Source: Nanobdellota archaeon
Lineage (GTDB): Archaea; Nanobdellota; Nanobdellia; SCGC-AAA011-G17; UBA489
NCBI GenBank assembly: GCA_030699455.1
Contig: JAUYMN010000001.1
Span: forward strand, 1 to 42,162
Direction: 5' to 3'
DNA: 42,162 nt
This document shows, one piece after another, positions 1 through 42,162 of this stretch (its first letter is position 1; every line of letters starts with the position of its first letter). Both the position numbers and the translations under genes were made by a program. The notes below the pieces were generated by a model, which did not search any database, had not been told where the DNA came from, and saw nothing but the letters and a program-made list of their open reading frames with translations.

Positions 1-1242
1 GTCAGTAATATATTCAGGAGTATAAAATATTCCTTCTTTCTTTCTCCGAGAACTTTTGTCAGTTTTCAAATCTTCAATATCTGAAATAGACTGTTCGAAG
101 ATATGACCTAAAATATTTACATTAACTTCAGAATTGAAATCAAAAGAAGCCATTAACAAAACATTTCTTATTATAGGATTAATCTTATTTTTATACTTGT
201 GAAATACTTCTTTTTCGTTCTCATTTAATTCTAATTCTTTTTTCTTTAGTTTAGAGTTTTGATTAACATCTTTGAAAAATTTATCATCTCTAAAATCTTT
301 AAAAAATATTTTTGGAGGAATTGGATGTTTAAACAATCCACCATTAAACCCGAATAATTTGACTGGAAAATCGCTTCCTTTATCCAAGTCATTAAACAAG
401 CCAACTAAAACATTGGAAATATTTGAGGAATTTGAGGAAAATAAATGAATATTATCAAGTGTCTTAATAATCCTGTCTTCTATGATTCGCTTATCTATTT
501 TTTCAGTATCTTCTGCAAAAAATACAAACATTAGCCTATTAAGATATAATTGTGCAAAATGAACAGAAGCCTCTCTACTAATACCTGAATTTTCTTCAAA
601 TTCTTTAATTAACATTAACCTTGTTTCGTGATATAATTTATAGAATTCTTTTGTAAATTCTCTTTCTTCAACAATTGACTGCTTAATTACTTCAGTAATA
701 AACCCTTTTTCTACTTGTTCTCTTGAAAAAAGAGCTATAAACTCTTTTAATTTATCTTCGTTAGTTAATTCTGTGAAATCAATTAAATGATATTTTTTAC
801 TGCCTTCATTACGATCAAATAAAACAAATAATCTATAATTTGTTAAAATACCAAATGGAATTATTTTGTCATACAAATAAGAATTTATTTGATTAACAGG
901 AGTTTCTCTTGATTTTTTATCTCTTCCTTGATAAGCCCATAAGTCTTTAGTCTTTGCTCCTTTTGCTTCAAAACAAATAAGATTATTTCCATCTTTCTTA
1001 AATAAAAATTCGATATTTTCTTCTTCGTGTTTAAGACCTTCAAGACTGATGTCATAATCTAATAAATCCCTAAGAATGATATTAGCAAATTCTATATATG
1101 CTTGTTTTTCATTTTCTAATTTTCCACTATTAAAATAATCTAACCATTTATTTACTGCTTTTTTATGTTTAGCAGTTAAAGTAACATTAGAAACTAATCT
1201 TTTAATTGTAGCTTCTTTGAAAAGATAATTTTCTTTACTCAT
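1..1242 (-). CDS. Restriction-modification protein, N-terminal part (PD-(D/E)XK-like nuclease region followed by the start of an Eco57I/type IIG-like methyltransferase); truncated by window edge
   Basis: Open frame read by hand on the minus strand from ATG at 1242 to the window edge (absent from the track): MSKENYLFKEATIKRLVSNVTLTAKHKKAVNKWL...IEFLFKKDGNNLICFEAKGAKTKDLWAYQG...FGILTNYRLFVLFD...SSRRKKEGIFYTPEYITD. The ExK-type core (FEAKGA) and RKKEGIFYTPEYIT are typical of type IIG R-M proteins. Confidence 0.8.
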   Translation of the reverse strand, partial: MSKENYLFKEATIKRLVSNVTLTAKHKKAVNKWLDYFNSGKLENEKQAYIEFANIILRDLLDYDISLEGLKHEEENIEFLFKKDGNNLICFEAKGAKTKDLWAYQGRDKKSRETPVNQINSYLYDKIIPFGILTNYRLFVLFDRNEGSKKYHLIDFTELTNEDKLKEFIALFSREQVEKGFITEVIKQSIVEEREFTKEFYKLYHETRLMLIKEFEENSGISREASVHFAQLYLNRLMFVFFAEDTEKIDKRIIEDRIIKTLDNIHLFSSNSSNISNVLVGLFNDLDKGSDFPVKLFGFNGGLFKHPIPPKIFFKDFRDDKFFKDVNQNSKLKKKELELNENEKEVFHKYKNKINPIIRNVLLMASFDFNSEVNVNILGHIFEQSISDIEDLKTDKSSRRKKEGIFYTPEYITD

Positions 1243-1385
1243 TTTCTCGCCCCTCTTTTTCTCAATTCTTCTTCCATGCACTTTTCAAACTGACGAGATA
1301 CTATCCAACCTTCTTTTTTACAAATCTCTCTATACTTATCATATAGTTCAGAATTTACTTTTAATGTGATATTTTTTGACTCCAT
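1239..1385 (-). CDS. Small putative ribbon-helix-helix-like protein (48 aa) overlapping the R-M start
   Basis: Hand translation: MESKNITLKVNSELYDKYREICKKEGWIVSRQFEKCMEEELRKRGARK*; stop and next start overlap as ATGA. Confidence 0.65.
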   Translation of the reverse strand: MESKNITLKVNSELYDKYREICKKEGWIVSRQFEKCMEEELRKRGARK

Positions 1386-1935
1386 TTAACCCACCAAACT
1401 ATAAATAACTACACATACATATAAATATTGTTATAATTTCCACCCTCGCTTCTCTCCCACCCTTTCTTTTGGGAAAAGAACCAAAAGTAAAAGCCCCCTG
1501 TAAACTACCACAAGCTAAAGCCCGTGGCATTGACTAACGTAGTTGATTATTGTTTTTTGTTCTTGATGTATCGCTTCGCTCATTTGATAGAACGACAAAA
1601 CTCCCACCGTGCTTCGCACATATACACTCGCTACGCTCGAATTGATTGGAACTTAAACACAATTGAACTTAATCGCTGTTAAACTCGTACATTGGAACTT
1701 GAATTTTAGTGCAACGTTCCGTAGCGAAGTGGAGGAAAAATTCAAAGTAAATTTGAAGTCCGTCCATCAAGCGAACACAGTGAACAATCAAGACACAGAA
1801 TTGAGGGGGCAATTTCTATTTTATCAAAGCCGAAGGCTTATCAAGTTAATAAATTAGGAGTCACCGTTCAAGAATAGCAAACTATTTAAATAAGTTTATC
1901 TTATAGTAAGAAAATAAGAATAATGGAGGTAATAA

Positions 1936-2184
1936 ATGACTCTTGAAACTGTAAAAATGTCTTCAAAAGGACAAATCGTCATCCCTCAAGATATAAGGGA
2001 GGAAATTCATGTAGCTGAAGGAACAATCTTTGCTATTGTGGGGAGCAAAGACACCATAATTCTCAAAAAAATCACAACTCCTAGTAAGGAAGACCTCATT
2101 AAAGACTTAGAGGTTTTTGCTAAAAAAGCAAAAATGCAACTTCAAAAGAAGGGAATTAGTGAGAGTGACTTGCGAGCAAAGTAA
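1936..2184 (+). CDS. AbrB/SpoVT-type antitoxin (MazE/VapB-like)
   Basis: VKMSSKGQIVIPQDIREEIHVAEGTIFAIVGSKDTIILKK is a typical SpoVT-AbrB swapped-hairpin domain; followed immediately by a PIN ORF; preceded by GGAGG. Confidence 0.9.
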   Translation: MTLETVKMSSKGQIVIPQDIREEIHVAEGTIFAIVGSKDTIILKKITTPSKEDLIKDLEVFAKKAKMQLQKKGISESDLRAK

Positions 2185-2185
2185 A

Positions 2186-2578
2186 ATGACTGTTACATTT
2201 GACACCAATGCCTTACTCTCAGCTACATTATGGGACGGGAGTGTAGCGCAGAAATTATTACATGATTTGATAAAGCAGAATATTAAGATTTATTCATCGT
2301 TAGAAATTCTCAACGAATACCAAAAAATTTTGAAAAGAGACTTTGACTTCTCCGATAAAGATGTGGCAGAAATCATGCAAAAGATTCTTGCATTTATAAC
2401 TTTAGTTAAACCAGAAATCAAAGTGAGTGTTGTCAAAGATGATCCAGATGACAATATAATCATTGAATGCGCCATCTAATCAAAATACATCATCACGTAT
2501 GACAAGCACTTGTTAAATATTGGAGAATACTCAGGGACAAGGATAATCAGACCAGAAGAAGCAAGAGCCATATTTTGA
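2186..2578 (+). pseudogene. PIN-domain toxin (VapC-like) interrupted by an in-frame TAA at 2477-2479
   Basis: MTVTFDTNALLSATLWDGSVAQKLL...VVKDDPDDNIIIECAI*SKYIITYDKHLLNIGEYSGTRIIRPEEARAIF*; PIN homology continues in the same frame after the stop (YIITYDKHLL...IIRPEE). Confidence 0.8.
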
Positions 2579-2615
2579 TACGTTCAGTGAGAGTAAAAGC
2601 GACCCAAACCTGCTT

Positions 2616-2993
2616 TTAGAATTTCCCGGAATTTATATGCAGTTTATCTCCTAACTTTAAGTTTGAAGTGATATTTTTTGCTGTTTCAAGGATTGCTAAA
2701 GCTCTTTTTCTTGGATTAACCAACGGAGTAAAAGGCCTAATATTCCGGGCTATGTGAACTATACTTCCAGACTTATTTATCCATACAGCATCTATTGGGT
2801 AGAATACAAAAAACATATGTATTGGAATGTTTTTTTCTTCTTTGAATTTCAGCAGAATTGACTCATTATTTTTTAATTTCCTTGTAAACATCAAGCCTTT
2901 AATTTGTGATGAAACAGTAGAATAAATCCTTGCATCAGTTGAGAACTTCCTCTTTTGATTTTTTATATTAACAATCATTGGTATTTTATGCAC
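2616..2993 (-). CDS. DUF192 family protein
   Basis: IKGLMFTRKL...IPIHMFFVFYPIDAVWINKSGSIVHIARNIRPFTP...AILETAKNITSNLKLGDKL matches the DUF192 pattern. Confidence 0.85.
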   Translation of the reverse strand: MHKIPMIVNIKNQKRKFSTDARIYSTVSSQIKGLMFTRKLKNNESILLKFKEEKNIPIHMFFVFYPIDAVWINKSGSIVHIARNIRPFTPLVNPRKRALAILETAKNITSNLKLGDKLHINSGKF

Positions 2994-3754
2994 GCATAAT
3001 ACATCCTGTCTTTTGATGCCTGATGATTAATTATTACCGGTTTCTTGTTTTGCATTCTTGCTAATTCTAATATAGTTAATAATGGTGCTATCTCTTTTAT
3101 GTCTTTTTGTTTTCTTTTTTTGTAATTAATCAATGCTTCTGGATCTCCTGATTGTATATACTGCAGTGTTGCTGTGTCTTCTATGTTTGAAGAGGCTATT
3201 ATTGTAGCTTTGTCTTGAATTTTGAATAATGCTTCCGCTAAAATCTGTATATCTTTTATTGAGTCAATATTTATTGATATGGGTATGAATGATAACTCAG
3301 ATAATTTATCCCTCGATGCAAACTGTAGCCATGGCAGTTGAATTTCTATCGAATGCTCATTCTCATGTGCTGTATGCTCATTAATTAGCTGTGGAAACAG
3401 GTTTGATAATTCTTTTCCTATCTCTTGATTTGTTTTTACAGGCCCTAATGGAGTTTCCCAATCAGCAAATAGATATGTTGAGAATTTAGTTGTTGAATGG
3501 TGATTTGTTCCAAGAATAATGTATGTTTTTGGAAATTTTGCTTCTGCTATGTCTTTGTACCCCCATGACATGCATGATCCAGCTTTTTCAATTTTTTCTG
3601 ATGGTGTTATCAACAGTTTTATTTCTGTATCTCTTCTTGAGGATTGTAATGTTCCTGGACCATTTTTGTGCATAAATGCATTTACTATCGCACTATCCAA
3701 TCTTTCAAAAGTATTTGGATAATATTCCGGACACGCTATGGGCTTTCTATTCAT
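2975..3754 (-). CDS. MEMO1 family protein (AmmeMemoRadiSam B-like), divergent
   Basis: YIILGTNHHSTT...WETPLGPVKTNQEIG...NEHSIEIQLPWLQ...FIPISINI...IIASSNIED; overlaps DUF192 start by 19 nt. Confidence 0.8.
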   Translation of the reverse strand: MNRKPIACPEYYPNTFERLDSAIVNAFMHKNGPGTLQSSRRDTEIKLLITPSEKIEKAGSCMSWGYKDIAEAKFPKTYIILGTNHHSTTKFSTYLFADWETPLGPVKTNQEIGKELSNLFPQLINEHTAHENEHSIEIQLPWLQFASRDKLSELSFIPISINIDSIKDIQILAEALFKIQDKATIIASSNIEDTATLQYIQSGDPEALINYKKRKQKDIKEIAPLLTILELARMQNKKPVIINHQASKDRMYYACIKYQ

Positions 3755-3846
3755 TGATTAAACACCAAAAAAAGAGTATAAAAACATTGTGAGATTAATC
3801 CAGCTAGATTATATAAATAAAAAAAAGAAAAAAGGACTTAACGTCC

Positions 3847-4302
3847 TTATGCTTCGACCTGTGATACTAGATTAACAACTTTGCTATGTGGTAATCCACC
3901 TGTTACTTGGTAACTTAGTGTTAACACGTCATCCGCCCCACTATACCTCTCACCAACAACCAAGCTACCACCACAGGTATCAGTTACTACATTTACACTA
4001 TCACCCTCTGGAATAGCAACAGGGGTTGCTGTAGTACCACATGAATCTGATCCCAATGTCACAGTTGCTAATCCTGAGCCCAATCCATTCTGTACATTTA
4101 TTGTAATAGTATCTGCGCCCCCATCAACCTTAAAATCATTACAATGCAATCCGGGTGATATTGTACATACCGACGGCAAGAATTTTGCCGGACTTAAGAC
4201 ACCAAAGAAGGCTAATGCTCCTATCGCTACAAGAACAACTAATAATGCCCAACCATAGGTCATTAAGAACTCCATTGCTGCCTGTCCTCTTTTTTTCATC
4301 AT
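3847..4302 (-). CDS. Class III signal peptide pilin-like protein
   Basis: MMKKRGQAAMEFLMTYGWALLVVLVAIGALAFFGVLSPAKFLPSVC: KRGQ|AxEFL class III cleavage motif plus one TM helix. Confidence 0.85.
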   Translation of the reverse strand: MMKKRGQAAMEFLMTYGWALLVVLVAIGALAFFGVLSPAKFLPSVCTISPGLHCNDFKVDGGADTITINVQNGLGSGLATVTLGSDSCGTTATPVAIPEGDSVNVVTDTCGGSLVVGERYSGADDVLTLSYQVTGGLPHSKVVNLVSQVEA

Positions 4303-4474
4303 AATTAAAAACCTCCTTTTGTCTTTTTAGTATCATGATGTATGATAAGGTGAAATGGTAGCCAGTAGTATATAAACTTAACTTATAGTGTGTTATCACT
4401 TTTGAGTATTGATAAGGTAAATTTAATTTTTTATTCTTAACAAGTTTTAAAAGCTAGAAATATTTACAGTTATC

Positions 4475-5260
4475 ATGACTCTGATTGCAAGTGTTTCCAG
4501 TTCAAAAGGAGGATCTGGTAAAAGCACAACTTCTATAAATTTAGGTGTTGCTTTAAGCAGTTTTGGCAAAGATGTTACTATAATAGATGCTAATTTGAGC
4601 ACTCCTTATCTAAGCATGTATCTTGGCGCACCAGATGTACCTATCACACTACATCATGTATTAAGTGGAAATGCACATATTAAAGAAGCAATTTATGAAC
4701 ACAGTTCAGGTGCAAAAATAATTCCCGGATGCATAAGCAGTCATGAGAATTTTGATAAATTAAGTTTAGATGATTTGCAAAGTCATTTGAAACATTTGAA
4801 TTCTGATATTGTTGTTTTAGATGGAGCTCCTGGTTTAGATGGTGAAGCAAAATCTGCAATTGCATTGTCTCATGAGGTTTTGGCAGTTACTACACCTGAA
4901 CTTCCAAGTGTTGCACATTGCTTGAAAACAGTGAGAATGGCAGAAAAAATGGATAAAAGAATCTCCGGAATTGTGTTAACAAGGGCTGGTCATGAAACAG
5001 ATATTAAGAGAACTAATGTTGAGACTATTTTAGAACATCCTGTTATTGGTATTGTACCAGAAGATGATTATATGAAGAAGGCTGCTATGAAGAGAGAACC
5101 AGTTCTTTCTGTTTTTCCTAATTCTCCTTCTGCTATTGCATATCATAATTTAGCAGGCTATTTAATTGGCAATAAACATATGTTAGAAATGAAGAGTTAT
5201 GTTAATCCTGAAAATGCTGGAATTAAAATTTTGAGATGGGCTTTAGGTATTAAAAAATGA
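4475..5260 (+). CDS. MinD/ParA-family ATPase
   Basis: Deviant Walker A SKGGSGKSTTSINLGVAL, VTIIDANLSTPYLSMYLG, VVLDGAPGLDGEA, GIVLTRAG. Confidence 0.9.
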   Translation: MTLIASVSSSKGGSGKSTTSINLGVALSSFGKDVTIIDANLSTPYLSMYLGAPDVPITLHHVLSGNAHIKEAIYEHSSGAKIIPGCISSHENFDKLSLDDLQSHLKHLNSDIVVLDGAPGLDGEAKSAIALSHEVLAVTTPELPSVAHCLKTVRMAEKMDKRISGIVLTRAGHETDIKRTNVETILEHPVIGIVPEDDYMKKAAMKREPVLSVFPNSPSAIAYHNLAGYLIGNKHMLEMKSYVNPENAGIKILRWALGIKK

Positions 5261-5712
5261 ACAAATTGAATAATTTTGACAACAAAACATCATTTTTTAA
5301 ATATCTTAAAAAATTGTTTCAAGATAGCAACACAATTATTTTGACAGGTTCTATGGTTCATAAATCTATTAAAAATTTCTCAGATTTTGATTTGGAAGTG
5401 TATGGAAAATCTATTAAAAAACCTTACTATGAACTTGTTTGGATTAGTGGAAAATTAGTGCTTCTTTCTGCTTACTTTTATAAATTTGAAAAAGGAATTT
5501 CTAAAGCTCCTCCAAAAGGAACAAAAATTATCAAAGGAGAGTACAACACTGCCATAAATAAAAGAACGCCTGCTACATTGTATTCTGAAGGAAAATATTC
5601 TAGTAAAGAAGTAATCAGGAGAGAATGCCAGCTTGTGGCAGATTTCTTATTCAAATATTTTAGGTCAAAAAATAAAAAGTATCTTCAGTATGTCCAAAAA
5701 AGAATAAATTAA
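5257..5712 (+). CDS. Minimal nucleotidyltransferase-fold protein
   Basis: IILTGSMVHKSIKNFSDFDLEVYG fits GS-x(n)-DxD of pol-beta-like NTases; ATGA overlap with the MinD-like gene. Confidence 0.6.
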   Translation: MNKLNNFDNKTSFFKYLKKLFQDSNTIILTGSMVHKSIKNFSDFDLEVYGKSIKKPYYELVWISGKLVLLSAYFYKFEKGISKAPPKGTKIIKGEYNTAINKRTPATLYSEGKYSSKEVIRRECQLVADFLFKYFRSKNKKYLQYVQKRIN

Positions 5713-5719
5713 ATTGAAA

Positions 5720-5740
5720 ATTAGGAATCTGTAAACTTAA
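5720..5740 (+). repeat. Flank repeat A, copy 1 (ATTAGGAATCTGTAAACTTAA)
   Basis: 19/21 identical to 6895-6915. Confidence 0.65.
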
Positions 5741-5887
5741 TTAATGATGGTTCCATTCCACATGGAGATTAGTTATAATATGTTCTCTAGACCACTCAAA
5801 TCTGACCAGTTTTGAGGCTAAAAAAGAAGAAAACATTTCTAGAAGCAAAACACCAGTTCTAAAATTAGGTCATCAAAAAATACCATT

Positions 5888-5917
5888 AATTAACAGATTC
5901 GGATTTAGAAACATTTA
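5888..5917 (+). repeat. Flank repeat B, copy 1 (AATTAACAGATTCGGATTTAGAAACATTTA)
   Basis: 28/30 identical to 7006-7035. Confidence 0.8.
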
Positions 5918-5936
5918 TATATCATATTACAAATAT

Positions 5937-5950
5937 GTAACATATGTTAC
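5937..5950. promoter_or_regulatory. Palindromic operator GTAACATATGTTAC spanning the start codon of the wHTH-MNT gene
   Basis: Perfect 14-bp palindrome; further TTAC/GTAA half-sites upstream (TTACAAATATGTAACATATGTTAC); BRE/TATA-like GAAACATTTATATATC just upstream. Confidence 0.6.
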
Positions 5951-6483
5951 AAAAAAGTAGTATGATTAGAACTTTGGAGATTTTTTTTATTAGTCCCAAT
6001 AGGAAATACTATCTAATGGATGTTAGTAGAAGTATTGGGCTAGCACATACATCCGTAAAAAAAAATTTAGATAGATTAGTCAAATTAGGATTGTTAATTG
6101 AATCTGTAGAAAAGAGAGGGGAGAGAAAATTCCCACTCTATATAGCTAATAGAGATAATAATTTGTTTAAGGAATATAAGATAATCTATAACTTGTCATC
6201 TCTTTTTGAATCTGGTCTGATTGAATTTATAGAAGGAGAACTTATGCCCAAATCCATTGTTTTATTTGGAAGTTATCAAAGAGGAGAGGATATTGAAGAT
6301 AGCGACATTGATATTTTTGTTGAGTGTGAGGAAAATGAATTAAATATTGATAAATTTGAAAAAAAATTAAACAGGAAGATACAGCTACATTTTAGGAAAA
6401 ATTTCGATTTATATCCCAAAGAATTAAAAAATAACATAATTAATGGTTTTGTTTTAATGGGTTTTTTAGAAGGGTATAAATGA
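5944..6483 (+). CDS. Winged-HTH fused to MNT-type nucleotidyltransferase (antitoxin)
   Basis: N-terminal wHTH (YYLMDVSRSIGLAHTSVKKNLDRLVKLGLL), C-terminal SIVLFGSYQRGEDIEDSDIDIFV (GS..DxD). Confidence 0.88.
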   Translation: MLQKSSMIRTLEIFFISPNRKYYLMDVSRSIGLAHTSVKKNLDRLVKLGLLIESVEKRGERKFPLYIANRDNNLFKEYKIIYNLSSLFESGLIEFIEGELMPKSIVLFGSYQRGEDIEDSDIDIFVECEENELNIDKFEKKLNRKIQLHFRKNFDLYPKELKNNIINGFVLMGFLEGYK

Positions 6484-6872
6484 TTTTAAAGATTAAACCG
6501 GATAAGCAAAAGGCAAAGTCACTAAAGATAATGGCTGAGATAACTTTAGAGAGATTGGAGAAGACTGACAGAAAAAAATATCCTACAAATACACTTACTG
6601 ATTATTATGATATAATTCATAAATTGATGGAAGCTTTTTGTATGATTGATGGTGTTAAGATGAGTAAAGAAGGAGCACATCAGGAAATTATTGATTATAC
6701 TGCAAAACAATGTAATCTTGATGAACAAACAAGACAATTTTTACAAAAAATGAGAAGCTATAGGAATCGCATTTCTTACGAGGGTTTTATGATACATAAA
6801 AATTATATAACTTTAAATCAAAAAAATATAAAAGAAATTATTGGGAAACTTTTTGATGAGCTGAAGATTTGA
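6480..6872 (+). CDS. HEPN-domain protein (HepT-like toxin partner)
   Basis: All-alpha 130 aa with MRSYRNRISYEG (Rx4Y variant of the HEPN RNase motif); start overlaps the MNT stop. Confidence 0.85.
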   Translation: MILKIKPDKQKAKSLKIMAEITLERLEKTDRKKYPTNTLTDYYDIIHKLMEAFCMIDGVKMSKEGAHQEIIDYTAKQCNLDEQTRQFLQKMRSYRNRISYEGFMIHKNYITLNQKNIKEIIGKLFDELKI

Positions 6873-6894
6873 TTGTATTAGATCTGTTTTTGGC

Positions 6895-6915
6895 ATTAGG
6901 ATTTTGTAAACTTAA
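6895..6915 (+). repeat. Flank repeat A, copy 2 (ATTAGGATTTTGTAAACTTAA)
   Basis: 19/21 identical to 5720-5740. Confidence 0.65.
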
Positions 6916-7005
6916 ACCATGGTTTATAAATAAAATATTTTTCTGAGTTGTAAATCCATTTAAGACCCAAATATTTTGCATTTTTGAAGAAGTCTATTCT
7001 TCCAC

Positions 7006-7035
7006 AATTAACAGATTCGGCATTAGAAACATTTA
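7006..7035 (+). repeat. Flank repeat B, copy 2 (AATTAACAGATTCGGCATTAGAAACATTTA)
   Basis: 28/30 identical to 5888-5917. Confidence 0.8.
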
Positions 7036-7166
7036 AAAGCATCTTTTAGTCATAATTCATATGACACGAGTTGATTTTATTCATTGTTAGTGGATATGAT
7101 TTTACTAGTGTTAACGAAGTTCTGGAAAAGTTTTATAAGAGAAGCAGGCAGAGCTTTAAGAGGTAT

Positions 7167-7238
7167 GACGGTCGTAGTCTAATGGTAGGATATAAGCCTG
7201 TGGAGCTTAAGGCGGGTGTTCGATTCTCCCCGACCGTC
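7167..7238 (+). tRNA. tRNA-His(GTG) with encoded G-1
   Basis: G-1 ACGGTCG..CGACCGT C73 acceptor; D arm GTCT-AATGGTA-GGAT; anticodon arm TAAGC-CTGTGGA-GCTTA (anticodon GTG); T loop TTCGATT. TATA-like GAAAAGTTTTATAAG lies ~30-45 nt upstream. Confidence 0.93.
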
Positions 7239-7290
7239 CTTTCTTTTGGAATTATGGAGGAAAAAATGACAACTAGAATGAAGAATAAAA

Positions 7291-7884
7291 GTGGTGATTT
7301 ATTTCACTTTCAGAGAAATAAAAAATGAAGATAAGATTGGTATCGGTGAGACATACTGTGAGGTGTTCAAGAGTTCTCCTTGGTTTGAGTATGATTGGAC
7401 ATTAACTGCTGCAATTTCTGAGCTTGAGAGTTCACAAACACAAGAAGGTTTTTTAGGGGTACTTGCTGAAACAAAAGAAAAAATCATTGGTTTTAGCTGG
7501 GGGTATAAACTTCCTGCTGAAATGACTGATGGAAAAAACTTTCTAGAGATGAGAAGACTCCTTATTGATTCTGGAATTAATCCAGATAGGACTTTTTATG
7601 GAAGTGAAACCGGAGTTTTAGAAGAATTACAAGGGAAAGGAATTGGAAGTGGATTATTGGAGCTTAGGACTAGATTGATGGATAAAAAATACGAAGCTAT
7701 TCTCTTTAGAACTAAGAATGACATAATGGTTCAAGTTTATGAAAATGTTTTTGGTACGGGCTCAGTGAAAATCTTGGCAAAAGATCCGACGTATCAAGAC
7801 AGAAACTTGTACTTATTGAGGGTTGGAAAGTTATCCAACTCTTTAATTCAAAACTTATTTAAAAGAAATTGGCAAGGTATATAA
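7291..7884 (+). CDS. GNAT family N-acetyltransferase
   Basis: ETGVLEELQGKGIGSGLLELRTRLMDKKYEAILFRT acetyl-CoA binding motif; start codon uncertain. Confidence 0.75.
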   Translation: MVIYFTFREIKNEDKIGIGETYCEVFKSSPWFEYDWTLTAAISELESSQTQEGFLGVLAETKEKIIGFSWGYKLPAEMTDGKNFLEMRRLLIDSGINPDRTFYGSETGVLEELQGKGIGSGLLELRTRLMDKKYEAILFRTKNDIMVQVYENVFGTGSVKILAKDPTYQDRNLYLLRVGKLSNSLIQNLFKRNWQGI

Positions 7885-7885
7885 A

Positions 7886-9151
7886 ATGGAATTAAGCAGG
7901 GCTAAAGGAACAAGGGATTTTTTGCCGGAAGATAAAATAATCAGGAACGAGATAGTTGAAATTCTAAGAAAGACCTTTGAAAAATATGGGTTTAATCCTT
8001 TAGAAACACCTGTTTTGGAAAGGCTTGATATTTTAAGTTCTAAATATGCAGGGGGTGCAGAAATACTAAAAGAAACCTTCAAGCTAAAAGATCAAGGCGG
8101 AAGAGATCTAGGGCTTAGATATGATTTAACAGTTCCTTTCGCAAGAGTTATTGCCATGAATAAGGGTCTAAGAATTCCATTCAAAAGATATGCAATTGGC
8201 AGGTCTTTTAGGGATGGTCCTTTGAAGCTTGGAAGATACAGAGAATTCTGGCAATGTGATGTTGATGTAGTCGGATGCAAATCTTATGTTGCTGAAGTTG
8301 AGTTTATGGAAATGGTAAAAGATGTTTTCAAAAAAATTGGAGTTGATGTTATAATCAATATTAATGACAGAAGAATACTGGATGCTATAATTGAAAAATG
8401 TGGTGTCAACAAAGATAAGATATCCAACGTTATGCTTGTATTAGACAAGCTTGAAAAAGTTGGAGTTGAAAAAGTTAAAAAGGAATTGAGTGACAGTTTG
8501 GAAATTAGTGATGATATTTGTGATTTATTATTAAGATATAACACCTGCAATGGCAGTAACGATGACAAGATAAAATTCATTGGAGAATTCATTGGAAAAA
8601 ATGAAGGTATTGAAAATTTAAAAAAGATATTTAGCGAGATTGAAGGATTGAATTATAGTCCTGAACTTGCAAGAGGGTTATCCTATTACACCGGAACAAT
8701 ATTTGAAGTTTTTATTAAAGAATCCGAAATCAAAAGCTCAGTTGCAGCAGGAGGAAGATATGACAAGATGATTGGTGATTTTGTTGGCAATAACAATGAA
8801 TATCCGGCTGTGGGTATATCTTTTGGGCTTGACGTAATTGCAGATGCACTAAAAGAAAGAAAAGGCAGAAAGACAGTTGTTGATATTTATGTTGTCTCAG
8901 TTGGCTGTTTTGACGAAGCAAGAAAAATTGTCTCAAGATTCAGGGATGGTGGATTAAACGCTGATATAGACCTGCTTGACAGGGGAATATCAAAAAATCT
9001 TGATTATGCTTCAAAGAGCGGAATAAAGTATGTTTTATTTGTTGGAAAGAAGGAGCTGGAAGCAAAAAAAGTTAAACTGAAAAACATGGAAAGCGGTGAA
9101 GAAAAAGTAATGACTGTTAACGAATGCTTTAAATTTCTTGCAGTAAATTAA
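7886..9151 (+). CDS. hisS: Histidyl-tRNA synthetase
   Basis: RAKGTRDFLPEDKIIRNEIVEIL...LRYDLTVPFARVIAMN...ARGLSYYTGTIFEVF...SVAAGGRYDKMIG. Confidence 0.97.
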   Translation: MELSRAKGTRDFLPEDKIIRNEIVEILRKTFEKYGFNPLETPVLERLDILSSKYAGGAEILKETFKLKDQGGRDLGLRYDLTVPFARVIAMNKGLRIPFKRYAIGRSFRDGPLKLGRYREFWQCDVDVVGCKSYVAEVEFMEMVKDVFKKIGVDVIININDRRILDAIIEKCGVNKDKISNVMLVLDKLEKVGVEKVKKELSDSLEISDDICDLLLRYNTCNGSNDDKIKFIGEFIGKNEGIENLKKIFSEIEGLNYSPELARGLSYYTGTIFEVFIKESEIKSSVAAGGRYDKMIGDFVGNNNEYPAVGISFGLDVIADALKERKGRKTVVDIYVVSVGCFDEARKIVSRFRDGGLNADIDLLDRGISKNLDYASKSGIKYVLFVGKKELEAKKVKLKNMESGEEKVMTVNECFKFLAVN

Positions 9152-9873
9152 TCTCCATTAAGCAGTGTTATTTTTATTTCTGAAAATGGTTCTTCCTGTT
9201 CTATATCTATTTTTTGCTGGGTTGTAAGATGCAATAATGGAATGAAAGTCATGACCTTGTCTTCTTTTGTGTCTGTCTCCAACAAATCTGAAAAATTTAA
9301 TGTTTGTTTTTTAGTAAAAAGATAGACCACTTTTTCATATACTGATTTTATCAAGTCAGATATGTTGTAAAAATTCTTTGGCATTACTGCTTCTTCTATC
9401 AATGGTTCTTCATAAAGGCGTTTTATTCTTCTCCTTTCATCCACCTCCAGTGCTTTTTCCAATGCCTTCATTAATTCATTCAAAGTTACCTGCCTTTTCC
9501 TTGCCTGCGGAGTTTTTATCAGAAGCCTTGGGAATTCCTTCCCGTCTATTGCATATTTATAATCTTGGTCTGTGTCTTCCAATAAGAGATCTTCCTCAGG
9601 TGGATACAGAAGAGTATCAAATTCTGCAAGATGTTCATTTAGTAGTCTGTCAGATTTTATCCTAAGCAATATTGCTGATGCCAAAACCATTTTGCCCGAT
9701 ATGAAAAAGTTATGTTCCTGAAGATTTTTTATTGCGCTGATATATCTTGCTGAAAGCTTGCTAATGTCTATGTCCCATGGATTTATTTCGCCACTTTTTA
9801 TCAGCTCATAAATTATTGTCTGCCATGTTATCTCATCTTTTTTTACCAATAAATTGTATATTTTGTCTTCCAT
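9148..9873 (-). CDS. scpA: Segregation and condensation protein A (ScpA)
   Basis: INPWDIDISKLSARYISAIKNLQEHNFFISGKMVLASAILLRIKSDRLL; C-terminal winged-helix region. Confidence 0.92.
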   Translation of the reverse strand: MEDKIYNLLVKKDEITWQTIIYELIKSGEINPWDIDISKLSARYISAIKNLQEHNFFISGKMVLASAILLRIKSDRLLNEHLAEFDTLLYPPEEDLLLEDTDQDYKYAIDGKEFPRLLIKTPQARKRQVTLNELMKALEKALEVDERRRIKRLYEEPLIEEAVMPKNFYNISDLIKSVYEKVVYLFTKKQTLNFSDLLETDTKEDKVMTFIPLLHLTTQQKIDIEQEEPFSEIKITLLNGD

Positions 9874-9964
9874 TGCTGTTTATAAACAAATTAACCCCTT
9901 TATAATCCTTTCTTAGCCCTTATAGCACCAAATTTCATGTTACTATTATAAAATGGTTACAATA

Positions 9965-9980
9965 GAAAGATTTATATATG
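9965..9980 (+). promoter_or_regulatory. Archaeal BRE/TATA promoter (GAAAGATTTATATATG)
   Basis: Consensus-like BRE+TATA; ~25 nt spacing predicts a start near 9998. Confidence 0.6.
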
Positions 9981-9997
9981 AGATTTGAACTGTATTA

Positions 9998-10085
9998 TCT
10001 ATCACCTCTTTTTCCCAGGAAGAAACTTTCGGGTTTCTTCCCCGGGTTTGCTTCGCAACAGATAGAATTATGCTTTTTTGTTTTT
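9998..10085 (+). ncRNA. Candidate structured small RNA (three-way junction) with U-rich 3' end
   Basis: Closing stem TCTATC(9998-10003)/GATAGA(10061-10066); long hairpin CCC-A-GGAAGAAACT[TTCG]GGTTTCTTCC-CC-GGG; small hairpin TTGC-TTC-GCAA; T-rich run GCTTTTTTGTTTTT; promoter correctly spaced upstream. Confidence 0.5.
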
Positions 10086-10967
10086 ATTCAACTTCTTGAC
10101 TGCTTCATCTGAATTGAATAATCTTCTTGTCAGACTAGAAATAGTATCCATACTGAAGGTTGTTCCAATGTGCGGATGACCGTTATTATAAACATAAGGC
10201 TCTTCCTTGTTATCAGTAATTTGTGGTTTTGAAACAGGATTTTTCATGGTTAATTTCCTAAAGAGATCTTCATTTTTCTCATCTTCTGTCGGCAATTTAA
10301 TTTCAGCATCCACTTTGGGTATATGCTGTATTTGTGAATGTTCCTGTCTTATTTTTTCTATTTCCTCATGTGATTCTTGTGCTTTTCTTATTAATTCATC
10401 TGTATCCGTATTTATTTGTGACCTTGGGTTTGATAATTTCAGCAGAATTTCCGAATGGTCTTCAGGCTGCACTTCTTCGGCCTTATTTTCCTGCACATAT
10501 TTTTTTGTCAGTTCAGACAAAGGTATTCCTGAAATTTCCCCTATGTCTTTTAATATTTCATCAGCTGTTGATTTCTCCTGTTCCGTTTCAGCTATTTTTT
10601 GCAACTCGGATAAATCCCTGTTTTCTATGGGATTATTTTTATGCGTTGATTTTTCCAATAAGTCTATCTTTGAACTGTAAACATCTTCAAAAGAATTAGA
10701 TCCGCCTGTAATTTTTGGTTCTTCAGGCTGCACTTCTGAATGCTCTGGCGTTATTGGCTCTTCCATATATTCTTCAGCATACTCATACATTCCTTCTTCA
10801 ACATCGCTTTTATCTACAGGATTTCCATCCTCATCAATGTACTCAACATCAGATAATAATTCTTTAGAATCACTTCCAGAAAAATCTTCTTCTGAAACAT
10901 CGCTTTTATCACCTTCGTTCATCATTTGACCATATTTTTTTTGTTTTAAATATGTTATGGTAACCAA
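10068..10967 (-). CDS. Acidic low-complexity protein of unknown function (probably begins at the internal MMNEGDKSD)
   Basis: Long uninterrupted ORF; D/E/S-rich with repeated peptides DKSDVxE and EVQPE(E/D). Confidence 0.6.
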   Translation of the reverse strand: MVTITYLKQKKYGQMMNEGDKSDVSEEDFSGSDSKELLSDVEYIDEDGNPVDKSDVEEGMYEYAEEYMEEPITPEHSEVQPEEPKITGGSNSFEDVYSSKIDLLEKSTHKNNPIENRDLSELQKIAETEQEKSTADEILKDIGEISGIPLSELTKKYVQENKAEEVQPEDHSEILLKLSNPRSQINTDTDELIRKAQESHEEIEKIRQEHSQIQHIPKVDAEIKLPTEDEKNEDLFRKLTMKNPVSKPQITDNKEEPYVYNNGHPHIGTTFSMDTISSLTRRLFNSDEAVKKLNKNKKA

Positions 10968-10988
10968 TGAGTCTCATTCCAACAGTTA

Positions 10989-11186
10989 TTATGGAACTGG
11001 TTCTTTCTTCTGAAATTCAGTATACCCGCTTTTTCCACATGTTTTTCTATTTTTATGTACTGCCATGAATACTCCCGCACCTTCTTTTGGAGAAAATGGA
11101 TTCTTCCTTATTAGTTTGCCATCCTTTACCTCATACATCTTCCATCTCTGTGAGGGTTTCTTGTTTTTTACCTTTTTTTTCGCCAT
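10989..11186 (-). CDS. rps27ae: Ribosomal protein eS31 (S27ae), zinc-ribbon-degenerate
   Basis: KKPSQRWKMYEVKDGKLIRKNPFSPKEGAGVFMAVHKNRKTCGKSGYTEFQKKE. Confidence 0.93.
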   Translation of the reverse strand: MAKKKVKNKKPSQRWKMYEVKDGKLIRKNPFSPKEGAGVFMAVHKNRKTCGKSGYTEFQKKEPVP

Positions 11187-11545
11187 TATTCTTCCGATTT
11201 TCCAGCTTCCTGTGGTTTTTCCTCTTTCACTTTTTCAGCCTTTTTTTCTGCATGCTGTTTTTTTAAATCTTCCAGTCTTGCTTTCTTTTTGTTTATCTTT
11301 TCTATCTCATCTTTTGACTTTTCATCTTCATATATATGTGCTGTTATTTCTGCTGTAAAATTTCCAAAATTATTTTTTATTTTTTTTACTGAAATTAATT
11401 TTACATCTACCTTTGTCTTTTCCGAAACTTCCTTTAACATTTCCTGAGTGCTGGGTGTCGGTTTTTTAGAATGATCTATTTCCAGCTTTATTTCCTTTCT
11501 TTTTAACAGTGGATGCATTTGTTCTGATTTTATTTTGGATGTCAT
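11186..11545 (-). CDS. rps24e: Ribosomal protein eS24
   Basis: NPLLKRKE-like start (HPLLKRKEIKLEIDHSKKPTPS), KKIKNNFGNFTAEITAHIYEDEKS. Confidence 0.92.
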   Translation of the reverse strand: MTSKIKSEQMHPLLKRKEIKLEIDHSKKPTPSTQEMLKEVSEKTKVDVKLISVKKIKNNFGNFTAEITAHIYEDEKSKDEIEKINKKKARLEDLKKQHAEKKAEKVKEEKPQEAGKSEE

Positions 11546-11724
11546 TTTGTTTTGATTGCATATTCTCCTTTTATTTTTAATCCAACTTTTTCTGCTATTT
11601 CTGATTTTTCAGAATTGCTGACATATATTCTGCCTTTCCATGTTTCTGTAAACTGGTTTCCTTTGCATATGGGGCATGTTGTTCCCTCAACAAATATCTT
11701 GCATAATTTGCATACTTTTTTCAT
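11542..11724 (-). CDS. spt4: Transcription elongation factor Spt4 / RNA polymerase subunit E''
   Basis: KVCKLCKIFVEGTTCPICKGNQFTETWKGRIYVSNSEKSEIAEKVGLKIKGEYAIK. Confidence 0.95.
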   Translation of the reverse strand: MKKVCKLCKIFVEGTTCPICKGNQFTETWKGRIYVSNSEKSEIAEKVGLKIKGEYAIKTK

Positions 11725-12290
11725 TTTTTGGCTTCTTTTGTAGTTTTCTTATCTTTTGTTAATTCTTCTTTTATCCATTTTAAGGCGCCCAATCTATGCT
11801 GGCGCATTGTCAGTCCAATTTTTGGATTGTTCATATCCTTATATGATGCTGCAACTATCTTTGCTCTGCAAATTTCTCCAGGTTTTAATATTTTCTTTGT
11901 TTCTTTTCCAGTCAGAACATTTGTTTTTGAAAAGGATACAAAATCATCCATTGTCTGTGAAATATGTATCATGCCATCAATTGGCCCTAAAATCATGAAC
12001 GCTCCGAATTCGCTTATTTCTGATATCCTTCCCACTACTGTTTCATTTATTTCTGGCTTGAATGTAATTGCCCTAAATAAAGTATCATAATAAGCTGCTC
12101 CATCACCTGGAATAATTATTCCTTCTCCAACACTCAAGACCTCTGTAACTCCCATCACAATGCCCAAGTCCTTTGAGACAAAATTTTCAAATTCATTATT
12201 CAGACTTCTTAGTATGGATGTTTTTGTGTCGCTCCCAAACTCTGATGGGGGGACCCTCACATGACTCCTAACTTCCAATTCATAGAACAT
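11721..12290 (-). CDS. rpo7: RNA polymerase subunit Rpo7 (RpoE')
   Basis: VRVPPSEFG...VGEGIIIPGDGAAYYDTLFRAITFKPEINETVVGRISEISEFGAFMILGPIDGMIHISQ (S1 domain). Confidence 0.95.
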   Translation of the reverse strand: MFYELEVRSHVRVPPSEFGSDTKTSILRSLNNEFENFVSKDLGIVMGVTEVLSVGEGIIIPGDGAAYYDTLFRAITFKPEINETVVGRISEISEFGAFMILGPIDGMIHISQTMDDFVSFSKTNVLTGKETKKILKPGEICRAKIVAASYKDMNNPKIGLTMRQHRLGALKWIKEELTKDKKTTKEAKK

Positions 12291-12305
12291 TTTTTCTGAA
12301 ACGCC

Positions 12306-12671
12306 TTAATTCACCATTTTAAGGTATCTTTTCTGCCTTATTGTAATTAGCCTTGCCTTCCTCTTTTTAAGCTTTTCTTTTAAAGCTTTGTCCTGCGTTG
12401 CTATTATGTCATTTGGATTTGATTCTGCATGGGATATTAATAAAGAATCAACATTTTTATCCTGGCTTGTCTTTATTTCAACAGCTCCAAGGTTTTTTAA
12501 AATTGCCAATGCAAGTTTTTCCAGAGGCTTATTTTTCAGCTCTTCCCTTGATTTATCAACATAATATATTGAGAATGGCTCATCCAAAAGATTTGATAAT
12601 TCAGATTTTAAATCTATCTTAAAAGACAGAGCTGTCAGTATAAATGAAGTGTCTAATACTATTTTTTTCAT
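12306..12671 (-). CDS. PIN-domain protein (archaeal Fcf1/Utp24-like)
   Basis: KKIVLDTSFILTAL...NPNDIIATQDKALKEKLKKRKARLITIRQKRYL. Confidence 0.8.
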   Translation of the reverse strand: MKKIVLDTSFILTALSFKIDLKSELSNLLDEPFSIYYVDKSREELKNKPLEKLALAILKNLGAVEIKTSQDKNVDSLLISHAESNPNDIIATQDKALKEKLKKRKARLITIRQKRYLKMVN

Positions 12672-12721
12672 GGTTAACCATATGAAATAATATTTAAATA
12701 GATGGTGGTAAGCTTCTTTGT

Positions 12722-13006
12722 ATGAAAGAGATAACTGATGAAAAGTTAGATAAGTATTTTTCTATAACCGACAGGGCATTGATTAAGGCTAAAAATGCAG
12801 ATGAAAATTTAATCTTAGATGGTGCCAGAAAAGATTTTTTGGACATGGTTGAAAGATATGTATCTGACGCTAAACATTTTAGAAATAATGGAGATTACGT
12901 TAATGCTTTTGCAGCTGTAAGCTATGCACATGGCTGGCTGGATGCCGGTGCCAGAATTGGTCTATGGGATGTAAAAGATTCTGAGTTGTTTACCGTTGAT
13001 GATTAA
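12722..13006 (+). CDS. DUF357 family protein
   Basis: FLDMVERYVSDAKHFRNNGDYVNAFAAVSYAHGWLDAGARIGLW. Confidence 0.88.
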   Translation: MKEITDEKLDKYFSITDRALIKAKNADENLILDGARKDFLDMVERYVSDAKHFRNNGDYVNAFAAVSYAHGWLDAGARIGLWDVKDSELFTVDD

Positions 13007-13043
13007 GAAAAGTTATATAAATAAATAAGATAGTTTCTGTAGC

Positions 13044-13736
13044 ATGAATGTTGAGGTGTTAAGCATTGGTGGCAGTCTTATTTTTAGAAATGGAAAAGTA
13101 CGAGTGGATTACATAAGAAAACTAAAAAAATTAATAGATTCTTATTCTGACAGGAAATTTGTTATTGTTGTTGGAGGCGGTAGTATTGCAAGGGTATACA
13201 TTAATGCATTGGAGAAATTTAGGCTGAGTGATGAATTTAAGGGCCATATTGGAATTGCAATTACTAGAGTGAATGCAAGAATGGTTGCAAACATTTTTGG
13301 CAAGCATGCTAATGCCAATAATCTGCCAAAATCAATTAAAGATATCAGAGGTTTGCTACTGAAACACAAGATTGTTATTTGTGGTGCACTAAGATATGAA
13401 AAAGATGTAACTACCGACAGCACTGCAGCAAAGATTGCATTGGGGCTAAAAGCAGAGTTCATAAATGTGACCAATGTCAAGGGATTATACAGCAGGGATC
13501 CAAGGAAGTATGCCTTTGCAAAATTTATTTCCCATATTAATTATGATGATTTTAGCAGAATTGCTAGTAAAATGAATTACAGACCAGGACAGCATTTTGT
13601 CCTTGATCAACACGCTGCAAAAATAATAAGAGATCATAAGATTCCTACTTATATCTTAGGATCAAGCCTTGGTAATTTGAAGAAGTTTTTGGATGGATAT
13701 AATTTTGTAGGCACAAGAATTTCTCAAGATTTATAA
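13044..13736 (+). CDS. pyrH: Archaeal-type UMP kinase
   Basis: VLSIGGSLIF...KFVIVVGGGSIARVYI...CGALRYEKDVTTDSTAAKIALGLKAEFINVTNVKGLYSRDPRKY. Confidence 0.92.
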   Translation: MNVEVLSIGGSLIFRNGKVRVDYIRKLKKLIDSYSDRKFVIVVGGGSIARVYINALEKFRLSDEFKGHIGIAITRVNARMVANIFGKHANANNLPKSIKDIRGLLLKHKIVICGALRYEKDVTTDSTAAKIALGLKAEFINVTNVKGLYSRDPRKYAFAKFISHINYDDFSRIASKMNYRPGQHFVLDQHAAKIIRDHKIPTYILGSSLGNLKKFLDGYNFVGTRISQDL

Positions 13737-13760
13737 GCATAAGATTTTAGCTATTAAGTA

Positions 13761-14246
13761 ATGAAAGTAATAGCAGTTACCGGAAGTGCTGGAGCTGGCA
13801 AGACAGTCTATGCCAAAAGATTAGCCAAGGACAATGGTTATTTATATTTTAATGTTGGAAAGTTTATTAAAAAATATAAAGTTTATGACTATTATGACAG
13901 AAAATTTGATACTTATGCTGTTGACATAAGAGAACTTGTTAATGTTTTGAGTGATGTTGTATATGGATTAAAGAAAGAAGGTTGGAAAGGTGTAGTTTTG
14001 GATGGTCATTTAAGCCATTATCTTAGCAATAAAATTATAGATTATGTGATAGTTATAAGATGTGATATTAAAACATTAAGGCAAAGACTAATTAAAAGAA
14101 AATATTCTAAGAAAAAAATAGAAGAAAATGTTGAGGCTGAGATAATGGAAACCTGCCTGATTGAATCTGAAGAATTAGGGCATAAGGTTAAAGTTGTTGA
14201 AGGAAAAGGATTAAATAAATCAACAAGAAGGCAAAAAAATGATTGA
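13761..14246 (+). CDS. Adenylate kinase AK6/Fap7-like NTPase
   Basis: VIAVTGSAGAGKTVYAKRLAKDNGYLYFNVGKFIKK...VVLDGHLSHYL...LRQRLIKRKYSKKKIEENVEAE. Confidence 0.9.
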   Translation: MKVIAVTGSAGAGKTVYAKRLAKDNGYLYFNVGKFIKKYKVYDYYDRKFDTYAVDIRELVNVLSDVVYGLKKEGWKGVVLDGHLSHYLSNKIIDYVIVIRCDIKTLRQRLIKRKYSKKKIEENVEAEIMETCLIESEELGHKVKVVEGKGLNKSTRRQKND

Positions 14247-14757
14247 TATTGTAAGATGCGTTATTGATGGCAAAATAAAAGCACACGGCATAGAACTGGG
14301 ATTTTCTAGCACCCTTAGCAAAAAAGAAATTAATATCAAAGAGGGAAATACTGAAGACAAGAACAGGAATTACTTTTCTGATAAATCTGTTGATATAGTA
14401 ATGAATCCAGAAATAAAAACTGACAGAGATAAAATTCATTATAGAAAATCCGGGATGAATCAGGTTTTTGCAAAATTAGCCAAAGAAAAAGATATTGCTG
14501 TTGGTTTTGGATTTAGTTTTATCTTGAATGCCGACAGCATAAAACGCTCCGAGATACTGGGCAAAATGAGGCAGAATGTAAGAATATGCAGAAAAGCTAA
14601 ATGCAAGATGATTGTTTGTTCCTATGCCAATGATTACAGAGAAATGAGGGGAGCCAAAGATTTATTGTCATTTGCAAGAATAATAGGGATGACTCCTGGT
14701 GAGGCTAAAAAAGCATTAGAATGGAAAAGAGATAAAAAGAAGATTAGATTTGTTTAA
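14239..14757 (+). CDS. rnp3: RNase P protein component 3 (Rpp30)
   Basis: DIVMNPEIKTDRDKIHYRKSGMNQVFAKLAKEKDIAVGFGFSFIL...MRQNVRICRKAKCKMIVCSYA. Confidence 0.9.
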   Translation: MIDIVRCVIDGKIKAHGIELGFSSTLSKKEINIKEGNTEDKNRNYFSDKSVDIVMNPEIKTDRDKIHYRKSGMNQVFAKLAKEKDIAVGFGFSFILNADSIKRSEILGKMRQNVRICRKAKCKMIVCSYANDYREMRGAKDLLSFARIIGMTPGEAKKALEWKRDKKKIRFV

Positions 14758-14845
14758 CCGCATAAAGTCAGCAATTTGAATCCATATTACTAAAAAAATC
14801 AGGTAAAATTCTTTAGGGAAATATTTATAAATTACCTGCATACAT

Positions 14846-15268
14846 TTGAGGTTGTACAAGAAAAGGAAGAAATGTTTATCTTCTTGCGGGTCTGGTATGA
14901 CTATGCGAAAAAAGGCAAAATTAAAGGTTTTAACGCCTGTTTTGAGAGAAAAGAAAAGATATCTTGTGTATAGTGTGGACTATTTTGGAAACAAGTCAGC
15001 AGGATATGAATTAACCAAAAAATATGTAAATAAGGCTATTTTTGGGTTTATAGGGGATTTAGGGTATGGTAAGGCAGGAGTAATGTTTATTAAAGGCGAC
15101 GGCAAAAAAGGCATAATGAAGGTTCAAAGGGGTTATGTTGATCACATTCGAACTAGTTTAATGGCAGTAAGGGAAATAGAAAACAAAGATGTGGCAATAA
15201 GATGCCTTGGTCTTTCCGGAAGTGTCAAGAAAGCTGAAGAGATATATAATAATATTGGAGGGAGATAA
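14846..15268 (+). CDS. rnp2: RNase P protein component 2 (Pop5/Rpp14); true start probably a downstream ATG near 14897
   Basis: LKVLTPVLREKKRYLVYSVDYFG...MKVQRGYVDHIRTSLMAVREI...IRCLGLSGSVKKAEEIY. Confidence 0.85.
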   Translation: MRLYKKRKKCLSSCGSGMTMRKKAKLKVLTPVLREKKRYLVYSVDYFGNKSAGYELTKKYVNKAIFGFIGDLGYGKAGVMFIKGDGKKGIMKVQRGYVDHIRTSLMAVREIENKDVAIRCLGLSGSVKKAEEIYNNIGGR

Positions 15269-15991
15269 ATGCAAGCTGATGAAATGAGCCACCAAGCAAT
15301 GGGATATGACCGAGCTAGCACTGTGTTCAGTCCTGATGGTAGACTTTTGCAGGTGGAATATGCAAGAAAAGCGATAAAGTCAGGTTCAACTGCTGTTGGA
15401 GTTGTTTGTAAGGAAGGAGTTTTAATCCTTGCTGACAAGAAGGTATTTGAAAAATTAATTGTTGGAAGTTCTGTTGAAAAGATTTTCCAGATTGATGAAC
15501 ATATTGGAGCAAGTGTTTCTGGTATTTTAAGTGATGGTAGGATTCTTATTGAGCGTGCACAGGTTTCTGCGCAGCAACATAGGGTTACTTACAGCACACC
15601 AATACACACTGAAACATTAGTGAAAGACATATGTAATACAAAACAAATGTACACTCAGGTGGGTGGTGCAAGACCTTTCGGAGTCAGCATCATGTTTATG
15701 GGTGCAGGTAGCAATACAAATCACTTATTTGTAACTGACCCTACAGGAACTTTCTTTGAATACAAAGCAACAGCTGTTGGAGAAAAAGAAGATGCTGTGA
15801 AAGAAATATTATCAAAAGAATACAAGGAAAATATGACCTTAGATCAGGGCCTTAAGTTAGCTATGAGCGCCTTGAAAAAATCTCTTGGCGATGGTTTTAA
15901 TATCGACAGGATTGATGGGGCATATATTAGTTCTTCTGATAGAACATTTAAAAGATATACAAAGGAAGAGCTGACCAGGGCAGCTAAATAA
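15269..15991 (+). CDS. psmA: Proteasome subunit alpha
   Basis: MGYDRASTVFSPDGRLLQVEYARKAIKSGSTAVGVVCKEGVLILADKK...TQVGGARPFGVSIMFMG. Confidence 0.97.
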   Translation: MQADEMSHQAMGYDRASTVFSPDGRLLQVEYARKAIKSGSTAVGVVCKEGVLILADKKVFEKLIVGSSVEKIFQIDEHIGASVSGILSDGRILIERAQVSAQQHRVTYSTPIHTETLVKDICNTKQMYTQVGGARPFGVSIMFMGAGSNTNHLFVTDPTGTFFEYKATAVGEKEDAVKEILSKEYKENMTLDQGLKLAMSALKKSLGDGFNIDRIDGAYISSSDRTFKRYTKEELTRAAK

Positions 15992-15992
15992 A

Positions 15993-16694
15993 ATGGTTGA
16001 TGTTGATAGTGCAGTAATTGCAAGATTAAAGAAATTTGGAAAAAGTTTTGAGATACTTGTAGACTGTGATAATGCATTGGAATTCAGAAACGGCAGGAAT
16101 ATTCCATTAAGTGAGATTCTTGCAACATTTCAGGTTTATCATGATGTCAAAAAAGGAGAGAAGATTAGTGAAGCAGATCTTCTGGCTGCATTTAATACAG
16201 ACGATGTTAATAAAGTCATAACTCTTATTCTGAAAAAGGGAGAAATTCAGTTAACTTCCAAGCATAGAGAAGAGGAAAGAGAAGTAAAGAAAAAAAAGCT
16301 TATCAATATAATTCACAGCAATGCTGTTGACAGCAAAACTGGTTATCCCCACCCTGCAGAAAGGATTGCAAATGCCTTGGGTGAATCTAAATTTAAATTG
16401 GATGACTATAAGTCTGCTGAATCACAAGTAGATGATGCCTTGTCGGCTTTGAGAACAATAATACCAATTAAGTTTGAAAAGAAGGAAATTGAAATAAAAG
16501 TTCCTGCACAGTTTGCTGGACAAGCCAAGAGTATTGCTCACAAACATAAACTACTGAAAGAAGAATGGCTTAATGATGGATCCTATTATTCTGTTGTTGA
16601 GATTCCTTCAGGGGTAATGGATGAATTTTTTGATCAGTTGAACAAAATATCTCGTGGACAAGTTGAGAGCAAAATATTAAGGATAATTGAATAA
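15993..16694 (+). CDS. Ribosome maturation protein SBDS/Sdo1
   Basis: FEILVDCDNALEFRNGR...GEIQLTSKHREEEREVKKKKLINIIHSNAVDSKTGYPHPAERIANAL. Confidence 0.96.
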   Translation: MVDVDSAVIARLKKFGKSFEILVDCDNALEFRNGRNIPLSEILATFQVYHDVKKGEKISEADLLAAFNTDDVNKVITLILKKGEIQLTSKHREEEREVKKKKLINIIHSNAVDSKTGYPHPAERIANALGESKFKLDDYKSAESQVDDALSALRTIIPIKFEKKEIEIKVPAQFAGQAKSIAHKHKLLKEEWLNDGSYYSVVEIPSGVMDEFFDQLNKISRGQVESKILRIIE

Positions 16695-16705
16695 AGGAGT
16701 TTAAA

Positions 16706-17542
16706 ATGGGAGAATTATTTTTTGAAGAAAGAAACATTGTAGTTCCCGGAGATAAGCTGGCCATGGGGATGGATTATTTACCAGCCGGTGGAGCATTTAG
16801 GGACGGGGAATGCATAAGATCCAAGGTTCTTGGAATATTAGGAATTAATGGGAGAGTCTTAAAGGTTATTCCACTTAAGTCACAATATAGACCAAGGCCA
16901 AATGACATGGTTATTGGAAAGATAACAGACATGACAAATTCAGTATGGTTTGCAAAAATAGACAGTTTTAGAGATGGTGTTCTTACAGTAAGAGAAGTTC
17001 CGGAATACATAGGGGATGGGGATGACCTTTCCCAGTACTACAATTTCGGAGACTATGTTCTTGCAAAAGTTTTGAATGTTAATTCAACAAATGCAGGACT
17101 TACGATGAAAGGACCAGGATTAAGAAAGCTTAGTGGTGGAAGAATTATAGAAGTCAATTCTGCAAAAGTTCCAAGAGTCATAGGAAAAGCAGGAAGCATG
17201 ATAAGCGCAATTAAAGAAAAAACAGGTTGCAGAGTTATTGTCGGTCAGAATGGCCTTGTGTGGATACAGGGAGAGCCTGAACATGAATTTGTAGCTGTTG
17301 AAGCAATAAAGTTAATTAATGAAAAAGGTCATCTTCAAGGATTGACTGAACTTGTAAGCGAATTTATCGATAAGAAAATGAAGAATGTTTCCAAAAAAGA
17401 AACAGAAGAAAAGCCGAAAGTTGAAGAAAAGCAGGTTACCCAAGAAAAAAAATCTGATAAGGACGATGAAGAAGAACAGCCAAAAAGAAGGGCTGTCGGC
17501 AGAAAGGCAAGCAAGAAAGTTGCCAAAAGGAGTAAAAAATGA
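16706..17542 (+). CDS. rrp4: Exosome RNA-binding protein Rrp4
   Basis: VVPGDKLAMGMDYLPAGGAFRDG...S1 domain...PRVIGKAGSMISAIKEKTGCRVIVGQNGLVWIQG (KH); K/E-rich tail. Confidence 0.95.
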   Translation: MGELFFEERNIVVPGDKLAMGMDYLPAGGAFRDGECIRSKVLGILGINGRVLKVIPLKSQYRPRPNDMVIGKITDMTNSVWFAKIDSFRDGVLTVREVPEYIGDGDDLSQYYNFGDYVLAKVLNVNSTNAGLTMKGPGLRKLSGGRIIEVNSAKVPRVIGKAGSMISAIKEKTGCRVIVGQNGLVWIQGEPEHEFVAVEAIKLINEKGHLQGLTELVSEFIDKKMKNVSKKETEEKPKVEEKQVTQEKKSDKDDEEEQPKRRAVGRKASKKVAKRSKK

Positions 17543-18231
17543 CAACAAACAAAAGAACTGATGGCAGAAATTTTGACGAATTAAGAAAGATGGAGGCTAA
17601 AGTTGGGGTTGTTAGCAGTGCTAACGGCAGTGCTATGTTCAAGATAGGAAATACAACAGCTATTGCAGTTGTAAGAGGTCCAAAAAAGTTGCATCCTAAG
17701 TTTTTACAAAACCCGGAAACAGGAAGATTGAGATGCTTTTACAACATGGTAAGCTTTTCCGGAAGTGGCGACAGAGTAAGACCTGGTCCAAGCAGAAGAA
17801 CCAAGGAGATTAATTTAGTTATGGAGAACGCATTAGCGCCTGCTATCGATCTTTCAAGATTTCCAGGATCATCTGTTGATGTATTTGTCAATCTAATTCA
17901 GACTGACGCAGGCACAAGATGCGCTGCAATTACTGCAGCCGCCATGGCATTAGCTGACGCCGGATTTGAGATGCGAGATCTTGTTACTGCAGTTGCAGCT
18001 GGGCTTGTTGAAGATCAGGTTTTAGTAGACTTAAATTATGATGAAGACTCACATGAGATGGGAGTTGACATTCCAATTGCAATGATGCCCAATGAAGATA
18101 AAATAACTCTTTTGCAACTTGATGGAAGAGTTAAGAAAGAAAAATTAAATGAAGCTATTGAGCTTGCAAGATCTGCTTGCAAAAAAATATACAAAGTTCA
18201 GAGAGCTGCTTTAGTTGAGAGGTATGAATAA
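17539..18231 (+). CDS. rrp41: Exosome exoribonuclease Rrp41
   Basis: RTDGRNFDELRKMEAKVGVV...GNTTAIAVVRGPKKLHPKF...GSSVDVFVNLIQTDAGTRCAAITAAAMALADAG. Confidence 0.96.
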   Translation: MTTNKRTDGRNFDELRKMEAKVGVVSSANGSAMFKIGNTTAIAVVRGPKKLHPKFLQNPETGRLRCFYNMVSFSGSGDRVRPGPSRRTKEINLVMENALAPAIDLSRFPGSSVDVFVNLIQTDAGTRCAAITAAAMALADAGFEMRDLVTAVAAGLVEDQVLVDLNYDEDSHEMGVDIPIAMMPNEDKITLLQLDGRVKKEKLNEAIELARSACKKIYKVQRAALVERYE

Positions 18232-18232
18232 A

Positions 18233-19015
18233 ATGGCAAAGATAATTAGAGAACATATACACACTCTTTTAGAAAAAGGAATGAGACAGGACAAAAGAGG
18301 ATTGCTTGAATTCAGGAAAGACATATCTGTTGAATACGGAATTTCGCCAAAAAGTGCAGAAGGTTCTGCACGTGTAAGAATAGGCGAGACTGAAGTTGTT
18401 GCAGGAATCAAAATGGCTATTGCCGAACCATACCCAGATCAAAAAGACAGGGGAACTATCATGGTAGGCGTTGAATTATCTCCTTTTGCTAACAATAGTT
18501 TTGAATCTGGTCCACCAAGCACAGAATCCATTGAGCTTGCAAGAGTTGTTGACAGGGGAATCAGAGAAAGTGGAGCAATGGATTTCAGAAAGCTTTGCAT
18601 AAAAGAAGGGGAAAAAGTATGGCAGGTGTTTATTGATATCTATCCTATAAATGATGCTGGAAATTTAAGAGATGCCTCTTCACTTGCTGCACTGGCTGCT
18701 TTGAAAGATGCTAAGTTTCCGGAATATGACAAAAAAACTTTTGAGATAGATTACAAGAAACTTACAAGCAAAAATATTTCTCTTGAAGATGAGCCTATAG
18801 AGGTTACTGTTATAAAAATAAAAGATGATTATCTTGTTGATCCATCAGTTGAAGAAGAAGAATGGCTTGATGCAAGGTTAACTGTTGCATTCCTCAAGGA
18901 TGGGGATATTTGTGCAATGCAAAAAGGCGGAAACGGTATGCTATCAACTGAAGATATAAACAAGATGATTGATATCGCACAGGACAAAGTAATAGTTCTG
19001 AGGAAGGCATTGTAA
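18233..19015 (+). CDS. rrp42: Exosome subunit Rrp42
   Basis: MAKIIREHIHTLLEKGMRQDKRGLLEFR...SARVRIGETEVVAGIKMAIAEPYPD; ATG at 18233 preferred over the track start 18215. Confidence 0.95.
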   Translation: MAKIIREHIHTLLEKGMRQDKRGLLEFRKDISVEYGISPKSAEGSARVRIGETEVVAGIKMAIAEPYPDQKDRGTIMVGVELSPFANNSFESGPPSTESIELARVVDRGIRESGAMDFRKLCIKEGEKVWQVFIDIYPINDAGNLRDASSLAALAALKDAKFPEYDKKTFEIDYKKLTSKNISLEDEPIEVTVIKIKDDYLVDPSVEEEEWLDARLTVAFLKDGDICAMQKGGNGMLSTEDINKMIDIAQDKVIVLRKAL

Positions 19016-19016
19016 A

Positions 19017-19217
19017 ATGAAAGTAACTAAATATGAAAAAGCAAGAATCATAGGTGCGCGTGCTCTGCAAATTGCTATGGGCGCCCCTGTTTTTATCAAG
19101 CTTGACAAGAAAACACTTGAAGATGTAAGGTACAGTTCTGTTGAAATTGCCAAAAGGGAATTTGAAAATAATTTGTTGCCAATATCAATTAAGAGGCCTT
19201 TACCAACAAAGGCCTGA
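19017..19217 (+). CDS. rpo6: RNA polymerase subunit Rpo6 (RpoK)
   Basis: KVTKYEKARIIGARALQIAMGAPVFIKL...VEIAKREFENNLLPISIKRPLP. Confidence 0.95.
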   Translation: MKVTKYEKARIIGARALQIAMGAPVFIKLDKKTLEDVRYSSVEIAKREFENNLLPISIKRPLPTKA

Positions 19218-19361
19218 TTTTTTTATTTTATACTGTTATTTATTTTAAGTTATTGAGTTTTGTATACACTTTATAATGGTTATAAATTTTTTTAAAGGAA
19301 TGCATCACAAGATAAGTATAATGTTCCTATTAATATTAGGGAAAACGGAGGTGGATTAATA

Positions 19362-20033
19362 GTGGCAGGTTTTTTAGGTGAGACAACAACATCAATAATA
19401 AATCCTCTGAGTGCCGTATGGTATTCTCTTGTTGGTCAATTGCCTGGCGTAGTTGCTGCAGTTATAGTCCTGATAGTAGGTGGATTTGTTGCTGTGATAC
19501 TCGGGCATGCTTTAAGAGTTGTTTTAGAGAAACTTAAAGTTGATGATTATGTTAAAAAAGCTAGACTCACCAAAACAATAGGACACACGCACGTGCCAGC
19601 AGTGGCAGGTGAGCTTTTCAAGTGGTACATTATAATCCTGTTCTTACAGCAGGCAGTTGCCCTCATTAATTTGGGAACTTTATCTATGCTGTTAGGTCAG
19701 TTTGTTACTTGGTTACCAAATGTTATTGTAGCTGCAGTTATTTTGCTATTTGGTTTAGCAGTGGCAAATTATGTGTACTACAAGATTTGGGAGCACACCA
19801 AACAGAGAGGTGTTAAGGCGAGTGCTGGAATAATAAAGGTAGTCATTATCTTTATGGTTTTGGTTATGGCTTTGAAGCAGATAGGTGTAGATGTTGGAAT
19901 ACTTGAACATACATTCCTATTGATAGTTGGTGCTTTAGCTATTGGAATTGCTTTAGCTCTTGGAATTGGTCTTGGTTTAGGATTAAGAAAAGAGTCTGAA
20001 AATATAATTAAGGGCATAAAGAAAAACTTCTAA
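19362..20033 (+). CDS. Multi-TM protein with conserved TM helix repeats (MscS-like/CmpX-like), GTG start
   Basis: Several hydrophobic helices with a duplicated pattern (LPGVVAAVIVLIVGGFVAVILG / LPNVIVAAVILLFGLAVANYV) and glycine-rich C-terminal helix; GGAGGTGG upstream. Confidence 0.7.
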   Translation: MAGFLGETTTSIINPLSAVWYSLVGQLPGVVAAVIVLIVGGFVAVILGHALRVVLEKLKVDDYVKKARLTKTIGHTHVPAVAGELFKWYIIILFLQQAVALINLGTLSMLLGQFVTWLPNVIVAAVILLFGLAVANYVYYKIWEHTKQRGVKASAGIIKVVIIFMVLVMALKQIGVDVGILEHTFLLIVGALAIGIALALGIGLGLGLRKESENIIKGIKKNF

Positions 20034-20106
20034 GTTTTTCTCCCTTTATTTCTTTTTTTTTATATGTGGATAGTTTTTTATACTAAAAGATGGATTTTTA
20101 GGTTTG

Positions 20107-21102
20107 ATGAAAAGAGGACAATCAGCTTTTGAATTTTTAATAACTTATGGATGGGTTTTTGTGATTGGCTTGACAACTGTATTTTATTTGAGTTCTTTTG
20201 GGTTTCTTGGCGGAGAAAAATTTTTGCCGGATGTTTGCAGTATTGATTCTGGTTTTTTATGTCAAGAAAGCGTTCTTTATACTTATGATGATGTTGGTAA
20301 TAATCCTTTGTATGAAGGTGCTGGATTAATAGGATTGAATATTCAAAATAAGAATTCTAAAAAAGTTGAGCATGCTTATTTAGTGATTGATCCTGAAGAT
20401 AGTTATTGCGGGGGATACTTTGGAATTATTGCTTCTCCGCTTACTGATCGTGTAAATGGCCCTATGGAAGTTGGAGAATCAAGGCTTGTTAAATTTCAAT
20501 GGTTAGATAAACTATGCGGACCAGGACCAACTTTTGATTGTAGTGCCTCTGGTGGAGGCGATTGTCTTCAAGCCCATAATATTTGTTCAAATAGGGCAGG
20601 AGATTGTGTTGAGGAAAATTTAGGAGAGGGAGATTGGTATTGTGAGGATTATAATACAGGTTGTCCTCCGGGGGATTGTGAAAATTTACAGGGATATGTT
20701 TGTGTGGAGAACCCAGAGGAAATACCTATTAAACGAGGAGATAAGTGTTATATATTCCCATCCATTTCAACAATGAATTACATACCATGTACTTGTGCTG
20801 ATAAACTAACATATTGTGATGATATTGAAACTACTTTTAACTGCTGTGATTCTACTTTTGCGTTTGGGACTAATGAAGTTTTGAGTCCTAACTATCAAGA
20901 AGATTTGTTAACTTATGGACAAGGGTTTTGCCCGGGATATACTATTGGTAATGACAATATTTGTGATGGTGAGCCAATGAATGAAATTGATTATTACACT
21001 GTAGATTTTAGCATAATCTACAAATATACAGATTCTGATTTATTCCATAAAACACAGGGATATTTTAAGCTGAAGAATTCTGGACCCATCAGCAACATAT
21101 AA
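20107..21102 (+). CDS. Cysteine-rich class III signal peptide pilin-like protein
   Basis: MKRGQSAFEFLITYGW...GGEKFLPDVCSIDSGFLC; many Cys in the C-terminal half. Confidence 0.8.
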   Translation: MKRGQSAFEFLITYGWVFVIGLTTVFYLSSFGFLGGEKFLPDVCSIDSGFLCQESVLYTYDDVGNNPLYEGAGLIGLNIQNKNSKKVEHAYLVIDPEDSYCGGYFGIIASPLTDRVNGPMEVGESRLVKFQWLDKLCGPGPTFDCSASGGGDCLQAHNICSNRAGDCVEENLGEGDWYCEDYNTGCPPGDCENLQGYVCVENPEEIPIKRGDKCYIFPSISTMNYIPCTCADKLTYCDDIETTFNCCDSTFAFGTNEVLSPNYQEDLLTYGQGFCPGYTIGNDNICDGEPMNEIDYYTVDFSIIYKYTDSDLFHKTQGYFKLKNSGPISNI

Positions 21103-21146
21103 GGGCATTTAGTTAAATTTATAAATGGTTTTCTTGGTATCTTGGC

Positions 21147-21938
21147 ATGGCAGATGCAAAAACTGTAAAAAAAGTAGTCAAAAAGGCTGTTAAGGAGGCC
21201 AAACCTGAAATTATTGAAAAGATTGCTCCAGAACAAGATATAGTCGTAGAAAATGTTCAAGATGATTCTAATTTGATGGTGCCATTAGATAGCTATCTTA
21301 AAGCAGGTCTGCATATCGGAACAAAATTCAGAACAAAATATATGGATAAATTTATTTATAAGGTCAGATCTGACGGTCTTACTGTTTTAAATGTTCAGGC
21401 TATAGATGAAAGGATTAGATGTGTTGCAGAATTTATTTCAAGATACGATCCCGATGATGTTGTTGTTGTTGGCAAAAGAGAAAATGGCTGGAGAGCTATT
21501 AAGTTATTTGCAAAAATGACAGGCATAAAAGCGTATGCTGGGAGATATCATCCAGGAATATTGACAAATCCTTACCTTGAAGACTTCAGAGAGGCAAAAT
21601 TAGTTATTGTTGCTGATCCATGGCCGGATAAAGATGCGTTGAAAGATGCAGTTAAAGTTGGTGCAGTCACTGTTGCCTTGTGTGATACAAATAATGACAG
21701 CACTTATGTTGATTTGGTTTTGCCATGCAATAACAAGGGAAGAAAAAGTCTAGGTTTAATCTTCTGGATATTGGCAAGAGAATATACAAAAAACAAGGGT
21801 ATACAAGTTGAAAAAGAATATTCATTAGATGATTTCATGGGTGAGAGTGAAGAAGCTCAGGAAAGTATTAAGCCTAAAAAAAGAGCAGGTTCTCCAGACA
21901 GGACAAGAAGCTTTGATAGAAAGCCTAATAGAAGATAG
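21147..21938 (+). CDS. rpsB: Ribosomal protein uS2
   Basis: LKAGLHIGTKFRTKYMDKFIYKVRSDGLTVLNVQAIDERIR...ADPWPDKDALKDAVKVGAVTVALCDTNN. Confidence 0.96.
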   Translation: MADAKTVKKVVKKAVKEAKPEIIEKIAPEQDIVVENVQDDSNLMVPLDSYLKAGLHIGTKFRTKYMDKFIYKVRSDGLTVLNVQAIDERIRCVAEFISRYDPDDVVVVGKRENGWRAIKLFAKMTGIKAYAGRYHPGILTNPYLEDFREAKLVIVADPWPDKDALKDAVKVGAVTVALCDTNNDSTYVDLVLPCNNKGRKSLGLIFWILAREYTKNKGIQVEKEYSLDDFMGESEEAQESIKPKKRAGSPDRTRSFDRKPNRR

Positions 21939-22496
21939 TTACTTTGGTATTTCAACAGTTTCTATTGAATGTGTGAACAAATATTTTGAGATTTCCGCAG
22001 GTAATGATCTTTGATTCACCAATACCATTGTCTTCGTCATTTTCCCTTCCATCCTTTTTGAAAGATAATCTATGAATCTTTTTGTTTTCAAAACTCCGTA
22101 ATGTGGTATTATTGAATGGAAATCTGAAATTATTAGCGTCTTTGGTCCTAAGCCTAATTTGTTCATAGTATCTTCTATTGCGTCATGTATTTCTGATAAG
22201 CTTGTTTTTTGCAGATAAACAGTATTTTTATGTTCCAGTGGCGAGCCGATATGCTTTGAAAGGATATCAATGTAATGGATATTATTTAAATTAAATCCGT
22301 GCTGGCTCAGCAAAAAATTGGTTCCCGTTGCAGTTCTTTTGAAAGGAACGATTACTGTTGGATTTTCCGCATAGTTTAGAATTTCGTACGGATGAAATTG
22401 ATTGCGTGCATCTATTTTAAATGTAAAAAGACCTTTAGGAGAATGTGCAATTTCTGCCAGCTTATTTTCAGGAATTATCTTTGCCAAATTTATCAC
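21939..22496 (-). CDS. Unknown protein, possibly a degenerate RecA/KaiC-like fold
   Basis: GTNFLLSQHGFNLNNIHYID...LGPKTLIISDFHSIIPHYG...YLSKRMEGKMTKTMVLVNQ; no Walker A seen; GTG start overlaps upstream stop (GTGA). Confidence 0.5.
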   Translation of the reverse strand: MINLAKIIPENKLAEIAHSPKGLFTFKIDARNQFHPYEILNYAENPTVIVPFKRTATGTNFLLSQHGFNLNNIHYIDILSKHIGSPLEHKNTVYLQKTSLSEIHDAIEDTMNKLGLGPKTLIISDFHSIIPHYGVLKTKRFIDYLSKRMEGKMTKTMVLVNQRSLPAEISKYLFTHSIETVEIPK

Positions 22497-22759
22497 CTAT
22501 CTGCGAATATTTCTTTTGTTTCCTCAATATTTGTTTGTATGATTTCTGAAGCCTTGCCTATACTTATTCTTTTTTGTGTGTAAAGTTCATAAGCTATTGC
22601 TATTCTTAAATTTTTTTTGTTTTCCAAAGTATATCTTATTGTATCTCTCAGGAATTCCGATAAGCTGTCATAATACCCTATCTGTTGTGCAGCTTCAAGT
22701 AGGAGTTTTAATTCCGAAGGCACAGTAAAGGTAAAAATGCTTGATTTTTTATTATTCAT
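22493..22759 (-). CDS. RHH-like DNA-binding protein with UPF0175-like C-terminus
   Basis: FTFTVPSELKLLLEAAQQIGYYDSLSEFLRDTIRYTL + RIAIAYELYTQKRISIGKASEIIQTNIEETKEIF. Confidence 0.7.
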   Translation of the reverse strand: MNNKKSSIFTFTVPSELKLLLEAAQQIGYYDSLSEFLRDTIRYTLENKKNLRIAIAYELYTQKRISIGKASEIIQTNIEETKEIFADR

Positions 22760-22763
22760 CTAA

Positions 22764-22781
22764 ATATTATTGTGATAATAT
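22764..22781. promoter_or_regulatory. Inverted-repeat operator ATATTAT-TGTG-ATAATAT
   Basis: Perfect 7-bp arms between the RHH start codon and its minus-strand TATA box (GAAATATTTATATATG). Confidence 0.55.
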
Positions 22782-22950
22782 CATATATAAATATTTCTTT
22801 TTTACTGGATTAAAATTTAATTTTATTTTTCTTAAAAAATGATAGTACACGGGCTGTAATACCATAATTTTGATGTTTGGGGGGTAGAAAGGTTTTTATA
22901 ACTGAAGACCCTTGTATTATTAGATTATTTGGCTTATTTACCTATTCTAA

Positions 22951-24945
<1,995 letters not shown>

Positions 24946-24946
24946 A

Positions 24947-27469
24947 ATGGCTGGAACTGTACAAACACGATTAGTTGAAGATGAAATGAAGGAAAATTAT
25001 GTAGATTATTCTATGTCTGTTATAACTTCGAGAGCCCTGCCAGATGTCAGAGACGGGTTAAAACCAGTTCATAGAAGAATTTTGTATTCAATGCACCAAA
25101 TGGGACTGACTAACAACAAAGCGTTTAAGAAAAGCGCAAGAATTGTTGGAGATGTTTTAGGTAAATATCATCCTCATGGAGATACTGCTATTTATGATGC
25201 ACTTGTGCGTATGGCACAGAATTTTAGCCTGAGATATCCTTTGGTTGATGGCCATGGCAACTTTGGCAATGTTGACGGCGATGGTGCTGCTCACCAGCGT
25301 TATACTGAAGCTAGACTGAAAAAAATAGCCGGAGAAATTTTAAAGGATATAAACAAGGAGACTGTAGATTACAGGCCTAATTATGACGGTTCTGATGAAG
25401 AGCCAACAGTACTGCCTGCAATTTTGCCTAACCTCCTATTGAATGGAAGCACTGGGATTGCAGTTGGAATGGCAACCAATATCCCGCCACATAATATTGT
25501 TGAAGTTATTGATGGAATTATTGCATATATAAAAAATAATCAGATTAGCTTTGAAGAATTAATGCAGTACATTAAAGCCCCTGATTTTCCCACTGGGGGG
25601 ATTATATGTGGCACCTCTGGAGTCAAGATGGCCTATCGTTCCGGAAAAGGAAAAGTTGTTGTTAAATCAAAAGTTAATATTGAAGGAAACAGAATAACTG
25701 TTACTGAAATACCATATATGGTAAACAAGGCTAATCTTATTGAGAATATTGCAAATCTTGTAAAAGTTGGCGTGCTATCTGACATATCTGATTTAAGGGA
25801 CGAGAGTGACAGAAAAGGAATGGGCATTGTCATTGAACTAAAGAAAAATGCCGATCCAGAATTAGTCCTTAATCTTTTGTATAAACATACCGCTCTAAAA
25901 GTAAGTATGGGAATTAACCTGCTTGCTTTGAATGAAGGCAGGCCTGCCGTGATGAATCTTAAGGAGATAATAAAGCATTATGTTGCCCACAGGAATGAGG
26001 TTGTTACAAGAAGAACTAAGTTTGACTTGAAAAAGTCTGAAGAAAGAGAGCATATCTTAAGCGGATTGAAAATTGCCTTGGAAAATGTTGATCCTGTTAT
26101 TAAGTTGATTAAGGAAGCAGTAAATGTTGAAACTGCAAGGAATGGACTAATGCATAATTATCAGCTGACTGAAATTCAGGCAAATTCTATTTTAGATTTG
26201 AAATTGCAGAAATTAACCTCAATGGAGACTGAAAAATTAATGAGGGAACGGGATGAAATGCTCAGGCTCATTGGGGAATACAAATCAATACTAGCATCAA
26301 ATGAAAAAATATATGGCATTATCATCAATGAACTTGAGGAACTAAAAAGAACCTATGGTGATGGAAGAAGAACTATGATAGGCGAAGAAGAAGGCGAGGT
26401 TGAAATAGAAGACTTGATTAAGGAAGACAAGATTGTCGTAAATATCACTAATTCAGGATACATTAAACAAATGCCTTTGGAAGTATACAAGGTCCAAAAA
26501 AGAGGTGGAAAAGGAATTCAGGGCACTAAGCTGAAAGATGAGGATTTTGTAAACAATATTTTTGTTACATCGAACCTGAATTCACTGCTATTCTTTAGCA
26601 ATAAAGGAAAGGTGTACTGGCTGAAGGCTTATCAATTGCCAATTGGAAGTAGGTATTCTAAGGGGAAAGCGATTGTTAACATGCTAAGATTAGAGCAAGA
26701 TGAAATGATTAACACAATACTGCCTGTTGATAAATTTGAGGATGGCAAATCCCTGATGTTCTGCACAAAAAAGGGTGTTTTGAAAAAAACCAGCCTTAAA
26801 GATTTTTCAAATCCAAGAAAAGGCGGAATAAGGTCAATCGGCCTAAGGGAAGGGGATGAGGTTGTTGGCGTTAAATTGGCAAATGAGAATGATAATCTTA
26901 TTATAGCAACAAAAAATGGAAATGCAGTTAAGTTTAACGAAAAAGATGTAAGAGTTATGGGAAGGACTGCGTCGGGTGTCAGAGGCGTGAGTTTGCGCAG
27001 CGATGATTCTGTTGTTGGTATTGGAAATTGCAATGAAGGCTTGGGCTTGTTTACCATAACTGAAAATGGTTATGGAAAGAGAACATTGCTGGATGCTTAC
27101 AGATTAATTAGAAGGGGTGGAAAAGGTGTTAGAAACATAATTACAAGCGAAAGAAATGGAAAAGTTGTAGATACCTCTGTTGTTTATGATAATGACGAGC
27201 TGATATTAATGAGTGAAAAAGGCGTTGTTATAAGGATGCTTGCTAAAGACATTGGGTGTATCGGAAGAAACACACAGGGTGTAAGAATTATGAGATTACT
27301 TTCTGGAGACAGGGTAGTCAGTGTTGCTAAAATTGCAGGTGAAAAAGAAAAGGTTTTCATTGAAGAAAGTAAAAAAATAGATAGTGCTAACGAAGTTGTT
27401 AATGAAGATATATTGGATAATAATCTCACTGAAGAAAATAATGAAAAAATTCCTGAAGATGATACTTAG
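24947..27469 (+). CDS. gyrA: DNA gyrase subunit A
   Basis: [34 protein letters not shown]...[34 protein letters not shown]; GyrA-box QKRGGKG in the C-terminal domain. Confidence 0.97.
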
Positions 27470-27525
27470 ATAGTGATATTAATTTAATAGTTTATACTAA
27501 TTAAAAAAATCTCAATTCAACAAAG

Positions 27526-28807
27526 TCATTCAATATTACCAAAACCAATTAATCTCCAGCGATTGCCAACAGTTCTGGATATAGTAATGCGGTCTTCTTT
27601 TGTGCAGCATACGGGCAATTTTAATTTTACATGAACTTTGTCTTTGCCTAATTGAGTAACCATTCCAATTGTTGCTGCCGAATTCACATTAAGCATCAAT
27701 GGCTCAGCAAGTTTTATAGCCTGTACCTCTGTTTTATTCAATTCACCAACTACACGCGCAAGCAAATTTGTTTTCAATGTAAACTCGTGCCAAACAGGAG
27801 GCATCTTATTTTCATATCCTGCAATATTCCCCCTTAATGCATCTCCCTTCACATAGTACGGATCTAATGAAGTAAGTATTGCAACTGAACCACCAGGTGT
27901 CGCTGAATCTATTTTTGTATCCCCTGTGTTTATTCCAATTATTTTTGTTTTAATCGGCTCCCATAAAGTTTTTCCTTCTTTAGATATCTGTGTTCCTGGA
28001 ATTATGATTATGTTATCACCAATATTTAATATTCCCTGCTTTACTGCACCACCCAATACACCGCCAACTAATTCTTGTATCTTTGTCCCTGGTTTGTTTA
28101 CATCAAAACTGCGCGCTATGTACATAACCGGATCTTTTTTCAGATCCATTTCACGTGTTTCTATTGTTTTTTCAATTGCTTCAATTAAGTAGTTTATATT
28201 TGTGTTTTGCTGTGCTGATATGGGGATTATCGGTGCGTTTTCCGCTATTGTTCCCTTTAAAAATTCTTTAAGTTGTTTGTAATTCTCCTGTGCTTCTTTT
28301 TCTGTAACCAAATCAATCTTGTTTTGTGCTATTACAATGTTTTTGCATCCAATTATTTCCAATGCCATAAGGTGTTCTTGTGTCTGTGGCTGTGGGCATT
28401 TTTCATTTGCCGCTATTAGCAGAATAGCCCCATCCATTATTGCTGCTCCTGAAATCATAGTAGCCATCAATGATTCATGACCTGGTGCATCTATGAAAGA
28501 GACTCTCCTCAGAAGTTCTGTTTTTTCTCCATTTGGTCCTTTTTCTTGCGTTGTGTAATCAATTTTGTTTGTTTGTTTATTCTTAAATTTGTAGAAAGCT
28601 GCATTTGCGTATCCTAGCTTGATTGTAATCCCCCTCTTTATCTCTTCAAAATGAGTATCTGTCCACTTTCCTGATAAACGCTCAGTCAGAGTTGTTTTGC
28701 CGTGATCCACGTCTTTGGTATAGGAAACTTTTGCTTGCCTAATGTCCAACGAGACCAATGCTTATCTCTGGCTGGCTCTTTTTCTGAGGTTTTTTTTCTT
28801 TTACCAC
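27526..28807 (-). CDS. eif2g: Translation initiation factor aIF2 gamma, split: exon 1 = 28807..28742 (GTG start), insert = 28741..28711 (31 nt), exon 2 = 28710..27526
   Basis: Minus strand: GGAGG-CATAC-GTG then [22 protein letters not shown], TAG + 31-nt insert, then [38 protein letters not shown]...SFIDAPGHESLMATMISGAAIMDGAILLIAANEKCPQPQTQEHLMALEIIGCKNIVIAQNKIDLV...RWRLIGFGNIE*. Removing 31 nt restores GHVDHGKTT exactly. Confidence 0.92.
28711..28741 (-). other. 31-nt intervening sequence in the aIF2-gamma P-loop (TAGGCAAGCAAAAGTTTCCTATACCAAAGAC)
   Basis: Lies between codons for His (CAT) and Val (GTG) of GHVDHGKT; not a multiple of 3; starts with an in-frame TAG; forms hairpin TAGG-c-AAGC-aaaa-GTTT-CCTA, extended by TTGG/CCAA and GTCT/AGAC pairing with exon 1. 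Boundaries can slide 1-2 nt because CAC also encodes His. Confidence 0.85.
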
Positions 28808-29082
28808 GTATGCCTCCTTAAAAGCCTTTAATCACTTATTATGACTAATGTAATTAGAAATGTTGGCTTTATAAAACTAACCTCTAATATCTCCGCATAG
28901 CCTTTATAATGAAATATTTTGATATTTTATTAAGATTATTATTTCCCATAGTTTCCATCTATTCGACGAATTATATCTTCAAAACTCCTAATTCCAATGC
29001 ATTTTTTCGTATTCGTTTTGCTCTTGTCTATTTTTGGTAATTTCAGAATAAGTTTTTATAGCAGTGCACAATTAGAGTAAAC

Positions 29083-29376
29083 ATGAAAAAACTTTTTGTT
29101 TATGGGACATTAAAAAATCCAGAAATACAAAAGTCTATTTTTGGTAGAATAGCGCAATCCTCACCAGATGTTTTGCAGGGTTATACAAGATCAAAAATCA
29201 GAATAGATAAAATTTACCCAATAATTATTAAAAAGAGAGGCAAATTTGTTAGGGGATTAGTTATTTCAGTAAACCCTAAAGAATTAAAATTGATTGATAA
29301 ATACGAAACAAATTCCTATAAAAGACAAAAGGTTGCCTTAAAAAGTGGGACTAATGCTCAAGTTTACACAAGATAA
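29083..29376 (+). CDS. Gamma-glutamylcyclotransferase (AIG2)-like protein
   Basis: MKKLFVYGTLKNPEIQKSIFGR...LQGYTRSKI...YPIIIKKRGKFVRGLVISVNPKELKLIDKYE. Confidence 0.88.
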   Translation: MKKLFVYGTLKNPEIQKSIFGRIAQSSPDVLQGYTRSKIRIDKIYPIIIKKRGKFVRGLVISVNPKELKLIDKYETNSYKRQKVALKSGTNAQVYTR

Positions 29377-29521
29377 GATACAAAAACGTGCACATTTCAA
29401 CATTTTTTCTTGCAGAAAAGGCGCATAATCACCATTAAGTGTAGATTAGCAAAGCAAGGAATAACGTCCCAGCACATTTGAAATCTCAAACTTTTGTTAA
29501 TGCCAATTTTAAACTAAATTA

Positions 29522-29932
29522 TTATTTCTTTGATTCAGAAGTAGTTTCTTCTTTGGTTTCAGGATTTAAAAGTTCCTGAATTGTTTTTGTTCCATACTTA
29601 GAAACTGAAAGATTAACCTGTGCTGTAGACTCACTCACCGTATTGCCACGAACAGCTTTTCTTTGATACATGCCTTTCTTCTTTACTCTTACCCCAATGC
29701 TTCTCTTCACCAATAAGCGTTTCCTTTGTGCAGTATCTAACTCCGGCCTCATCGGAAAGCCAGCATCATCAGAGCCACCACAAATTCGAAGTTCATAACC
29801 CGTAAGACCAATTGAATTTCCAGGAACTATCTCCCTTATTTTTCTGTTGATTAGTAGTGATGAATCTATGGTTTTTGAGTAGCTTTTTCCACTTTTTGGA
29901 TCATTTATAACACATTTAATTTCTTTAGCCAT
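29522..29932 (-). CDS. rps6e: Ribosomal protein eS6
   Basis: KCVINDPKSGKSYSKTID...GLTGYELRICGGSDDAGFPMRPELDTAQRKRLLVKRSIGVR. Confidence 0.95.
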   Translation of the reverse strand: MAKEIKCVINDPKSGKSYSKTIDSSLLINRKIREIVPGNSIGLTGYELRICGGSDDAGFPMRPELDTAQRKRLLVKRSIGVRVKKKGMYQRKAVRGNTVSESTAQVNLSVSKYGTKTIQELLNPETKEETTSESKK

Positions 29933-29966
29933 GTTCCTAGATTGCTATATTTTGGGTTTTTAAATG

Positions 29967-30287
29967 TTACTGCATTATTGGAAGTCCATTGCCTTCCCAT
30001 CCCAACATGCCATCACACATATGAAATATATTTGTAAATCCGAGTTCTTTCATTATCTGAACGGCATCATAACTTCTTTGTCCGCTTCTGCAATGAACAA
30101 TATACACCATTGATTTATCTAATTTGTTCAGCTCATGCCTAAAATTTAAGCCAAATATATCTATATTAACTGCATTTTTTAGATGACCTTCTGAAAATTC
30201 TTCTGAAGTTCTTACATCCAAAATCATGAATTTTTTCAAAGAATTAATGAGCTTGTTTGCTTCTCCAGTATTTACCTCTTTAAACAT
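29967..30287 (-). CDS. Rhodanese-like domain protein
   Basis: FMILDVRTSEEFSEGHLKNAVNIDI...YIVHCRSGQRSYDAVQIMKELGFTNIFHMCDGMLGW. Confidence 0.92.
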   Translation of the reverse strand: MFKEVNTGEANKLINSLKKFMILDVRTSEEFSEGHLKNAVNIDIFGLNFRHELNKLDKSMVYIVHCRSGQRSYDAVQIMKELGFTNIFHMCDGMLGWEGNGLPIMQ

Positions 30288-32002
30288 TATAGCCCCCAGT
30301 GAGTGTTTGTTTTTCTTTTTATAACTGCAATTTCTTTTAGAACTTCAACTTCTTCAGGTTTCAATAATTTTTTCATGCTTTTTAGCTTCTTGAATTCTGA
30401 CTCTGACAATTCGGTATATAATACATCTCCCTCCTTTACCTGACGGCCTGCAGTTATTTCAGGGATTGATACCGCTACATCTTTTCCAGATTCTACTTCT
30501 TTGATGTTTTCACCATCATTTTGTATTGATTTTATGTATGAAATTTTTGAACCATCTGCTTTCATTATTTTAGTTTCTGTCTTTAAAACACCAGCCACTA
30601 TATGCACCCCTAAAACACACGGATTGCATTGCCTGAAAACACACCCACTCAAAATTTTTATCTTGACCGGTCTTATTATCTGCTGCAATTGAGACAGTTC
30701 CTCTTTTTTTGTCATGTCTTCTTTCCACTTCTGGTAGTCTTCAATTATTTTGTAAATAACACCATTCATTATTGTCTTGACATTGTTATTTTCTTCTGTT
30801 AATTTTATATTAAAACCGAGAATCACTCTATTGGATTTATTTTTTTCTGATTGCGCATCCGAAAAATCTCTTTTTGTTATATTTCCTATTGATGCTTTTT
30901 TTATCTTGATATTCTCCTTGCTTAACAATGATGTTAACGCTTCCAGGCTCCCTAAAGTGTCTGCCTTTGCTATAACACCCTCATGGTCTGTATCAATAAT
31001 TACTGATTCAACTTCAGTCTGCAGTTCTTTCACTTTCTTTTCTATTTCTTTGTTTGCAACCAATAAAGGCATTCCACCTAATGCGCCTTTTACATTTGGT
31101 GCCGATATTCTTACACCATATGCAGCATGAATTTTTTCTATTGATTTTAATTTTTTACCTACTGGTTCAAATAAACCTCTTACTTTGGTTATTATTGGTT
31201 CGTCTAATGTACCTATTGCAATTTGATCGCCCTTTTTTATCTGTCCGTCATATAAGATTATGTCTAATGTTGTTCCTACCCCTGTATCTTCCTGAACCTC
31301 CAGAATTATGGCCTTGCCTTCGTCAGTTTCGTGTATATTCAAAGAAGATTCAAGATATTTTTGCGCTAATCCTGTAATCATTGTCAATAATTCAGGTATG
31401 CCCTCTTCTGTTACCGCACTCACCGGTATCATAGCAATTTGCTTTGTATAGTCTGTAATTCTATCAAATCTTTCTGAATCCAAGCCATTTTCAGCTAATT
31501 TGCCAAGAATCTCATATAATTTTTTGTCTAAATCTGCCCTAGTTGATTCTGATTGGTTGGCTATGTTCTGCAATATATTCTGATTTTTGTTAGACCTCCA
31601 TCCAGGTATTAAATCAACTTTATTCAGTGCAATCACAAAAGGAGTTTTATATTGTTTTAAAATTTCTATGCATTCAATTGTCTGATCCATCACACCCTCA
31701 TTAATATTTATTGTCAAAATTGCTATATCTGCAAGATTGCCTCCACGTTTACGCATATTGTTAAATGCTGCATGGCCCGGACTATCCAAAAAAAGCAAGC
31801 CAGGTATTGTAATTTTCTGGTTTTTTAGAAGATTTCCACAGCGTTTCTCTATATCCTTCATTTGAACATTATAAGACTTGATGGATTGGGTTATGCCCCC
31901 AAACTCACCTTTTGTAATAGAAATCCCTTTAATCTTTTCTAGTATGCTTGATTTTCCATGATCTATGTGGCCCACTATGACCACTATTGGTTGACGTATC
32001 AT
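30287..32002 (-). CDS. infB: Translation initiation factor aIF5B (IF-2 homolog)
   Basis: IRQPIVVIVGHIDHGKSSILEKIKG...LLFLDSPGHAAFNNMRKRGGNLADIAILTININEG. Confidence 0.96.
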   Translation of the reverse strand: MIRQPIVVIVGHIDHGKSSILEKIKGISITKGEFGGITQSIKSYNVQMKDIEKRCGNLLKNQKITIPGLLFLDSPGHAAFNNMRKRGGNLADIAILTININEGVMDQTIECIEILKQYKTPFVIALNKVDLIPGWRSNKNQNILQNIANQSESTRADLDKKLYEILGKLAENGLDSERFDRITDYTKQIAMIPVSAVTEEGIPELLTMITGLAQKYLESSLNIHETDEGKAIILEVQEDTGVGTTLDIILYDGQIKKGDQIAIGTLDEPIITKVRGLFEPVGKKLKSIEKIHAAYGVRISAPNVKGALGGMPLLVANKEIEKKVKELQTEVESVIIDTDHEGVIAKADTLGSLEALTSLLSKENIKIKKASIGNITKRDFSDAQSEKNKSNRVILGFNIKLTEENNNVKTIMNGVIYKIIEDYQKWKEDMTKKEELSQLQQIIRPVKIKILSGCVFRQCNPCVLGVHIVAGVLKTETKIMKADGSKISYIKSIQNDGENIKEVESGKDVAVSIPEITAGRQVKEGDVLYTELSESEFKKLKSMKKLLKPEEVEVLKEIAVIKRKTNTHWGL

Positions 32003-32060
32003 TTTTGCTACCTACTGCCATGTTATCACATTTAGAATAAGTTTAAAAGACTTATAAATG

Positions 32061-33062
32061 TTATTGTTCGGAATTTTGCTCATATGAAATTTTGCTTATT
32101 GTTGTATCTGCATTCATCATGCCTATCTCACCCATGATAGAGACATTTGTGGACAGCTCCCTCAAAAGATGGAGTATCTTTGATGATGGTGCTGTTTTTA
32201 GATTAAGCTTTATATCATCGCATAATGTTATCACTTTTTTGTTTCTTGAAAATACCTCGCAGGACAGTTTGTAATCTTTTAGTCTATATGACTTTATCGC
32301 ATCATTGTAATTATCTATAATCACGCTGTAAATTGCATTAAGGCCTACCATTTCTTCTTTTGTCAGGTTTCCTTTGTAATCTTCTCTTGAAATCCTTTTT
32401 GCTATATCGGCTATTCTTTCCATTGTCAGTATCGTATGAAGCTCATGAACCAGCCCTATAGAAGACATTCCTATGGTCTTTCTTACTGCCGATTTTTTTA
32501 TCCCCCTCCTTATTACTCTAAATAAGACATATGCAAACCTATTTGCATCTGAATCCCTGTTATTAATGTTCTCATAATTTTTCTTATTTTCACCTAATTT
32601 TGAATCTGTCAGCATCCCTCTGACAACAATATCAAGTCTTTTCCTTAAGTCATTAAGCTCAATTTCTTTCACATTAAGAAAATCCTTTGCAATTATTCTT
32701 TCGTTTGACTGTTCTATTACTTCAATTGCAACAAGATTGTGAAGCATGCCTCTTATCTCCTTATATCTAGACGCCACTTCATTTCCAGTTATTATAATTC
32801 TGCTGAACTCTTTTATGTAATTTGCAATTATCTCCCTTTCTATCTCCTTGTCAGACATTCCGTCTATATTCAGTTTTATTATCTTTTTGTCGTCTATGTC
32901 CTCTATATTGCTTGGCGATAGGACTAACTCACTTTTTTCATTTTCCTCAAAGAAAACCATATCCCCCTTCTTCACATTATGTTTCCTTACCCATTCCTTA
33001 GGGAGAGATATTACAAAAGAACTATTCCCAAATTTAATCAGCTTCCTATATTCCATCGGCAA
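32061..33062 (-). CDS. AbrB-domain + PhoU-like regulator
   Basis: YRKLIKFGNSSFVISLPKEWVRKHNVKKGDMVFFEENEKSELVLSP (AbrB) followed by PhoU-type helical repeats. Confidence 0.88.
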   Translation of the reverse strand: MPMEYRKLIKFGNSSFVISLPKEWVRKHNVKKGDMVFFEENEKSELVLSPSNIEDIDDKKIIKLNIDGMSDKEIEREIIANYIKEFSRIIITGNEVASRYKEIRGMLHNLVAIEVIEQSNERIIAKDFLNVKEIELNDLRKRLDIVVRGMLTDSKLGENKKNYENINNRDSDANRFAYVLFRVIRRGIKKSAVRKTIGMSSIGLVHELHTILTMERIADIAKRISREDYKGNLTKEEMVGLNAIYSVIIDNYNDAIKSYRLKDYKLSCEVFSRNKKVITLCDDIKLNLKTAPSSKILHLLRELSTNVSIMGEIGMMNADTTISKISYEQNSEQ

Positions 33063-33080
33063 CCCTCTGCAGAGACATAC

Positions 33081-33110
33081 TATAAAAAAATATACGGTAT
33101 ATTTTTTATA
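33081..33110. promoter_or_regulatory. Long AT-rich inverted repeat TATAAAAAAATATAC-G-GTATATTTTTTATA in a divergent promoter region
   Basis: Arms of 15/14 nt, one extra A in the left arm; lies between the AbrB-PhoU gene (-) and small ORF (+). CTCTGCAGAG palindrome at 33065-33074 and TCGGA-ATTAA-TCCGA at 33150-33164 are nearby. Confidence 0.55.
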
Positions 33111-33177
33111 TCAGTTACATATATATTGTTATATAAATCTTACTATTTGTCGGAATTAATCCGAAGGGGGTTGTAAA

Positions 33178-33345
33178 ATGAGATACTCTGATTTATACTT
33201 CGGTAGTGAATTTGCCCGTTATGACTGCGGTGATTATGAAACTGAGGGCGATTTTTACGACGAAGATGAAATTGAGACATTGCTGGAAGATGATGAGATA
33301 TCTTCCGGAGAAGAAGGATTTATGAGGGGTTATATGGGCGATTAA
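33178..33345 (+). CDS. Small, highly acidic protein (55 aa), not in the track
   Basis: Hand translation MRYSDLYFGSEFARYDCGDYETEGDFYDEDEIETLLEDDEISSGEEGFMRGYMGD*; AAGGGGG SD upstream and TATA-like GTTATATAAATC. Confidence 0.7.
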   Translation: MRYSDLYFGSEFARYDCGDYETEGDFYDEDEIETLLEDDEISSGEEGFMRGYMGD

Positions 33346-33346
33346 A

Positions 33347-33454
33347 ATGGGAAAGAATTTACTTTTGGGATTAAATAGTGGAAGAAAGTATTTGAATGAG
33401 CAACAGGCAATAGCACTCGCTTTCAAAGAGGAAAAAATTGTGGCATATGCTTAG
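33347..33454 (+). CDS. Small ORF (35 aa) directly downstream of the acidic ORF
   Basis: MGKNLLLGLNSGRKYLNEQQAIALAFKEEKIVAYA*; ATG 2 nt after the upstream stop. Confidence 0.5.
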   Translation: MGKNLLLGLNSGRKYLNEQQAIALAFKEEKIVAYA

Positions 33455-33474
33455 TGGAATTTTAGGATTCCACT
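33453..33474. terminator. Hairpin AGTGGAAT-TTTAGG-ATTCCACT followed by ATTTATTTTTTTA
   Basis: Perfect 8-bp stem then T-run, between convergent genes. Confidence 0.5.
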
Positions 33475-33476
33475 AT

Positions 33477-33905
33477 TTATTTTTTTAAATCAGTATATGG
33501 GATTTTTATTTGCAGTTTATCATTTTTATATTCTGCTCTTGCTTTTCTCAGCATACTGCATGCAGGAATGTTGATAACTCTGTAATAATTTTTAAGTGTC
33601 CTTTTTCCATCATTATCCAAAATTGAAGATGCTTTTAATTCAATTATTCTGCTTGTTATATTTAACCTTATATCTTTTTTTCTTACATCTGGTAGTTTTA
33701 CAAGCACATTCATTCCCTTGTGATTTTGCCTTATTTCACAGAATGGCTCTTCATATTTTTTAAACATTTTTCTGAAGCCATCAAAACTTTTGTTTAAGTC
33801 TTTGGTGCCTCTTTTTATTTCTCTATTTAATGTTTTTATGAAAGACTTTAAGTTAGTGTCACTAAAATTTATCAAGAACTCGTTGTTGTTTCCCCTCTTT
33901 GCCAT
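33477..33905 (-). CDS. Hsp20/alpha-crystallin family small heat shock protein, divergent
   Basis: MNVLVKLPDVRKKDIRLNITSRIIELKA...YYRVINIPACSMLRKARAEYKNDKLQIKIP. Confidence 0.82.
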   Translation of the reverse strand: MAKRGNNNEFLINFSDTNLKSFIKTLNREIKRGTKDLNKSFDGFRKMFKKYEEPFCEIRQNHKGMNVLVKLPDVRKKDIRLNITSRIIELKASSILDNDGKRTLKNYYRVINIPACSMLRKARAEYKNDKLQIKIPYTDLKK

Positions 33906-33921
33906 ATTTAAGGTTAAGCAA

Positions 33922-34416
33922 TCATTCCTTTATATGCTTATCGTGAACTGAGTGATACGTGTGTAGCTCATTGTCATTAAACCACAATGGCAACTCATAA
34001 TCTGCATCTTCTTTATTCCCCGAAGCATGAATAAGATTTTTTACAGCAATATCTTTGCTGTCTGCATAAGAGTAGCTGACATGTGCAAAATCACCCCGTA
34101 TTGTTCCAGGCAGTGCTGATTTTGGTTCAGTTGAACCAACTATCTTTCTAACATTTTCAATTGCATCAACACCTTCGATTGCAATTGCAACAACAGGTCC
34201 AGAAGTTATGAATGTTAACAATTTTTTTCTCACATGCTCTCCTCTGCGTTTTGATATATCATCTGTATAATGTTTCATTGCATGATCTTTATCTGTCCAG
34301 ACCATCTTTAATCCAATTATTTTTAATCCGCGCTGCTCAAATCGTTTTATACATTCCCCTATCAGTGAACGCTCTATTCCGTCTGGCTTTATTAGAACTA
34401 AAGTTTTTTCAGTCAT
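33922..34416 (-). CDS. ndk: Nucleoside diphosphate kinase
   Basis: KTLVLIKPDGIERSLIGECIKRFEQRGLKIIGLKM...GPVVAIAIEGVDAIENVRKIVGSTEPKSALPGTIRGDFAH. Confidence 0.96.
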   Translation of the reverse strand: MTEKTLVLIKPDGIERSLIGECIKRFEQRGLKIIGLKMVWTDKDHAMKHYTDDISKRRGEHVRKKLLTFITSGPVVAIAIEGVDAIENVRKIVGSTEPKSALPGTIRGDFAHVSYSYADSKDIAVKNLIHASGNKEDADYELPLWFNDNELHTYHSVHDKHIKE

Positions 34417-34583
34417 TTTTTGTATTTACTGGTCCATTTTGTGTGGACAGGATTTCTTTTTAATTTCAGCTGGTTTTTCTTGCATTTCAATCCACAAAAA
34501 TTAAACATTTTAGCATCATCCCTTATGTAAAGTGTTCCAGTCCCAGGTTCTACATCATTCCCACAAAATGCACATTTTACCAT
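34413..34583 (-). CDS. rpl24e: Ribosomal protein eL24 (56 aa), not in the track
   Basis: Hand translation MVKCAFCGNDVEPGTGTLYIRDDAKMFNFCGLKCKKNQLKLKRNPVHTKWTSKYKK*; four zinc Cys intact; ATGA overlap with ndk. Confidence 0.95.
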   Translation of the reverse strand: MVKCAFCGNDVEPGTGTLYIRDDAKMFNFCGLKCKKNQLKLKRNPVHTKWTSKYKK

Positions 34584-34855
34584 TATCTTTTCTTTCCTCT
34601 TTTTGAAACATTTAGAGAGCGAGCCTCTATTTCCGTCTCCCTCAGCATGATAACATCTTTTGGTGAAATCGGTCCCCTCACGTTTCTTCTAAGAATCTTG
34701 CTTTTATCTGGTCCTTCCATGACCTTTGCCCTTACTTGAGTAATTGCCCCCCTTGTTCCTGTTCTGCCAACTATTTCCTGAACTTCAGCGGGATATGCCG
34801 GAGTAAACAACACTCCTCCTGTCTGCTTTTTTTCTTCTTTTTTATTGTCTGCCAT
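34583..34855 (-). CDS. rps28e: Ribosomal protein eS28
   Basis: FTPAYPAEVQEIVGRTGTRGAITQVRAKVMEGPDKSKILRRNVRGPISPKDVIMLRETEIEARSL. Confidence 0.95.
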   Translation of the reverse strand: MADNKKEEKKQTGGVLFTPAYPAEVQEIVGRTGTRGAITQVRAKVMEGPDKSKILRRNVRGPISPKDVIMLRETEIEARSLNVSKRGKKR

Positions 34856-34859
34856 CTAA

Positions 34860-35258
34860 TTATTCCTTTTTTTCCTCTTTATTTTTCTGTGGCTCTGCTG
34901 ATTTCTTTTGTGATCTGGCTATTTCTTTTATTAAGCTTTCAGCTTCGCCCGACTGGATTACTGCTACGCTTGATGTTGGTATGTTTAAGCCAGCTGCGGC
35001 TCCTAGCTCTTCTCTGCCAGGAACTTTCACACAAGGTGTCTCTTTTTCCTTACAAAGAGGCTCTAAGTGCATTATAACCTCTGCAGGATTTACATCCTGT
35101 GCATAAAGAACCAGTTTTGCTATTCCTCTCTCAACAGCCTTTGTTACTTCATTTGTGCCTTTCTTGATTTTTCCTGTTTTTGCTGCCAATTCTATGGCTT
35201 CATAAGCTTGATTTACTAAATTTTCTTCAGTCATTGGATATTCCTCCTGATTTGACAA
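34860..35258 (-). CDS. rpl7ae: Ribosomal protein eL8 (L7Ae)
   Basis: AYEAIELAAKTGKIKKGTNEVTKAVERGIAKLVLYAQDVNPAEVIMHLEPLCKEKETPCVKVPGREELGAAAG. Confidence 0.97.
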   Translation of the reverse strand: MSNQEEYPMTEENLVNQAYEAIELAAKTGKIKKGTNEVTKAVERGIAKLVLYAQDVNPAEVIMHLEPLCKEKETPCVKVPGREELGAAAGLNIPTSSVAVIQSGEAESLIKEIARSQKKSAEPQKNKEEKKE

Positions 35259-35332
35259 TGATGAAGTATTGACTAGAATTTTGGTTTTTAAAGTTTTCTT
35301 ATTGGCTGGTTCTGTAGAAAGTTAAAGATTTA

Positions 35333-35440
35333 ATGAGACTTGCGCCCCCACATCAGTATCAAGCAAGATATGAGGTGATGAGAATGGTGCAGTTCAGTTA
35401 TAATAAACTTATGGAGCCAGTTAGTTTCTGGATTAAATAA
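35333..35440 (+). CDS. Possible 35-aa small ORF
   Basis: MRLAPPHQYQARYEVMRMVQFSYNKLMEPVSFWIK*, non-repetitive composition in an otherwise empty 217-bp gap; no clear SD. Confidence 0.25.
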   Translation: MRLAPPHQYQARYEVMRMVQFSYNKLMEPVSFWIK

Positions 35441-35474
35441 TTCCCCTACATTTTTATTCTTAATTTTGCCATCA

Positions 35475-35855
35475 CTACAAATTGTCATCTAAAAATTTCT
35501 TTAGGCTTTCCAGATCTTTTTTATCTTTATCATACCAAAATGATGTTATCCCCAAAGATTCTGCAGTTTTTACTGCTTCAGAGTTATGGTCAAAATATAT
35601 TACTTCATCCTGCAGCAGAGAATACTTTTTTAACAAATTTTTGAAATATTCCGGATTTGTTTTATTTGGATTATGTGATAAGGTAAAAACTTCATATGGC
35701 ATGTTAACAATTCCATATTTCAATTTCTCTTCTTCATTTGCATTTGTAACAATTATTTTTTTATTATCATAACCATCCAATAATACCTCCATCTTCAGAA
35801 AAATTCCATCTTCAGTTACAAAAGTATTCCATGCATCAACAAGTATAGTCTTCAT
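35475..35855 (-). CDS. HAD-superfamily-like protein
   Basis: KTILVDAWNTFVTEDG...IIVTNANEEE...NPEYFKNLLKKYSLLQDEVIYFDHNSEAVKTAESLGITSFWY. Confidence 0.75.
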   Translation of the reverse strand: MKTILVDAWNTFVTEDGIFLKMEVLLDGYDNKKIIVTNANEEEKLKYGIVNMPYEVFTLSHNPNKTNPEYFKNLLKKYSLLQDEVIYFDHNSEAVKTAESLGITSFWYDKDKKDLESLKKFLDDNL

Positions 35856-36595
35856 TTTATTTTATTTAAGGTATTAATTAATATTTTTTTAACATTATCA
35901 CCATTTTTATTAAATGTTTTCACTATTTCTTCCCATGTTACCGGAGCTTCTGATTCTCTCCAGCAATCATAATCCGTGCTCATAGCAACGGCTGCATATT
36001 TTAGCCCTGCTTCATTTGCTAAAATACATTCTGGAGCTGTTGACATGTTTATCACATCCGCCCCCCAAGATCTGAACATAAGAGACTCTGCTTTTGTTGA
36101 AAATCTAGAGCCCTCAATTGTCACTACAGTTCCTCTTTCGTGGTGTGGCAGTTTTAGTTCTCTGCAGGTTTCAATTAATTTGTTTCTTAACTCTTCATCA
36201 AATGGTTCAGCCATGGGAGTATGTAGCGGTGCATCTTTAAATTCTTCATGAAAAGTTAATTTTCTTAATCTTGTGAAATCTATAAATTGATCTAAAATTA
36301 CAAAATGTCCGCGATTTATCTCTTCTTTCAGCGAACCGCACGCAGTTGTTGCCAGAATATGTGTGCAACCTATTTTATTTAATGCATAAATATTTGCTCT
36401 GTTATTAATTGCTGTTGGAGGTATAGAATGTTTTTTTCCATGTCTTGCCAAAATTACAACATCCACTCCATTTATTTTCCCGGTTGTTAATGCCGATGAT
36501 GGTGAACCATAAGGTGTAGAAACTTCCTTTTCTTCAGGATTTTCAATCATCTCAGGATCATCCAGACCAGAACCGCCAATTATTCCTATTGCCAT
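35852..36595 (-). CDS. mtnP: S-methyl-5'-thioadenosine phosphorylase / PNP family
   Basis: AIGIIGGSGLDDPE...ILARHGKKHSIPPTAINNRANIYALNKIGCTHILATTACGSL...VINMSTAPECILANEAGL. Confidence 0.94.
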   Translation of the reverse strand: MAIGIIGGSGLDDPEMIENPEEKEVSTPYGSPSSALTTGKINGVDVVILARHGKKHSIPPTAINNRANIYALNKIGCTHILATTACGSLKEEINRGHFVILDQFIDFTRLRKLTFHEEFKDAPLHTPMAEPFDEELRNKLIETCRELKLPHHERGTVVTIEGSRFSTKAESLMFRSWGADVINMSTAPECILANEAGLKYAAVAMSTDYDCWRESEAPVTWEEIVKTFNKNGDNVKKILINTLNKIK

Positions 36596-36596
36596 C

Positions 36597-38303
36597 TTAC
36601 CTATGAGTCTGATAGAAAATATAAATATTATTATTTATCCCATCATATCTTGCAAAAAATTTTCTTTCAAATTGCACTATGTCTCCTTCCTTCAAATTTG
36701 AAAGAAAATGCTCCCCTATTGCCTCTATATCCTTTCCATGGGGCATTTTAACCTTTACTTTTACTGGCTCCTCAGATGATGGCAACCAATGTATTGTCTT
36801 TGCTTTTAAATTGCTGTCCGGATCCTTCGATATAAACTTTCCATCCAAAAAATTACACAGGTGCATTAGTCTACATGGCTTGCCTTTCAGAGGATTATCA
36901 ATTTTTTCTACATAAAATTTATGTGATTTTTTGAATTTTCTTGTTCCCCTTTCTGGAAAATCCGGATGCAATGGCAACTCTGATTTTATATCTGGCAAAC
37001 CTAATATCTCAATTTCAACTGGATCTTCTATTATAAAATATCTGTTTGCTTTTGGTTCTATAATTTTTCTGTTGTATGCGTAGATTGCTTTCATAAACTC
37101 TTCATAAGAAACAGTCTTGTCAACTTTGGATGGACCCAATTCATGTATATAATTTATGAACGCCTCCGGAGACAATCCCCTTCTTCTAAATGCAGAGATT
37201 GTTGGTAGTTTTGGATCATCTACTCCAGTGTATTTTCCTTTTTTTATTCCATCTGAAAATTCCGATGCAGATACTTTTATTCCTTCAAAATTTATTCTTC
37301 CGATATGTATGTATTCTGGAATCCACCAGTTAAAATATTTATAGATATATTTCTGTCTTTCTGCATTCGTAAGATGATCTTTGCCCCTTATTATATGTGT
37401 TAACTCAGATTTATGATCGTCTATTGCAACTGAGAAATTCATCAATGGCCAAACACGATATTTTTTCCCTTGCAGAGGGTGTATTTCTTCAGAAATCCTA
37501 AACGCCGGCCAATCCCTTATTGCAGGATTATTGTGTTTCATGTCTGTTTTTATTCTGAGAACCGCAGTGCCTTCCTTGTAAGTTGTGAGCATGCCATGCC
37601 ATCGCTTTTCTTGTTCTTTTATAGAAAGATTTCTACAGGGACAGTCTGACTTTTTTTCTATGTATTCTTTCCATTCTCCTGATTTGCATCTGCATACATA
37701 AGCATGCCCCATCGATATGAGCTCTTCAGCATATTTTTGGTAATCAGTTATATGCTCTGACTGTATTATTGTTTCTGAGAAATTAATATTTGATATCCAT
37801 TTTGCATCCTCTTGAATCTGCTTGTATGCATCCAAACTAATATTTGACGGATCCGTATCTTCAATGCGCAACACCATTTTGCCATTATACTTTTTTGCAT
37901 ATTCACTATTCAACAATAATGGAAGTGTATGCCCTATATGCAGTGGACCAGAAGGTGATGGTGGAAATCTAAACCCATAAGGCCTATTTATCTTTTTTAA
38001 TTCCGGAAGACCAGTTCTTTTCTTTTTTTTGCTGACCTTTATGTGTGCTGTATATTTTTTATGCAGTTCTTTGAATTCATCTTTTGATAATCCTGAATAT
38101 TTTTTTATTGTTGACTCAATCTCAATAAGCAATTCAGGTATCTTCGTTTTTAAATTTTTGTCAGAACCGAGTAATTTGCCAAGAATTGCCTTTGGATTTG
38201 CCTCTTTATATTTTTCAATATTTTCCAGAGTAAACCCCTTGATTAAATTTAGCACTGTATCGCTAAAAATTTCTTTTTTCCCCATGACCTTACCATGGAG
38301 CAA
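36597..38303 (-). CDS. gltX: Glutamyl-tRNA synthetase (archaeal type)
   Basis: GFRFPPSPSGPLHIGHTLPLLLNSEYAKKYNGKMVLRIEDTDPSNI...HIIRGKDHLTNAERQKYIYKYF...GIKVSASEFSDGI. Confidence 0.95.
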   Translation of the reverse strand: MLHGKVMGKKEIFSDTVLNLIKGFTLENIEKYKEANPKAILGKLLGSDKNLKTKIPELLIEIESTIKKYSGLSKDEFKELHKKYTAHIKVSKKKKRTGLPELKKINRPYGFRFPPSPSGPLHIGHTLPLLLNSEYAKKYNGKMVLRIEDTDPSNISLDAYKQIQEDAKWISNINFSETIIQSEHITDYQKYAEELISMGHAYVCRCKSGEWKEYIEKKSDCPCRNLSIKEQEKRWHGMLTTYKEGTAVLRIKTDMKHNNPAIRDWPAFRISEEIHPLQGKKYRVWPLMNFSVAIDDHKSELTHIIRGKDHLTNAERQKYIYKYFNWWIPEYIHIGRINFEGIKVSASEFSDGIKKGKYTGVDDPKLPTISAFRRRGLSPEAFINYIHELGPSKVDKTVSYEEFMKAIYAYNRKIIEPKANRYFIIEDPVEIEILGLPDIKSELPLHPDFPERGTRKFKKSHKFYVEKIDNPLKGKPCRLMHLCNFLDGKFISKDPDSNLKAKTIHWLPSSEEPVKVKVKMPHGKDIEAIGEHFLSNLKEGDIVQFERKFFARYDGINNNIYIFYQTHR

Positions 38304-38325
38304 TCACATTATAAGAATTTGCTTT

Positions 38326-39036
38326 TTATCTTCCAAACTTTCTTTTTCTTTTTGAGTACTCTTTCAGGCATTCAAGGAAATCTTCCTTTTCAAATTCAGG
38401 CCACATTTTTTCAAGATAAAACCACTCTGAATATGCAGATTGATAGCACAGAAAGTTAGAAGATCTTTTTTCTCCGCCGGTTCTTATAATCATATCTGGC
38501 TCACTTTTTACATATAAGTTGTCACTGACTGTTTTTTTGTCAATATCTTTTGGATCTAATTTTCCATCTTTTACCATTTCTGCTATCTTTCTTGTAGCGT
38601 CGACAATTTCATCCCTTCCGCCATATGCCATTGCAAAGTTTACTATGTGTTTTTTATTGTTCTTTGTTTTTTCCATTAAGTTTTTCATTGATTCCTGAAC
38701 ATCTTTTGGAAAAAGGTACGTATGACCTATGAAATTTATTTTTATTCCCCTCTCATTTATCCTTGGATCATTTGCAACATCGTCATAAGCATTTTTGAAT
38801 ATTTTCATCAGATGGTCAAGTTCTTCTTTAGGCCTGTTTATGTTTTCAACAGAAAATGCATATACTGTTAGCTCCTTAAGATTTATTTCGCTGCACCATT
38901 CCAAGACTTTCTCAAGTTTTTTCTTTCCCCACTCATGCCCCTTCCATGGTTTCAGCATTAACTTTTTAGCAAATCTTCTATTTCCATCCAATATCAGGCC
39001 TATATGCCTTGGAACCTTGCTGATTACCGGTCTCAT
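38326..39036 (-). CDS. uppS: Undecaprenyl diphosphate synthase family cis-prenyltransferase
   Basis: VPRHIGLILDGNRRFAKKLMLKPWKGHEWGKKKLEKVLEWCSEINLKELTVYAFSVENINRPKEE...PDMIIRTGGEKRSSNFLCYQSAYSEWFY. Confidence 0.96.
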   Translation of the reverse strand: MRPVISKVPRHIGLILDGNRRFAKKLMLKPWKGHEWGKKKLEKVLEWCSEINLKELTVYAFSVENINRPKEELDHLMKIFKNAYDDVANDPRINERGIKINFIGHTYLFPKDVQESMKNLMEKTKNNKKHIVNFAMAYGGRDEIVDATRKIAEMVKDGKLDPKDIDKKTVSDNLYVKSEPDMIIRTGGEKRSSNFLCYQSAYSEWFYLEKMWPEFEKEDFLECLKEYSKRKRKFGR

Positions 39037-39093
39037 TTTTCTGATTTTTGTTATTTTGCTCGTCGTTTTTTTCTTTTTAAATCTGTTGATTGC

Positions 39094-40173
39094 CTATACC
39101 CCTGTACTTAATGCCAGGAAAAATAAAAATGTTGCGTAAAAGAAAAGCAGAATTATGCCCTCCAAGGCACGTGATATCCACTTAGTTTTTACGTAGTTTC
39201 TGAACATTATGGTTGTCAGTATCATAAAAGGAATGGCCAGCCAGAGGCTAAAGGGAGTAATAATAATGGGAGTTATTATTGATGTCAATCCTCCCACCAA
39301 GAGTATATTTGCCACATTTGAACCTATAATATTTCCAATGAGAATGTTCGGGAGTCCTTTTTTTACAGATGTAAAAGTCACTGCAAGTTCAGGCATGGAA
39401 GTCCCCAATGCTATCAAGCTTAATCCAATCAATTCCTCATTTATATTTAATATACCAGCAATGTTTATTGCTGAATTGACTAAATATTTTGCACCTATTA
39501 CCAGCCCAACTATGGATATTAATGATATTGAGAACAAATTAACTGCTTTCTTAAATTTGTTTTCCCCAAACATCTTTTTAAGATCTGCATTTTTGCTTAG
39601 CAATTCTCTGTATGTTTTGTGGTCAAGATCTTTGATAATCCTGATTTCTTCATCTGTAAGAATTTTTGGATTTTTTTTATTTCCAAATAATTCATCCAAT
39701 AATCTTTTTGCTTTCGTCTCTATCATTACTGGTGTTTCCTTCTTCTCTTTTATGATATACCAAACAAATATTACAAGGAACAGCAGGCCTTCAATAGCTG
39801 ACACTTTTCCGTCTAGTGAAGCAACGAAAAATAGAATTGCTATGCCAATCAGCACACTTATCTTGTTTTTGAAGTAGTCTTTTTTTATTTTCATAACAGT
39901 CATTATCGATGCAATTCCCAAGATAAGTGTCACATTTGTTATGTTACTGCCGACAATATTGCCCAGTATTATTCCGGTATGTCCTGAAAATGCAGCCGTA
40001 AGACTTGACGCTAACTCTGGCAAAGATGTTCCGAATGCTATTATTGTGGTCCCTATAAAAAATTCAGTAACTCCATAAAATTTTGCTATGCTTACTGCCG
40101 AATCAATCAGCAGTTCTGATGACCTAAGAAGTATAACTAGGGACGCAAACAGGATTAACAGTGTCAGTATCAT
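39094..40173 (-). CDS. Na+/Ca2+ antiporter, CaCA family
   Basis: Duplicated FGTSLPELASSLTAAFSGHTGIILGNIVGSNITN / LGTSMPELAVTFTSVKKGLPNILIGNIIGSNVAN. Confidence 0.95.
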   Translation of the reverse strand: MILTLLILFASLVILLRSSELLIDSAVSIAKFYGVTEFFIGTTIIAFGTSLPELASSLTAAFSGHTGIILGNIVGSNITNVTLILGIASIMTVMKIKKDYFKNKISVLIGIAILFFVASLDGKVSAIEGLLFLVIFVWYIIKEKKETPVMIETKAKRLLDELFGNKKNPKILTDEEIRIIKDLDHKTYRELLSKNADLKKMFGENKFKKAVNLFSISLISIVGLVIGAKYLVNSAINIAGILNINEELIGLSLIALGTSMPELAVTFTSVKKGLPNILIGNIIGSNVANILLVGGLTSIITPIIITPFSLWLAIPFMILTTIMFRNYVKTKWISRALEGIILLFFYATFLFFLALSTGV

Positions 40174-40278
40174 ATTCTTTTATAAATGACTCTAGTTTTT
40201 CCATTTAAATATTGCCTTTTTTAAGCATTAGAAAATCTTATATAGTCTTACATACAGTTCTGCTAACACTCTATAGTA

Positions 40279-41679
40279 GTGATTGAAATGGTAATGGAAA
40301 TTTTACTTCCTGTGCAAAAGTATCTTACAGTAGTATTACTTTTTATTGCAGCATTTATGTGGCTACTGTTAAGAAAAGATCGAGGTGAAGAGGGTCTTTC
40401 ACCGCTTAAAATAAACAGAGCCTATACTATACTAGTTTTATTGCTACTTCCCTATTTGGTAGGTGTATTTTCTAATTTTTCAGAGGATATTGCACTTGTC
40501 GGCAGGAGTTTTTTGACCACCCTTGTATTCCTTAGCCTAATTGTTGTTCTAGTAAAACTAAATAAAAAAAGTAGCAAAGAAAGGACAAATTACCTAAAAG
40601 AATTGCTTAAGGAATCCAAGAAACATCCGATAAGATACGAGTTTGCCAGAAAAATAGTTGTTCCCGAATTAAAAAAACTGCATGAAAAAGAAGAAGAGAT
40701 TGCAAAGAAAAAAAGAAAGCTTGATGCAAAAAACAAGGCTGATCAAACAGCTTTGAAGTCCCGTGAAGATAAAATAAAAAAGGATATTTTGAGATATGAA
40801 GGGCTTGAAAAATATGTTAATGAAAACTTGAAGCTTTCTGAAACCAAGAAAAAAAGTTCTGAAGAAAAAGAGAAAACTGCAGAAGCAAAGCTTGCAGACA
40901 TAAAAAGATTGCAGCATAGCACTGATAAAAAAGAAGATGAACTTATTAAAAAAGCAGAAGAACTCAAACAAAAAATTAAGGAGTATAATGATAAAGAAAA
41001 AGAACTTGAAGATGAACGCGAGAACTACAAGAAAGAGATAAACAAAAAATCAAATGAAACAATTTCAAGAATAAAATTTGAAGCTACACAAAAGATAAGA
41101 CATAGGGAAGCTAAATTTAATATTTTGGAAGAAGGTGTAATTGCCATGAGAAAAGATGTTCTGAGAAGGGAAAAGAATATTTCTCCAAGGGTTAGAAGAA
41201 TCGAGAGAAGAGAAAAAGAAGTTGAATCAAGAATGTCCAGAATAAGAATGAAAGAATCAGAAATTAGAGAGGCTCTGGATAATCTTCAGATATTAAAGAA
41301 AAAGATGTCTAAGGAAGAGAAAGAGCTTAATGATGCAAAGGAAGACTTTGAGGATTTCAGGATTGATACCGAATCAAAACAAAGAAAAATTGACAGGATA
41401 AAGGAAATTTATGATAAGAAGAATGAAGCTCTTAAAAGAAGAGAGTCTGAGCTGGATAATCTTAGTTCCGAACTAAACAAGAGAAAGAGAAATCTTGACG
41501 AACATGAAAAAAGAATTGCAATAAAAAATAAAGAAGCAGTCCTTATGAAAAATAAGTTAAAAAAAGAAATAGAAGAAGCAGTTCTTGACAAAAACAAAGA
41601 GAAAAGTGATAGCGATCTTGGAGATATAATCTCTGAGAAGCCCTACAAATCCAAAAAAGCTAATGGGGGCAGAAGATAA
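40279..41679 (+). CDS. Membrane-anchored long coiled-coil protein
   Basis: Three N-terminal hydrophobic helices followed by ~340 aa of K/E/R-rich heptad-like sequence. Confidence 0.7.
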   Translation: MIEMVMEILLPVQKYLTVVLLFIAAFMWLLLRKDRGEEGLSPLKINRAYTILVLLLLPYLVGVFSNFSEDIALVGRSFLTTLVFLSLIVVLVKLNKKSSKERTNYLKELLKESKKHPIRYEFARKIVVPELKKLHEKEEEIAKKKRKLDAKNKADQTALKSREDKIKKDILRYEGLEKYVNENLKLSETKKKSSEEKEKTAEAKLADIKRLQHSTDKKEDELIKKAEELKQKIKEYNDKEKELEDERENYKKEINKKSNETISRIKFEATQKIRHREAKFNILEEGVIAMRKDVLRREKNISPRVRRIERREKEVESRMSRIRMKESEIREALDNLQILKKKMSKEEKELNDAKEDFEDFRIDTESKQRKIDRIKEIYDKKNEALKRRESELDNLSSELNKRKRNLDEHEKRIAIKNKEAVLMKNKLKKEIEEAVLDKNKEKSDSDLGDIISEKPYKSKKANGGRR

Positions 41680-42020
41680 TGGCCGTTGAAAACATAACCT
41701 TTTGGCTTGATGTTGTAACACTTGCATTGGCTTTATTGTCATTGATACTGTTGGTTAAAAATAGGGAATACGAGAAGAGTGCATTCGAGACAAGTATCAA
41801 TGTGTTGCTGTTTGCATTGCTACTTATGGTGCTTGTTAAAACAATTGATGTATTAAGCCTAATTGAAAATGTGTACCCTGGTGTTCTTGATGCTATTGGA
41901 ATTGGAGATTATATGGGAAATCTAGTTAGCATAAACTCTGTTATACTGCTACCTTTGTTTGCAATATGCCTTTTGGTTGCAGTTATTTTTGCTAAAGATA
42001 CCTTCAGTAAAATTGAATAG
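41679..42020 (+). CDS. Small multi-TM membrane protein of unknown function
   Basis: 113 aa, three hydrophobic segments; start overlaps upstream stop (TAATGG). Confidence 0.6.
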   Translation: MAVENITFWLDVVTLALALLSLILLVKNREYEKSAFETSINVLLFALLLMVLVKTIDVLSLIENVYPGVLDAIGIGDYMGNLVSINSVILLPLFAICLLVAVIFAKDTFSKIE

Positions 42021-42083
42021 AAAGTTTTATAAACAATGTATAACAGGAAATATTATTCTTGAAGAGTTCTGGTGAAACTTCAA

Positions 42084-42162
42084 ATGGCTTACGAAGAAGA
42101 ATTGAAGGAATACGTGAAAAAAGGTACAACTACTGTTGGCATATACTGCTCAGATGGTGTTG
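42084..42162 (+). CDS. psmB: Proteasome subunit beta, N-terminus (truncated by window edge)
   Basis: Hand translation MAYEEELKEYVKKGTTTVGIYCSDGV: propeptide then G|TTTVGI catalytic Thr motif. Confidence 0.88.
   Translation, partial: MAYEEELKEYVKKGTTTVGIYCSDGV

Follow-up and report, generated by a model that had tools for sequence, protein, structure and literature searches.

A class-wide family of small RNAs in DPANN archaea with a leader that repeats the anti-Shine-Dalgarno tail of 16S rRNA

Results

A conserved element between scpA and an acidic-protein gene

Does the DNA between scpA and a gene for an acidic protein in a Nanobdellota archaeon encode an RNA of its own, and if so, of what kind? 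An earlier note on the 42,162-nucleotide stretch analyzed here (the window) had proposed a structured non-coding RNA on the + strand with its own promoter. Covariation, a positioned BRE/TATA box, and G-U pairs together with UNCG/GNRA loops, all detailed below, bear this proposal out. Judging from sequence comparison, we put at about 0.97 the probability that the locus holds a previously undescribed small RNA gene on the + strand and that its family is real, class-wide and archaeal. Small RNA genes as a kind are already known; it is the RNA family itself that is new. In its core (Table 1), the leader UCACCUCUUUU(U)CC, invariant and single-stranded, is followed by a hairpin of variable sequence with a CCC/GGG base, and then by UUU. 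The core measures about 50 nt, and the whole RNA is likely 50–90 nt long.

Table 1. Features of the RNA locus (positions in the window)
Feature	Position	Strand	Remarks
Imperfect inverted repeat TTACTATTATAAAATGGTTAC	9940..9960		Just upstream of BRE; kept in congeners (alignment)
BRE/TATA box GAAAGATTTATATATG	9965..9980	+	Same box before several protein genes (this genome, congeners)
TCTATC	9998..10003	+	5' half of proposed closing stem; absent from congeners
Conserved core	10001-10049	+	Leader, hairpin, then UUU
Leader AUCACCUCUUUUUCCC	10001..10016	+	Invariant; predicted RNA 5' end at about 10000
Hairpin	10014..10046	+	CCC/GGG base, variable stem, UUCG-type cap (TTCG here); covariation, fold, loop tally
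GGGUUU	10044..10049	+	3' side of stem base plus conserved U's beyond
TTGC-TTC-GCAA hairpin (10048-10058) and GATAGA (10061-10066)	10048..10066	+	Genome-specific, outside conserved core
T-run TTTTTTGTTTTT	10074-10085		Within last (lysine) codons of convergent gene 10068-10967

All features named in the earlier note, i.e. BRE/TATA, both hairpins, TCTATC/GATAGA and the T-run, could be located in the sequence. The closing stem TCTATC/GATAGA is present in this genome but missing from its congeners, and the second hairpin, TTGC-TTC-GCAA, likewise exists here but is not kept in relatives; an alignment with congeners revealed little conservation downstream of GGGTTT. The T-run, which had been taken for the U-rich end of the transcript, overlaps the final codons of the convergent gene 10068-10967, so it does not qualify by itself as a terminator of the RNA. 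The exact transcript ends proposed before (closed junction, U-rich end) were not upheld. The convergent gene encodes an acidic, repetitive protein that lacks a Pfam match and ranges from 177 to 478 aa among relatives.

The hairpin covaries and is formed on the + strand

Compensatory changes in relatives, which the earlier note had set as a test, were abundant. Across 83 sequences, 88.8% of the cells of a 14-pair helix pair, and two-sided changes occupy 320 cells compared to 112 in shuffles; the covariation score was 0.683, as opposed to 0.212 ± 0.013 in shuffled alignments and 0.10–0.20 with a slid partner. A second test on 41 window matches of the covariance model and 38 further loci gave 0.582 versus 0.190, a score that leans towards structure because its alignment was fitted to the structure. 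The hairpin is maintained through compensatory change, and in a sister genus its sequence is quite different while its shape is equal. Most stems are continuous or bear only a small symmetric CA/CA loop, which often follows the CCC/GGG base. The loop is usually capped by a UNCG or GNRA sequence, with 55 cUUCGg and 19 cGCAAg caps among 137 members.

Strand assignment rests on G-U pairs, of which the 137 members show 272 on the + strand, on the UNCG/GNRA tetraloops and on fold stability, the + hairpin being more stable than its minus-strand counterpart in 112 of 137 members. At the locus itself, the + strand folds with −22.5 kcal/mol (z = −2.94); the minus strand of the window, taken alone, reached z = −4.98.

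The RNA is found across a class of DPANN archaea

By DNA search, each of the genus's four other members proved to carry the element, with 81–83% identity, and alignment showed that the inverted repeat, the BRE/TATA box, the stretch TATCACCTCTTTTTCCC and the hairpin are kept across these congeners. Among the order's 103 genomes, 50 contained the pattern ATCACCTYTTTTTCCC-N18-46-GGGTTT (reversed control, 0); it was also present in at least 114 stretches from GTDB genomes, nearly all of them labeled Woesearchaeota, Pacearchaeota or Nanoarchaeota. A covariance model (R1) raised the count within the order to 97 of 103 genomes and matched 285 of 382 genomes of the class at E ≤ 0.001, with 158 of the 193 good genomes matched; in an overlapping phylum sample it matched 300 of 380, the listed genomes all belonging to the same class. 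This class comprises archaea of the Woesearchaeota/Pacearchaeota type (DPANN). Their genomes are very small, yet most sampled ones retain the RNA; R1 had no match in a number of the class's small genomes that consist of a single contig (e.g. G110). Genomes mostly carry one to three copies, usually one, and head-to-tail tandems occur. In a 351-kb sample of the genome under study, taken as 16-kb stretches, the next best match scored 23 bits compared to 52.8 bits for the RNA.

Several matches stood apart. Six loci hold tandem RNA copies with differing hairpins. In two genomes without a canonical match (loci L306 and L307, about 1480–1600), CACCTCTTTTTCCC-N14-GGGTT lies within a larger stem. Two contigs labeled Staskawiczbacteria and Bacteroidetes contain the RNA together with archaeal TATA boxes and are probably misbinned archaeal contigs; matches on three other contigs labeled bacterial were weak and dismissed as chance. 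Also set aside were distant BLAST matches in congeners to query positions 36–57, a mixture of Shine-Dalgarno (SD) sites and variants, with one at a tRNA 3' flank.

Family members match no Rfam family

The Rfam scan that the earlier note had suggested matched no family: no Rfam 15 family reached its gathering threshold, and relaxing the cutoff to E = 10 added just three matches, all at chance level. The note had recognized no tRNA, SRP, RNase P, C/D or clear H/ACA signature. ARAGORN and a tRNA model, run for tRNA and tmRNA, found only a tRNA-His at 7168 in the window. None of 134 members had a box C (RUGAUGA) close to its 5' end, and ACA 3' of the stem occurred in 30 of 134 members versus 34 in control stretches, i.e. 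without enrichment. As a small, stable archaeal RNA bearing a hairpin, the element might be seen as a reduced form of a known RNA (H/ACA or C/D guide, SRP, RNase P, tracrRNA), but the empty Rfam result, the ACA frequency at control level and the missing C box make this very improbable. A search of the open-access literature did not bring up a description of the RNA; we found no name, Rfam model or publication for the family. Archaeal biology would thereby gain a new family of stable RNAs, and gene control would become accessible to tests in organisms not yet grown alone; the covariance model allows existing metatranscriptomes to be searched for the transcript, its ends and its partners.

The RNA has its own promoter and no constant neighbor

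We scanned for BRE/TATA boxes starting 20–62 nt upstream of the leader. Of 170 members, 96 had a box at the expected distance, compared to 2 of 165 control stretches, with a peak at about 30–45 nt. The + strand promoter claimed before is thus conserved and positioned; given the usual 25-nt spacing, the predicted transcription start lies at or near the A of AUCACC. The inverted repeat above the box, whose pattern occurs nowhere else in the genome, is possibly a regulator site or an upstream promoter element. A related AGT..AACA element was found in 51 members and in 5 control regions. Inverted repeats of the type GTTACTATT..AATAGTTAC lie above the BRE in some clades and between TATA and RNA in others.

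The placement between scpA and the acidic-protein gene recurs in the sister genus, where scpA is again divergent and the acidic-protein gene convergent. We compared neighbors at further loci, naming window genes by Pfam and other genes from sequence by eye. On the upstream side, 93 of 125 loci have a divergent gene; on the downstream side, 85 of 132 have a convergent one. Among the 132 loci, divergent neighbors include ScpA (19), RIO kinase (12) and SMC (6), convergent ones a Lon-protease-like protein (54) and S27ae (33), and DnaG lies downstream in 12; no downstream gene is constant. The location is clade-specific, the RNA is its own unit, and it tends to adjoin chromosome-maintenance genes.

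These arrangements bear on two cis-acting alternatives. In some members a + strand gene does follow closely, and the tandem arrangement is reminiscent of tandem riboswitches; both would fit a riboswitch or attenuator in the leader of the downstream gene. Divergent upstream and convergent downstream genes argue against such an mRNA leader, however, as the downstream gene points towards the RNA in most loci and in the window and none is constant; we consider this reading improbable. A 3'UTR element on the minus strand, belonging to an S27ae/acidic-protein operon, would fit the convergent S27ae neighbors and the slightly better minus-strand fold in the window. Yet wobble pairs, UNCG/GNRA loops and the stabler folds in most members all point to the + strand, as does the conserved promoter, and most members lie away from S27ae. 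Based on this strand evidence and the many members in other contexts, we reject a minus-strand 3'UTR of 10068-10967, which is extremely improbable.

The leader repeats the 3' tail of 16S rRNA

UCACCUCU was invariant in all 38 members that the covariance model found and the exact pattern had missed, a figure to be read with the model's training on exact-pattern members in mind, which favors this leader; the length of the U-tract varies from 4 to 6. Retention in most sampled genomes, with a leader fixed at nearly every position next to a hairpin whose sequence fully turns over, marks this RNA as important.

The 16S gene of this genome ends in GGATCACCTCCTATTTTTT, so that the leader repeats AUCACCUC, i.e. 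the anti-SD sequence, with an identity of 8 nt. UCACCUC, complementary to the SD, is invariant and unpaired in the core structure. While AUCACCUC is identical in the 16S tail (GGAUCACCUCCU) and in the leader, the RNA is a separate gene in which no h45-like hairpin precedes AUCACCUC, and in which UUUUUCCC and the variable hairpin come after it. Three members have a longer 5' extension with a GAGGYGA-like sequence, which might inactivate the leader by pairing with it.

The leader may act on a small set of mRNAs

The RNA is predicted to be stable and independently transcribed. We tentatively suggest, at somewhat below even odds, that its leader serves as an anti-SD sequence acting on a small set of mRNAs. 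The hairpin and U-tract would confer stability and offer a protein-binding site, while UCACCUCUUUUU, as the working part, would pair with GAGGUGA-type SD sites in a few mRNAs and block their translation; putative targets in this genome include very basic nucleoid-like proteins.

A genome search for the leader complement AAGAGGTGA gave 16 sites, including the RNA itself, compared to 3 occurrences of the reversed pattern. Of the 15 sites outside the RNA, about half directly precede start codons, among them those of three small, very basic proteins beginning MAARRK or MAARRA; in a congener, the 12-nt match AAAAAGAGGTGA precedes the gene of a 65-aa protein with 52% K+R. SD use is weak overall in these genomes, and the strong SD AAGAGGTGA is rare elsewhere in them. 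However, SD sites with AAGAGGTGA are no proof of targeting, because the ribosome pairs with them too, and leader duplex energies at gene starts showed no genome-wide excess (18 of 329 starts versus 12 of 323 controls). A narrow antisense role is thus possible but unproven. At four loci in all, the strong SD AAGAGGTGA precedes genes of short, extremely basic nucleoid-like proteins. A separate partner RNA carrying GGGAAAAAGAGGUGU was considered and rejected, as the intergenic matches were permuted or variant motif copies (on the opposite strand), coding sequence or chance.

Small RNAs with anti-SD motifs are known from bacteria, e.g. the cuckoo/alpha-r14 RNAs and RsaE/RoxS, to which the proposed mode of action may be likened. 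They share with the archaeal RNA a short, stable, C/U-rich, SD-complementary motif and tandem copies, but belong to another domain without homology and use CCUCCUCCC or UCCC, whereas the archaeal motif is UCACCUCU and is placed in the 5' leader. The cuckoo family is cited in PMC10253847. Within the archaea, sRNA154 and sRNA41 of Methanosarcina mazei mask ribosome binding sites (review PMC5867862), and either could be a parallel for the predicted mode. Like the present RNA, they are intergenic small RNAs proposed as such maskers; they come from a methanogen and differ in sequence and structure, and no matching family reached the Rfam threshold here. Hfq/Sm-associated sRNAs and Sm-class snRNAs resemble the RNA in having a U-tract next to a stable hairpin, a likeness drawn from sequence alone, but hairpin and leader are unrelated.

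The leader may instead be read by a protein

Era and Dim2-type KH proteins read the 16S sequence that is copied in the leader. The RNA might accordingly be a decoy or scaffold in which the leader, by mimicking the 16S 3' end (AUCACCUC, then U's), binds a putative reader protein, e.g. the KH protein Dim2/Pno1, the Nob1 nuclease, an initiation factor or, on the U-tract, an Sm-like protein, so that the RNA would act as a regulator in the maturation of ribosomes or as the carrier of an RNP. We regard this as rather unlikely, although the 8-nt identity with the 16S tail fits it and the conservation of the leader exceeds what SD pairing needs. A RIO kinase is the divergent neighbor in one clade, which would suit a role in maturation; this neighborhood, however, is clade-specific.

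Circular permutants, which hold both strands opposite one another, also fit a protein-read motif. Three genomes, two congeners and one distant genome, carry a second element of the form stem-GGGUUU-loop-CACCUCUUUUUCCC-stem' (z −3.6 to −4.8; loci L303, L304 and L305, near 1480–1515 on the reverse strand of the GGGAAAAAGAGGTGT match), two of the three being orthologous. In these rare forms, GGGUUU and CACCUCUUUUUCCC still face each other across the helix; if the forms are real, the strands around the helix would be the active motif. This points away from a free seed and towards a motif that is structured or bound by protein, through a protein or tertiary contact.

A broader proposal, unlikely as a whole, would make the RNA a near-essential, class-wide DPANN RNA that imitates the 16S tail, alone or as an RNP, and controls either the initiation of translation or the maturation of the small subunit; its main clients would be mRNAs that encode basic chromosome-packing proteins.
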